64,000 bases of DNA from Antedon mediterranea (lineage: Eukaryota > Echinodermata > Crinoidea > Comatulida > Antedonidae), in contig NC_092680.1 in NCBI RefSeq assembly GCF_964355755.1, positions 9,959,001-10,023,000 on the forward strand, in the 5' to 3' direction. A program made the position numbers and the translations under genes. Positions 1 to 64,000 of the stretch are shown here, one piece after another. Position 1 is the first letter of the stretch. Every line of letters starts with the position of its first letter. The notes below the pieces were generated by a model. The model did not search any database. It was not told the origin of the DNA and saw nothing but the letters and a program-made list of their open reading frames with translations.

Positions 1-129
1 TACGTTTGCATCATAATCTACGTACTAGTGAACCTCTCTCATATCATTTACGTACTATTTGATATTTATATCCCTCTCTCTCTTTAAAAAAAAAATATAT
101 TGGTTGAACTGACCAGACGTTTCTTCTCG

Positions 130-890
130 TATTGAATCTTTATACAGTATTGCATTAATAATTTACGTACGGTATTGCCGAATCTTTATATCTCATTTAC
201 ATACTATCGAATCTTTATACAGTATTGCATTAATAATTTACGTACGGTATTGCCGAATCTTTATATCTCATTTACCTGCTATCGAATCTTCATACAGTAT
301 TGCATTAATACATACGTACGGTATTGCCGAATCTTTATATCTCGTTTACTTTATCATCGAATCTTTATACAGTATTGCATTAATAATTTACGTACGGTAT
401 TGCCGAATCTTTATAGCTCATTTACCTAATCAAATCTTTATATAGTATTGCATTAATAATTTACGTACGGTATTGCCGAATCTTTATATCTCGTTTACAT
501 ACTAATATCAAATCTTTATACAGTATTGCATTAATAATTTACGTACGGTATTGCCGAATCTTTATATATCATTTACATACTATCGAATCTCAGTATTGCA
601 TTAATAATTTACGTACGGTATTGCCGAATCTTTATATCTCATTTACTTTACTATCGAATCTTTATACAGTGTTGCATTAATAATTTACGTGAGGTATTGC
701 CGAATCTTTATCTCATTTACATATTATCGAATCTTTAAACAGTATTGCGTTGATAATTTACGTATGGTATTGCCGAATTTTTATATTTTGTTTACATACT
801 ATCGAATCTTCATACAGTAATTGCATTAATAATTTACGTACGGTATTTTGCCGAATCTTTATATCTCATAAATTACACATACTATCGAAT
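130..890. repeat. ~75-bp AT-rich tandem satellite, about 10 copies
   Basis: The same block recurs about every 70-80 bases: a CGAATCTTTATACAGTATTG core, then GCATTAATAATTTACGTACG, then GGTATTGCCGAATC and a TATCTCATTTAC stretch. Copies differ by point changes and small indels (one lacks the TTTATA before CAGTATTG, another has an extra T run). The open frame across 175-429 only reflects the repeat. The tract probably continues to the left of the window. Confidence 0.9.
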
Positions 891-1696
891 CTTGTTTTTT
901 TTGTTATTGATTAGTAATAGGGTGTGTTATACATGTGTTACAAGTGTTATTCCATTGTAATAATGTACATTGTTTGTGTTTTCAATAAAACAACGTGGGG
1001 ATGAAAACGCGACCTTTTACAGCACTATTCCTGGCCAGCCGCCAGTCGAGTTATTAGCAGAAATTCGCGTAATTAATTACCGTACCGTACAGACACTTGC
1101 ATCTTATTTTATTATTTAAAACTCATTTTAAATTGATCAATATTTATATATCTGAAGGTATAAAATAATTTAGGATATTAAATAAATAAATGGCTGTCAT
1201 CATGTTATTGTAATTAAATTATGATTGCGAACACTACTAGTTATAATACTAATTAATTAATATACAATAAAAAATATATATATTTTGATATACTTTATTG
1301 AAAAAATATATATATTATTCTTAATAATTGGCTTATTATATATTATATTATATACAATACAAACACCAAAATGTATTTTATTGACTTTAATAAAGATATT
1401 ATATATCAGTTACAACAGTTAAAGTAAGTAATCACCGATTCACCATTTCATTTAAAAGAACGTAGGCCTATCACATTCAATCTGTAAAAAAGAGAATAAA
1501 TTACATAATAATGTAGATTGTTATTTACGTAGGTAAAGAAAACCTGTCGAAACAATGACAATCAAAGATTACAAAACAACAACAATCAAAGCGCACACGG
1601 CGTTCCATACAGATTACCGTTATTGAACTAGCGGCCACTTTGGTTGGTGGCCGCTTCGACCGTAATCCGTACTAGGGCCTAGTAGTAGGGGAAGCC
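891..1696. other. Non-coding stretch, no recognised gene
   Basis: AT-rich DNA with runs of TATATA and scattered TAGGCCTA-type motifs. A GC-rich patch around 1628-1690 has a local inverted match (GCGGCCACTTTGG with TGGTGGCCGC). No open frame resembles a protein family. Confidence 0.6.
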
Positions 1697-2568
1697 GATC
1701 ACTCCGGCCGCGCTTCACTCCGGCCGCCGTATCAGTAAATAGCGCGATGTTATGCACTCCGGCTGCTATTCAATTCGACTTCCTGTGCAAAGGGGCCGTT
1801 AGTATGAAGCGCCCATATCTACGTTTTCTATACTGTTCAGTGTTATAACAAATTCTTGGTGACCAAAAGAATTTTAAACAAAAACGAATTTAAATGGAAC
1901 TAGTTGAATATTTATTAGCAACAATTTTACTTTTTTCATTAACATTCAAAGAAGTTGGAACTGCTTTTTCTTTCAAACTAAACTTATCTTAACTTTTTCC
2001 TTTCAAATAATCAAATACCCGTCTAATTAATGCTTGAATAACAATATTTAATTTTTTTCTGTGTACATTTTATAGGTAAATTAGTTAAAAACCTTATTTT
2101 TATAACACTTATCTTGCCAGTACCCATACTTACTAATTATAGGCCTAGTTAATAATTAATTATACAGTCCAATTTACAATAATTTTATATTTTTATTTAT
2201 ATATGATAAAAATAATATGACATAATACTAATAGGGTACATTGCAATCAATTACATTAATTAATCACATTACAATTAATATACATTACTAGCCTATTACA
2301 TTGGATAAAACACATAAATTATTTTGTTTTAGCATTAGGCCTAGCTACAGGCCTAGCCTACACCTAATTTAAAACACTTGCGATCCTGAAAGAGAAAAAA
2401 TATACTGTAGTAGGCCTATGCCTATGTTACAAATGTTTATTTTGATTCTCTACAAAAAACGTGTCTCGGTTGTAAAAGATTCATTGGGTGCACCATATCT
2501 GCGGCCGGATAACCGATTCATTGGGCGCACCATATCTGCGGCCGGATTGAAGCGCGGCCGGAGTGATC
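1697..2568. mobile_element. Non-autonomous TIR DNA transposon (872 bp)
   Basis: The ends are near-perfect inverted repeats of 31 bases: 1697-1727 begins GATCACTCCGGCCGCGCTTC, and the complement of 2538-2568 matches it with one mismatch. The GC-rich ends contrast with an AT-rich interior that has no coding potential. Inside the right end a ~35-bp block with CACCATATCTGCGGCCGGAT occurs twice in tandem. AGTAGTAGG lies just outside both ends (1681-1689 and 2579-2587) and could be a 9-bp target duplication set back from the TIR, but this motif is common in the window. Family not recognised. Confidence 0.75.
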
Positions 2569-3135
2569 TGTATTCATAGTAGTAGGCCGGCTAACTAAAC
2601 TCTAACCTAGCCTACTAGGGCCAGGCTACTACACCTAACACGTACAGTAACACTAGTGACTAGGCTAGGCCTAGGCTTAATTAGGAATATTTAGGTCTTA
2701 TAATTCACTTATATTATAGCCAAATTTCCAGCAAAAGTGTATGTTTCAGATTACTTATGTAAAATGTATTTCGTTCCGTAAAAATAACATAAAAAGCAAT
2801 TTAAAGATCAACGTACCATTACAGCAGGTCGCCATTATAAATAATATGATGCCCTCTAGAGTTAACTTGTTTTGTTGGTTTGTTTGTTGTGCGATTACAT
2901 AATAATCGCTCTCCTCTCTCTCCTCTCTAGCTAGCTCTAGCTCTCTCTCTCTTCAGCAATCCTCGACGATCAGCTCGTGGTGGTTACAGCAAAGAACTTA
3001 AAAGTTCTTTGGTTACAGTAAGTTGGCGGCCGCTTTGACCATATTCGGTTTGTAGCTAGTTTAGTAGGGACTGGATCGATCCGACTGACTTGTTTTCTTA
3101 TTACAGCTCCAAATCAAACATTTTACATTTTGCCA
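2569..3135 (+). promoter_or_regulatory. Arginase 5' flank and probable 5' UTR with an intron
   Basis: The region contains a CT-rich tract (about 2909-2954) and a 9-bp inverted repeat around 2992-3011 (AAAGAACTT / AAGTTCTTT). A good splice donor (ACA|GTAAGT at 3018) and acceptor (TTCTTATTACAG ending at 3106) would define an 89-base intron in the 5' UTR. This is inferred from splice consensus only; no TATA box was identified. Confidence 0.4.
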
Positions 3136-4275
3136 ATGAATTTATTAGTTAACAGCATTCGGCCTAGGCCTAGCAGGATGTTGCTAGGTCAGATGTCATC
3201 AGTTCTTCGATTATCAGTTCTTCGATTATCAGTTCTTCGATCGTCAGTAGGCCTACTAGGCCTAGGCGGTTTGGTCTTTGATGTCAGAGCCCTAAGCAGT
3301 AAAGAACAGGCACCCCAAGACATAGGGATTATTGGAGTTCCGCTAAATAAAGGACAGAGTAAATCTGGAACTAGATTAGGTCCACAAACAATTCGAGATG
3401 CTGGACTTATTGAACAATTGAAAAATATTGAAAGAGACGTTAAAGATTATGGCGATATTAAATTTCCTGAAATTGAAGAAGATGTTTCCTCTATGAAGCC
3501 ATTAAAAAACTCGCGTTCATTAGGAAAAGCAACTCAGATGATATCAGATACCGTTTACAAAATTATGAAAGAAGATAAACGTCTTTGTATGACTTTAGGT
3601 GGTGATCATGCATTGTCAGTCGGTAGTGTTAACGGTCATGCACGAGTAAACCCAAATATGTGCTTGTTATGGATTGATGCACATGCTGATTTAAACACAC
3701 CGTTGAGTTCTCCTTCTGGAAACCTTCATGGCATGGTGCAATCATTCTTAGTTCATGAACTGGAAGAGTACATGCCAAAGATTCCTGGCTTTGAATGGAT
3801 TAAGCCATGTATATCATTAAAAGATATTGTTTATATTGGACTCAGGGATATTGATCCAGGAGAAAAGTACATTATGGAAAGGTTTGGTATGACCGGGTAT
3901 TCTATCCACGACGTGGATAAACTTGGTGTCAAAGAAGTACTAAGTCGAGCCCTTGATACTGTAAACCCAAAAGCAAATCGACCTATTCATTTGAGTTATG
4001 ACATTGATTCACTAGACCCTGTTGTATCGCCTAGTACTGGCACCCCTGTGATGGGTGGCTTGACATATCGAGAGGGAATGTATATTGCCGAGGTTGTATC
4101 TGATACAGGTTTACTCCATGCCGTGGATATTGTAGAGCTTAATCCTGAGCTTGGAGCACCCAGAGAGCAAGACACTACCATCATGGCTGCAATGAATATC
4201 GTCACAGCAAGTGTCGGAAAATTGAGGGAAGGACATAGACCTAGCAATTATGAAATTCCAAAGCCATTATATTAA
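3136..4275 (+). CDS. Arginase, mitochondrial (arginase-2-like), single coding exon
   Basis: Encodes 379 residues. Arginase hydrolyses L-arginine to ornithine and urea at a two-manganese centre. All expected signatures are visible: GGDH (His158), DAHAD (Asp181, His183, Asp185), SGNLHG (His198), SYDIDSLDP (Asp289, Asp291) and the VELNPELG glutamate (Glu334). The first ~55 residues have arginines, many Leu/Ser and no acidic residue before Asp49, as in a mitochondrial presequence; the cleavage site is inferred to lie near the RALSSK stretch. The start is the first ATG in frame (3136); an in-frame TTG two codons upstream is not a plausible eukaryotic start. No intron interrupts the frame, unlike multi-exon vertebrate arginases. 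A 15-base unit encoding SVLRL is repeated three times (3193-3241), and TAGGCCTA-type repeat sequence is translated within the presequence. A complementary-strand frame at 3996-4247 is a shadow. Confidence 0.96.
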   Translation: MNLLVNSIRPRPSRMLLGQMSSVLRLSVLRLSVLRSSVGLLGLGGLVFDVRALSSKEQAPQDIGIIGVPLNKGQSKSGTRLGPQTIRDAGLIEQLKNIERDVKDYGDIKFPEIEEDVSSMKPLKNSRSLGKATQMISDTVYKIMKEDKRLCMTLGGDHALSVGSVNGHARVNPNMCLLWIDAHADLNTPLSSPSGNLHGMVQSFLVHELEEYMPKIPGFEWIKPCISLKDIVYIGLRDIDPGEKYIMERFGMTGYSIHDVDKLGVKEVLSRALDTVNPKANRPIHLSYDIDSLDPVVSPSTGTPVMGGLTYREGMYIAEVVSDTGLLHAVDIVELNPELGAPREQDTTIMAAMNIVTASVGKLREGHRPSNYEIPKPLY

Positions 4276-4331
4276 TAGCTGTTCTCATTGTTCAGCAACA
4301 GAACAGCCAATTCAATGTACATTAGTAGTGT

Positions 4332-4337
4332 AATAAA
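4332..4337 (+). terminator. Arginase polyadenylation signal
   Basis: AATAAA lies 57 bases after the arginase stop codon, which fits a short 3' UTR. A further AATAAATAAA at about 5286 is an alternative. Cleavage site not determined. Confidence 0.55.
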
Positions 4338-5365
4338 TCCATGACAATGTAGAGTTACAAAGAAAACTATGGCATGACTGTTATCCTTAGTGTTGCAATA
4401 ACAACCCGATTGAAACCTAGGTAAAAAGGTAAAAAATCCACTTTAAAAATTCGCATTATGAAAATCGATCAAAAGTGATGATGATTTTAATTGATATTGT
4501 ATTTGGTAATTTTATATGATAATTTTAACAATTTGGTGTACCGTTTTTTAATGATTTTAAATGCCATTGTATTATTGGGTTCATTAACAAGATTAGTCTT
4601 AAGATAAAGTTTGGCAATACAAAATTCGGTGCATAGTAGGAATTTCGTTAACCATGCTCCAGTATCAAAATTGGTCAAATTTTGAATGATTATAATAAAT
4701 TGTATTGTACACGAGTTATTATTGCATGTGCATGACTTATCTTCATCATATCCACAATGTCAAAGTATTGAAATACAGTATTATAGACACCAAAAATGTA
4801 GATAATAATTTTAGATACCATCAAATGATTTTCATAATCATCTTGATAGTGAGAGTATTTTTTATTGCAAACGTTATTAAGTAACAGCAAAAAAATCATA
4901 ATTATAATTTATCTATTTATAGCACAATTTTCATTCTTGCCCCTGTAATTATATTCTTTTTAAGTTATTATCTCATTACGAGCACCAGTGGGCATTTTGA
5001 ACAAATTCCAAATATTTATCTTTTTACGATATGTTACTCTAAGCTGAATCACTGTCTTGAACCTAGACTAGGCATATTATACAAATTGTGCATTACGGTA
5101 TTATGTCCCACCAACAATTGTTTCATGATAATATGTCTGATTCAGTTGTAATCATGTTTGCATACAAATATTACATTTATACAGATAGTCTAAAAGATTA
5201 CTGGATTTATTTTTAATATCTAATTTTTTTCACTTTTAAACTATTTTAAATAGATTGTTATTTTAATTGATTGAAGTGGGAGATGAATAAATAAAGTACG
5301 GTATTGTATTTACTTATTGTTATAATAGTCTTTTTTAATTTACGAACATTTCACAGCTACTTAAA
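4338..5365. other. Intergenic AT-rich DNA
   Basis: No gene recognised. Two small reverse-strand frames (4487-4678, 4690-4899) are Lys/Asn/Ile-rich and look like chance frames. Confidence 0.6.
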
Positions 5366-5385
5366 GCTTGGTTCCCACCTGGATG
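5366..5385 (+). mobile_element. Single end of an AAGCNTGGTTCCCACTAG MITE
   Basis: AAAGCTTGGTTCCCAC matches the terminal repeat of the MITEs at 11603-11919 and 63631-63812. No partner end was seen, so this is probably a truncated copy. Confidence 0.45.
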
Positions 5386-5419
5386 CTCTAATTCCACGGC
5401 CAACAAGATTAATAAGTAA

Positions 5420-7040
5420 CTAGAACTTAAACTCGTCACTTGAGGACGAGTTTGGTTATCCGCCCGCAACAAAACGTATCTTGCGTATTAAAGTACTTCT
5501 CAGTTATGACTTTTCCAAAAAAAGTAGCCTATTCAAAATTAAAACTGCCCTTTCAGTGTAATAACCAAATAAATCCTTTTAATTAATTGTTTTCCCATTA
5601 TGGGATTCGAACCCGGTACCTCTGGTACCAAAGTCGGTTGCACTACACATCCAGCCATATGAGCACCTGCTGAAGAAAATCCGAAGAAAGAGTCCTCGTT
5701 CATTCGGTATGTCGTGAACCCCCTCGATGCAAGTTGATTATTACATAATCAACTTAAATCATAATTTTTACTATGATGAAATCTTCACAAATTTTAAACA
5801 GTGACATATTATGAAAGTGCATACTTTCAAGTTTTATATATTAACATGTAAAGAAAAAAGATAAACGTTATGTTTATTGTTTTACTCTTTGAATATGTTT
5901 ATGTTTGTTTGATGATAATTATTTCAAAAATTACATTTAATATGCAAATAATGTAGCCATCAAACACTTTTTAACATTCAAGACTATAATAAATCAGAGC
6001 TATGATTCATACACTGCAAGAAATTAAAATAAAAAATGGGGGTAACCTTGCATTCTGATGAACTGTTTCATTTTTAAAAGTAGACATATTTTGCAACATT
6101 TTCACAATTTTTTGACGTTTTTGTGCGCAACCTGTCATGTTTAACGTGCTCGTAGAACGCCATTTCAAGTTGAAAAGTGAATAAAATAACGTAAAATTGT
6201 TAACCAAAGATTTAAAAACACAAATCGTGTAAAAGAAATGCTCATACGTGTTCCCTGCGCCGTGCGCGCGTAAAAATGTGCGCACCAGTGGCAATTTTTT
6301 AAACGCTTAAAATGACCTGAATCGTGCTCTAATTTAATCAGAAATTGATTTGAAGCATTTTAAAATTTCAAACGCCGTTTACGCGCGCACTTTCTAATGT
6401 TACAAATTGCGGTAGCGTTAAAAAAGTTAACTATTGATGTGAAGCAAACGTGGCTGAAAATGACGTTAAAAAATATTCATTTGTTTCGAAGTTATAACCA
6501 ATTTAAGATTTTCAGAAAATCACGCGTAACTTACGCTACGCGGCTCTGACATCGTCAAAAAGCTTGGCTGGACAACTTCAGTAAAATGTCTAAATGCTGA
6601 ACAAGTTACAACATATTATGTTTACACGTTGAAGAGAAACAGCGTGCACAAAATAAGAAGAGTAAAATATTTCAAACGCAATTTACGCGAAAACTTTCTA
6701 ATCTCCAAAAATTTGTTAAACATTCCAAAAGTTAGCCATTGATGTGAAGAAAATGTGGCTGAAAATTTCGTTAAAAAATATTTATCGGTTTCGAAGTTAT
6801 GACCGATTTAAGATTTTCAGAAAATCGCGCGTGACTTACGCTACGCGGATCTGACAGCGTCCAAAAGCTTGGCTGAACATCTTCAGTTAAATGTCTAAAT
6901 GTTGACCAAGTTACAACATGTTATGTTAACACGTTGAAGAGAAAACGCGTGCACAAAATCTGAGAAAGAAAGAAGAATAATAAAAAAAAAAAAAATTAAC
7001 ACTACAATAACAAATGCTTATCCGCTTGAGGCGGATAACC
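5420..7040. mobile_element. GGTTATCCGC-family element, copy 1
   Basis: Starts CTAG, then a hairpin (AACTCGTC / GACGAGTT) followed by GGTTATCCGC. It ends with a purine/A-rich run and GCGGATAACC after a second hairpin. The interior has the family landmark CGCGCGTGACTTACGCTACG, and here a ~310-base block is tandemly duplicated (about 6360-6655 and 6656-6965). A tRNA-like sequence lies inside it. No coding capacity; the reverse frame at 6007-6294 looks spurious. Confidence 0.7.
5592..5670 (-). repeat. tRNA-derived SINE head or tRNA pseudogene
   Basis: On the reverse strand a perfect Pol III B box (GGTTCGAATCC) follows an A-box-like TGGCTGGATGTGTAGTGC at normal spacing. Acceptor and T stems pair poorly, so this is unlikely to be a functional tRNA. 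It sits inside the transposon at 5420-7040. Confidence 0.5.
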
Positions 7041-8025
7041 AACAAGAAAAACCATAGTTAAAGAGTATAATAATAACGTTTATTGAGATCAATTAAACAT
7101 TAAATTACATTTAAAAAAAGCATCTAAAAAGTGCAAAATACATTTTTTTTACACCTGGTAATGGCATATAAGAAATTATTTTAAAAACCTAACCTACTGT
7201 ATTTCTCGAGATGTATTATCCCACTAGTCTCGCACAGTTCCTGTTGCAGATAGAAAAATTATACATGTAGCTTCCTATATGGTATACACATACTGTACAT
7301 ACTGTGACCCTAAAGGCCAATTTACACAGACGAGCGTCTTGTTAATGGTTTTCCGCTTACTGCTCCCTTGGATATTATTGGCTGTCAGTAGGCCTAGCAC
7401 ACACAGGCCTAGGTTTTAGATGGACTTGTTGCTTAATAACGTCCTAAATTTATCTTCTTTAAAAATCCTTATACAAACACTACTAGCGCACTCGTATTTA
7501 TTGTTATTGTACTCGCATATTGATCAAAACGTCGAGAAACAGTTTTCAGAACAGCAAACTTTATATCAACGACGTCATATCAATCATGTCATTGATTAGC
7601 CAGAATCCATAATTACCGCGCAGTATTTTCACAAAATCAAATCTGTTTCTATCCTGATCGGATTTACGCTCACTCCACGTTCTGTGTAAATGGTCATAAG
7701 AAATAACATATATTCCATTTTTGCGTTTTCCGCTCAACTTTACCACTTAAACAATAGGCAACGATACAAATAAATAATTTATATTAATAATTAAATCTTT
7801 TACACAATATTTAGTTCAGCATTATCACAATTTACAGTTTATACCTTTCTGATGCTCAACATATCAACCATCTACAAAATTCAACAGTTCACATATTTTT
7901 CACATGCATTACAATAAGGGAAAACTTTTACTATTAATTAAAAAACAAATTATAAACACTTTTGTACAACAATTATAATTATTTGTATTCAGGAATATGT
8001 ACAGCAGTATAAGACATATTCTATA
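7041..8025. other. Intergenic AT-rich DNA
   Basis: No gene recognised. A fragment near 7523-7552 (AAAACGTCGAGAAACAG) resembles a motif found at three other loci (see findings). Confidence 0.55.
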
Positions 8026-9322
8026 GGTGGCAGGAGAGGAAAGGGTATCACCACTAGATTACGAATCTGGAAAGGTAATCGATCAGATAAGGGGTCAAAG
8101 TTCAAAATTTACCAATTACAACAATGTACAGTATTATAATATAATTATGTATTACTGTATAACATCAAATCTTTCTTTCTGTTAATCATACGCAATGTAA
8201 AAGAGCACATACATCATTTCATCAGTTGACATAATGCCAAATGTCAACATTTTAATATGCGTATTAGGTACTGTAGTTCCCAAATAAATGTAAAGTAACC
8301 AACCCCTAGCCTGGCGTTCATACCTCTAGGTATGGAAGTCGTGGGTTTGAGCCTCACCCGAGAAGTAGAAATTACGTCACAGTAGGGCAAAACATTTGGT
8401 TTAATGATGAATGCGCTCTTTTGATTGTCTATGATTGATTGATGTCTTTAATGATAAAACATCACTTTTGTGTGAAATGTTATTTTTTTACAGGAAAATG
8501 TTGTAATTGGTCAATATTGACCATTTGACCTTTAATTGCAAGGGATTTTTATAAGGTGACCTTTATAACCATACAAATGTAATAAAAGACTCGATTTTGG
8601 TGGTCCTTTATGATTGCAAATTTCAGAGTTATTGCAATAGACCACGATGTCAAATCGAGTGACAAAACTCACAAAGACAAAGAAAACCACTGGGAATTAC
8701 TACTTAAAACCACAAACCTTTTGGACATTATAGGAACATACTCCCAGATCGTTTAAATAATTTCATTGACTACCTAAATTTAAGTTTCAATATTAACCAC
8801 CATAAAGCTGTCTTTTTAGTTCCATTCCAAAATTCGTTATATCCGCTATCTTCTTTTCTAATTTCTAATCTTACTCTCTCCACCCTCTATTCACCAGCCT
8901 GTGCCTCCTTTGTTTTTATTTCTTTTAATCCAGTCCACTTAAGCAGTGCTTGTGTGCTTAATAAATACTATATACTTTGTCTAAGTACTCTTACTTGCAC
9001 TGATGAAGGGCTAGTGTTGCCTGAAAGCTCTGCTACTTTTTCTGGCTGTTTTATTTTATCGGTTTGATTTTATCTGTTTTCTTATATTGTATCTCCGTTG
9101 AGATCCAGCCATGGATACCCACAGCATTGTCATTATTTTCAGTAATTTGCCTTTGGATTTATAATACATTGTTATAATTGGTCAATTTTGAACTTTGACC
9201 CCCTTATATCTCGAAAACGCTTCCAATCCTGATCGATTACCTTCCATATTCATAATCTACCGAAAATTATGTTGGATGGCAATTTGTTCCTTTCGGGTGG
9301 TGATTCCGCTCTCTCTGGCACC
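8026..9322. mobile_element. Degenerate long-TIR DNA element
   Basis: 8026-8129 and the complement of 9166-9322 are diverged inverted repeats sharing GGTGCCAG/GGTGGCAG starts, AAGGTAATCGATCAG and GGGTCAAAGTTCAAAAT. The right arm has ~50 extra bases. No coding frame inside. The interior carries a ~170-bp block also found at 55364-55535. Confidence 0.65.
8995..9165 (+). repeat. ~170-bp Penelope-like terminal repeat fragment, copy 1
   Basis: Shares a colinear block with 55364-55535: CACTGATGAAGGGCTAGTG, CTGAAAGCTCTGCTA, GAGATCCAGCC and CAGTAATTTGCCTTTGGATT. The first part looks like a hammerhead core (CTGATGA, GGGC/GCCT stem, GAAA), here with a broken stem II pair. The link to Penelope-like elements is inferred from the second copy lying just upstream of one. 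Confidence 0.55.
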
Positions 9323-10226
9323 GGACTACTACAGTTGCTAGGCAACATTGTACAGTTAAACAAGTAAATCAATCATTTTTTGAATATATTGAAAGACTGT
9401 TTTAGTTGGATATGAATTAAAGGAGTCGCACAATTCAAAATGACCTGCTATATAAATTTTCTCTTTCAATGATAGAATTCTCACATTTAAAAATCCATGT
9501 GCCCTCATTCATGGGATATATGTTAAAAGGGACACATTTTCAAAGTCTCTGCTCATACAGCATATCATATCAGTTAAACAGCTATTTAAAAATCTTGTTC
9601 AAAAACAATTTGCTAATTTTACTAAACATAATGCATTTATCAAGTGAAAATTATCATTACTGTACTATTTTTTAAAATTGAAAAACAGCATCTTCCATAT
9701 ATTTACTAATTATTTCATATTCTAAATTTGAGACATTTCTAAATCAGAAAACTGATATTTTGTGCTAGGAAAACATCATGTCACATAACCTACTTCTGAT
9801 GTGATTATAACATTATGGTAATAGGGCATTTTGTATTGAAAAACAACGTAGAGGCAAAATAGAAAACTTGACATTTTTTGTACCATAAAAAAATATACTG
9901 TAGGTAAAGAGAAAAATCTCATTCAAATTGTTAAATATCATCAGTGGCGTCATAAACAGACACTAACGTGACTAGACGCTACTCACATAAAATTGATTTT
10001 GTGTTTTTACTATAAGAGACACTATAAATGTTTTAACAAGATATACAATTAAACTATACCTTTGCGAAAATAAAAAATATGTGAAGCGCTTTCGTGAAAC
10101 ACATGTTATTATCAAACCACTGCACGGCTGGTGTCACTTTGTGGCATAACCACACTCACTATCTCATTAAAAAGCAAATTAATAGTTGAATCAATTGAAG
10201 AGTACGGTACTAAGAAACATTTTAAT
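9323..10226. other. Intergenic DNA and probable semaphorin 3' UTR
   Basis: AT-rich, with no convincing coding frame. It includes the region immediately downstream of the semaphorin stop codon, but no clear AATAAA was identified on the reverse strand close to the stop. Confidence 0.5.
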
Positions 10227-10337
10227 TTATGTTTCAATTTGGGTGTTCATACCATTATATGGATTTGAATCTACAAACTGTTTCTCCAAATCTACTTCAG
10301 TTATTTCCTCACACAATTCACTGCTGCTGATGGTGCA
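10227..10337 (-). CDS. Semaphorin exon 17 (C-terminus, stop)
   Basis: Acceptor ACTTTTTTTTCAG. Encodes CTISSSELCEEITEVDLEKQ and ends NTQIET followed by TAA. Two cysteines could form a disulphide; the tail is acidic and soluble. Confidence 0.78.
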   Translation of the reverse strand, partial: CTISSSELCEEITEVDLEKQFVDSNPYNGMNTQIET

Positions 10338-13300
10338 CTGAAAAAAAAGTATGTTATTGCTTAAAAACTTGTTAAAAAACTGGGAATCGGGTATTATTAA
10401 AACTAGAGGTCCAGTGTACACTTTTGCTACTTAAATTAAATTAGTTTATTATACCTGTATTTGTTCATATCTTTCAGAAAAATGGTTTGGTCTATATAGC
10501 ATTTTACTGAAGTTATTTGTTATAATTATTTGTTTATTTAATTTATTTCATGTTTTGTATATGTTGATTTGATGGGTATTAAAAATAAGGATATTTTAAA
10601 TTTTTGAAAACCTGACTACATCCTATTTGACATTGTATTGCAAACAGTCAATCTTTCAATTCATGAAAATATTTCCCCATTCAACTAATAAACATTATTT
10701 GTATACTAATTACCTGCTGCTTGTTCTCAGACCACTGTTCCATTGCCTCAGTCCCCAGATTCTTAAGTCGTTCCGCTTCCACATCTCTTTGGTCATATGA
10801 ATTCTGTGTCACTCTCATTTCTGAAAAAATAAATAAAAACACAAACAAATAATGTAAACTTGTGACTAGATAATTATGTTAAAGATGTATTGTCCACCTG
10901 AAAAAATCATTTTTTACATTTTTGTTGTTGAATGTGCCATTTTATTGCCACATAATAGTTATCCGTTTTGAAAAAAAATTGAATAAAAAAAAATATATTT
11001 ACCAGAAAAAAATGTAATTTAAAGCAAAATATAGTCAAATTGGCTGCCAGTCAAATTGGCTGCCAGCCAATGGGTTTTTGGTTGAATTTGACCAGAAAAA
11101 AACGTTATTTTGTTTGTTTTTTTTTTCACGGAAGGGATTAACTTTATTAAAACTACAAAATAACCTATTCAAACTCTGACTTAGTTATAATCTTCATTTT
11201 TCATGTTTTTGGGGGACAATACAATATATCTTTAAGTAGAAATTTAAAGTCAAAGCTGCAAATACGCAATTTATATTCCTTGGTATATGAGGATGTGTGG
11301 TACTTACAATGAGATTATATTGGCAACGCAGTTCATTATTACAACATGACAATGTATGTGTTCTTAACAATAAATCAAATTGTTTTTATAACTAAGTAAT
11401 ATTTTTTAGAAGACTTACGGTGGCCACATTTATGGTTTAAACCTGTTGGAATCACATTGCTGTCGGCATTTCACCCTATAGCCAATCTATATATACCTGT
11501 AGCTCATTAAGTACATACTTCTTTCTTTGTTTTTTGCAAGCATTTTTAGATAAATTTGTATCAAGAGGGTTTAATGTGATAATGGAAACTCTCTCTGCAC
11601 TTAAGCGTGGTTCCCACTAGCGACGCCTCGTAACACAACCGACGCAAATTAAACAAATGCCCTTCCAATAATTGTGTTTGGCCCCGCCTGCGTGAAATCA
11701 AACGTGCTTCTTGCGCGTCAACACTAGCATGCTGTAGACTTTGACCTGGTTCCCCAAGTGTTCTTTTGCCTTGCATTGTTGCAGGAAATCAAACTGATTT
11801 GATTTCCCGTAGCGATGTTTGCAGCAATGTTACGTCATTGGTTCCCACTTGTGATTATGCAATACAGCACTTGGCATCGATATACGCCGCCGTGTTGCGT
11901 TCTAGTGGGAACCACGCTTTAATAAGCATACTGATAGCCACTGATTAAATAAACTGTAATAAATACCATATTCACTTGTGGATACGTGAACACCAAAAGC
12001 AGAGAAGAGATTCGGTATACTGTATATCATTTGAAGAAAACTAGAACAGTAAATACTACCTTGTATAGTGATAGTTCCGTTACGTTCAAATTCAAAACCT
12101 TCTCCGTATATTCTACATTTGTATGTTCCCTTGGTTTTTGCATTGACAAACACCCTCAGTTGGCTTCTCACTTCGTTTTCAATTTTCTTGCCATGCAAAT
12201 AGTCATAGTTTATTTCTCCTTGAAGTAGATGCTCAATTTTTGTGAATGCTGCACCAGTTGTCAAACTAACGTTATCCTTCAGCCATTCCACCTCCAATGC
12301 AATGCCTTCCTCAACTGTTGCATGGCAATACAGGTATACAGCATCTCCAGGATCTGCTGTTATGTTCTCTGGACCAAATATCTCTTTTAAGGTTACTATG
12401 TCAAGAAACATATATTTCAGTTCATCAACCATGTAACCATATTAATTTAAATAAATTACTATTTATAATGATAATGGTGCTGTTTATCATTTTTTATTAC
12501 ACCATACGGCACTACCAAACAATAGAGGGTGCCACTACAAAGTAAAATATAAAGATACTACTAAGCAATTAGAGTGAGCCACTTTCAATGCTAAACAATG
12601 CCGTTTCATATTGATTCATGTAAAGTTTGCGGTACACTACGTGTACTGTATTAGTTCTGAAAAGTGAGGACGATCAAAGCATATTGATCGAAGCATATTG
12701 ATCGAAACGTCGAGGAACTCAACAGTTCTTTACAGAACTAATACACGTGGTGTACCGTAAACTTTACATCAACATTTGATTTCGCTATGCAAACCTTCAA
12801 ACAATATAATGCCATTTCATGGCAATTTAATATCAAACCTTCAGCTAGATTTTTACTTACTCATTTTATCAGACAGGTTAAAACCAAAGTAAAAATTGTA
12901 GCCAAGTGAACAGTCCAATCAAAATGTTTTAAATTAATTTGTTAATTGGCCATAAATAATTTAGAATTTTATTTTTGATACAATTGCAATTCTTTTATAG
13001 TTTGTTTATAAGCCTAAAGGGAGGGAAGAGTGAGATTTGATTATACATCCTCATCGCAGCACTTAGCCCATACAGTATATCAACCACCGAAGAAAACGGT
13101 GGCTTATTAATTCACACTATTGCTTTAATACCAAGGTATGCATAATATGATTAGGTTTGAAAAAATAACATATTGTACCTTCACATGATGCTTCCACTTC
13201 TCTAAAATTAAAGAAAAAGTTAATTATTAATAAAAAAAAAAACAAATTCTGTTATCAACTATGAAATCCATTAACTGTCCTGACACTCTTTAGGGCCCTA

Positions 13301-16300
13301 ACAAATAGTTATTTTTAGGGTACTCTTTTAAAAGCCCATTAAAACTGAAACATCACTCTCATTTTCACACCATCTTGATTGACTTAAATTTTAATCTCAT
13401 TACAATATCCATTAAACAACAGGGTGCTAATTAACAACTGCTACTCAAGGTCATGTTTGTTTGCTTATCTATGTGTAAATGCAAACATGCTTTCTGGTAG
13501 CTCCATGTTGTAAAATTAGTTCCGTACAATTTGTACTGTGGTTAGAATAGATATTTCATTTGCTGGTTAGCTGTACTTTACGTTATGCTATTATGAGTGT
13601 CCATAAAAAACATTTATAATTTTCACTGTTTGTAAATAAAAAGCCAACATTATTATTGCTTATATACATTACTTGTCTGAGAATATAATTATTTAAAACT
13701 TTACCACATGGTACGCAAACCCCCCTCTCCCACCTCCCCTTCCCAAAAAATGTATAGTGTCATAATTCTAAAAATTTGTATATAATGTAATTTTTAATTA
13801 AGTTTTTGTTTTGGGTTTATTTATATTGTACCATATAGAGTATTATATTATAAGAAAACGCAATTTTAAAATTTGCAATACTGTAGCCTGATCGTTTATG
13901 TACGGTAAAAAACATATGTGGAAAACCCCTTTCCAAATTCCTTTGCACGAAGTACATAGTGTACGTTTGATTCCCACAGACAATATCTAGCGTAGATAAT
14001 TTTATGTCAGGGAAAATAGGTTTTTCGATATCGCTGTGTCTACGTGTTTGCAATACACTGTTTGGTGTATAGTAAACATCTCCTGCAACGGACTATACCA
14101 TTTTTCGTTATGTTGGTTTTTACCACCAGAACAACATTGTGTACAAACCTATACGTAGATTATCAGAGAATCGATTTAAACGTAAATTTAGCAACTTCAG
14201 TTTGATTTAAATGAGCAGAGGATGTATCAAGGAAATATAGATTGAAACTATGTTTACATTTAACTACATATAAATGTGCCAATGAAATGTATTGAGCTTG
14301 TTTATCAACATAGTCCTGTTTATCAACATAGTCCTGTTTATCAACATAGTCCTGTTTATCAACATAGTCCTGTTTATCAACATAGTCCTGTTTATCAACA
14401 TAGTCCTGTTTATCAACATAGTCCTGTTTATCAACATAGTCCTGTTTATCAACATAGTCCTGTTTATCAACATAGTCCTGTTTATCAACATAGTCCTGTT
14501 TATCAACATAGTCCTGTTTATCAACATAGTCCTGTTTATCAACATAGTCCTGTTTATCAACATAGTCCTGTTTATCAACATAGTCCTGTTTATCAACATA
14601 GTCCTGTTTATCAACATAGTCCTGTTTATCAACATAGTCCTGTTTATCAACATAGTCCTGTTTATCAACATAGTCCTGTTTATCAACATAGTCCTGTTTA
14701 TCAACATAGTCCTGTTTATCAACATAGTCCTGTTTATCAACATAGTCCTGTTTATCAACATAGTCCTGTTTATCAACATAGTCCTGTTTATCAACATAGT
14801 CCTGTTTATCAACATAGTCCTGTTTATCAACATAGTCCTGTTTATCAACATAGTCCTGTTTATCAACATAGTCCTGTTTATCAACATAGTCCTGTTTATC
14901 AACATAGTCCTGTTTATCAACATAGTCCTGTTTATCAACATAGTCCTGTTTATCAACATAGTCCTGTTTATCAACATAGTCCTGTTTATCAACATAGTCC
15001 TGTTTATCAACATAGTCCTGTTTATCAACATAGTCCTGTTTATCAACATAGTCCTGTTTATCAACATAGTCCTGTTTATCAACAGTAGCCAAAATATTAT
15101 TCAGTGGTTGTATTTGTATGTCGAATCTTATAATGCCAAAATTGAAGGAAGGTACTGCCACCTACCAACTCCAAAATATGTATACGTGTAAACAAAATAT
15201 TCTCCTAATACGTTGTTTCTGTTGACATACATATAGGTTTATGCATATAAATAAATATAAGTAATAATGCATGTTTTCATCATGTATTTATATTACATCA
15301 TTGATTAAATTTATGTGAAACAAAGAAGAGAATGTTTATAAATATCAATACGCCTGCCAACTGGATCGCCATGTTGTGACGTAACATTCTCACATTTACA
15401 TTTTTTCATACATTTTTATAATTGCTATTTAAAAGATTTGCAGATAACATATTATTTGGACAACGATGATTTACTTACGTGCAATAAGGATCTTTTGTTA
15501 AGCACTTTTGAAAGTCTGTATTATAAGCATCGCAGTGATTAAGTGGTAGCCTTTGAATTGCATTCTCAGACCCAATAAAAATTAGGTCATCCCACAATTC
15601 CATTGTCAGTACTGGCTCTTTCACCTAAAGAGTGATAGTATAAATTTAAATTGTGTTTTTTCTCATTTTGGCTCTGGTGCTTCACCTGGACCCAATGTCA
15701 GATAGCTTTGTTATGAGCTGCAAAGGGATCACTGCACCAAGTACCAAATATGTATTACAGAGTATTATCCATGTTTTTCTTTTGGAGAAAAACAAAACAA
15801 AATACTGTACACCAAAGAATTGCCTTGTAGAGAGCACCCTTTGTAATTTGGTTTGTTAAAAACTGAATAGAAATGTCTACGACCAAAAGGCAATGGATTG
15901 TTTGGCAGATATCTTGTACATGGATGGACATACAGAGTGGTTGAAACATAACCACCTTGAAGGAGGTACAAACTGTACATAATTGTTTGTGGCCATAAAA
16001 TAAGCTTATTTTTAATCATGAATAAAGTTTGGCGTTTATATCAACAAACTCACATTAAGATTTATCTCTTGGGATAAAATTCCTCGACCTGCAGCTGGTT
16101 TTAAGAACTTGATTAAAGTACCACGATCTAGAATTGAAAAACATGATCACCATATTCTAGTTAAATTGCCAACAAAATATTCCATGGTCTCTCAATAGCA
16201 CAATCTGTTCAAGACATACATACATAAAGATATCTATGTACATACATCATAATAAAAAATGGCTCATATTAATTAATATTCCACACTGCAAGCAAACATG

Positions 16301-19300
16301 TGGAGCTGATTAATGGGAGCACATCCTGATTAAGTTTCCCTGGAAGACCAACTTCAGCAATGTACTGTTCCAAGTTAATCAACACCTGTGTGATTAATAG
16401 AGTTTGACTCCGCCATGTTACATGAACAAAAACACCATTCTCACCTGTGCCAATGTAAAACATGTCTTGTCCAGAATCATTCACATCTTCCTTGACTACC
16501 AACTGCAAGAAGCGAACGTCTTTCTGTGTAAGTAGTGGATTGTCTGAATCACGTTCCAGTGTTGGCGGACTAGGAGCTTCTCGATATTCTGCTAAATTTG
16601 GCACAGGTTGGTTAATGAGTGAGTAAGATCTAATTTTTGCATAGTTTGCTTCTGGCTGCACATCTGAACACTAAACAGCAGTTTAATAAAATGTATAGTA
16701 TTACAAAAGCAAAAGTTCTGTAGATAAATATAGTCTTAAAAGAACACTCTGGGTTTAAAATTGAATTAAGATAAGAAAACTTCCAATTTAGTTCTACAAT
16801 TTGGTTCAATCTGGTTCTACAGTCTGGTTTTAATAGTCAAGTTCAACACTATGGTTTAATCTGGTTGGTTCAGATGGCTGTGATTTTATTTTGGAGAAAT
16901 TGTAATCATTTATATAAATGTCTAAAATATGATTAAACTTACTTATTATTCAATATTTTGCCTGGGTAATGACTCCAAAATATTTCTTATATACAGTATC
17001 TAACATTAATAACAGTATTTGTCTAATACTTACACTTCCTGGCCTTGGTGTTGGGGGAATTGTGGGCTTCAGCCACAGAGAGTTTGGCGTCTCCTGTCCT
17101 TTCAAATCACCTTCATTCATTAAAAGTTCAATCTCATCCATGTTGTAGGTGCATAGAGCAGAGCCAGGCTGACCATATCTACAATACAAATTAACAATAA
17201 ATTAAAAAATAACGTGTGCCTACTAAGTTGGTTGATTGGTAGTGTGGTAAGGTGTTTTAGTCCATAGTCAAAACACTCCATCTGAAATACCAATTTAAAT
17301 TGTAAAATATTAAAATATGTAATTGTTGTTTATTTATATAAATCATTAGTAAATAACTTACTCTTGTGTTGTAAACACAGCGTAAATGGTGTTATTCATT
17401 GAAGGAGACTGATAAATATCCTCTGCAAAAAATATAAAACTGAAATAAGTAATCACTCATTGTAAATTAGATATTAACTAAAAGAATTATCTTGGCTTGT
17501 ACAAATCATAATACGTATACTTTGCCTTTTAGAGTTTCTTTTTTTTTGTCTTGTGTGAGTTCATCTCACGTTTATTTAAATTCTCAGTGATGAATACATT
17601 ATATACATATAATTACATTTGTGACAATTAAAGCAAGTGTTTAAAGTAGTTAAATACAGGTATATTTACATACGATGCCAGAATTCAGTTTAAAAGTTTA
17701 GATACGATGTTAATTAAAATGTAAAAATGAAAAATGGCGGTAAAATACATGATTAAAATTGTTAAACTATCTTATTTGTGTTCAAGTAGAGAGGCTATAA
17801 ACTCAGGAGAGGAAAATGTAGTATCCTCCCTTTTCACCAAGATAAAAAGGATGAAATGAAAAAAGAGGAATGCAAAAGTTTGTAAGTTAGATATTTAGAA
17901 TGATAGCATGAAATGATTTATTTAATGAAAACCGTAAGGTTAGAGTCCATACACTGTGCAATCCAAGATGCGATTTTGGCTCTGTGCGTATGTGAGACAC
18001 ATACCCGATGTCATCTTAGTACTACTTACAATTTGTATTTACGATAATATAAAATATTGCAAATATAGAAAAATATATATATTGAACATATACCAATACA
18101 TACAGATTATATTGACATGCCATCAAATTATATTGCATCATTAAATACATTAAATGATTCATGAATCACATGTACATGTATTTGAATAATTGTCATCTTA
18201 AAAAGTTAAGATGCCTAAAAACAGAGTTTACGTTAATATACAGGATGATAAGGTAAGAAAAAAAAAAGGAATCAATAAAATAATTAAATTATTACCATCA
18301 AGTCTTTTGATAGTTTTAATAGTTTATCTTTATGCATTAAAATTCATTTGTTAATAAATGCTTTAATTCATAGCAAAATAATCTTAAAAATTATTTTTGA
18401 TTCCTGATTTTGTTTCTTTTCTTTTCTTATTACTAAACAGGATTTATAAATGCAAAAAGTAAATATTGAAGTAAGTTAATTTACTGTTTTCATTTCCGTT
18501 CCGTTAACAATACTAGGGAGGTTTCGCAACCTTACGAATACGATAACGAAAACGGATACGTCATACATTTGTGAAACTTTTGAGCTGATCCCCATTTCAT
18601 ATTCGTAAAGTGTATTCGTGTTGACGAATATCACCAGTCATATTCGTAACTACAAAACGAGTATAGTTTTTGATCTATTTGCACATTTTGCATTTGAATC
18701 AGGAATGATTTATGATTATAATATAGTTATAGATTTATTGAAAGTAATTTACTAAAGTAATTTACTAAAATGCCAAGTCAATTTTGATAAATAGCAGTTT
18801 TTAAAGTCCTCACTCGCTTTGATGTTACGCTACGTCTAGGCAGCCAAGCACCAAGCAACACGTATCTGCGCTTCGCTCAAATTTACCGCAGTCATATTTT
18901 GGACGCGCCTCAATATTTCGTTGCCATGCGAAACAGATTTTTTTATGGCTTACGAAAACGAATACGTGTGCGTGACGTATCCGTTTTCGTTATCGTATTC
19001 GTAAGATTGCGAAACCTCTCTATTACGCCATGTTATCAGTCTTTTCTACAAAACAGTTCGAGATCAAAAACTTAAATACAATATATGGGTTTAATCTTAT
19101 TACATGAAAATAACAATTGTTTTTCATTTTCAATTTATTTATTTATAGAAAGATTCCAAATTTTTAGCTTACTACACGCAAGAATACGATGTAGTAGTTT
19201 GAAATTGAATTGCGCAACTTTTGTGATATGTTGCATAGAAAACAACTTGTTATACCATACGGTATCCAATTCAAAAGTGAAATTTTTTAATTCTATCTCC

Positions 19301-22300
19301 CATTTTTTTGTGCTATAAGAGTTGATACTAAATTTTCCACAAATAAATTATAAGGTAGTTTTGCATTAAGTTGTTTTGTATGAAGCCAAAAGCAATCAGT
19401 GTTTGTTTGATTAATATTTCCATGTTCACCATTCAAAATAATTTCCTTCCATGTTTCTGTGATAGTAATTGAACTTCATTCAATGGTAATAATATATTCT
19501 CCTAATAATTATGTCATTCATTGTTCTAAAGCCAAACTTTAAAATAGATTGACTTTCCATTTAACTGTATACAACTGTCAAGTTGAAAGGTATCTTTCCA
19601 AAAATAATATACTTTATGCCTATCAATCCGGTTTTCGGCAGGCCCATTCAACTGAAAGCAACCTCATAAATCTCATCGACGGTTTAAAAAACAATAAGTC
19701 CAAAGGCCTTCTTACTGGAATGGTTCTAATTGACTTACAAAAAGCTTTCGATACCGTCAATCATGTGATTTTAATTAACAAGCTAAATTGCATGGGTTTT
19801 AAGTGTACTGACTAGTTTCAATCTTATCTCGCTAAACCGTACACAAGTTGTCAGTGTGAATGGTATCTGCTCTGAACCTCTTATAGTTACTCATGGTGTA
19901 CCGCAAGGTAGCATCTTGGGCCCTATTCTTTTTCTATGTTATGATATTGCTTCTTGTATTGATTCTGATGTTCAATTTTGCTATATGCTGATGATTCTAC
20001 GATTCTGTATTCTCATCACGATGCCACCAAAATTGCTCATAAATTAAGTACTGTCCTAGCTAAGTGCCAGGACTGGTTAACTGAAAACAAATTATCTTTA
20101 CATGTTGGCAAAACCGAAAGTATTATCTTTGGTAGCAGAGCAAAGCTTAACAAAGTTAAAGAGTTTTCTGTGGAATTTATGGGCCATAAATTAAAAGTAC
20201 TAAGCAAGTTAAAAAATATTTGGGTATTGATTTAGGGACCAATATGTATCATGTGATATTATTGCAACTAGTGTTATCAGTAAAGTTAAGTCAAGGTTGA
20301 AGTTTTTACATAGGCAAAGTTCATGCTTGAATAAAAAATGTCGTAAACTATTAAGCACTGCTTTAATACAATGTACATTTGACTATTCTGCCTCGGCATG
20401 GTACAGCGGTGTCAATAAGAATCTTAAACATAAATTACAAACTGCCCAAAACAAGATGGCACGTTTCATTTTAAATGTTGGTCCGAGGTCCAAGCCTCAG
20501 AAATAAGTTTTTAAGATTAAATTATGTTCACAAAATTCGCTATAACTTTAATACGCCTTCTTTCCTTAAGTATAACTTTTTGTTAATTTCTGATCATCAT
20601 AACCATTTCACCAGGGGTACAACATTTAATTTTGTCACTCCTAAGGCTACTCTACTGGAGTTAATGATTCAACTTTTTATTTCTTAGGTATCCGTGACTG
20701 GAACAGGCTCCCCAATTCACTCAAATCAATACAAAATAATGCAACCTTCAAAATAAAACTTAAGAATATTTTAATAATGAACAGCTTGGAATATCAGTTT
20801 AATTAAGTTATTTTTTAATATTGTTTTTTGATGTTATCTTGTCTTATATGTATTTTCTTGTTTTTCCATTTTTACTGCGTCCAACTTAATGATATATTGT
20901 ACTAGGCCCAACCACTCACTTTTTCAGTCATTACGGATTGGACCCTATTGGAAATAAGTTTAATTTTTATTTGTCGACTTAATGGGTTATCCAGGTATTC
21001 TTTTTGTACATTGTATATTTTAACTTTTGTGTATGAATATCGAATAAAATCAATCAATCAATCAATACATTTATTTTCCCACAATTGTTGGTTTTTAACA
21101 TCTTTAATGTTCAGTTAAAGTTGTTAATATTAACTATATCAATTAGCATTTCTCTCTCTCATTCTGATCTATATTATATATAGATCAGATTGATCTTCAT
21201 TATTCATTTGAGTGATATTTACAGTATACTTAATAAGGTGCATAAAATAATTTGGTATACATTTCCATTTTCCTGGATCTGGGGTATTAGGAGTCGCTTA
21301 ACCCAGTTTAGCTTCAATGCTTTGACTTTTGCATTAAAATTAATCATATTTAATTTATAATGCTAGCATTGTATATTAGTTTAGATATGGCTAACTAGAT
21401 TTGAACTCATCACTATACACGAGTTAGGTTATCCGCCGCGCAAACGCCACGTGGACATTATACATTATTGATTGACCTACAGTAGACAGCATCAAAATAT
21501 GGGGGAAAATAGAATACGGATAAGTGGAGATGCGCTCTATTATACTCATACAACTCATCTACTTACAGAATATGTAGTAAAAATAAAACTTTACTATGTA
21601 GTTTAGAAACTATGACTGGTTAAAAAAAAGGCATAATTTTGACGATTTTTTTAACTTTTTCATCAAAAACATGTGCGAATTGTTCAATTCGACGTGCTCG
21701 TGTGACATGAATTTGAGTCGAAATTGTTTGAAAGTCAGTAAAATTACTAGAAAAGCCTAAAAAACATAAATCACGCAAACAAAGATGTTTTCAGCGGTAC
21801 GTGCACGTAAAAAAATGCACGCACATGGGAATTTTTGACATGCTTAAAATTACATGAAACATGAAATTAATTTTCGCATTTCAAAATTTTAAACGCGCAT
21901 GCGCACGTAACTTTCTGTGAAACATTTTTATTCCACAGAAAGTTAACGCATGATATAATTCAACTTTTGCTAAGTTTCCATTAAAAATGTTATTTGGTTT
22001 TTGACCAATGTTAAATACGCGAAATTCATAAAATCGTACGTAAGCCACGTTACGCAATTACAAACGTCATGAAAACCTTAGCTGCAAAACTTTAATATGT
22101 GAATGACGATATGTTGAGAAAGTTACGAAATGTTATGTTTGCAAGTTTTAGAGATACGCGTGACACAAACATCACAGAAAGAAAGAAGAAAAAGAAAGAC
22201 GATTCCGTACAATCACAAGGGTTATCCTGCAACTTCGTTATTGGTTATTGGAACGTAACATTTCTTCTCTTCCATAATCTTAAGATATTTTCTAAAGAAA

Positions 22301-25300
22301 TAATCTTATCGTCCAAGTTTTTCTTTTCACATAATTTGTTATCATATCCAACATAAATTCCTAGAAACTTTACAGGTTTCTTTGGCTATGTAATATTACA
22401 TGGTTCTGACATATTATGTTTACTCGCCCCAATCCACATGCCATTTGTTTTTCCTTTGTTTAATCTTAAACCTGATATTCTACAGAATAGCTCAATCTCA
22501 TGTAAAAAACAAATCAACGATTCTTTTGTAAAGATGATATTATCGTCTGCAAGCTGAGCAATCTTAACAGTACATTCTTCATTCATTCATATTTTTGGCA
22601 ATTCAATTCTTTTACATAGGGGATTGTTCCGTATGTTACAGGCCATTAACTACCGAAATAAATAACAATGCCGGTAAAAGACACCCTTGTCTTATTCCAC
22701 ATTCCATCCTAATGCTTTCCGACATCCAACCATTATTTATCATTATACTTTCTGTATCAGTAGATATTACTTTAATGCATTTAATAAAAGAAAGACCAAA
22801 TCTAAATTTTGTTATCGTTTCTAACATTAAATTTCTGTTTACCGTATCAAACGCTTTTGCAAAATTGAGGAAACTTAAGACGCCGGGTTTGTTTTTTATA
22901 TTAGTAAAAGAAAGTATATCTTCTACAATTCTTATATTTTCACCACCAAACCTTCCAGTAATGTAACCTTTTTGATCAGAATGTATAATAGTTAAAATTT
23001 AATTATATCTCAACTGTAATAGTAATAGTAAATAACGATTATTTTATTTACCTGACATTTCGCCAACTATCAGTTGGCTTTCTCAAAGTGTGGTTAAGGA
23101 ATACATCTGGATCAGGAAGACCCCCAATTTTAATAGAGATGAGGGCGGTTACAAACTCAGTCAATTGTGGACCAATGTGTTGACCAAGTCATCAAGAGGT
23201 CAACTGTGACATACGTGTCACTACACTTTGAGAAAGCCAACTGATAGTTGGCGAAACTTCAGGTAAATAAAATATTATTTACTATTACGATTGAGATATT
23301 ATACAAATAATGAATGTTTATGAGTGTAATGGTACAAATAATGGCATGAGGTGAATGATAAAATGTTATATCAACGAGGCAACGCCGAGTTGATATAACC
23401 TTTCATCATTCACCAAATGCCATTATTTGTACCATTACACGAATATAAAACATTCATTATTTGTTTTATATAACATAAATAAATCCCTGTCATTTGAATC
23501 AAATAAAAGGTAGGCCTAGCCAAGGCCTACATTTGTTTCACATTGATTAACAGTAAAATTTGGTTTTTAATAATTATATTAGATATTATTATTTATATGG
23601 ATTTTATAAATGCACCTACTGTTAGTGTTAATTATGTCAACAAACAATCCTAGGCCTAGCAAGGCTAAAACGCCTAGGCCAGCCTAATACTAACAGGCCT
23701 AGCCTAAGCCTACTACTACCTACTACTACTACTAGGCTAGGCTGAAAGACAGAAATACAAAACTTCGACAGGCAACTGGAATTAATCCAGGCTAATTATG
23801 TTTTTTTGCAACGATTCCACGTCTTGTAGAGATGTTCCCAGTAATTAATCAAAATCCTAAAAATGATCCTAATTTAAATGCCTTTTTGAATGAAATTAGT
23901 ACATATAATATCTCCAAATCATACACCAAAATCTGCTGCTGCATATCTCGCGGTTGTTTTTACAAACAAAACTGAGGCCAGACGACAGGTGGCGCTGTTG
24001 TATTTCACAGTAAAAATATATACTAGATTTTTTTTTTCATCCGCGAAACATTTTTTTTTTTCGTACACAAAAATGTTTTAAAAAGTACTATTAAACGATC
24101 GTTTAATAGTGCGTACTATTGCACGCCATGCATGTAACCCACATTCGTCCAATCAAATGACAGGAATTTATTTAGGTGTTATATAAAATTAACTAATTAC
24201 ATTTTATTTGTAATACCAACCGAATTAATCTTTTTAATGTGTATAATAGTTGAAATTACTTTTTGTAATCTGATTGATAGAACATGAGCTAAAATCTTAT
24301 AATCTACATTAATGAGTGTGATAGGTTGCCAGTTTTCTAACTTTTCTCTTTGTCCACTTTTGAAAAGTAAATGAATTATACCTCTCCTTTGTGAATTGGA
24401 AAGTATATTGTTGTGATAATTATAGTTCAGAGCTGTGCACAGCATTTCTTTTATATGGTCCTAAAACTTTCTGTAAAATTCAACACTCAAGCCATCAGAT
24501 CCTGGGCTTTTATTAAGGTGCATTTTTAAAACAGCATTTGTGCATTCATCAATTGATAATAATCCCTCACATATAGTATAGTCTTCAATTGAAAGTTTGC
24601 TTAAACATTTGATCTGTGTAAGTACTCATTCATTTTTTTCTTTTAGAGGTTCTGGTTAAAACTATAGACAAAGGTAATCGATATAGTAGGCCTAATATTT
24701 TGAAGGCATCGAGCCCATAGTTTTAACCAGAAACTGAAAATAGGCAAAGCATATTCGTTATATATGAAAAACATTCAGTAGGTAGGTGTATTTATATGGT
24801 TGATACTATACAGTACTGTGATATAAAAAACATCATCATACAGTGATGTCATCCAAAGATTCCCATACTCGATATAAATATTATATCATAAAATACATAT
24901 TTGATACTGTACTATTTCAATCAGCATATTTAATTATCAATTTTTAAGCAATTATACAAGCTGAATTGTTCACAGTCAGGATTTTTATTTAAGCATTAAT
25001 TCTTATATTGCGCATAAAAAAGCTTTCTGTGTGCTGTTCAATCCAAAAGATTTTAAATGTGTTTATAGCCACAACATTTGAATTGTTATATTTTTGTTAA
25101 ATAACCTTGTTTCCCCTTAATTTCAATTCAAAAAAATATTCTTTTTGCTAAAAATTGTTGGCTTTATAATTTCAATGTCAATTTAAAATCTTGGAGACAA
25201 TGCAGAAAATTGAAAGAGAAATATGGGTGGGTGAATCTCAGGAGCTCTTATTTATAATGTTGTCTATTCTACTGTGTAATTCTCTATGACAGTCCAAAAT

Positions 25301-28300
25301 TCAAAAGGAAATAAGAGCAATAGTATCTTACGTAAATGATCGTAGTAGAATGGGTAGGTGCCTTGCAAAGAGCAAATGAGTCGTGCTTTAATGTACGTAG
25401 TCCACATGCCATCTAAGCTACTTCCATCTACACCTCCAATATCATTCTATAAAAACAAATTTTCAAAAAGACTTTTTTTAAAGTTTACAATCTTATGGAT
25501 TAAATGGTTTGCATAGTGAATAACTCACTAGCCAAGTTTATATTAGCATGGAGGTATACACCATCTGTTTAAAAAAAATAATTTGTTATGACATGATATA
25601 TGATATGGTTGAGAATAAATAGAATAAAATAGGTTATTATAATGCCTAAAATATTATTTAAACATGTTTAGAAATGGCCATTTTGAAAGACACAGATCCT
25701 TCTCAGAGACCTGTAAAATAAAAAATAAACAATTTAATTATTGATAATAAATATTTATTAACCAAATAAAAAATATCCACATAAATTCTAGAAAAAATCT
25801 AGTTCCTAAAAAATATCAATTAAATCTATAAAAAAGAAGAAAATTTATATCCCGCTCGCATGCATCCCCACTCCATACAAAATAGCGTGAATGCAATAAA
25901 AATGCGACCGATTTCAAATGCGACCGATATCATCAAAAGTATAGCTCTAGCGGCACGCCATACAAAATGCTGGAAGAGTTGATTTTATCGTGACCGATTT
26001 CAGCGTGACAGATATCATCATAAACCAACTGAAACCCCACGATGCCTTAATGTCATTTTATATTCATTCGGAAGTTCAAGATACCAGGACAATGCGAGTA
26101 GATATAGTATTTGTAGTTTGCGGTGCTAGAATTGCGCAAAACGTATGCTAAGAGGAGTGAACACCTGCTACATGAATTCATATGCCTATTTATTCACGGG
26201 TTCGAAAAGGCTTGGTAATTTTTCCCCATTTATCGCTCCTGGATTTTCTCGCACATCCTCTGCAAAACAAGACTGATATTGCTCAGAATAGTTAAGTGAT
26301 ATGGAAGCTTAGGCCTGAGTGAAGAGCAATTATTCAGGCACCCTACTATGTAGGACGATTGATCAAAATTCACTGCTATAAGGCTATTATCAGCTTAGCT
26401 AGGCCAAGCAGCATCGGCTGTACATACCTACAGTAGACTCTATTTATAGCCACGTCTTTCTCAGATCTCGTTTGACATTTTAGTAATAATCTCATAATCA
26501 CAGTATTACACTGTGAAAACATTATAGTGTCACATTCAGAATGTTTTAATATACTTTACGTGACGAGAACAGCTGCAGCAGCAGTGTGATAGTGAAAAAT
26601 GTATGTGATCATACTCCCTAGCATAATAAAAAAAAACACAGTTGCACCCTAACAGGGGAAAGTTTTTATTTGTACACCCTAACAGGGGAAAGTTTTTATT
26701 TACACAAAATTGTAGTAGTATACTTAATAGAAATCTGGAAAAATCATTTTAATATTTGTTTTTTTAGTGAAGAAATAATTTTTTTAAGATTATTCAAATT
26801 GCTCTTTTGCATGTAAAAGGATAGGAAATTTATACAAGGAATCCCTCCAAATCATGAAAAGGCGTGGCTTTAAAGGAAATTGTACATTTGGAGAACAATT
26901 TTTTTCAAATATGAAGTATGAAGGATGATATTTTAAATACCAGTTGAAATGTATGAAAAATTGAAATTTTTGGGGTGGAGATCAAGCATTTATTTATTAC
27001 ATTATTTATTTCTTTAATATCAGACAAGGAAAAAGCAAAAATGTGTTGGGGAAACAGAAGAACCTAATAGAACACCCCTATTTCCTTGACATGAACAAGA
27101 GGAAATATATGTTTTTAACACCTTGAAACATCTATTTATAAAAGGATCACTTTTTTAGTTCTTGACGGTGTACTGTGTGTAAAAATAAGACCTAGTAGTG
27201 AGCCAATCAAATTATACATTATTAGAAAGCATTTCCCCCCACATAAAACTAATCCTGAGTGATGGGAAGGTAGCTCAAAACATTGGGAACCTCCTATAAT
27301 TGTCAGGAAGGTTTGAAGATAGTAGTTGTATACTTACTTTACAGACAGCAGCCACTCTAGCATACACTGCATCTCCTTCATTATTAAATTCTTGAGCATG
27401 TTCTCGAAAGAAGAAATACACACGATCTCCATACTCAATTGGTTTTCCAACAAATTGTGGAGCTAAAAAAAAGTTTTACATTCATTATTAAGTCAATTTG
27501 AATGAATTTATTTAATCAATTGTTGTTGGTGGACATCAAAATTTCCACACAAAAAAAGTTAGTTCATTGTGCGCATGCGAGAGTATTGTATTGTATGTCT
27601 TCGCTCACCTTAACACAGGTTTGAAGGTTTCTAGGTCCAGACGATGACCGATGACACCTGTTGGTCCTCGGTTGTAAAACTAAACTGCATAACTTATTTT
27701 TTAAATTTACAGTAAATTTCAAATACTACAGCATTGAACTTACCATCTAACCATTTCTCATATGACTTGTCAATTATAACTTTTGTTTTATCATTTAAGT
27801 CTGAAATGTTGGATCTTCGAATCATTGGAATGGTCTCGGCACTGTTGTGCGTTGTCGCCGTATACAATCTCTTTTCATCTATGATTATAACGAAATAAAC
27901 AAATATTGTAAGTTATCGTATTATATAATGTATTTGGCAACTGAATATCATTAATTTACTTGGTTATAACATTGTAATAAATTACCATTCCTAACACATT
28001 ATCATATTCAAATTCAAATATTCTTTATTCATCATCAATCATGAAAATATACAACAATATATGAGAACATAAAAAAAAAAAAATAAAAAGGAAACACATA
28101 AAAACTCAAAAGAGCTTGATTAATTGTGTCCCCCTACATCCCTAACTACTAGCCTAAAAACTAAAACATAAATAATAAAAAAAGCTAAATCCTGCAACAA
28201 GTATTATTTTAAAATTATTTGTAAAATGATAATAAATGTTCTTTAAACAATGATTTAAATATAAATATTGATTTGGTACTTTGTAGTTCGTAATTCAAGT

Positions 28301-31300
28301 CATTCCACAATTTAGGTCCCACACATGACACAGTAAAACTAGTAGAAGTACGATTACGTTTTCTGAGTCTCATTTTGTCTTTAGATCTTGTATTATAATA
28401 ATGGTAAGAACCATTTTTAATAAAGAGCGATGAAAAACGCACGTCCTGATTAGTAGTAACATTATACATGAAAAGCCCAATTTGGTACCTATTGATATCC
28501 GCAATTTTAAGAAGTTTAAATTTATAGAAACATTCAGTCATTGAATCATTAAACTTTGACCATGTTATACTTATAGCTCGTAATGCCCTTTTCTGGAGTT
28601 TAAATAACTCATCTAGATAACTTGGAAATGTACTACACCATATTATGTTGCAATAATTTAATACTGGTTCAATGAGTGATTTGTATAAAATGTCTTACTT
28701 TATATAGTATGCCTACGGAGATATTTTCCTAGCTGTAACATTGATGTGATTCTTATGTGAGAAATTCATCAATATGTACTCAAAGGAATTTAGTCGATTT
28801 AACTCTACAGTATCTATTCTTTTATTGTTGACATAAATATTTACATTCTCTAATTTACTTGGATTTCGCTGATTGCGGAAAATTATGTAATTAGTTTTTT
28901 TAACGTTGATTGATAGTTTATTGCACATGAACCAATCCGAAACATTTTTTAGTTCACCATTAACTAGATCTATGAGCGTATCCAAGTTTTCGTGAGATGC
29001 AGATATATTTGTGTCCTCAGCAAATAAAACAAAAGATAACGAGTTTGAGCAATTAAATACATCGTTAATGTACAAAATAAAAAGTAGAGGCCCCAGAATT
29101 GAACCCTGTGGTACACCGCAATTTATATCCATCAAACACGAACTTGTGTTATCAATAGACGTAAATTGTTTCCTTCCACTAATATAGTTTCTAAACCATT
29201 TAAGTGCCGTGCCTCTTATGCCATAGTGTTCCAATTTTTTTAGAAGTATATCATGGTTGATGGTGTCAAAACGCTTTTGACAAATCAATAAATATACCGA
29301 TGGTATTTTTTTTCTTATCAACCGCATCGGTTATTCGTTCAACCAGATCTATAACGGCCATAAAAGTAGAACTGTTTTTTCTGAAACCATATTGTGCATT
29401 ATTAAGGATGTTAAACTTTGTGATATAATTGAATTTTTGAAGCGGTAGGCAGAATAGAGATTGGCCTATAATTACTGACATCACTTTTATTGCCAGATTT
29501 AAAAATTGGAACTACTCTAGCTACTTTCATACTATCAGGGACCATGCCTGTCTCAAGAGAGAGGTTAAAGATATGTACAAGAGGAGATGCCACAGCAGCA
29601 ATAATATGTTTTAGAATGCGATTACTTAAGTTATCAACACCTTCTGAATTTGAATTTTTGATTTGACTAACTATTTCAATAACCTCTTCTTCATTCGTAG
29701 GATTGAAAAATATAGATTGGGATTGACTCTCTTTCAGTTTCATATATTGTTTAAAGTCAGAATTGTTTACATTTGGTATTTTGTTTGCTAATTCATTTCC
29801 AATGTTGGAGAAGAAGTCATTAAAAGCGTCATACATACCTTTTGGATCACATACCAAAGTTTTATTACTATGGTTAATTACCTCATTTGGCCTAACACTC
29901 GATTTTTTTGGTTATCCGCACTTGGCGGATAACCCCTTGTTATTGTCAGGATCTTTTTTTTTTTCTTTTTTTTTTTCTATGTTCTTCTTTCTTTCCACGA
30001 TTTTTGTTCGCAGCGTATCTCTAATTTTGGCCAACATATGATTGTATAACTTTGTCAAAAGATTGCTCTGTAGCTGTAGATGTGCAACAAACTTTTTTTT
30101 TTTAATTTCGAGTCGCGCAGCGTAAGTTACGCGCGATTTTATGAATTTCAATGATTGATCATAGATTAAAAACCAAAAGTCATTTTCTATTGAAACTTGG
30201 TGAAAATTTAAGTTATATCATGCTCAAACTTTCTATGGATTAAAAATGGCATGTTTCACATAAAGTTACGCGCGTTCAAAATTTCAAAATGCGCAAAATT
30301 CATTTCTAATCAACTTTCTATGCGTTTCATGTCATTTTGAGCATTTCAAAAATTCCCACGCGTGCGCAATATTTTTACGCGCGCTTGCGCACGTAGCGCA
30401 AAAACATCTTTTTTTGGCTTGATTTTTGTTTTTTCAGCCTTCTCTAGTAATTTTACCAACTTTCAAACAATTTCGACTTAAAATCACGTCATACGAGCAC
30501 GTAAAATCGAACAATTTGCGCGCGTTTTTGAAAAAAAAATTCAAAATTGTGTCAAAATTATACCTTTTTTTGAACAGTCATAGATTTTAAACTACATGGT
30601 GAATTTTATTTTTGTTTACATATTCTGAAAGTAGATGAGTTGTAGATATAGAATCATGCATCGATTAAGCTAACCGGACATTGTGACGTCATCGTATGGC
30701 CACTCGAATATAAAATATAGGATTTTTGTCTCTTTCGCATAGCTCATCACATTTAATAGATCGCATCTCCACTTATCCGTATTCCATTTCCCCCCATTTT
30801 GTTATATTGTCTAGGCCAATCAATTATCGTTCGCATAATCTACCATTTTTTAAATTGTGATGACGTCATCATGTCCAAAAGCGTCAATAACTTTGGTCCC
30901 TTATTTTCACCTATTCTGCACTGTATGTAGTACGTATACAGAATATAGTGTATACCGTATATACTTATACGTGACGCAAAACAGAGAACGCACTAAATTT
31001 GTTTTCAATGGCATAATCTTTTTTCTGCGTGCAATATTCCGACGTGTGGCGTGCGCGTGGCTTTTGCGATGCGGATAACCTAACTCGTCCGTAGTGACGA
31101 GTTCCTTTCCATGTTTGCTTTGAATCGTGTCGAGCCGCATCCAGTTTTTTGGAATAATATTGTTTTTTTCCGAATTCTAATTAAATGAGTTAATTTGTTT
31201 TTGTACTTTTTAAATATTTGTTTTAATAATTGTGTTGGGTTTTTAAGGTATTTTTTATAAAGTTTATTTTTTTTTTTTATTGAAATCAAAATTCCTGTTG

Positions 31301-34300
31301 TGATCCATGGGTTTTTCTTTGTATTACCATTTGGCTTATTACTTTTTGTAGGTATGTTATTATCTATGAGATTGGATAGTTTTTTAATAAATAGTGTCTA
31401 CATTCTAGAATAAGATGTTTTGATTTAAGAAACCATGTATAATTAATAAGTACAATCAGGAACATTCCAGTAGGGAGGAGGGAGAAGGATTTTTGTTTGA
31501 AGCATTTATTTTGAAGAAGGTTGGATATTAGAGGTTGGGTATTCGATTGTAAAAGTTACTGTGAAGCTGTTAAGTGCTTACTGGATTGTTGAAAGTTGAA
31601 GTTGATTGAAATTAAAGCTTTGTTTTGAGTTATTTTACAACTTTGTGGACTTTTGGTGTATACTTTTATGTCACAACGGAGTTCCTAAAGTATTTTCAAC
31701 CGCTCGGAAACATACGTAAGGGAGTTTGTGACACTCATATCGTAGGCCTACAGTATGTGCTGTATAAGCAATTGATTTACCAAATGTTAAATAATAACCA
31801 TGCTGTGCTTAGCAATTAATGAGACTTACAATTTCCAATATTTATCGCTGTAAGTTCGCTTATGATTTTTTGGTTCTTACAAAATAAATCTTTGTTTATA
31901 CCTATTGTAAAATATTCATCTTAGTTTTGATAATTGTATGTTCTTGAAAAAATGTTATGAAGTTGAGGATAATAATTCGAACTAGATTTGAACTCGTCAC
32001 TTTTATATTCTGGTGGCCAAACGATGACGTCATAACATCCGAGAGGCAACAATTTTACAAGAATTCATATCTACAACTTACCTATTTGCATTAATACAAA
32101 TTTGGGGCCTCAGAACATTTTTGAAAAAATGGATGCTCACACACTGTTTAATAGGCAGAGCAACTGTTTCCATTACATTTAATAACAACAGTTACATAAT
32201 GTAAATATAATTAAATCCTTCCTTAATACTGTACGGATCTTTTTTGACGAACTAATAATAAACTTTGATAGAAAAATACTTCAAACAAAATGAACATTTG
32301 GTAATGCGGTACTCCGAAAATGCCTCGATAGTGCATGTGTTAGTATATGGTACTGTGTTTTGGTGGTCTGTTAACCTCAGATATACTGTATACCCTACAG
32401 CCTGGTGAATAACTCAATGTAATTTAGTAAATACAGTACAATGATTGCAGTAATCTATAACACAAATCAATAAAACGCCAAATACGCCACACACTTTTTT
32501 TCAGTAGTGTACTGTACATACAAGACATTTCATGTTTATTTTATGCCTATGAAATAATAAAAGAACACCATAGTTCTAGTTTATTTTTATCGTTTATACT
32601 GCATATACTATTATATATAAAAAAACCTTCATAGGCATGAAAAAAGTTCACGATATTACACACCACTCTGTACAGGGGTGTAAATATACCATGCTAACTC
32701 TTGCACACACGGACCAGGGCGGTAATCTAAAATGGAAAATGGTGTATTTTTTAAGAGTGATGACATCAGCATTCACATGAGGAGCGAGCTAGACAACGTG
32801 ACGCTGGTACTAGGAGTGCGTATGTTTTGAAAATAACTTGTGGATATTTTCCAAAGATTTTAAATCGCATTTTCTTTTTAAAATCTTGAATTTCATAAAT
32901 AGTAATTAAAATCTTAGCTCTTTCATTCATCACTATGTAGGCCTAATTTACACAACTATACAGTAATGCTAACCCTAGCTCTAGCCTACTCTTCTTAATT
33001 AAAAGAGTCAGGTGCGTCAAAATCTACGTCTAGCGACGGTCGCAGGTTGGTTGCATCTTTTTTTTTTTTAGAATTAAGGGGGGCTAGCCACCCTCTTCAC
33101 CCCCTAGATCCGCCATTGAAGAAGTAAGAGTTAAGAAAGAATATGAGAGGTACGGAAGAAGTGAGCGTTAAGAAATAAAATGTGAGGTAAGAAAGAAATG
33201 AGAGTTAAGAAAGAAAACGTGAGGTATGGAAGAAGTGAGAGTTAAGAAAGAGAATGAGAGGTTAGAAAGAAAATGAGAGTTAATATACAAATAATGAATG
33301 TTTATGAGTGTAATGGTACAAATAATGGCACTTGGTAAATGATGAAAGGTTATATTTCAACTCGGCGGATAATGGCACGAGGTGAATGATGAAAGGTTAT
33401 ATTTCAACGAGGCGGAGCCGAGTTGAAATATAACCTTTCATCATTCACCAAGTGCCATTATTTGTACCATTACACGAATACAAAACATTCATTATTTGTT
33501 TTATATAACATCTAAATAAATTCCTAAATAAATTTCGTACTCAAATGTTTAAAAGAAAAACGAAACTGAGACCAGACGACAGGTGGCGCTGTTGTATTTC
33601 ACAGTACAGAGCCATATCATAGGATAATTTGTGTACTAGATTTTTTTTCATCCGCGAGACGTTTTTTTTTCGTACACAAAAATGTTTCAAAAAGTACTAT
33701 TTAACGATCGTTGAATAGTGCGTACTATTGCACGCCATGTGACCCACATTCGTCCAATCAAATGACAGGAATTTATATAGGTGTTATATAATAAAGAATA
33801 TGAGAGGTTCAGAAGAAGTGAGAGTTAAGAAAGAAATTAATAGAGTAAACAAATCCTCTTTCTATTGCCGTATCCATTCATTTATATAAGTTACAGAAAC
33901 CCTATCATATAATTACACACAATATACATACAATATTTTTTATATTTAGTTACAGAAACCCTATCTCATATAATTACACACAATATGCATATAATAACAT
34001 TTTTTATATTTAGTTACTGAAACCCTATCTCATATAATTATATAATTACACTCAATATACATACAGCATTTACCTGAGTGTGGTATATTGACAAGTATAG
34101 ATGATATATTCTGATTTGGATTGAATGCTCCAATCTCTTTACCACTGTATAATCCAAGGGCAGGATTCTCACCATTGTCATCAACTACACATTCTTCAAT
34201 TAACTTGGGATTTCTTGGATCTCTTTCGAAATTCTTAATAAAAAAGCATAGATAAATTAATTAAGCGCTTGGAAAATGAACGTAATACTTGACATGAATA

Positions 34301-37300
34301 TTAAGGAGAGTAACAGAAGACATGATAATTTCGGCTCATATTGAAGATAAAGATTTAGACAATGCGAGCACCCTCTATTTATAGGTTAGGGTTCAGGAGT
34401 TACTGACAACAAGTCTGTATTTATTGTCTTTTTTATGTCATTCCACACGTCGTCGTTTTGATTTTTGTCTGAAAATACAGACTTCTGAAACACATAGAAA
34501 TCAATTTGCAGACCACAAACATCCGATAAGAATGACGTAGGTTATCATATTGTATTTGGCTATAGGGCGGGCGGTATGTAAATATGGATTTCGAATCAAC
34601 CAATGATCATTTTGTTTAAAAATGAAAAGATCGAGTACGTACAGTGCTGAATGTACAATCGAGACTGAACAACTGTTGAAATATAAAATCGTGTTGCCAA
34701 GGAAATATAAAATAGTGCTGCCAAGTTGTTTTGTTTATTAATTGTCTAGGCCTCCTTCGTAGGCCTACTTAACTCGTACGTAGCCTATGACCTGCCATAA
34801 AACGTCAATAAGGTACATACCCCCACCAAGACAGCCCAACAGAGCTACACCACCACGGACACGACAGGCTAGGAGGACAGGGTCTGGGTGGGAATTAAAT
34901 AATCTCAGCATAATAAATCCATTCAATGTTTGATTTGTGGAGAAGCTAGCCTATCATATCAAGAAGAGTTTTCATGTTCTTGGAGAAAATCCCATCAAAT
35001 GTTTACCAGACAACTAGGCATATAAAATCATTTCTTGCCTTCAGAAACTTTTATCAATGTACAAAAGTACACACGTGTGTACTGTACGTCTCCACACATT
35101 GTCTAAACGTAACATAGCGCATGCGCATCATCTTAGTTGTTGTGAGTCCTTGAAATTCTAAAATATAAATATCAAAACAGCGTACGAGTGAGTAGCCAAT
35201 CACATGCGGCTGAAACTAGTCAACTGGATAATCTATGCACCAAGAATTCTTGGTGTCAAACCATGTGACTTATGCGTTTTTTCCCCAGACGGAGTATTCA
35301 AACTCAAGTAATAAACATATGAAACGACATGTGCAAAAATATTTATATTTTTACTAATAGTAATATTAAGACAAAACTTCGTCTGGAGCCCAGACTAACA
35401 ACAACTGATACGAAAAGATTTAGAGATGCAAGGAGGTAAACAATATAGTTTAAAACTTAGAAATAATAATAATAATATGACTATATTGTACAATGCTGTG
35501 ATTCGTATCATTGTATACTCTATAATGTACTGGTTTATGTTGCTACTTGTTGTAGTTTTCACGTAGCCTATTGCGAGAATAAATCAAGAGGATTCAGTCG
35601 AGATCCTTGCATATACTGTATACAATCACTAATCTCCAGTGTTTTCATTTCTGACACACCTAGATTTTAAAAAGCATTTGTAACTTTCTTTCTCTGCCAT
35701 ATAGACAAAAAAACGTACATGAAAACAGAACAAAACTACAGTAGATTTGAACTTGTCACTTTTTTGGTAAAATATATTGTTTCAAATTAATTAATTAAAT
35801 TTCAGAATATCACCGGGCGGTTTAGAATTAATGTTCTTTGCCTGATTTGTTTATATATATAAAAGTATCTCTTCGGAGATCCCGCCTCGTGAATAAAAAT
35901 ACTGAAAGATGAGGGCGTATCAATTTGATCTGTGGTGCGCGTGCGTACAACTGAGGACTAGTGCTGTTCCACCATACCATGCCGAGAATGTTAAAGAGTC
36001 GCTATCCAATCGAGTTTGAACAATACCATGAGAAAGCCCCAGTGGTCTAATGGTTAAGACATCTGCATATCAAGCAGGCGGTCCGAGTTCGAGTCTCGGT
36101 TGGGGGTGACTTTTTCTCATTCTCACAGATTTCCTCATCTTTATCGTTTCAAATTAATTAATTAAATTTCAGTATATCACCGGGTGGTTTAGAATTAATG
36201 TTCTTTGCCTGATTTGTTTATATTAATATATATTATTATGCCATCCTACAGTGCTGAATTGTATCTATTTTGTGTCATACGGCATATTACAGTATTTACA
36301 GAATATACAGTACTATTATGTACAGTGTAGCACAAAATTACGAGACTCATCTTTTTAATCCAATTATTAGCATGATGATGTCATCAAATTGACATATAAA
36401 GGTAATATTTTAGAAGATAAATATCTAGATAATTACATTAATAAAAATTCGAAGAATTTTGGGCACGTAAAAGTGAGATGCGCTTTTTTTTTAACGCGAT
36501 GAACTTTTATAAAAGATATGAAAATGTGACTGGCCATATAATGACGTCATGACAGCAGATAGATAAAATTTGTATATGAAATTAATTCATCTACAATTCA
36601 ACAGCTTTCCATAAGTTTTAATCATGTGGGCCACTTATCATTCCGATGAGCTATAACAGATTAAAATATACTGTATAGATGAAATTAGGTAACTCACGTT
36701 TGTTAATATGACGTAACAAAAATTTAAATTTTTTTAACGCATGTGAAAGAGAATTGATTTAGCAAGAACATATTGAAATCTAGGAGAAAATGGAGAACAC
36801 ATTAGCGCGATGCGCTCTATTAAAAGGGATTAACTAGTACAAAAGAGAAAAATAATCTATTTTTAAAATTTGAGTGACCATATAGTGACGTCAGAACCTT
36901 CTGTAGGTACAGATTGTACATGAATTGATATCTACAACTCATTAGCTTCCATAATACATTTTTTTAAATGGGGTAACCTGCCATCCTGAAGAGCTATAAC
37001 TGATTTAAAATAGGTATAAGTTTAACCAGCGTCCTTATTTTGCAATTAAAGTTTAAAATCAAAATGAATAAAATCTACTACAGAAGGTATGAAAAACAAA
37101 AATCAATTGCAAAAACCATTTTTCTACGCTCAAAATTTTGAAATGCTCATATGAACTGAAATGTACACGAAATTGATTAGAAATTAATTTTGAAATTTTG
37201 CGCATAATTTTTTTTGCGTAGAACGCCTTTTTTATCATGTTAAAAGTTGCTCCATATTATGACATACACTTTTATAAAGTTTCATTAAAAAATAATTTTT

Positions 37301-40300
37301 TGCTCAGAATTTTTTAGCAACAATAACATTTATAAAATCGCGCGTAAGTTACGCTGCGCGACTTCAAAGTCATATAACGCAGTTCTTGCACATCTACAGT
37401 TAGAGGTCAATCTACTGACAAAGTTATACAATCTTTTGTTAACAAGAATTAGAGATACCCGACGAACAAAATTTGTTGGAAAGAAAGAAGATAGAAAAAA
37501 AATAAAGAAAAAAAAAAGATCATGACAATATACTCTAGTAGCTAGATCAACTTTCGTATGCACTTTGAGGTCCAGAGAATTTGACTTCAGAAATTGGTTT
37601 AGGGTGGTCATACAATCATTTTTGGCTTGGTTACACATTTTAAAAATGTGGTGAAAGGTCAAAAGGTCAGGGTGAAAGGTCATAAGACCAAACACCAATA
37701 TGTCCTTAAATCTCAACAACCACTGGTCACAGCGAAGTTATTTTGGTCTCAAATTGATCAGAATGTATACATTTATATTCAGTCTAATGGGACATTTTAG
37801 TTCAAAATGACCGGAAATGCCATTTCTGACCTTTGACCCACAACCCAGGGCATGTATTTATCTCCGTAACTACTTGTCGTAGACACTTGAATTTGGTTTT
37901 AAATTGTTCGAAATATATATTTTGTTATTTTGAAAAATGTTACAAAAGGTCAAAGGGTCAGGGTCAAGGGTTATATAAACAAATAAATAAAGGTACTAGT
38001 ATCTCGGCAACCACTGGTCGCAGCAAGTCAATTTTGATCTCAAACTGTTCAGAAGGCATACATTTATATTCTGTCTAATGGGGCATTTTAGTAAAAAATG
38101 CTCAGAAATGCCATTTCTGACCTTTGACCCACATACCAGGGCATCTTCATATCTCTGTAAGTACTGGTCGTAGAAACTTAAATTTGGTATCAAATTGTTC
38201 AAAATATACATATTTACATTCATTGTAATAGAAAATGTGGTTAAAAGATGAACAGAAAATACTATTAGTATTAGTAATGTTTCAAACAAAAAACATATCT
38301 CTACACAGTAATGTTATGCAATAACTGATACTTTAAATTGTTTCAATTTCAAGTACCAGTTATTGCTGTCCACGAGAACATTTTGATATAAACGTCAAGC
38401 TCAACAGTTCTTTTCAGAATGCTAGAAGTAACTTGCCATGTGTATCCGATTAAAGGCCCCGGGCATTTATTGTTCAAAGGGGTTTTTAGGGGGAGGGGAG
38501 GCATCTTTATTTGGGGTATAATATGGTAATATGTATAATCAATAAATTGTAAATTGTAAATTGTAGATTATGGTAGTTAATAAAATGTGTTGTGATACAA
38601 TTATTTTGTAAATGCATGTGGCGGAGCGTTTATTCCACATGATGTTCTATTGGAGGGAATGGTGGCGTTTATTTGAGGGAGGCTTTTATTCCAAGCGGGT
38701 GTTAATTCGAATAAATACTCGAGCTCAACAGTTAAGAATGCTAGAAGTAGCTTACCACAATTACTCGAATAAAAGGCCCGGACATTTATTTATTCAGGGA
38801 AGGCGTCTATTTTGTTTGGGTGTAATAATGGTAACATGTATAATCAAATAAATACACCCCAGATAAAAAAAAATTAATTAATATAATAAGAATAATAACT
38901 GGATTAAACCTCATTCTATCCTGGTGCAAGTACAATCATGTAATAAAAGGTATCAGAGACAACTATAATAGACCAATTCATTGTCATTATTCCGTAACAC
39001 TGTTGAATAATATTTTTGAATGTTACCGACAAAACTTATACATAATATGTATAAGTTTTGTCGGTGTATATTATACACGTCTGTTCCCAGTGTAGATAAT
39101 AAAACAATATATGTTTCTGGAGATTTATTATCAGTACCACTAGAAACTTTGACATGTTTTAGGTACTGAATGCATTGACAATAAAAGCATCAGAAGTTGT
39201 TGTTGTTGTTGTTGTTGTTGTTTTCGGGAAAGCTGGACATATTGTACAATAGTAATGAAACTATGTATTGGCGTTTAAAAATATGCAAAAGATTGATGTC
39301 AAATTGTAGTCACAAACAAACAGATGATAGAATGAAGATCCATTATGAGTGCAATTGTGTCACGATAATGATGTGTCATTGTTTTATATCATTATACTGG
39401 CACCTGGAAGAGAAGATCCATTTAATGTTATCTATGACAGTGTCACTTTTATTCTACTAGATGGTACGCTCGCTTCGCTCGCGTACCATCTAGGTCGTGC
39501 CCACAGATGGTTCTCAAATACATAATGATTTCAGCGTTAAAAAACTGGCGATTTCAAATGTACAATAATGCAGGACAATAATACATGTTGTTTACAGGAA
39601 CGAATAAATATACACTGTGATTTATGTACTCAACTAAAATTAGCACCCTGGGAATTACTTCCGAAAGAGAAACTTGTCACAAAATGAGACCAATTGTTTT
39701 AAAAGTCAGATTTAAACTAACTTATTTTGTGTTTTGTATGTAACATTATGGTTGAGGGATGGGGAAGAGGATGGGTGCAAAGAGGAAAATTTTTTAATTA
39801 TATTCTTTATTTTATAACGAAATATTGTAATGAAATTGTTTTCATGTTTTACAAATAATATACCACTAAACACAGTAAAACATTGCGATGTAATACTTTG
39901 TTGAAACTATCACCGTCGTAGTCGATTGAAATAGTACAGTACATGTAACGATACACTACGACGTATGTTTATATATAATGTTAAACAATTTGTGAAAACC
40001 ACCTCTATTCGGAGAAAATCATAAATTCGATTTAATCGTCAATAAATATTAAATTATCTAACTCAACTTAATTAGTAGGCCTAATGGTTTTCAATAGTTT
40101 CTTAGAGCTGATTCATAATTAAGTTGGTCCCTACCCTACCCACCAAAGTTGTTCTGCGTTTAGGGCATGGGATGCACCATATAGGCTTATCCTCTACTGG
40201 CTTTAGGCTACAACGCTACTCATGCCAGTGAGGGAAGGGTGATGATGTGGGTGGTTTAAATGCAATAATAAAGATTTGTACATAATATACGGCGACTGAA

Positions 40301-43300
40301 ACGCTAGCTCATTATCCGTTTAAAAAAAAATTATATCCAACCTCTGCAGTACAGATTGGAAAAAAAATGGATCGAATTTCTGTTATGAGTATACAGTACT
40401 TGCCTTTACGACGCCTGAGGGAATAGACACTTGTGTAACAGAGATTGGAATGTTCCATTCATCGCAAATCAATACATTTATATAAACGTATATTAAATCT
40501 ATCAAAATAGTATTTTTTAAAGAAAATGGGCCTGTCTTCAACATTATGATGCTGTACTCGAGCTGTTCAACCGGTTTTCAGCCATTAAAAACAATTATCG
40601 TAGGAGGAGATAGGAAAATGCGAAGCATCCTCGTATTATTGTCTTCGGGTATTTTTCAAGACGGACATCCATTAGACAGTGTATACCACGATCGAAAAAC
40701 ACCCCTATTTGGGGCAAATCGTTGAACCTAAATTCGTTTTAATTGTCAATAACTAATTATCTAACTCAATTTAATTAGTAAACAGGGTTACATCAGGTGG
40801 TTAAAATCAGTACCGAGATTCTAACCAACTTTATATACGATCGACTAAACATTCTAGAAATAACGCGCGATTTACCGATTTTTGCCCTAACGTAAATTTA
40901 TATATAGATTATTATAAGACAGAAACATTTCGTTAAAAAGCATAAAGAAGAAAACGAATCATGTAAAGTACCTTTTATCAGTTGAGAAACGAATTATAAT
41001 TATTAAAATTAGAGTATTTATTCGAATTAACACCCGCTTTGAATAAAAGCCTCCCTCAAATAAACACCACCATTCCCTCCAATAGAACATCATGTGGAAT
41101 ACGCTCACCACATGCATTTACACAATAATTGTATCACAACACATTACATTAACTACCATAATCTACAATACCAAGCATTTTTTTGTCACTTTTTGATATT
41201 AATTGTGCTGTATTTTATTTTACATCTACTGTAGGTGGTATTTATTTGATTATACATATTACCATATTATACCCCAAATAAAGATGCCTCCCCTCCCCCT
41301 AAAAACCCCTTTGAACAATAAATGCCCGGGGCCTTTAATTGGATACACATGGCAAGTTACTTCTAGCATTCTGAAAAGAACTGTTGAGCTTGACGTTTCT
41401 ATGAAAATGTTCTTGGGGACAGCAATAACTAGTACTTGAAATTGAAACAATTTAAAGTATCAGTTATTGCATAACATTACTGTCTAAGGATATTGTTATG
41501 TAGAGATATGATTTTTGTTTGAAACATTAGTAATAGTATTTCTGTTCATCTTTTAACCCCATTTTCTATTACAATGAATGTAAATATGTATATTTCGAAC
41601 AATTTGATACCAAATTTAAGTTTCTACGACTAGTACTTACAGAGATATGAAGAAGCCATGATATGTGGGTCAAAGGTCAGAAATGGCATTTCTGATAATT
41701 TTTGACTAAAATTTCCCATTAAATTGAATATGAAAGCATGCCTTCTGAACATTTTGAGACTAAAATTGACTTGCTGCGACCAGTGGTTGCCGAGATACAA
41801 GTATCTATTTATATTTGTTCATATAACCCTTGACCCTAACCCCTTGACCTTTTGTAACATTTTTAAAAATGTGCAACAAATAACAAAATGTTTATTTCAA
41901 ACAATTTAAGACCAAATTCAAGTGTCTACGGTCAATAGTTACGGAGATACATACATGCCCTGGGGTGTGGGTCAAAGGTCATAAATGGCATTTCCGGTTA
42001 TTTTTGACTAAAATATCCCATTAGACTGAATATAAATGTATACCTTCTGATCAATTTGAGACCAAAATTACCTCGCTGTGACCAGTGGTTGTCGAGATTT
42101 AAGGACCTATTGGTGTTTAGTTTGATAACCTTTTACCCTGACCTTTTGACCTTTCGCCACATTTTCAAAATGTGTAACCAAGCCAATAATGATTGTTTGA
42201 CCATCCTAAACCAATTTCTGAAGTCAAATTCTCTGGACCTCAAAGTGCATACGAAAGTTGATCTAGCTACTAGAGTAATAACAAGGGGTTATCCGCCAAG
42301 TGCGGATAACCAATTAACGGTCAAGTGCAGATAACCAAAAAAAAAAAAGTTTGTGACAATAACAAGAGGTTATTTAACCCCCCCCCCCCCCAAAAAAAAA
42401 AAACTAGGTTTAAACTCATCACTTTGACGAGTTCGGGTTTTCCGCACAAACGCAACATGCACCACATACATTATATGAACGCCGACAATTATTATGCCAT
42501 CCTATGTTGAATTGTACAGCATTTAACACTGAACAGTTTTTACGGAATACTCTGTATTATGTTATATACAGTTTAACAAAGATAATATTACGAGATCCAT
42601 TTTTTAATCCAATTTTTAACTTGATGACATCATCAAAATGTAATATAAAGATAGCAATTTTATAAGATAATTATCTACATAATTACATTATTAAACATTT
42701 TTTAATAAGACTTTTTTACACGAAAAAGCGAGATGCGCGCTATTTTAAATGCGTTGAATTTTTACGGAAGAGATGAAAATCTGACTTGTTTAATTCAACT
42801 GGCCATATGATGACGTCATGACACAGATAGACAAAATTCAATTTCGTTAAATTCGAGTGGCCATATGGTGACGTCAGAACATCCAGTAGGTACAAATTTT
42901 ACATCAATTGATATCTACAACTCATCAGCTTCTATAATACGTTTTTAAAAATTGGGGTAACCAGCCATCCTGAGGACTGACTGATACTAGGTATATTTTT
43001 GCACAAATTGGCATTAAATTACCTACAGTATTAAATACTGTACACCTAGCTAGAATTTTGTAACTTTTTAGGTTTACTTGTAATTTCTGTTTTTCATATT
43101 TATATTTTGATGGAATAATTTGTATTGTAATCCACCCTTTCCAGCTTTTGCTGCTGGTGTGGAAGTTGTTTTTAAACCATAATAAATAAAAAAAAAATTA
43201 TTCTTTACCTCACGATTATTAAAGTTTAACAAAAAAAGATCCTGACAATAACAAGGGGTTATCCACCAAGTGCGGATAATCAATTAAATCATAAAGACAG

Positions 43301-46300
43301 GATTATCTAAATGTCATAACAAAAATAAATATATTATTTTCTTACCTCTGTGATATAGTAGCAAAGAGGTGTCCGAGCATTTGTGCCACAAACAAAATAT
43401 TTTCCTTTAGGATCATCTGATAATTCTATGATTGTTCTGATGTAGTTTTGACAGTAATACTGAAAGAAAAAATGTTATGGGTTGTGAATTTGTTTTTTTT
43501 TCTAGATTTTTAATGTTTTATATTTAGATTTTAACTACTGTAGTGTAAAGCCCAAAATGTTTGCGATTTTACATTTTCAACTCTTTCGTGACCTTTTATT
43601 TTCGCAATTTGAGTTTCTTGTGTAATTTGTTGAAATATATTTACTGTAGTCTCTCCGCGATGAACGTCAAAACAACAATTGAATAGCATCAGTAAAATTA
43701 CAGAATACGTGATCATAAATTGAGGGATGTAGATAAATAAATGTTTAGGCTACACAGTGGGTGACGCATGTTTAATAGGCTCTTAGATAGTGAACACCCC
43801 CATAATTAATGTATTCTACCAAAGAGAATTCATGAGAGGGACATGCACGTTGAACTCTGTCAATCAGTCAGCAGTTTAAAACTACAGCTACTTACGGACT
43901 TAAAATTATGGTTGTGGTAGTCGAAAATAGATGATGAACAATATAATGAAGCATTAATATATAGATATTAAATCAATTATATAAATATTGGTGAGGTAAT
44001 ACAAAATCATGGATAAAGAAAACCTATTGTAAAATAATTACCAACATTACACTTTCAAAATTCCATATACAATGTTGGTGTGACCAATAAATAGATAAAT
44101 CATGACACCTACTACAATAGACAATAGATTTATAATACAATCATGGATATTAAAGAAAATTAAAAATATCCTATAGAAAATAAAAATAAAAACTCAAACT
44201 TAAAGTTCAGAGACCTGACACAACTAAAAAAGCAATTTTATTTAGACCTACTTACTTCTTTTGTTGTAGTCTTTGCCTGTTCACATGTAATTTCTAACGG
44301 AGGAAGGTCACAAACTTTGAAATCTAACGATTTCTAAAGAAAACATGATATAATAAACTTTATTATATTTTATATACATACATTTATATACAAACATTAG
44401 GCATAGAGCATTAATTTCAAACAGCCAGATGATATACTGAAATTTTATTAATTTGAAAAGATAAGATGAAGAAATCTGTGAGACACAGATTCCTTATCTT
44501 ATCGTTTCAAATACATATATACATTTTATTTTCAGTTTTAAAATAACATTTTCAGGTAGTGGGTTTGTTTAAAAAAACATATTTAAAATTTAATTTGAAA
44601 TTGCATGAGTGTTGCCGGTTCAAAAGTTAGGAACTGTCAATATAGCCTACAATTGACCATAAAATCAACATAGGTTGGTGGAAGGTAATGACGGTAAAAA
44701 AAAAAAATCTTCTCAGGAAGAGACAAAAAAATTTGTTTGTGTACATGTAAGAACTACTGGCCTCAAGAATTTATTAAATTTTACGTAATACTTACAATCT
44801 CTGTAAGGTTAAAGTTCAACTGAATGAGTTTATTTCTACATCCAACTAATATCTTATCTTCTGATCGAACAAGTGCCCTGGCGTTAGAACAATTTTCAAA
44901 CACTTTATCTGAAATAATACAGATCTAATTTTGTTTAATACAGGGAGACAGGGCTTAAAAACTGAAACTGTGTAAATTGGATACACATGTACAGTAGGTG
45001 GTCAATGCAGACCATGTGATCTAGTGTTAACATAACAATTAAAATGCCAACCAATGTGGACCATAGTCAACTTGGTTTATTATGCCTACTTAGATCGTGT
45101 TCGTACGGTGGTTAAAATAAGCGCTTAATTTCACCCATGCCTCGGGTTATAAATTGAGCGTTGTTCGTACTTGAAATATTTAACCGCTTAAATCGAATCA
45201 CAAACCGGAAATTACGTTTTAAGGTCAGTTGTCTTTACAACCTACGACCCCATTTTCGCACGCTAGTTTCGTGTTGTATATTTTTTACTCGCGATCTTTC
45301 TTTACAATAACAATTACTTGCTACCTTTTACACTGCTTATCCTTGCGACAAACCTTATGCCTCTTAACGCCGATAATCCTGCCGAAATATGCCTTCTCCT
45401 GACGACCATTATTTTACTCATTGACGAAGAATTTGAGCCCAATGTTACACGACGGAAACACCACCGACCAGCGGCTCCCCGACAAGCTAGGCCTACTAAG
45501 CGGTCTACACCAACAAGGACAGCACCAGCTGACGATCGCTCTCGAAGCGTGTATGGAAGAGCTTCGTAGGAAAAATGACGGGCCTAGGCAGCGAACGTTT
45601 GTCAAAATTTGACACATTGCCTCTATCGGAGATTTATTATCCTCGAAGGCCGAGTATAATTGGATTATCGCTGAAATAACCTGCAAATTTGGTGAACATT
45701 TTACCTCGAATTTTTTGTAGCCTGAGGCAAAAGTTAATTGGATCACGCGAACGGAAATCGGGAATAAGCTGGTATTTTCAACCCCTACGAACAGGCCCTT
45801 AGTTAAAGGGATAATAAAAGTTCTTAGTGATATCAACTAACATCTGCCCAGGATAATTATAATTATAAATGCATGATTTAAATAATTTACAAATTCATAA
45901 TCTGTGGTTTCATGCTGGTCATGATTTAGATGTAATATGCTACCTAACATTTTTTTTTTTTTGCATTTTACATTTATTTACTTTCAATGACATAGTAACA
46001 AAATAAAGGAAATACATAATATCACAGAGATAAATTAATTATGACAAAGATAAATTCTTATAATGTTAAGCCATCCAAGGTTATTAATTACAGAGTGTAT
46101 ATAATACAGTACTTTGTGTGTACTGGAAACAGTTCCCTATTGTCTGGTTGTTGCGAATAGAGTATAATACCACTTTCAAATCTCCTAATGGATGTTGCAC
46201 ATAACAGGGGGTCAACACATGCATTTGTATGATGTTGATGCAATTTAGCACAATCTATATAAATTTACGTAAGGGCAAAATTCGGTAAATCGCGCCTTAC

Positions 46301-47961
46301 TTCTAGAATTTTTACTCGATGGTATATAAAGTTGGTTCGTACTTTCGGTACTGATTTTAACCACCTGATGTAACCCTGTTTACTAATTAAATTAAGTTAG
46401 ATAATTAGTTATTGACGATTAAAACGAATTTAGGTTCAACGATTTGCCCCAAATAGGGGTGTTTTCCGATCGTGGTATACACTGTCTAATGGATGTCCAT
46501 CTTAAAAAATACCCGCCACAAAAATGCGAGGAGGCTTCGTATTTTCCTATCTCCTCCTACGATAATTGTTTTTAATAGCTGAAAACCGGTTGAACAGCTA
46601 AAGTACACCATCATAATGTTGAAGACAGGCCGATTTTCTTTAAAAAATACTATTTTGATAGATTTAATATATGATTATACAAATGTATTTATTTGCGATG
46701 AATGGAACATCCCAATCTCTCAGTCTGCCAGAGTTTGGTTTAACACAAGTAGGTAAATTTATGAGCCCTTGATTTAACACATACGGTAGGTAAATATATG
46801 GGCCCTTTGAGAATAAACTTGCAATACTTTGACAATACTGTAACTATTTTTAGTCCTCATTTGAATCGAACATTTCTTACTGTGAATGTTCGTAATGTAA
46901 AAATATATACAGATAAACTTTATTACTGAGATTGTGGATAGGATCTACTGTTAGATATATAAACACATTATTATATACAAATAAACTTTATACTGACAGT
47001 TCCTTCTCAACGTTTGTATTAATTAATAATTACCAATAAAATAAACGTCGTAGTGGTGTATCGTGACATGTACTTTAATATTTCAATCGATTATGACAGT
47101 GACAGTTTTAACAAAGTATTAAATCGCAAATGTTTTACTGTATTTAGAGGTATATTATTTATAGGCCTATAAAACACGAAAACAATACTTCGTTACTGAG
47201 TGGATAAAGAATATATTTAAAAATTGTTCCTCTTTGTACCTATCCGCTTTCCCATCCCTCAACCCTAATATAAAAAAAAAACCATACAAAACACAAATTG
47301 GGTTTCTTTAAATGAGTCCAAATCAAAAATTTGGACTCATTTTGTTATAAGTTTTTCCTTCGGAAGTAATTCCCAGGGTGCTAATTTTAGTTGACTACAT
47401 AAATCATCGTGTCTATTTATTCGTTTCTGTAAACGACAATGTATTATAGTCCTGCGGTAGGCCTTCGTACATTTGAAATCGCCAGTTTTGTGACGCTGAA
47501 ATTACTGTGTATTCGCGAACCATCTGTGGGCACGACCTAGATGGTACGCGAGCGAAGCGAGCGTACCATCTAGTACTTATAATTAGTGATTGAATTGAAT
47601 CCAGACATCGAATACAGTTTGACCATCAAATTACCCTTGCCAATTAGATAGGTCTGCTTAAAAGTCTTCTGACAAAGTCTTGGTGGAGGTGTATCATTTG
47701 TTATCATTAAAATAAAAGAATATTATTGTTGATCTGAGCTTCACGATGAAGAATTTATCTGGTGTGAAGATCTGTGAATATGTTTCCAACCAATAAACAA
47801 TACAGTACATACCAACTATTTGACTGTCTCTGATCTTTAGGCTGGCTTCAGCAGGAGTGTATGATTGTGCTGACAAAAAATGAACATTCATAGCAGCAAA
47901 AATGACAATTGCAATGCACAGCGTCATCATGCAATTAAACCTTCAAGTAATTCTGCTGATT
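10227..47961 (-). CDS. Secreted semaphorin, SEMA-PSI-Ig architecture (gene span; exons listed separately)
   Basis: Seventeen coding exons joined by consensus GT/AG sites give 2187 coding bases, 728 residues plus stop, with every phase consistent. Order: signal peptide (about 1-21), sema beta-propeller (about 40-505) with the hallmarks CQNYIRTI, CGTNARTPLC, FVGKPI, VYFFFRE, KARLICS, DIYQSP, IYAVFTTQ and PRPGSC, a short PSI region (about 519-543), one Ig domain (about 545-656, Cys pair in YLYC and YKC), and an acidic ~72-residue tail. There is no transmembrane segment or GPI-like hydrophobic end. Semaphorins of this layout are secreted guidance cues that bind plexins. Length and layout match invertebrate class 2 semaphorins; vertebrate class 3 is similar but usually has a basic tail. 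Class assignment is inferred, family membership is firm. Three introns exceed 6 kb and are filled with mobile DNA. Confidence 0.93.
10714..10820 (-). CDS. Semaphorin exon 16 (tail)
   Basis: Acceptor TTTATTTTTTCAG, donor CAG|GTAATT; phase 1 to phase 0. Encodes EMRVTQNSYDQRDVEAERLK and an EQWSENKQQ end: charged, no membrane segment. Confidence 0.78.
10850..11602. other. Semaphorin intron DNA, no recognised element
   Basis: AT-rich intron between exons 15 and 16. A short CAAATTGGCTGCCAG tandem lies at about 11036-11070. No gene seen. Confidence 0.5.
11603..11919. mobile_element. MITE with AAGCGTGGTTCCCACTAG ends (317 bp)
   Basis: AAGCGTGGTTCCCACTAG at the left is mirrored by CTAGTGGGAACCACGCTT at the right. 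The same ends flank a 182-bp element at 63631-63812. Interior frames are not protein-like. Target duplication not resolved (left flank ..CACTT, right flank TAATAAG). Confidence 0.8.
12060..12395 (-). CDS. Semaphorin exon 15 (Ig domain)
   Basis: Acceptor TTTCTTGACATAG, donor CAAG|GTAGTA; 112 codons, phase 1 at both ends, as usual for Ig exons. Encodes ENITADPGDAVYLYCHA, VEWLKDN and GTYKCRIYG, so the Cys-Trp-Cys core is present. Confidence 0.9.
12618..12769. mobile_element. ~150-bp hairpin MITE
   Basis: ATGTAAAGTTTGCGGTACAC with GTGTACTGTATTAGTTCTG on the left pairs with the complement of 12731-12769. The loop has a duplicated GCATATTGATCGAA followed by ACGTCGAGGAACTCAACAG, a motif also seen at three other places in the window. 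Confidence 0.65.
13179..13201 (-). CDS. Semaphorin exon 14, a 23-base microexon
   Basis: Acceptor TTTAATTTTAG, donor GAAG|GTACAA. It supplies TEVEASCE and converts phase 2 to phase 1, exactly what the flanking exons require; without it the Ig exon would be out of frame. It provides the last PSI cysteine. The usual tryptophan after DPYC is absent. Small size makes this less certain than the other exons. Confidence 0.7.
14300..15082. repeat. Perfect 18-bp minisatellite, ~43.5 copies, in a semaphorin intron
   Basis: The unit TAGTCCTGTTTATCAACA repeats without any difference visible to me for 783 bases, between semaphorin exons 13 and 14. Because 18 is a multiple of three and the unit lacks stops in several frames, long artefactual open frames appear on both strands; none is a gene. 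Confidence 0.97.
15479..15624 (-). CDS. Semaphorin exon 13 (end of sema, start of PSI)
   Basis: Acceptor ATCACTCTTTAG, donor CAC|GTAAGT; phase 0 to phase 2. Encodes VKEPVLTMELWDDLIFIGSE and then CDAYNTDFQKCLTKDPYC, the first cysteines of the PSI domain with the DPYC motif. Confidence 0.87.
16054..16127 (-). CDS. Semaphorin exon 12 (IGTDRGTL)
   Basis: Acceptor TTTCAATTCTAG, donor AAT|GTGAGT; phase 1 to phase 0. Encodes DRGTLIKFLKPAAGRGILSQ, matching the last sema blade. Confidence 0.85.
16445..16670 (-). CDS. Semaphorin exon 11
   Basis: Acceptor ACTGCTGTTTAG, donor ACAG|GTGAGA; phase 0 to phase 1. Encodes CSDVQPEANYAKIRSYSLIN ... DMFYIGTG. The frame stays open for 58 more codons past the donor, but the next exon restores IGTDRGTLIKFL, so splicing is favoured. 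Confidence 0.88.
17034..17178 (-). CDS. Semaphorin exon 10
   Basis: Acceptor TTTGTATTGTAG, donor AGT|GTAAGT; phase 2 to phase 0. Encodes YGQPGSALCTYNMDEIELLM and ends at PTPRPGS, so that PRPGSC is completed by the next exon, as in other semaphorins. Confidence 0.9.
17362..17422 (-). CDS. Semaphorin exon 9 (DIYQSP / IYAVFTTQ)
   Basis: Acceptor TATTTTTTGCAG, donor AAGA|GTAAGT; phase 1 to phase 2. Encodes QDIYQSPSMNNTIYAVFTTQ. A 7.9-kb intron to exon 8 holds two LINE fragments and several MITEs. Confidence 0.9.
17430..18515. other. Semaphorin intron DNA, no recognised element
   Basis: AT-rich part of the intron between exons 8 and 9. The small forward frame at 17956-18144 has no recognisable domain. 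Confidence 0.5.
18516..19020. mobile_element. MITE with ~47-bp TIRs and TA target duplication (505 bp)
   Basis: The left end begins GGGAGGTTTCGCAACCTTAC and continues to GGATACGTCA (18516-18563). The right end is its complement with two mismatches. TA dinucleotides flank both ends (18514-18515, 19021-19022), as for Tc1/mariner-type and related superfamilies. No transposase inside. Confidence 0.85.
19021..19548. other. Semaphorin intron DNA
   Basis: No element or gene recognised; the frame at 19085-19318 is not protein-like. Confidence 0.5.
19549..21066 (+). pseudogene. 5'-truncated non-LTR retrotransposon (CR1/L2/Rex-like), broken RT
   Basis: Pieces of one reverse transcriptase lie in different frames: YQSGFRQAHSTESNLIN and LIDLQKAFDTVNH (19549-19815), GVPQGSILGPILF (19856-20047), the intact catalytic YADD in MLYADDSTIL (19978-20235), then the thumb region and an IRDWNRLPNSLKSI end at 20806. 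Frameshifts and stops separate them, so it is dead. The 3' end is a short (TCAA)n-like run at 21044-21066, typical of several LINE clades. Inserted in a semaphorin intron in the opposite orientation to the gene. Clade uncertain. Confidence 0.85.
21067..21394. other. Semaphorin intron DNA
   Basis: AT-rich; a short palindrome ATCTATATTATATATAGAT lies at about 21168-21186. Nothing else recognised. Confidence 0.5.
21395..22240. mobile_element. GGTTATCCGC-family element, copy 2
   Basis: Starts CTAGATTTGAACTCATCAC with the hairpin and TTAGGTTATCCGC. The interior has CACGTAAG-like GC patches among AT. It ends after GAAAGAAAGAAGAAAAAGAAA near a degenerate GGGTTATCCTGC. Same order of landmarks as copies 1 and 3. 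Confidence 0.65.
22241..23004 (-). pseudogene. L1/Tx1-like LINE reverse transcriptase, 3' part
   Basis: On the reverse strand: QKGYITGRFGGENIR, FLNFAKAFDTVNR, MECGIRQGCLLPALLFI and, after stops, the catalytic LADD in QLADDNIIFTKE. The G-I-R-Q-G-C motif is typical of L1/Tx1-type RTs. Broken by stops and frameshifts. The 5' part is at 24190-24645; the two are separated by inserted elements. Confidence 0.82.
23005..23299. mobile_element. MITE with ~85-bp TIRs inserted in a LINE (295 bp)
   Basis: The left arm ATATCTCAACTGTAATAGTA ... CGCCAACTATCAGTTGGCTT is mirrored by the right arm ending TTGAGATAT. Both arms contain the inner palindrome CCAACTATCAGTTGG or its relative. No coding content. Confidence 0.75.
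23301..24187. mobile_element. Palindrome-headed MITE, copy A (887 bp)
   Basis: Starts ATACAAATAATGAATGTTTA and within ~170 bp forms a near-complete hairpin (arms 23301-23378 and 23386-23470). The right end GGAATTTATTTAGGTGTTAT mirrors the sequence just after the hairpin (TTATATAACATAAATAAAT). Copy B at 33285-33791 has the same head and tail but lacks part of the middle. Confidence 0.75.
24190..24645 (-). pseudogene. L1/Tx1-like LINE reverse transcriptase, 5' part
   Basis: Reverse-strand frames read LSIDECTNAVLKMHLNKSPG, SDGLSVEFYRKF, SQRRGIIHLLFKSGQ and NWQPITLINVDYKILAHVLS, the conserved N-terminal RT blocks. It continues at 23004 across the inserted MITEs, where the TIIH stretch appears on both sides. 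Confidence 0.82.
24650..24733. repeat. Short inverted repeat (18-bp arms)
   Basis: TTCTGGTTAAAACTATAG at 24650-24667 pairs with the complement of 24716-24733. Possibly a very small MITE. Confidence 0.6.
24740..25331. other. Semaphorin intron DNA
   Basis: AT-rich; no gene or element recognised. Confidence 0.5.
25332..25446 (-). CDS. Semaphorin exon 8 (KARLICS motif)
   Basis: Acceptor TTTTTATAG, donor TAC|GTAAGA; phase 0 to phase 1. Encodes NDIGGVDGSSLDGMWTTYIK and ARLICSLQGTYPFYYDHL, aligning to the KARLNCS motif of the family. Confidence 0.92.
25447..27337. other. Semaphorin intron between exons 7 and 8
   Basis: Mostly unremarkable AT-rich DNA. A 30-base unit containing CACCCTAACAGGGGAAAG occurs twice in tandem at about 26645-26705. 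Around 25900-26010 the motif GCGACCGAT/GTGACCGAT with CATCA recurs four times. No coding frame. Confidence 0.5.
27338..27462 (-). CDS. Semaphorin exon 7 (FVG / VYFFFRE motif)
   Basis: Acceptor CTTTTTTTTAG, donor AAA|GTAAGT; phase 1 to phase 0. Encodes APQFVGKPIEYGDRVYFFFR and YARVAAVCK, canonical for semaphorins. Confidence 0.92.
27744..27878 (-). CDS. Semaphorin exon 6
   Basis: Acceptor ATAATCATAG, donor ATG|GTAAGT; phase 1 to phase 1. Encodes DEKRLYTATTHNSAETIPMI and a WLD end, matching the LYSGT ... WLNEP stretch of sema domains. Confidence 0.88.
28008..29909 (-). pseudogene. Jockey/CR1-type LINE reverse transcriptase, main part
   Basis: Reverse-strand frames form one RT broken by frameshifts: KGMYDAFNDFFSNIGNELAN, KVARVVPIFKSG and NYRPISILP (29857-29411), AQYGFRKNSSTFMAVIDLVE (29484-29266), GVPQGSILGPLLFILYINDV and SWFMCNKLSINVKKT equivalents (29327-28713), and the C-terminal GPKLWNDL block (28541-28215). 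The catalytic motif reads FAED, not FADD, so it would be inactive even if rejoined. The 3' end has a GAATATTTGAATTTG-type tail near 28008-28030. Same orientation as the semaphorin, inside its intron. Confidence 0.88.
29910..31104. mobile_element. GGTTATCCGC-family element, copy 3, inserted inside a LINE (1195 bp)
   Basis: Starts GGTTATCCGCACTTGGCGGA (hairpin), has TTTCTTTCC, the landmark TCGCGCAGCGTAAGTTACGC and CACGCGTGCGCAA, and ends GCGGATAACC then the hairpin AACTCGTC / GACGAGTTC. LINE coding sequence resumes on both sides (KSSVRPNEVINHSN to the left, DAARHDSKQTWK to the right), so the element ends can be placed almost to the base. The CTAG end motif of other copies is missing here. Confidence 0.82.
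31105..31400 (-). pseudogene. Jockey/CR1-type LINE, segment between endonuclease and RT
   Basis: Reverse-strand reading gives KNPWITTGILISIKKKNKLY and then LIRI ... LDAARHDSKQTWK, the usual linker before the RT. It is the 5' continuation of the LINE at 28008-29909. It is truncated upstream near 31400. Confidence 0.78.
31401..31981. other. Semaphorin intron DNA
   Basis: No element recognised. Confidence 0.45.
31982..32170. mobile_element. GGTTATCCGC-family element, copy 4 (fragment)
   Basis: CTAGATTTGAACTCGTCACT is followed, without the GGTTATCCGC block, by interior family sequence (TGGCCAAACGATGACGTCAT, then ATTCATATCTACAACTTACC). The right boundary is approximate. Confidence 0.5.
32171..33117. 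other. Semaphorin intron DNA
   Basis: AT-rich. Near 33060-33118 the phrase CACCCCCTAGATCCGCC resembles sequence around 57955-57985 and may be a transposon end. Confidence 0.4.
33118..33284. repeat. Purine-rich minisatellite (GAGAGTTAAGAAAGAA units)
   Basis: Variable units built from GAGAGTTAAGAAAGAA and GAGGTACGGAAGAAGT. The same unit resumes after the inserted element at 33792-33838, so the array was split by it. Confidence 0.75.
33285..33791. mobile_element. Palindrome-headed MITE, copy B (507 bp)
   Basis: Same start (ATACAAATAATGAATGTTTA), hairpin head and tail (AATCAAATGACAGGAATTTA ... GTGTTATATAA) as copy A at 23301-24187. Part of the hairpin arm is duplicated (TAATGGCAC..GGTTATATTTCAAC twice). 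It interrupts the purine-rich minisatellite. Confidence 0.78.
34074..34233 (-). CDS. Semaphorin exon 5
   Basis: Acceptor TTTTTTATTAAG, donor CAG|GTAAAT. Encodes NFERDPRNPKLIEECVVDDN ... NISSILVNIPHSG, ending in phase 1. The 9.1-kb intron to exon 4 contains two GGTTATCCGC-family copies, one of them with nested elements, and the SINE-like unit. Confidence 0.85.
34470..34700 (+). repeat. ~220-bp dispersed repeat, copy 1
   Basis: From TTTTTGTCTGAAAATACAGA to TGTACAATCGAGACTG this matches the complement of 58205-58430, including CATCCGATAAGAATGACGTA and ATGATCATTTTGTTT. Probably an unclassified mobile repeat. Confidence 0.65.
34701..35740. other. Semaphorin intron DNA
   Basis: No gene. A perfect 18-base palindrome AGTACACACGTGTGTACT lies at 35066-35083. 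Confidence 0.5.
35779..35859 (+). repeat. ~81-bp direct repeat, left copy
   Basis: GTTTCAAATTAATTAATTAA ... CACCGGGCGGTTTAGAATTA ... GATTTGTTTATAT is repeated at 36146-36226 with about two substitutions. The two copies flank the tRNA-like sequence at 36036-36106. Confidence 0.85.
36036..36106 (+). tRNA. tRNA-Glu-like cloverleaf with AUC at the anticodon, or tRNA-derived SINE head
   Basis: Folds as a tRNA: D stem GTCT/AGAC, anticodon stem CTGC/GCAG with loop ATATCAA, perfect T stem CCGAG/CTCGG around TTCGAGT, and acceptor pairs 2-7 good but G1 facing G72. Sequence resembles tRNA-Glu except that position 34 is A, giving AUC (would read GAU). A TTTTT Pol III terminator follows at 36111. It lies in a repeat context with flanking 81-bp direct repeats; related tail sequence recurs near 44420-44510. 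A SINE or pseudogene is more likely than a working tRNA gene. Confidence 0.55.
36146..36226 (+). repeat. ~81-bp direct repeat, right copy
   Basis: Near-identical to 35779-35859. Preceded by CTCACAGATTTCCTCATC, a phrase also found (inverted) near 44461-44500, so this is likely the tail of a SINE-like family. Confidence 0.85.
39026..39064. repeat. Perfect palindrome, 19-bp arms with 1-base centre
   Basis: CCGACAAAACTTATACATA, A, then its exact complement. Located in the spacer of the 4.75-kb TIR element. Could be a cruciform or the end of a small element. Confidence 0.9.
39199..39222. repeat. (GTT)n microsatellite
   Basis: Eight GTT triplets in a row. Confidence 0.85.
39457..40908 (-). mobile_element. 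Helitron-like non-autonomous element, copy 1
   Basis: Read on the reverse strand it begins TCTATATATAAATTTACG after an A, ends with a palindrome (CTAGATGGTACGC ... GCGTACCATCTAG) closing in CTAG, and is followed by T. 5' TC, 3' hairpin with CTRR, and insertion between A and T without target duplication are Helitron hallmarks. A second copy in the opposite orientation is at 46254-47573. No Rep/helicase coding. Confidence 0.72.
42404..43281. mobile_element. GGTTATCCGC-family element, copy 6
   Basis: Starts CTAGGTTTAAACTCATCACT, then GACGAGTTCGGGTTTTCCGC. The interior shares GGCCATATGATGACGTCATG and GATATCTACAACTCATCAGC with copy 5. It ends AAAGATCCTGACAATAACAA and GGGGTTATCCACCAAGTGCG. Between copies 5 and 6 a partial third end and C/A homopolymers (42375-42403) are present. 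Confidence 0.65.
43346..43459 (-). CDS. Semaphorin exon 4 (CQNYI / CGTNA motifs)
   Basis: Acceptor TTCTTTCAG, donor GAG|GTAAGA; 38 codons, phase 0 at both ends. Carries CQNYIRTIIELSDD and YFVCGTNARTPLCYYI, the most diagnostic sema-domain motifs. Confidence 0.92.
44256..44333 (-). CDS. Semaphorin exon 3
   Basis: Acceptor TTTTCTTTAG, donor GAA|GTAAGT; 26 codons, phase 0 at both ends. Encodes KSLDFKVCDLPPLEITCEQA, the region before the conserved C-x-NYI motif. Confidence 0.85.
44420..44512. repeat. Inverted repeat related to the SINE-like tail
   Basis: AATTTGAAAAGATAAGATGA and GAAATCTGTG are mirrored by CACAGATTCCTTATCTTATC and GTTTCAAAT. The flank TGATATACTGAAATTTTATT is the complement of the tail at 36146-36190. 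Confidence 0.6.
44796..44908 (-). CDS. Semaphorin exon 2 (start of sema domain)
   Basis: Acceptor TATTATTTCAG, donor ATT|GTAAGT. Encodes DKVFENCSNARALVRSEDKI and LVGCRNKLIQLNF, the first blade strands of a sema propeller. Enters in phase 1, leaves in phase 0. Confidence 0.88.
45093..45798. mobile_element. Harbinger-like non-autonomous element (706 bp)
   Basis: The left end GATCGTGTTCGTACGGTGGT and the complement of the right end GGGCCTGTTCGTAGGGGTTG match at 12 of the first 16 positions. TTA is duplicated at both flanks (45090-45092, 45799-45801), fitting the TWA 3-bp duplication of PIF/Harbinger elements. Inner frames at 45318-45569 and 45414-45836 show no Harbinger nuclease or Myb-like motif. 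Confidence 0.62.
46254..47573 (+). mobile_element. Helitron-like non-autonomous element, copy 2
   Basis: Starts TCTATATAAATTTACGTAAG after an A and ends with the palindrome CTAGATGGTACGCGAGCGAA ... CATCTAG followed by T. Colinear with the reverse complement of 39457-40908, including GTACCGA.. and CACCTGATGTAACCCTG landmarks. It occupies the first semaphorin intron. Confidence 0.75.
47813..47961 (-). CDS. Semaphorin exon 1 (5' UTR end, start codon, signal peptide)
   Basis: An acceptor (TTTTTTTTTCTAG) precedes 47961, so at least one non-coding exon lies upstream. Translation starts at the ATG at 47930; a second ATG follows immediately. It reads MMTLCIAIVIFAAMNVHFLS, a hydrophobic signal peptide, with cleavage likely near SAQ|SYTP. 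The donor is TTG|GTATGT and the exon ends in phase 1. Confidence 0.88.
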
Positions 47962-48709
47962 CTAGAAAAAAAAAGAAAACTTAATACTTTTATTACAAGA
48001 TTCAAGTTACTGTACTAAAAATGTTACTGCTTAAGAAGCTCCCTTGAAGTAACTTAATATATTAGACTGGTTTTGATCAGATTTTAAGGATTTATTCTAT
48101 CGAAGCAGTGCCTGTAAAATTATCTGTTCTTTCTGGGAACAAAATTTGTTGGCGTCTGATGTACTGTACAGTCCAAACAGCAAAAAAAAACAGTGCTGTA
48201 TAGTCAATATGGTTTTTAAAACCCACTACTGTATATTCAGATAATTATACTGTATGACAAGAATCGACTGGCAAAGACACCTCAGATGCTATCTCCGGGC
48301 GTCTAGAAATATTTTTTTCCCGAATCCCTAGACAATTATTTTCCAATATCGGCTCCCTCTTTATCAAAATCCTAGATCCTGTATACACCATAATCTAAAA
48401 AAAGAGTTCGCCAAACTTTTAATTTCCAGCCTAAAATATGGTTCCCAGGACCAATGTGCGGCCCAGCAACCAAGCTGAACCACATATATACAGTAATGGA
48501 GTTAATAAAACTGAGTCTGTCACCTTAAGATAAAAGGTAAAAACATTTTAAGAATATGGACCTCTAGGAAATTGCATTGTACATTATTAATTTTTTTTGT
48601 GTGTAAAATTGCACTGATCCATTGGCCAATCAAAACAAAATTCAGCGCAGCACAGGGTTCCCCTTTACAATGAACAAAGGTTTTACATGTACAATTATCA
48701 TAATAATAT
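47962..48709. other. Upstream intron of the semaphorin 5' UTR
   Basis: No gene or promoter recognised. The upstream non-coding exon was not located. Confidence 0.4.
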
Positions 48710-49012
48710 TGTAATGATTTTGGGGTTGAAGAAATAGAGGACGGCAGATGGAGGCAGAGTTAGGCAGGAGGAGAAGCAGAGAACGGACGTGAGAAAAAGG
48801 GCAGAGAGGGATTGGAGAAGGAAGGCAATGGAGGGTGAACTCGAGCTGCGTTAAAAAGGAGGGAGAGATTGGAGCTGGAAAAGCAGAGAACCAGGGAAAA
48901 GACATGTAAAATAAGTAGAGAAATTGGAAAACAAAGTGTAGAGAAGATTAGAGAAAAGAGAAAGAGGAAATTAGAGTTGAATAAAAGGAGAGTTAAGACA
49001 CAGTAAGTAAAG

Positions 49013-49240
49013 TTAGCCGGAGGGTACAGCCTACCGGTTGTGTTACTGTTGGAGACATAATGAGCCGGAGGTTGCACCTACTGGTTGTATCACTATTTGA
49101 GACATAGTGAGCCGGAGGTTGCACCTACTGGTTGTATTACTATTTGAGACATAGCTGAGCCAGAGGTTGCGCCTACTGGTTGTGCTACTGTGTGAGATAC
49201 TTAGCCCGTGGTACACCCTGTGGTTGTGATACTGCTTTGC
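49013..49240. repeat. ~47-bp tandem repeat (4-5 copies)
   Basis: Unit contains AGCCGGAGGTTGCACCTACT, GGTTGTATTACTATTTGAGA and CATAGTG. Copies diverge to the right. Related single units occur in copy 2 near 50485-50570 and 50780-50860. Confidence 0.85.
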
Positions 49241-49304
49241 TGATGGGTACACCTATTAGCCAGTGGTTAAGACTACTGGTGGTTACCCTGTTAGCCGGTA
49301 CGTG

Positions 49305-49700
49305 GTTACGCCATTGTTGGTGGTTACGTTGCTGTTGGAGGTTACGCCATTGTTGGTGGTTACGTTGCTGTTGGAGGTTGCACCATTGTTGGAGGTTACA
49401 TTGCTGTTGGAGGTTACACCATTTTTGGTGGTTACGTTGCTGTTGGAGGTTACGCCATTGTTGGTGGTTACGTTGCTGTTGGAGGTTGCACCATTTTTGG
49501 TGGTTACGTTGCTGTTGGAGGTTACACTGCTGTTGGAGGTTACGCTGCTGTTGGGGGTTACGCTGCTGTTGGAGGTTACGCTGCTGTTGGTGGTTACGCT
49601 GCTTTTGGAGGTTACGCCGTTGTTGGTGGTTACGCCGTTGTTGGTGGTTACGCCATTGTTGGTGGTTACGCCATTGTGGTGGTTACGCCGTTTCTGTTGG
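49305..49700. repeat. 18-bp G-rich minisatellite (GTTGGAGGTTACGCTGCT), ~22 copies
   Basis: Units alternate GGAGG and GGTGG versions, giving an apparent 36-bp higher-order unit. Three forward frames and one reverse frame stay open by chance. The VGGYA reading has no start codon and is preceded by a stop. Confidence 0.92.
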
Positions 49701-50299
49701 TTACGCTGTTGTTTCAATTCCGGCGTAAGATCAACACTAATCTAAATTAATTATTTTAATCGGTTTTCACTTATAATTTGGAATCATAGAAAGAATAAAG
49801 GAGACCACTCCACAAGTTGTAATTGTAATTGATTTATCTCATTATTTACCGCAGACCCCTCCCCCCAAAAGGGAACAAACCCGGAAGAACACGGAGACTT
49901 TCGTTACAATAGTAACATAAAAATACATGGAATTATTACTTCTTAGTCTCTTAGAATAGTAATTATTAATAATAATTTAAAATTATTAATACAAATTATG
50001 TGGCCAATTAGTAGAGCATGTGGTAGCAAAGTACCTAGTCTCTGCATGCATGGAGGAAAAACTTGGTCTCTGGTGGTTTTCATTTAATAATGTACAACTG
50101 TAGTAATAATACTGATACTAATTATTAATTATATTTTACTAGGCCATATTTGTTTGCCTCGCAAAGTTCTTTCAAGAAATAGCTAATACTTATTGTACAA
50201 TTATTTTAAATCACTTGGTAAGTAGCTTTTTTAAAAACAAATAATCAATGAGCCATAATAATACGCAATGCAATTTCATTAATACTAAATACAGTATAT

Positions 50300-51377
50300 T
50301 GTAATGATTTTGGGGTAGAAGAAAAAGATAGAGGGCAGCAGATGAAGGCAGAGTTAGGCAGGAGGAGAAGAAGAAAACGGACGTGAGAAAACGGGGAGAG
50401 AGAATGGAGAAGAAAGGCAATGGAGGGTGAACTCAAGCTGCGTAATAAACAGGAGAGATAATAAGGAAAAGATAGACAGGTAAGCTAGTGGTTACGCCTA
50501 CTGGTTGTGTTACTGTTTGAGATAACAGCAGAGCCGGAGGTTACGCCTACTGGTTGTGTTACTGTTTGAATACATTTTCATCGATCATTTTAGGAGGGGG
50601 GTGATGTAATGATTTTGGGGAGGATAGAAAAGATAGAGGGCGGCAGAGGAGCAGGGAGTTGGAAAAGAGGAGAAAACCAGAGAGCAGACGTGTACAGTAA
50701 GTAGAGACTTTAAAGAGATTGGAAAATAAGCGTAAAAGAGAAAATTAGAGGTGAATAATAAAAGGAGATAAGTAATACAATGAGCCGTAGGGTACTGCCT
50801 ACCGGTTGTGTTACTGTGTGAGATACAGTTAGCCAGTGGTACACCCTCTGGTTGTGATACTGTGTTGGTGGATACGCAGTTGTTGGAGGTTACGCCATTG
50901 TTGGTGGTTACGCAGTTGTTGGAGGTTACGCCATTGTTGGTGGTTACGCTGCTGTTGGAGGTTACGCTGCTGTTGGAGGTTACGCCGTTGGTTGGTGGTT
51001 ACGCAGTTGCTGTTGGTTACGTTTGCTGGTGGGTACACCTGTTAGCCAGTGGTTAAGACTACTGGTGGTTACCCAGTGGATACGCTTATTATTGCATGGT
51101 GGACAACCCGATAGCTAGTGGTTGTGCAGAAACTGGTGATGCTGGTTAAAGATCTAGATTAAAGTCCTTGGATTGAACAGTTATTTGTACATATTTTATC
51201 TAATTAATCATAATTATAATCATTTTCTGCTGTTGATCATTAATCTGGAGAAACAATAAAACGAGACACCTCAAAATAAGTTTCTTGTATTTGTTTATTT
51301 TGGTGAGAGTAAGGAGTGGTTCAAGCCGTAGACTTCCCCCCAAAAAGGGACGAACCCTGAAGACAAATTTCGTTACA
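50300..51377. mobile_element. TTGTAAYGA-ended element with internal minisatellites, copy 2
   Basis: Same ends and internal order as 48710-49908. A second internal start (GTAATGATTTTGGGGAGG) at about 50607 suggests a nested or rearranged copy. The CCCCCCAAAAAGGGACGAAC landmark lies near the 3' end. Confidence 0.6.
50865..51030. repeat. 18-bp G-rich minisatellite, shorter array
   Basis: About 8 units of the GTTGGAGGTTACGCC type, homologous to 49305-49700 but far shorter, showing length turnover between the two element copies. Confidence 0.88.
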
Positions 51378-52440
51378 ATACTGCACTCTAGTATTTCAAA
51401 ATGTACCTTCTGATTGATAATGGAATGATCCAAATGACCTACCAACCAATCATTTGATGAGTTTTCTAGATCTAAAAAAGTCAGATATCTGAGTTTTCGA
51501 GATCTAGAAAAGTCAGATCAGATAGATCTGAGTTTTCTAGATCTGAGTTTTCTAGACACCCTCGTATGTGTTATGAATAGGGATCTGTGCTGTACACATT
51601 GAGTTGACTGACGATCTCATAACACACTTGGTTGGTCCATTATTCTTAACAAAGGGGCCATATAATAATACATGTTATAAAGTATTATCAGTTAATTAAA
51701 AGTTTTAGGTGAATTCATAGATGGAAAAGTATAATTTAAAGACTGCAAAAGTCCCTTCTTGTCGGTCATGTTATATGAATGGGGAAATTGTCTAATGCCA
51801 CCATGGGCCACACTTTTTTTTCTAATGCATTGAAATTCCCATCACAATTTTTTACTAAATTAAATGTTTAAAAACATTGTAAAAAATGACCAGAATGATG
51901 AATTTTAATAATTTTTAGTGTCTATGGATTGCATTTTTTCTCCTGCCCCTTTTATTGTATGACTCAATGTGTTCCATTGATTTTAAATTTTCTTGTCAGG
52001 TACCTAGTTAGTACTGTACTAGCATGGAGGTAAAAAATCCTCCATGGTACTAGTACTCTAGTACTAGTAGTGGTAGTAGGCCTAGGAGAGTATTGTTTAA
52101 ATAACGGTTAGGTTTAACCATGGCCATCACCCATCACCCATGCCGATGGCATGGTGAGGTGGTTTAACTGTACCGACAGTTTGAGTTAGCTCAATTACCT
52201 TTTTCTAAAATCAAGCAAGATGTAGCTAGTCCAAAGTAGAAAGAGTAATCACTCATTCGGTCCACATTACATAGCCTATATTACATATGTTTCGTATGGC
52301 TACTTTAGTTAGGCCTAGCTAAAGCCTGACCAACCCAACCAACCAAGGCCGTTTCTGTATTCTGTAGTCTGTTGTGTAATCAGTAGTATGGCTAGGCCTA
52401 ACTGGCTAGGCCTAGTACTAGGTATACTGTAGACGGGGAT
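51378..52440. other. Non-coding; local AGATCTGAGTTTTCT repeat and TAGGCCTA motifs
   Basis: A short tandem of CTAGATCTGAGTTTT units lies at 51463-51556. Many TAGGCCTA-type motifs lie at 52075-52435. No gene. Confidence 0.5.
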
Positions 52441-52854
52441 CAGACGATCGGGACCACGGACGCAAGACGATCGGGCCCATATTTTGTGGTCCTGATCATC
52501 TTATGTGTTGGGCCCGATCGTCTTACCAGTTGGTCCCGATCGTCTTAGCATTAGGCCCGATAGTCTTTTGTGTTATATAAAATAATGTGCCACATTTCAT
52601 TCCTAGTGCTAGTGTCAACATGCTTTTCTTGCGTAAATTAAGATTTTAATTAAAAAGGTTAATTAGATTTTTTTGATTTTATCATAATTTTCCCCTAATT
52701 AACACTTCACTAGGCCTACTGCTGGTTATAAGAACACATATTCAGTAGAATCAAATGGCGATATTTCTGTATTTTTTCAATCAATTGCTTGCTTGCGAGT
52801 TTAAGGATCTTTGGCTATGTTCGGCTTCGGGATGTTAGGCCTAGGCTTGGCTAG

Positions 52855-52935
52855 GGGTCGTCGGTTTCGTGTTATGGGTCGTCCAATTCGAGGTCGCCCG
52901 GGTCGTTGGGGTCGTCCAATTCGAGGTTGTCGCTT
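52855..52935. repeat. GGTCGTCCAATTCGAGGT short tandem
   Basis: GGTCGTCCAATTCGAGGT occurs twice with intervening GGTCG repeats; lies inside the composite element. Confidence 0.65.
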
Positions 52936-53184
52936 TCTACATATCCGTTGTCTCCCTGATTATACTGTCATACACTATCATACAGTGTGATGGATAATAA
53001 CTTGACTAAATTAATAGCACATGCGTGAAACTTGATTCGGTATATAGGCCTAATAGTAATATATATTTTCAATTCATATTTTCTGACTTTAAATCGAATA
53101 ATTATTTTTTTTAATTTTCCAAGAATGTTTTGGGCCTGATCGTCTTATTCATTGGGCCCGATCGACTTATTCATTATTAATGTT

Positions 53185-53320
53185 ATGCGCGATTTGAACG
53201 ATTTGCGCAATTTGAAATTGCGCAAAAAAAATCCTTGCGCAATTTGAATTGAAACATGTGTTTCAAATTGCGCAAGCAACGTATTAAATTGCGCAAGTAA
53301 TCTGTAAATTGCGCAAGGTT
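53185..53320. repeat. TTGCGCAATTT palindromic cluster, left
   Basis: Repeated TTGCGCAATTTGAAATTGCG palindromes separated by short A/T spacers. Confidence 0.8.
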
Positions 53321-53724
53321 TTTCGACAGATTGTGAAATCATGCACACCCATATTTTATAGTAATTTCTAAGAATGATTCAAAATTAAACATAAATATCG
53401 CATTTCCTTATTTTAGTAGTGCAAATATTGTTATAAGTTAGCATACCGTCGAAGAACCGACGAAGGAAAACGAAGCGGTGGTGTTCCACCAGGCGGGCGC
53501 GGCGCGGGCGGCCGGCTATACTACTCTAGCCTAGCTAGGGTCTGGACTACTGATACTGACTAGATTACATGGCCTAGCTTAAACTAATATTAAAAACTTA
53601 AAAAGTGAGTATTAAACATTATCTTCATTGAAATGGTCTTATTTATATAATAAAATACTAAATTTTAAACTCCTCTGCCTAGGCCTAGCCTAGCCATGTA
53701 TGGGAAAATTTACAGTTCGTTTTC

Positions 53725-53972
53725 AAATTGCGCAAAGGTGTCATATTGCGCAAGAACTATCTTGCGCAATTTACAAATTGTGCAGCGCAATTTAAAATTG
53801 CGCAAAGATTTTCTTGCGCAATTTGAAATTGCGCAAGTTGATTGCGCAATTTGAAATTGCGCAAAAAAATCCTTGCGCAATTTTAAATTGCGCAAGAATT
53901 CTTTGCGCAATTTCAAATTGCGCAAGGATTTTTTTGCGCAATTCCAAATTGCGCAAATCGTTCAAATCGCGC
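53725..53972. repeat. TTGCGCAATTT palindromic cluster, right
   Basis: About ten TTGCGCAATTT or AAATTGCGCAA units in alternating orientation; inverted relative to 53185-53320. Arg/Asn/Leu-rich frames over it are artefacts. Confidence 0.88.
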
Positions 53973-54129
53973 ATAACATTAATATTAATATATTATTGGG
54001 CCCGATCGTCTCTGGTCCCGATCGTCTTTCACCCCCTGGGCCTGCTGGCCCTTGATGGGCCCAATCGTCTCACGATTTAGGCCCGATCGTCTTGAAGTTG
54101 GTCCGATCGTGCCTGGTCCCGATCGTCTG

Positions 54130-55363
54130 ATAACCAGGGCTAGGCCTAGTAGGTTACTGGTTAGGCCTATAGGCTAGGCCTAGTATGCTGGCCCTAGCTA
54201 GCCTAGCCTAGGGGCTAGGGCCTAGCTAGGCTAGGCCTAGATATTCAGGATAATATAACCCCGACAAAACAAAATACATTGATGGTTGTTTCGTCTTACC
54301 TATTTGACGTCTATAAATAGAAATGTAATTTCAAGTGTTTTTAATGCAAAAAAATGGTTAAATTCACATATTCAATGTAAATTAATGAAAATTAACCAAC
54401 AACATCCTTCTGTGTTTCATAAAAATTAGTCGGAAGTAAAACAGTACGTAATTAAATTAAAGTAAAGTGCGCCTCCACTAAATTGTTATGGTTTGGTTGA
54501 TTACGTCATTTATAATAAGGGAATTCCCCTTTTTATTATTCTAATTCTACGGACGAGCTAGCAATTCAACAAAGACAAATAATATTTGGCTTTGAATATT
54601 ATAGGCTATATATAAATTACCTGACTGTAATTCAATAAATTGTACTTTTGTCGATGATAGATTCATTCGTTCAAAAAACTTTTTAAACCAGGAAACAATG
54701 TTAGATGCGTATAGGCCTATGACAATAACCAAGCTATAACGAGAAGAAGAAACGTGCTTGTGAATGTTTTTTCTGTAATCTTATAAAAGAATCCTATCTG
54801 CACCATTATAAACAGATTGTTCATAACACCAAATGCCTACAATACAATTAAGCAAGCATTGGCAAGATAATTACACCCAATCCAAAAAGGATTAGGCCTA
54901 GGCTTAGTACCGCACGTAAGCTTCGTTTGTAGGTTGGATGGATTCGGGAGTTTTAATTCCACAGCAAACGATATACAGACCGTAAGAGTAGACCATAGCT
55001 AAAGCTAAAACAACGAAGGAAATTTCTACACAATTCTCAAACTTACTTGTACTCCAACAGGTTTTCGTAAGTTCTCCTATTTATATAAGATGAATGAATA
55101 TAATTTCATAGGAAGAATCATTTTGATATTTTATTTTATTTTATTCAATCAAAACTAACAGCGAAAATACCGCCACTAAACATAAAACAATACAACATCA
55201 AAAACGGAAAATACAGATATATATATATATCCAATCTGCAGACAGTACTGTTTCGATCTTATTAGATCTCGTCAGTGCAGCTCAGGTTTCGAAATGAAAT
55301 GTACCGCAGAACTGGCACAGTATATAGGCTGATATATATATATATATATATATACATAACACT
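54130..55363. other. Non-coding DNA upstream of the Penelope-like element
   Basis: TAGGCCTA clusters at 54140-54245. No gene recognised; the reverse frame 54547-54732 has no recognisable domain. Confidence 0.45.
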
Positions 55364-55535
55364 TGCACTGATGAAGGGCTAGTGTTGCCCGAAAGCTCTG
55401 CTAACATTTCTGGCTGTTTACTTTATCGTTTTGATTTAGCTTTTCGCTTTTTATTTTTGTATCTCCATTGAGATCCAGCCACTGATACCCACAGCATTGT
55501 CATTTTTTTCAGTAATTTGCCTTTGGATTTATATA
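55364..55535 (+). repeat. ~170-bp Penelope-like terminal repeat fragment, copy 2
   Basis: Near-copy of 8995-9165 with CACTGATGAAGGGCTAGTG, GCCCGAAAGCTCTGCTAA and GAGATCCAGCC. Flanked by TA microsatellites (55335-55353 and 55548-55560). Confidence 0.6.
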
Positions 55536-55852
55536 TACATAACATATATATATATATATACAGAAAAACAAATTACTCAATTAAATGGAAAATTATAAAG
55601 AAATGCAAACCTTACTCAAAATAACAAAAGATGTAATTTATGTAATATGAAAAGTATATTATTATGTCAACCAGAGCTATGCTCACTGAACCGTAAGAAC
55701 GAGTTAGTCTCAACTTGTAGACATAGGAAAAAATTCTTACTAAATTGCAGATCCAAATAGTTTATCTAAAACAATAGGCTATTGTATACGACTTCCTGAT
55801 AACTCACTTCTATAAAGTACTATGAGACAACTGTGTCACTTATGTTTTATAT

Positions 55853-55910
55853 TTCACCTGAAGAGTGCGGCCAGCTACACGCTGGTCGTACGAAACAAAT
55901 TTGTAGTGAT
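55853..55910 (+). ncRNA. Hammerhead ribozyme motif (Penelope-like terminal repeat)
   Basis: CTGAAGA (55858-55864) is followed by an 11-bp stem II (55865-55875 with 55881-55891, loop TACAC), then GAAA (55892-55895). Stem III is the self-complementary ACAAATTTGT (55895-55904), the cleavage base is A55905 (GUA triplet), and stem I pairs GTGA (55906-55909) with TCAC (55854-55857). All core nucleotides of a hammerhead are in place. The loopless palindromic stem III suggests action as a dimer. Hammerheads are known in Penelope-like terminal repeats, and a Penelope-like ORF follows ~75 bases downstream. Confidence 0.78.
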
Positions 55911-55945
55911 TAAAACAATGAAGTAACCAAGTTTTCTGCTGTTAT

Positions 55946-55949
<4 letters not shown>

Positions 55950-55984
<35 letters not shown>
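55950..55984. repeat. (TA)n microsatellite at the retroelement junction
   Basis: A run of alternating T and A immediately before the truncated retroelement frame. Confidence 0.9.
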
Positions 55985-55985
<1 letters not shown>

Positions 55986-55987
<2 letters not shown>

Positions 55988-56921
55988 TTTATCTATTGAT
56001 AAACCTGGTCTTTCTACATCCGTCCACTACAAAGATACTGACGCGCACACTTATTTAAATTACAACTCTTCGCATCCTCCAGCTTGTAAGAATGCTATAC
56101 CGTATTCGCAACTTGTTAGACTTCGACGTTTATGTAGCGATGATGATGACTTTAACATCAAAGCATCTGAGATGATCGATTTTTTCAATGCACGCGAATA
56201 TCCATCTGACATTACTGTGAAATCTCTAAGAAAAGTTTGCCAGTTAACGCACGAGGACACATTACAACCTACACATAATACAAATGCTTGTGACCGCATA
56301 CCTCTAGTCCTCACGTATCATCCTATGAATAAGAAGGTTATTAACATTGTCCGCGATAACTTTTCAATTTTGACTGAAGATAAATCCGCTACAAAAGATA
56401 TTTTTCAAGAACCACCCATGATAGCTTACAGACGTGATCAAAGCATTAAAGACACTTTAGTTAAATCTAAATTACAAAACAAAGGTAATGAATCAACTGG
56501 AACATTCAAATGTAATAGAAATAGATGTTCAACATGTAATTACGTTTCATGTTCAAACCAAATAGTAGGACCTTCTGGTAATTATGTTATCACAGATCGT
56601 ATTACGTGCACCACTAGAAATCTAGTTTATTGTATTTCGTGTACTAAATGTAATATGCTTTATATTGGTGAAACTAAACGCAGGTTAGGTGATAGGTTTG
56701 TAGAACATTTAAGGTCTATTAAACTAAAGACTCCCGGATTACCTGTAGCCACCCATTTTTGTAATAATGAGCATTCCCTTTCAGATATTACTATTTCTGG
56801 TGTTAAAGTATGTAATGGTTCTGAGACATCTCGTAGAATTATAGAAGAAAGAATAATTGTAAAGCTTGGCACTCTTGCCCCTACCGGCATAAATGTACAA
56901 TTTAGATCCTTTAAACATTAA
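55986..56921 (+). CDS. Penelope-like element, RT C-terminus plus GIY-YIG endonuclease (5'-truncated)
   Basis: An uninterrupted frame of 311 codons from the junction; the first ATG is at 56172 (249 residues). The segment before it reads DTDAHTYLNYNSSHPPACKN and IPYSQLVRLRRLC, the conserved end of Penelope-like RTs. Counting from the ATG, a cysteine cluster (C114, C119, C122, C127) precedes a GIY-YIG nuclease: VYC 152-154, LYIG 163-166, Arg170/171, His179 and Glu226/227. Penelope-like elements pair this RT with this nuclease. The catalytic RT core is missing, so the copy cannot move by itself, but the intact nuclease frame suggests a fairly recent insertion. Confidence 0.9.
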
Positions 56922-57139
56922 TTTTGCCAGAGACATTCACATATTAACAATTATTTACACTTGAAGCTTTTGTCTTTGTTTTAAATTTCCTGCTTTATAA
57001 GCACATTCCTGCTTTGTACACCATAGCTTTTGGAGGCGTGCCTTTATAACTATGCCTTTTGTTTGTTAACATCTTTGATTGGCTGATTTGTTTTATTATG
57101 TAATTTTGTGACTTATATATGTTATCCTTTGTTACAATT

Positions 57140-57186
57140 GTTTTCACCTGATGATGGGCTATGCCCGAAACATGTCGTTGAAATAA
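57140..57186 (+). ncRNA. Variant hammerhead-like motif at the element's 3' side
   Basis: CTGATGA (57148-57154), stem II GGGC/GCCC around TAT, GAAA (57167-57170), a stem III ACATGT and a GTC cleavage triplet. Stem I pairs GTTGAAATA with TGTTTTCAC with one mismatch. One extra base (T57155) lies between CTGATGA and stem II compared with the canonical core, so activity is uncertain. Confidence 0.55.
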
Positions 57187-58204
57187 ATCTATATTGAGGC
57201 AGTTTTAACTTATTTGATCTTGATTTTTTTCTATATCCTGCCTATGCAGCTCTTTGATTTATATATATATATAAAAACCTAACACTAAAATTTACAAGAT
57301 AAGTTCTATTTGATAACTTCTGAACATCGTGGTTCTGGAGCTAGCGAGCTGTACACAGAGCATAGTTGTTGTTTGGTTGACATAACAGGGTATTCCCCTA
57401 CACAGGTCTCCGCGTGCGTGTGTGACGTGTCCAGTCAGCTGCTTGATAGAGAAAGCATGCAGCTCACACGCAAGTGCAAGATGCAATGGTTGAGTGAATT
57501 CAGGAATCATCTTAATTCCATGGTTTTTTACCTAAACACCACATGATGGTGAATATGCCTGTTAAAGTCTCAATGATACGATCCCTAATGTACCATGTTG
57601 TTGCTAGGAGGCTTGAAAGGAGGAGGGATCTAGCCTAATTTCGGTCGGCAAGAGAATGCCGTCCTCTGACAATATAAGGTCGGCAATATTAAGGTCGGCA
57701 ATTGAAATTTGTGGGCTGGAAATTACACCAACAATATAGTTCATAAACAAAAGAGAATAGCCGGAAATGCGATTTGCGGCCATAGGCCTATAGAGAAAAA
57801 AAATGAGATGTTTGTAAATCGTTTTTAACGACTTACAATGCGCTAGAACGCCAAAATTTCCAGGGGCCGTCGGCCCCTGGATCCCGACCGGGGGCCCTTG
57901 GCGGCCCCCTGGCCCCCAGCCAATGTTTGCTCGCTTCGCTCGCAAAGCTACGCCACCCCTATTTCAATATCCTGGATCCGCCCCTGGGTTCCACTAAACA
58001 ACTTAACGATCCACCCCGCCGTCAAACCTGGTTACGGCCCTGGGTGTAGCCCTGTTGTTGTGTGCCGCCGGTGGTGGTATGTAGGCCTACTTTATTGGCG
58101 TTTTATTTGGCAGGTCATACGTGCGAATTGAGTAGGACCTACGAGAGAGGCCAGGCCAAGGACTAAACAATTAATAAACAAAACAACTTGGCATTACGAT
58201 TTTA
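57187..58204. other. Non-coding DNA with a GC-rich patch
   Basis: 57860-57985 is unusually GC-rich (CCAGGGGCCGTCGGCCCCTG palindrome, then CTCGCTTCGCTCGCAAAG and GGATCCGCCCCTGGG), typical of the ends of repeat elements but not assignable. No gene. Confidence 0.45.
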
Positions 58205-58430
58205 TATTTCAACAGTCTCGATCGTACATTCAGCACTGTACGTACTCGATCTTTTTCATTTTGAAACAAAATGATCATTGGTTGATTCGAAATCCATATT
58301 TACATATCGCCCGCCCCATATAGCCAAATACGGTATGATAACCTACGTCATTCTTATCGGATGTTTGCGGTCTGCAAATCGATTTCTATACGTGTTTCAC
58401 AAGTCTGTATTTTCAGACAAAAATCGCGGT
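58205..58430 (-). repeat. ~220-bp dispersed repeat, copy 2
   Basis: Complement of 34470-34700. Followed by a ~70-bp unit (CAGACAAAAATCGCGGTCGA ... ACAGACTTGGGGCAA) repeated twice to 58555. Confidence 0.68.
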
Positions 58431-58689
58431 CGAAATAAAAACAAATAAATAAAAAAAAAAAGATAATACAGACTTGGGGCAATTTCAGACAAAAATCGCG
58501 GTCGAAATAAAAACAAATAAATAAAAAAAAAAGATAATACAGACTTGGGGCAAGTCTAAAACTTCCATTGAACAGCGTCGATTCGACGGGACTGACACAT
58601 GGAGAAATTGAATTGAAAATTACGGAACAATATTTAAGGTGAGGACGTATTTGTATAAAGATAAAAGTGCCCTGCCGTCATTCATAAAC

Positions 58690-58934
58690 CTACAATTTCT
58701 CCATATCAGGCCCATCATTCTATTAGCTTTTGACAACGCATTGATTAATATGTGAACACAAATTTAATTTACTACTGTATCAATAAAAATACCTAAATCT
58801 TTCTCTACATAAAATAAAGTGAAAAAGCATCCTGTGGAGTGGTAATCACTTTAATCAATTTCAGATCGTCAGCAAACAACAGACTCGGAATGATTACATT
58901 TTAAAGGAAGATCGTTAATAAATAGATTAACGCT
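58690..58934 (-). pseudogene. LINE RT fragment, 3' side of a MITE insertion
   Basis: The reverse strand reads LFINDLP, then a decayed CADD region, then EKDLGIFIDT, typical of CR1/Jockey-type RTs. Its upstream half is at 59710-59765. Confidence 0.7.
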
Positions 58935-59709
58935 GTGGCTAAAGATACGGTACCGTATTCTAACTTCTGTTTACTAAAGGTACGGTAAAATTGCATTACG
59001 TCATAATCAGCCAATGGGGTGCTGGTACGTGTGTGACGTCATCGTATAAGGACTTTTGATTTTTTTTCATATCATCGCGTCTGTTGCATGATATGTAGAC
59101 AATTCCTGTCGGCGGCGCCAGGCTGCATGGATGTGTGTGTGCGCGCTGATCGGAGGGTTTTATTTTTATTCCAAATGGCCTATAGGCCTATATTTTTTAT
59201 TAAACTTTGTTTACAATGGTGACCATAAACAACAAGCAAATGCGGACAATAAAGGGGCCCTCAAATACTATGATTTTTTAGACAGTAGCCCCAGGTCTGA
59301 GTCACAGAAATCAGCGCACACATGCAGCTGGCCCCAGCCTGGCATCGCTTTCCCTACACAAACAAACTCATATAATGAGGTTATAGTACGTAGTAAGTAG
59401 GCCTAGGCCTCTTTTGAAACGGTTTTCTGTATTCTAGAATTAAAATCAACATGTTTTGGCTTTTCAATAATAATAACAGACGTAGGCTACATTTAGTTTT
59501 TGTCACACACGACGGCGATAATATAGAGATAAATGAAACATAAAGAAAATGCGGTTGATCACTGTTTTCCCGATATGAAAAAAATCCAAAGTCCTTATAC
59601 GATGACGTCACACACGTACCAGCACCCCATTGGCTGGTTATGACGTAATGCAATTTTACCGTACCTTTAGTAAACAGAAGTTAGAATACGGTACCGTATC
59701 TTTAGCCAC
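58935..59709. mobile_element. MITE with ~135-bp TIRs inserted in a LINE (775 bp)
   Basis: The left arm GTGGCTAAAGATACGGTACC ... GACGTCATCGTATAAGGACT and the complement of the right arm are nearly identical for ~135 bases. It splits the RT between GPLILVY and LFINDLP. The small frames inside (59131-59400, 59381-59653) are not protein-like. Confidence 0.85.
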
Positions 59710-59765
59710 GGCGATAAACTAAAATAAGCGGGCCCAGGATCGAGCCCCGCGGCGGAACGCCCAAT
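59710..59765 (-). pseudogene. LINE RT fragment, GSILGPL motif
   Basis: The reverse strand reads GVPPRGSILGPLILVY, the RT block 4 signature with PQG changed to PPRG. Joins 58690-58934 across the MITE. Confidence 0.75.
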
Positions 59766-59970
59766 GGGCGCGTTTATACAACACGCTATTACACGCATAT
59801 TCTACACGCCTACGAGAAGTGTGTTGTATAACAACAAAGAGATTCCGTGTAATGAGATTTTAATTGCAAAAAAGGCTACTTGGCTGAATCCTAACCTAAA
59901 ATTTGGTGGATTCCCGGTCGCCGTTACCGTGTTGGAAGTGTCCTCAGGGTATATTTTGACCGCTCGTTAA
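59764..59970 (+). CDS. Unassigned small ORF, 68 residues
   Basis: Begins ATG; reads NPNLKFGGFPVAVTVLEVSS near its end. Higher GC and a less Lys/Asn/Ile-biased composition than nearby chance frames. No family recognised. It could be a fragment of a larger gene or of a mobile element, or chance. Confidence 0.2.
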   Translation: MGAFIQHAITRIFYTPTRSVLYNNKEIPCNEILIAKKATWLNPNLKFGGFPVAVTVLEVSSGYILTAR

Positions 59971-59995
59971 AACAGGTCGTAATATCAATCATGTC

Positions 59996-60193
59996 ATGCG
60001 ACGTCTAACAAGATTGGGCCCATTTATTGCTGCTTCGCTGCCAGTAATCATCCTCCTACCACGTCTTACGCCTAGCCTGGTTGGGCCAACTCGTAGTGGT
60101 AGTAGGCCTCTCTCTAGACTATCGTTTCCCACTCCAAACAGAATAAAAAATAACATCGCAAAAATGGCATCTTCTTCCATAGTGTATAGATGA
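59996..60193 (+). CDS. Unassigned small ORF, 65 residues
   Basis: Begins ATG; a basic start (MRRLTRLG), a hydrophobic stretch AASLPVIILL, then Pro/Ser/Arg-rich. Starts 25 bases after the previous frame. No family recognised. Confidence 0.2.
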   Translation: MRRLTRLGPFIAASLPVIILLPRLTPSLVGPTRSGSRPLSRLSFPTPNRIKNNIAKMASSSIVYR

Positions 60194-60476
60194 AACAATG
60201 AAACCCTTAAAATAACTTTTATTAATTTAAATGAACCGAGAACAAAATAAACACCAATGCAAACGTGAACAAACACAATAATGAAAATGGTAAAAACCGC
60301 CCGAATACATCGGACAGCGAGGAGGCGACGATGATTGTTGACAACCCAGCCAACAATTCAATTCAAGCGATCAACGATTTGACCTTTTATCCTAGCATGC
60401 ACTGCGTGTTGATGAAACTTCCGGTACAACACGGTATCGTGATTTCTAAGGGTCTGTTTCTGCTGCATAACGCAAT

Positions 60477-60567
60477 TTAACCGGTTATTTTAAAATAGAT
60501 TAAAAATAGATAACAATAACAAGACCGCGTTTCTGCTCAATTTGTGCTCCGAAATAACCGGTTAAAT
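60477..60567. repeat. Inverted repeat of TTTAACCGGTTATTT
   Basis: TTTAACCGGTTATTT at 60477-60491 and its complement AAATAACCGGTTAAA at ~60553-60567, each with a central AACCGGTT palindrome. Confidence 0.65.
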
Positions 60568-60790
60568 CTATGGGTGGTCGTCGAGCAAAACGTCATCATT
60601 ACCCAAAATGCAATACACTCAGACGGAAGTAGAAGTTGGCTGTTTGTTTACATCGACGTCGTGAGTACACACGTGTGTATTATATCGCCGAACATCTCAC
60701 TCAAACATGTTAAAAAAATAAAATGTTGTCTCCAGGTCTACAAGTTTTGTTTTTTGTAAAGCCTACTTACATCGCTAATAAAATTAATTC

Positions 60791-60928
60791 TCATGGCGCC
60801 TTCAATAACATGATGGGGAGGTCGTGCAGCGCCCGATCGCCTAAACTAGGATAATTTTTATCCTCAACAAAGGCGATGACATACGGCCCTTCCCACGTGA
60901 ACGACTGTTGTCTTTCGCGAGCGCGGTC
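60791..60928 (-). CDS. Candidate terminal coding exon (45 residues and stop), unassigned
   Basis: A consensus acceptor (GTTTGGTGTTTTGTAG) precedes an open frame with GC-rich third positions, reading FTWEGPYVIAFVEDKNYPSL and LHDLPIMLLKAP before TGA. Composition is unlike the AT-rich surroundings. No partner exon found and no family recognised. Confidence 0.3.
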   Translation of the reverse strand, partial: DRARERQQSFTWEGPYVIAFVEDKNYPSLGDRALHDLPIMLLKAP

Positions 60929-61540
60929 CTACAAAACACCAAACGGAAACAAAAACGAGACTCAGAATGTTGCAATACTTACCAAACGAAAGTAGATAAT
61001 TGTTAAATAATTATGAAAACCCAACTTTTATAGCAAAAATCGTCCGAATTTATGTTAAAAACGATGAGTTTAGCCACAAAAACTTAAATCAAACGAGAGT
61101 ATCCAAGTCATAGAATATCGCACGCATATAGTGCCTTTAATAAAATAATGAGTATTGAACATTATTTCGTATATTTATGTACTAACATAAATAATAACAC
61201 ATTTCTATGCTTAATAAAATCATATTTAATATATTATCAAAGGCTCTGATTACCTTTGTTTTCGGTCGATGTGATGTTTTTCTAAAAAATTATAGTATGT
61301 AAAACGATCAAAGTAAGAATGTTCATTGTTCTCCTATTAAAGAAGGCACTAAGGGCATGCCATAAATACGCTCGTTTGGATTAAGTTTTTGTTGCTAAAT
61401 TCATCGTTTATAACATAAATTCGGATGATTTTTGCTATAAAATTTGGGTTTTCATAATTAATTAACCATTATCTACTATCGTTTGGTAGGTATTTGCAAC
61501 ATTCTGAGTTCCTTTTGTTTCCGTTTTGGTGTTTATATAG
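60929..61540. repeat. ~155-bp inverted repeat pair with ~300-bp spacer
   Basis: AAACACCAAACGGAAACAAA ... CAGAATGTTGCAATACTTAC at the left is mirrored at 61380-61540, with further matches AAAATCGTCCGAATTTATG and GATGAGTTTAGC. Probably a MITE or an inverted duplication. Confidence 0.7.
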
Positions 61541-61784
61541 GGGACCATCCATATCTTTCGCGAGCGTGTACTAACGCCTCAAATTGCTTAGCTTGGGTAG
61601 TCCCCGGAACTCCACCCCAAACTCCTCTTTTACTTTCGCAAAAATGCTCTTATTTATTATCTGTGATTCTTTTCTATTCCCTGCCATCCTTCCCCGTACT
61701 TTCTCTCCCCCCACAACTGAATAACATATCTTGTGATTTCATTCATCCACATACATGTTCCCCAGTGGGCAAAAATTGGTTGAA

Positions 61785-62470
61785 TTAACGTTAATTCAAC
61801 GTTATCTGCAAACGTTGAAATAACGTTGAAAAAGTGGTTGAAAATGAAAGTTTGCCTCAACGTAAATGTCAACGTTGAATCAACATAGAAATTATCAACG
61901 TTGAAACAACGTTAAAATAAGTAACGTTGAAATAACGTTGAAAAAATGGTTGAAAATGAAAGTTTGCCTCAACGTAAATGTCAACGTTGAATCAACATAG
62001 AAACTATCAACGTTGAAACAACGTTAAAATAAGTAACGTTGAAATAACGTTGAAAAAATGGTTGAAAATGAAAGTTTGCCTCAACTTAAATGTCAACGTT
62101 GAATCAACATAGAAATTATCAACGTTGAAACAACGTTAAAATAGGTAACGTTGAAATAACGTTGAAAAAATGGTTGAAAATGAAAGTTTGCCTCAACGTA
62201 AATGTCAACGTTGAATCAACATAGAAATTATCAACGTTGAAACAACGTTAAAATAGGTAACGTTGAAATAACGTTGAAAATGAAAGTTTGCCTCAACAAA
62301 AATGTCAACGTTGATTCAACATAGATTATCAACGTTGAAACAACGTAAAAATGTCTACGTTGAAATTATCAATGTTGATTCAATGTTGACATTATTAACG
62401 TTGAAACAACGTAATAATTAAGTTGAAATGAAAATTTTCATCAACGTAAATTTAAACATAGATTTAACGT
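61785..62470. repeat. AACGTTGA satellite, ~112-bp units (about 5 copies)
   Basis: Each unit has AACGTTGAAATAACGTTGAA, ATGGTTGAAAATGAAAGTTT, GCCTCAACGTAAATGTCAAC and a GTTGAATCAACATAGAAA stretch. The self-complementary AACGTT occurs many times. Units decay towards both ends. Confidence 0.93.
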
Positions 62471-63630
62471 TGAAATTTGATTTGTTGAATTACTATATCC
62501 AATTTGAATCAACGGTTTTAAAGTAGTTAGTAGTAAAGTTACTGTTACATCGCAGAATCCATCAATAGAGACATTTTATAAATACTGTATATCTTACTAA
62601 TCTTTAATTTCTATAAAAACATAAAATAACATTTAATCAGGTGTTATCAAATCATCAGGCAAAATCCAAGCAACAATCAAATAATGTACATCCTCACTGA
62701 CAGTTCTCAGGTACCAATGTTAAGTATAAAAAATATACTAATAACCAGTTTGTAATATGTTTGCCAACTAACATGATTGAATAACTATAAATATTGGCTG
62801 ATTACAGTAAAACACAATAAATACAACACACGTCACAGGTGCCTTGTGCTAATGTTGCAGAAGTCCAAATGATGGTAATAACACAATACTGTAATTGCAT
62901 TGTTCCGATTAGTCAATAAACAGTTGCCTCGATTCCTGTGTTGACATTGTCCTATGCTTTCCAAAAGTGTGGCAATATTATTTTTCCAAACCTGAAACAA
63001 ATTCAATCAAGTTACTGTAGTTTTAAACAAAAATAATACAGTAAAAAATTAATTGTTGAAAGATTTATTGTCCCCAAAAAACATGAACAATGAAGATTAA
63101 TACAATCATACTTCGAATACCTTGCCATTTTGCAATTTTAACAATTTAGATATTCACTTGCCGTAGAAAATAAACAAAAACAATAAAGATTTCACTTAAC
63201 AAAAATACAAAATAAACAGTACATTTAACCAAAAACCAAAATTGTTTGTTTAAATTGTCCACCTTTTAAGGTACAAATGCATTTTTTAAAATCTAATTTT
63301 TGGTCAAAGTGAACAACTCTATAGTGACGGCATATTCAACAAAACATTTAAAAAAAAATTGTTCAGTTCAATTATATCTTTAACACATTGTTCAAAAATC
63401 ATACTGTACATAAACAAAAATTCAATTCAGAACATCATTTCACACTTACTCGTAAACTATGCAATCAATTCAATTTATGTAAATAATATTGCAACACTGT
63501 ATTAATATTTACGCCGTGGTTAGGATTCCGGCAACGAAACTCAACTGCCCAGCGTTAGGGAATCCTACACGCTATTTCGCATGCCCAGAGCGAGGTATTC
63601 GGCGACTCTATTTTTGTCTACAACAGACCA
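62471..63630. other. Non-coding AT-rich DNA
   Basis: No gene recognised. A GC-richer patch at 63510-63620 has AGGATTCC and GGGAATCCT facing each other. Confidence 0.5.
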
Positions 63631-63812
63631 AAGCGTGGTTCCCACTAGCGACGCAACACAAGGACGTAACGCAACGCAAGTAAATTGACCAATCACAAGC
63701 GATGGCTTATTCGCTTGTGATTGCTAACTGTCTATAACTTCGCTTGTCATTGGTTAAAACGCTTGCGTTGCGTTTACGTCCTTGCGTTACGTTCTAGTGG
63801 GAACCAAGCTTT
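63631..63812. mobile_element. MITE with AAGCGTGGTTCCCACTAG ends (182 bp)
   Basis: AAGCGTGGTTCCCACTAGCG at the left and the complement of CTAGTGGGAACCAAGCTT at the right. Inverted arms extend ~45 bp, including ACGCAA and AAGGACGTAACG. Same family as 11603-11919. Confidence 0.85.
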
Positions 63813-64000
63813 ACAGCGATGGATCATTTTAATAGCTGCGCCACGGCGAACTAGCGGCCTACATGCCTACTAATACTAGTAGGCCTACCAGCTAGATGTG
63901 ACCATTGGGCCTATTTATTTCGTAATTAAATTTGCTTCATTCATATATAAACTTTATATATTTATGAATTATAATTGCATGACTAGTTTTAATTTTTATG

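Follow-up and report, generated by a model that had tools for sequence, protein, structure and literature searches.

A dimer-capable hammerhead ribozyme near the 3' end of a young Penelope-like family in Antedon mediterranea, whose head-to-head copies probably start from two sites on an uncut template

Minimal hammerhead ribozymes of Penelope-like elements reportedly act as dimers, as set out by Cervera and de la Pena in 2014 and by Lunse, Weinberg and Breaker in 2017. Like the hammerhead described here, they are of type I, lie in the terminal region of a Penelope-like element and have a self-complementary stem III. In the parts of PMC6155905 and PMC7761336 drawn on here, published Penelope hammerheads are described without helix III or tertiary contacts. 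Dimeric hammerheads with a 10-bp paired stem III, as in the family analysed here (family A), are described for Aedes, with a palindromic stem and loop III (PMC3088659, in part), and for newt and viroid RNAs (PMC6155905, in part); the host element and the sequence of these ribozymes differ from those of family A.

Two Penelope-like systems come close to family A in their insertions. Poseidon/PAc of Anolis carolinensis shares with it a hammerhead, a hairpin, a tail bounded by two reverse transcriptase (RT) start sites and AT-rich targets, and the section of PMC11167929 used here holds nothing to indicate that cleavage makes the template. According to the same section, both strands are cut and extended by the Anolis protein, which initiates at two neighbouring RNA sites bounding the 'tail'; in the order of that element this tail is the start of the next unit. 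The Anolis hammerhead cleaves only with the protein, and hammerhead mutants leave in vitro insertion unaffected (PMC11167929, in part). The Penelope elements of the rotifer Adineta vaga resemble family A in their inverted terminal repeats, mostly arranged head to head, and in their AT-rich targets; that a tail is optionally present on one inverted repeat has already been published for them (PMC3846280, in part).

We analysed a predicted hammerhead of Antedon mediterranea within the window, the whole stretch of 64,000 nucleotides of contig NC_092680.1 under study. The parts of the ribozyme are the following.

55843-55917, plus strand: extended type I hammerhead ribozyme fold, from folding, descriptors and family comparison
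55858-55864, plus strand: core CUGAAGA (CTGAAGA), C3 to A9, read directly and folded
55865-55875 / 55881-55891, plus strand: stem II of 11 bp with loop UACAC, from the fold, with two G-U pairs
55892-55894, plus strand: GAA of the core, read directly
55895-55904, plus strand: stem III palindrome ACAAATTTGT = ACAAAUUUGU, with 3 bp and an AAUU loop in the monomer and 10 bp in the dimer
55905-55906, plus strand: predicted cleavage site between A55905 and G55906, at the H17 position in descriptor and fold

Free folding of 55842-55917 yielded the complete type I hammerhead (-23.8 kcal/mol, z -3.83), which none of 200 shuffles equalled, and folding of a shorter stretch gave z -3.54. The inner stem I consists of UCAC/GUGA (55854-55857 / 55906-55909) and continues past an asymmetric internal loop into an outer stem I of 7 bp (55843-55849 / 55911-55917), which the original prediction had missed. 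Direct reading, descriptor and fold all revealed CUGANGA...GAAA between stems I, II and III; in the fold stem I is open and stems II and III are closed, as expected of type I, and A55905 at H17, which is not G, gives the triplet GUA. This confirms 55843-55917 as a real hammerhead at the level of the RNA fold, and the predicted core, 11-bp stem II, palindromic stem III and GUA triplet were all recovered by reading and folding. A 'loopless 5-bp stem III', as originally described, is one of two readings, the monomer folding with three pairs and the tetraloop. The accompanying idea that the self-complementary stem III hints at dimeric action agrees with the folding of two copies, for which a double hammerhead linked through a stem III of 10 bp between the molecules came out best (homodimer -58.4 vs -23.8 kcal/mol per monomer). 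From the fold, cleavage of the RNA would be expected, and dimers may form in cells. The family A hammerhead departs from published Penelope hammerheads in its stem II of 11 bp and in its outer stem I, which is closed and set off by an asymmetric internal loop. It joins the known Penelope hammerheads as one in which stem II is longer and the outer stem I closed.

A search of the 64-kb window with a strict hammerhead descriptor revealed three sites (the family A hammerhead, a site at 9000 and one on the minus strand at 55275), compared with a mean of 0.02 sites per shuffled window over 100 shuffles. The relaxed descriptor, which tolerates a single unpaired position at the base of stem II, detected four sites vs three in 100 shuffled windows combined. 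Rfam covariance models reported the family A hammerhead neither at gathering thresholds over the whole window nor at E values up to 10 over 55200-57400, and a genome-wide search with RF00008 gave no match, this model being silent also in all 14 control genomes. The covariance search proposed with the original prediction thus returned no significant match to 55853-55910. We do not take this as a refutation, because published Penelope hammerheads are minimal, atypical variants (PMC6155905 and PMC7761336, in part); an Rfam match is a detection criterion and does not define a hammerhead.

The ribozyme lies in a repeat that recurs elsewhere in the genome, next to repeats of three further families. 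The insertion and its neighbours are listed here by position.

55216-55332, minus strand: family D repeat with a hammerhead, C3 at 55275, stem III ACAGUACUGU, found with the strict descriptor and by Rfam HH9 below gathering
55332-55560, plus strand: family C repeat with a hammerhead-like motif at 55368-55398, found with the relaxed descriptor
55565-55958, plus strand: family A Penelope-like insertion, 5'-truncated, single-armed, without tail and unpaired, a recurring repeat (C11:10014565-10014958)
55914-56921, plus strand: open frame of family B with a GIY-YIG-like C terminus, the RT part being absent from the window copy (PF01541, E 0.0074)
55940-55992, plus strand: end of family A without a tail, continuing into (TA)n, read directly and from the ends of other copies
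57140-57195, plus strand: hammerhead-like motif at the 3' end of family B (motif 57148-57176), CTGATGA-T-GGGC..GCCC-GAA-ACATGT-C, with a bulged stem I

The family A insertion holds the end of a putative RT/GIY-YIG open reading frame (ORF), the 3' untranslated part and the ribozyme, and terminates in (TA)n. A search with the 141 bases around the motif gave 45 scored genome matches, mostly at 97-98% identity. Sequence downstream of the ribozyme matched at 203 places with up to two mismatches, compared with two in the control. In longer copies the ORF with RT- and GIY-YIG-like motifs stops before the ribozyme, which itself precedes by about 50 nt the point at which the no-tail copies stop; the other copies continue beyond this point with a hairpin, GCUCUACC..GGUAUUGAGC, and then a tail. 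Family A is thus a young multicopy Penelope-like family, recently active, with a ribozyme near its 3' end.

The ORFs have 404-760 aa, and their RT and GIY-YIG motifs were recognised by eye. They include LYRDDG and VVY..YVG, which we take to be Penelope-type motifs. Searches of Pfam, NCBIfam and PDB sequences revealed no ORF match above a curated cut-off, and protein-family and PDB searches with family A and its relative gave no profile match. The Penelope label therefore rests on these motifs together with the architecture, which comprises a terminal region with a hammerhead, an optional tail, inverted partner arms and an AT-rich target. Family A copies carry RT/EN-like coding sequence, so that assignment to the retrozymes, whose tandem repeats of about 150-450 bp are non-coding and contain a type I hammerhead, was rejected. 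One direct pair of family A copies lies 337 nt apart (C6:11473841, C6:11474178), with family C sequence after the first copy.

The four families A to D occur within about 2.1 kb, nested around, separated by or flanked by (TA)n. The family B frame matches PF01541 weakly (17 bits, under the cut-off of 22.6), and its first codons read through the family A end and the (TA)n tract. The original prediction had placed the ribozyme upstream of this nuclease frame as part of its element; this did not hold, for the ribozyme ends a separate insertion on the left of it. Family A recurs elsewhere, the family B protein and that of a family A relative cannot be aligned (best E 2.4), and family B has its own 3' motif. 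Family B sequence was found beside the family A repeat at only three places among 30 loci, L001 (the window copy), L012/L021 and L013/L014/L025. It had further been suggested that the ribozyme stayed intact although the RT core was lost. The intact core stands, and its survival beyond the RT core is ordinary: with copies fixed at their 3' end and losing sequence from the 5' side, the ribozyme persists by default.

The family B motif had 150 genome matches and none in the control, was missed by both descriptors, and its single-strand fold was no better than shuffles (z -1.01). For the family C motif we found 819 genome matches and none in the control; its best single-strand fold is not a hammerhead (z -0.73), and another motif of this kind lies at 9000-9030 of the window. 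The family D hammerhead matches Rfam HH9 with 32.5 bits (E 9.3e-06), below the gathering threshold of 52, and its free fold is not a hammerhead (z -1.31). On the minus strand (55275-55219) it lies about a dozen bases from its no-tail end, comparable to L150, L151 and L152. Elsewhere, family D occurs in direct pairs 167-285 nt apart, and this family is perhaps retrozyme-like. Outside this cluster the window contains a tRNA match at 36036-36107 (50.5 bits), perhaps a tRNA-derived repeat, with similar tRNA-like text beside family A insertions in L115 and L119; tandem-repeat stretches at 14163-15191 and 49159-49750 that are open in several frames; and an open frame of 417 aa at 3022-4275, which reads like an arginase.

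A hammerhead pattern search gave 234 matches in the genome compared with five in the control and brought up families D, E and F. In the comparison with these families, stem pairs are numbered outward from the core. Between family A and copy L148 of family F, both partners of stem I pair 3 and of stem II pairs 4 and 6-10 are changed. Relative to copy L154 of family E such changes affect stem I pair 2, stem II pairs 4, 6 and 8 and stem III pair 5, and relative to copy L150 of family D they affect stem I pairs 1-3 and 8, stem II pairs 2, 3 and 5 and stem III pairs 4 and 5. The inner stem III pairs 4 and 5 are formable only between two molecules or two units. There are two exceptions: in F_L147 stem I pair 3 and the simple pairing of stem II are lost, and in most copies of family E the dimeric stem III contains an A-C mismatch, the free fold of this family not being a hammerhead (z -0.73). 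A fully self-complementary stem III, ACA NNNN UGU, is present in families A, F and D and in one E copy; sister families have ACA-AGCC-UGU or ACA-GCC-UGU at this position. A hairpin following the ribozyme is common to families A, F and some E copies, in A as GCUC UACC .. GGUA UU GAGC and elsewhere as variants. In the 3' regions of 13 relatives a hammerhead was detected in five with the strict and in eight with the relaxed descriptor (L134, L135, L139 and L141-L145), and in the remaining five (L136, L137, L138, L140 and L146), where some stretches may miss the 3' end, even the relaxed descriptor gave none.

Among these few families the hammerhead core has thus been kept while the stems changed on both sides. 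This pattern speaks against the motif being a non-functional passenger, kept only because every copy has the 3' end, which we regard as unlikely. Within family A, core changes do exist, in six of 61 aligned copies (C3>A in three and G12>A in three; two of the 63 copies were omitted for indels), as a passenger would allow, and so young a family cannot reveal selection through such changes. C3>A recurs on different backgrounds (C1:24411406, C1:32879408, C2:33758727, C5:24676215), and its interpretation as one spreading subfamily with a dead ribozyme is unsupported for that reason.

To describe the insertions, the first 100 of the 203 places with post-ribozyme sequence were examined. Their 3' ends run into (TA)n without a tail in 51 cases and have a tail in 45, with four others. 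A scan of all loci with the right arm of one copy as reference gave 206 arms and 54 raw joined pairs, of which 42 were counted after leaving out 11 (3' end of an arm unseen, or an internal piece) and one duplicate; two of the 42 have 26 and 78 nt between their arms, and arm C6:10861434, incomplete in the stretch examined, was typed as 'tail'. In 41 of these 42 head-to-head pairs one arm has a tail and the other has none, the single exception being tail/tail (C5:11682557). Such heterotypic pairs make up 20 of 21 at the pattern-listed places, 16 of 16 among 32 sites selected for a tail and five of five others, and their frequency would have a probability of 1e-11 under equal odds. The long pairs L021, L022 and L023 exceed the reference and stand outside the 42; by reading they are also tail/no-tail. 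Arms outside joined pairs with a resolved 5' end comprise 19 without and 15 with a tail among the 100 places, so either end type occurs alone. The tail directly adjoins the element's 3' end or a truncated piece at most of 15 places, with the flanking (TA)n following it, and was therefore rejected as a repeat of the target.

The two-armed insertions of family A thus nearly always use both start sites, one per arm, whereas in the Anolis system in vitro the strands showed no difference in start site (PMC11167929, in part). The extension of both strands and the two start sites described for Anolis fit a model with one arm per site. In the portions of the literature that we searched, the tail/no-tail rule was neither counted nor turned against self-priming; this part, from one genome, may be new to a specialist.

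L1 elements are known for inversions that arise by twin priming, and inverted internal pieces of family A beside an arm (C7:6350641, C8:27379768, C10:14963426 and C5:12345896) resemble these.

The arms of a pair bear on how the inverted copies arise. For Adineta vaga, a self-priming hypothesis has been put forward (PMC3846280, in part), in which one cDNA or antisense transcript folds back at its end and is copied onto itself to give a head-to-head palindrome; here the ribozyme palindromes would act as the primers. Some features of family A would suit it: in 19 of 42 pairs no more than 16 nt separate the 5' ends of the two arms, more often than by chance (shuffles: mean 4.9, maximum 12), and in two pairs both arms begin at reference position 1236, inside the ribozyme palindrome CGTACG. 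The rank correlation of the arm 5' ends is weak (0.23, p 0.14). A fold-back copy should have the 3' end type of its template, which is contradicted by the end types counted here, and a copied arm cannot bear a tail that is absent from the longer arm; yet of the 41 heterotypic pairs 24 have the longer arm without a tail, 11 have it with a tail, and six have arms of equal length. With a length difference of more than 50 nt, the no-tail arm is longer in 15 and the tail arm in four (p 0.019). The heterotypic arms and the longer no-tail arms argue against fold-back self-priming, which we consider very unlikely in family A, and favour two separate initiations. The near-equal arm 5' ends are not accounted for by simple independent initiation; two polymerases on one RNA, or a shared template end, are possible explanations. 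In six of six pairs covering one diagnostic site both arms agree there by reading.

We looked for an accumulation of insertion 5' ends at the cleavage site and found none. None of the 100 examined rows starts at 55906 (21 of them with unresolved 5' ends), and among 168 resolved arm 5' ends, eight of which are minisatellite units, one lies at the equivalent of the cleavage site and three within two bases of it. A minisatellite with a 44-nt period at C9:21285161-21285491 includes 23 nt of the family A 3' end in its unit.

Tandem order is seen in a relative, L117/L134, which is 57% identical over the queried RT stretch. An identical ribozyme is present upstream (L117:1148) and downstream (L134:333) of its ORF, about 2.45 kb apart, with a hairpin between the first ribozyme and the ORF, so that one copy has the order ribozyme - hairpin - ORF - ribozyme. 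Given this order, which is also that described for the Anolis element (PMC11167929, in part), we interpret the tail as the beginning of the next unit in a tandem RNA. No family A copy was seen with a ribozyme on both sides of the ORF. The relative's copy at L117 extends 5' past its upstream ribozyme, and its template was therefore uncut there too; upstream of the L117 ORF there is, in addition, an insertion of family A, set apart from it by (TA)n.

These data bear on a role of the ribozyme in generating the 5' end of the template for transposition, as for the 5' ribozymes of other retrotransposons and the circles of retrozymes. Such a role has been proposed in general terms (PMC7761336, in part) and would be in keeping with a ribozyme upstream of the ORF in a tandem RNA, as at L117. 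The scarcity of insertion 5' ends at the cleavage site, the extension of L117 beyond its upstream ribozyme and the family A copy L112, which has a near-complete ORF and starts at the hairpin and not at the cleavage site, make it improbable here. With one of 168 resolved 5' ends at this site, cleaved RNA appears not to be the usual template for transposition, in agreement with the Anolis element, whose insertion was unaffected by hammerhead mutants and whose ribozyme required protein.

Taken together, we favour, with a probability of roughly 0.7, a dimer-capable hammerhead ending family A, whose copies are target-primed from two start sites on an uncut template. New copies would arise by target-primed reverse transcription, mostly into (TA)n, with one cut strand, or both, priming cDNA synthesis. 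On the RNA, the cDNA would start either before the hairpin, giving a no-tail end, or about 60 nt further on, giving a tail. Where both target strands are used, as the head-to-head pairs suggest, each would take a different RNA site, and the two 5'-truncated cDNAs would be joined head to head. The template would be RNA uncut by the hammerhead. For the timing of cleavage relative to insertion we infer that it would be late, gated by the protein, or directed at non-template RNA, for example in the trimming of tandem or read-through transcripts.

A stronger role for the ribozyme is conceivable, in which its main job would be dimer linkage. Stem III would pair two template RNAs or units inside the RT/endonuclease complex, one cDNA would be made per cut strand from different start sites, and cleavage would be held back until the polymerases have passed; the tail/no-tail pairing would then be the trace of an asymmetric dimer. 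We regard this extension as unlikely.

With about two hundred young copies in one genome, family A makes the question of the template and the origin of the inverted copies readable from sequence. Each start site supplies one arm of an inverted copy, a pattern that agrees with recent biochemical results on the extension of both strands and counts against self-priming. Should other species follow this rule, insertion could be pictured, in a form open to testing, as the work of an asymmetric complex acting on two sides, and a dimeric ribozyme carried by the template RNA would then be a natural candidate for the source of the asymmetry.
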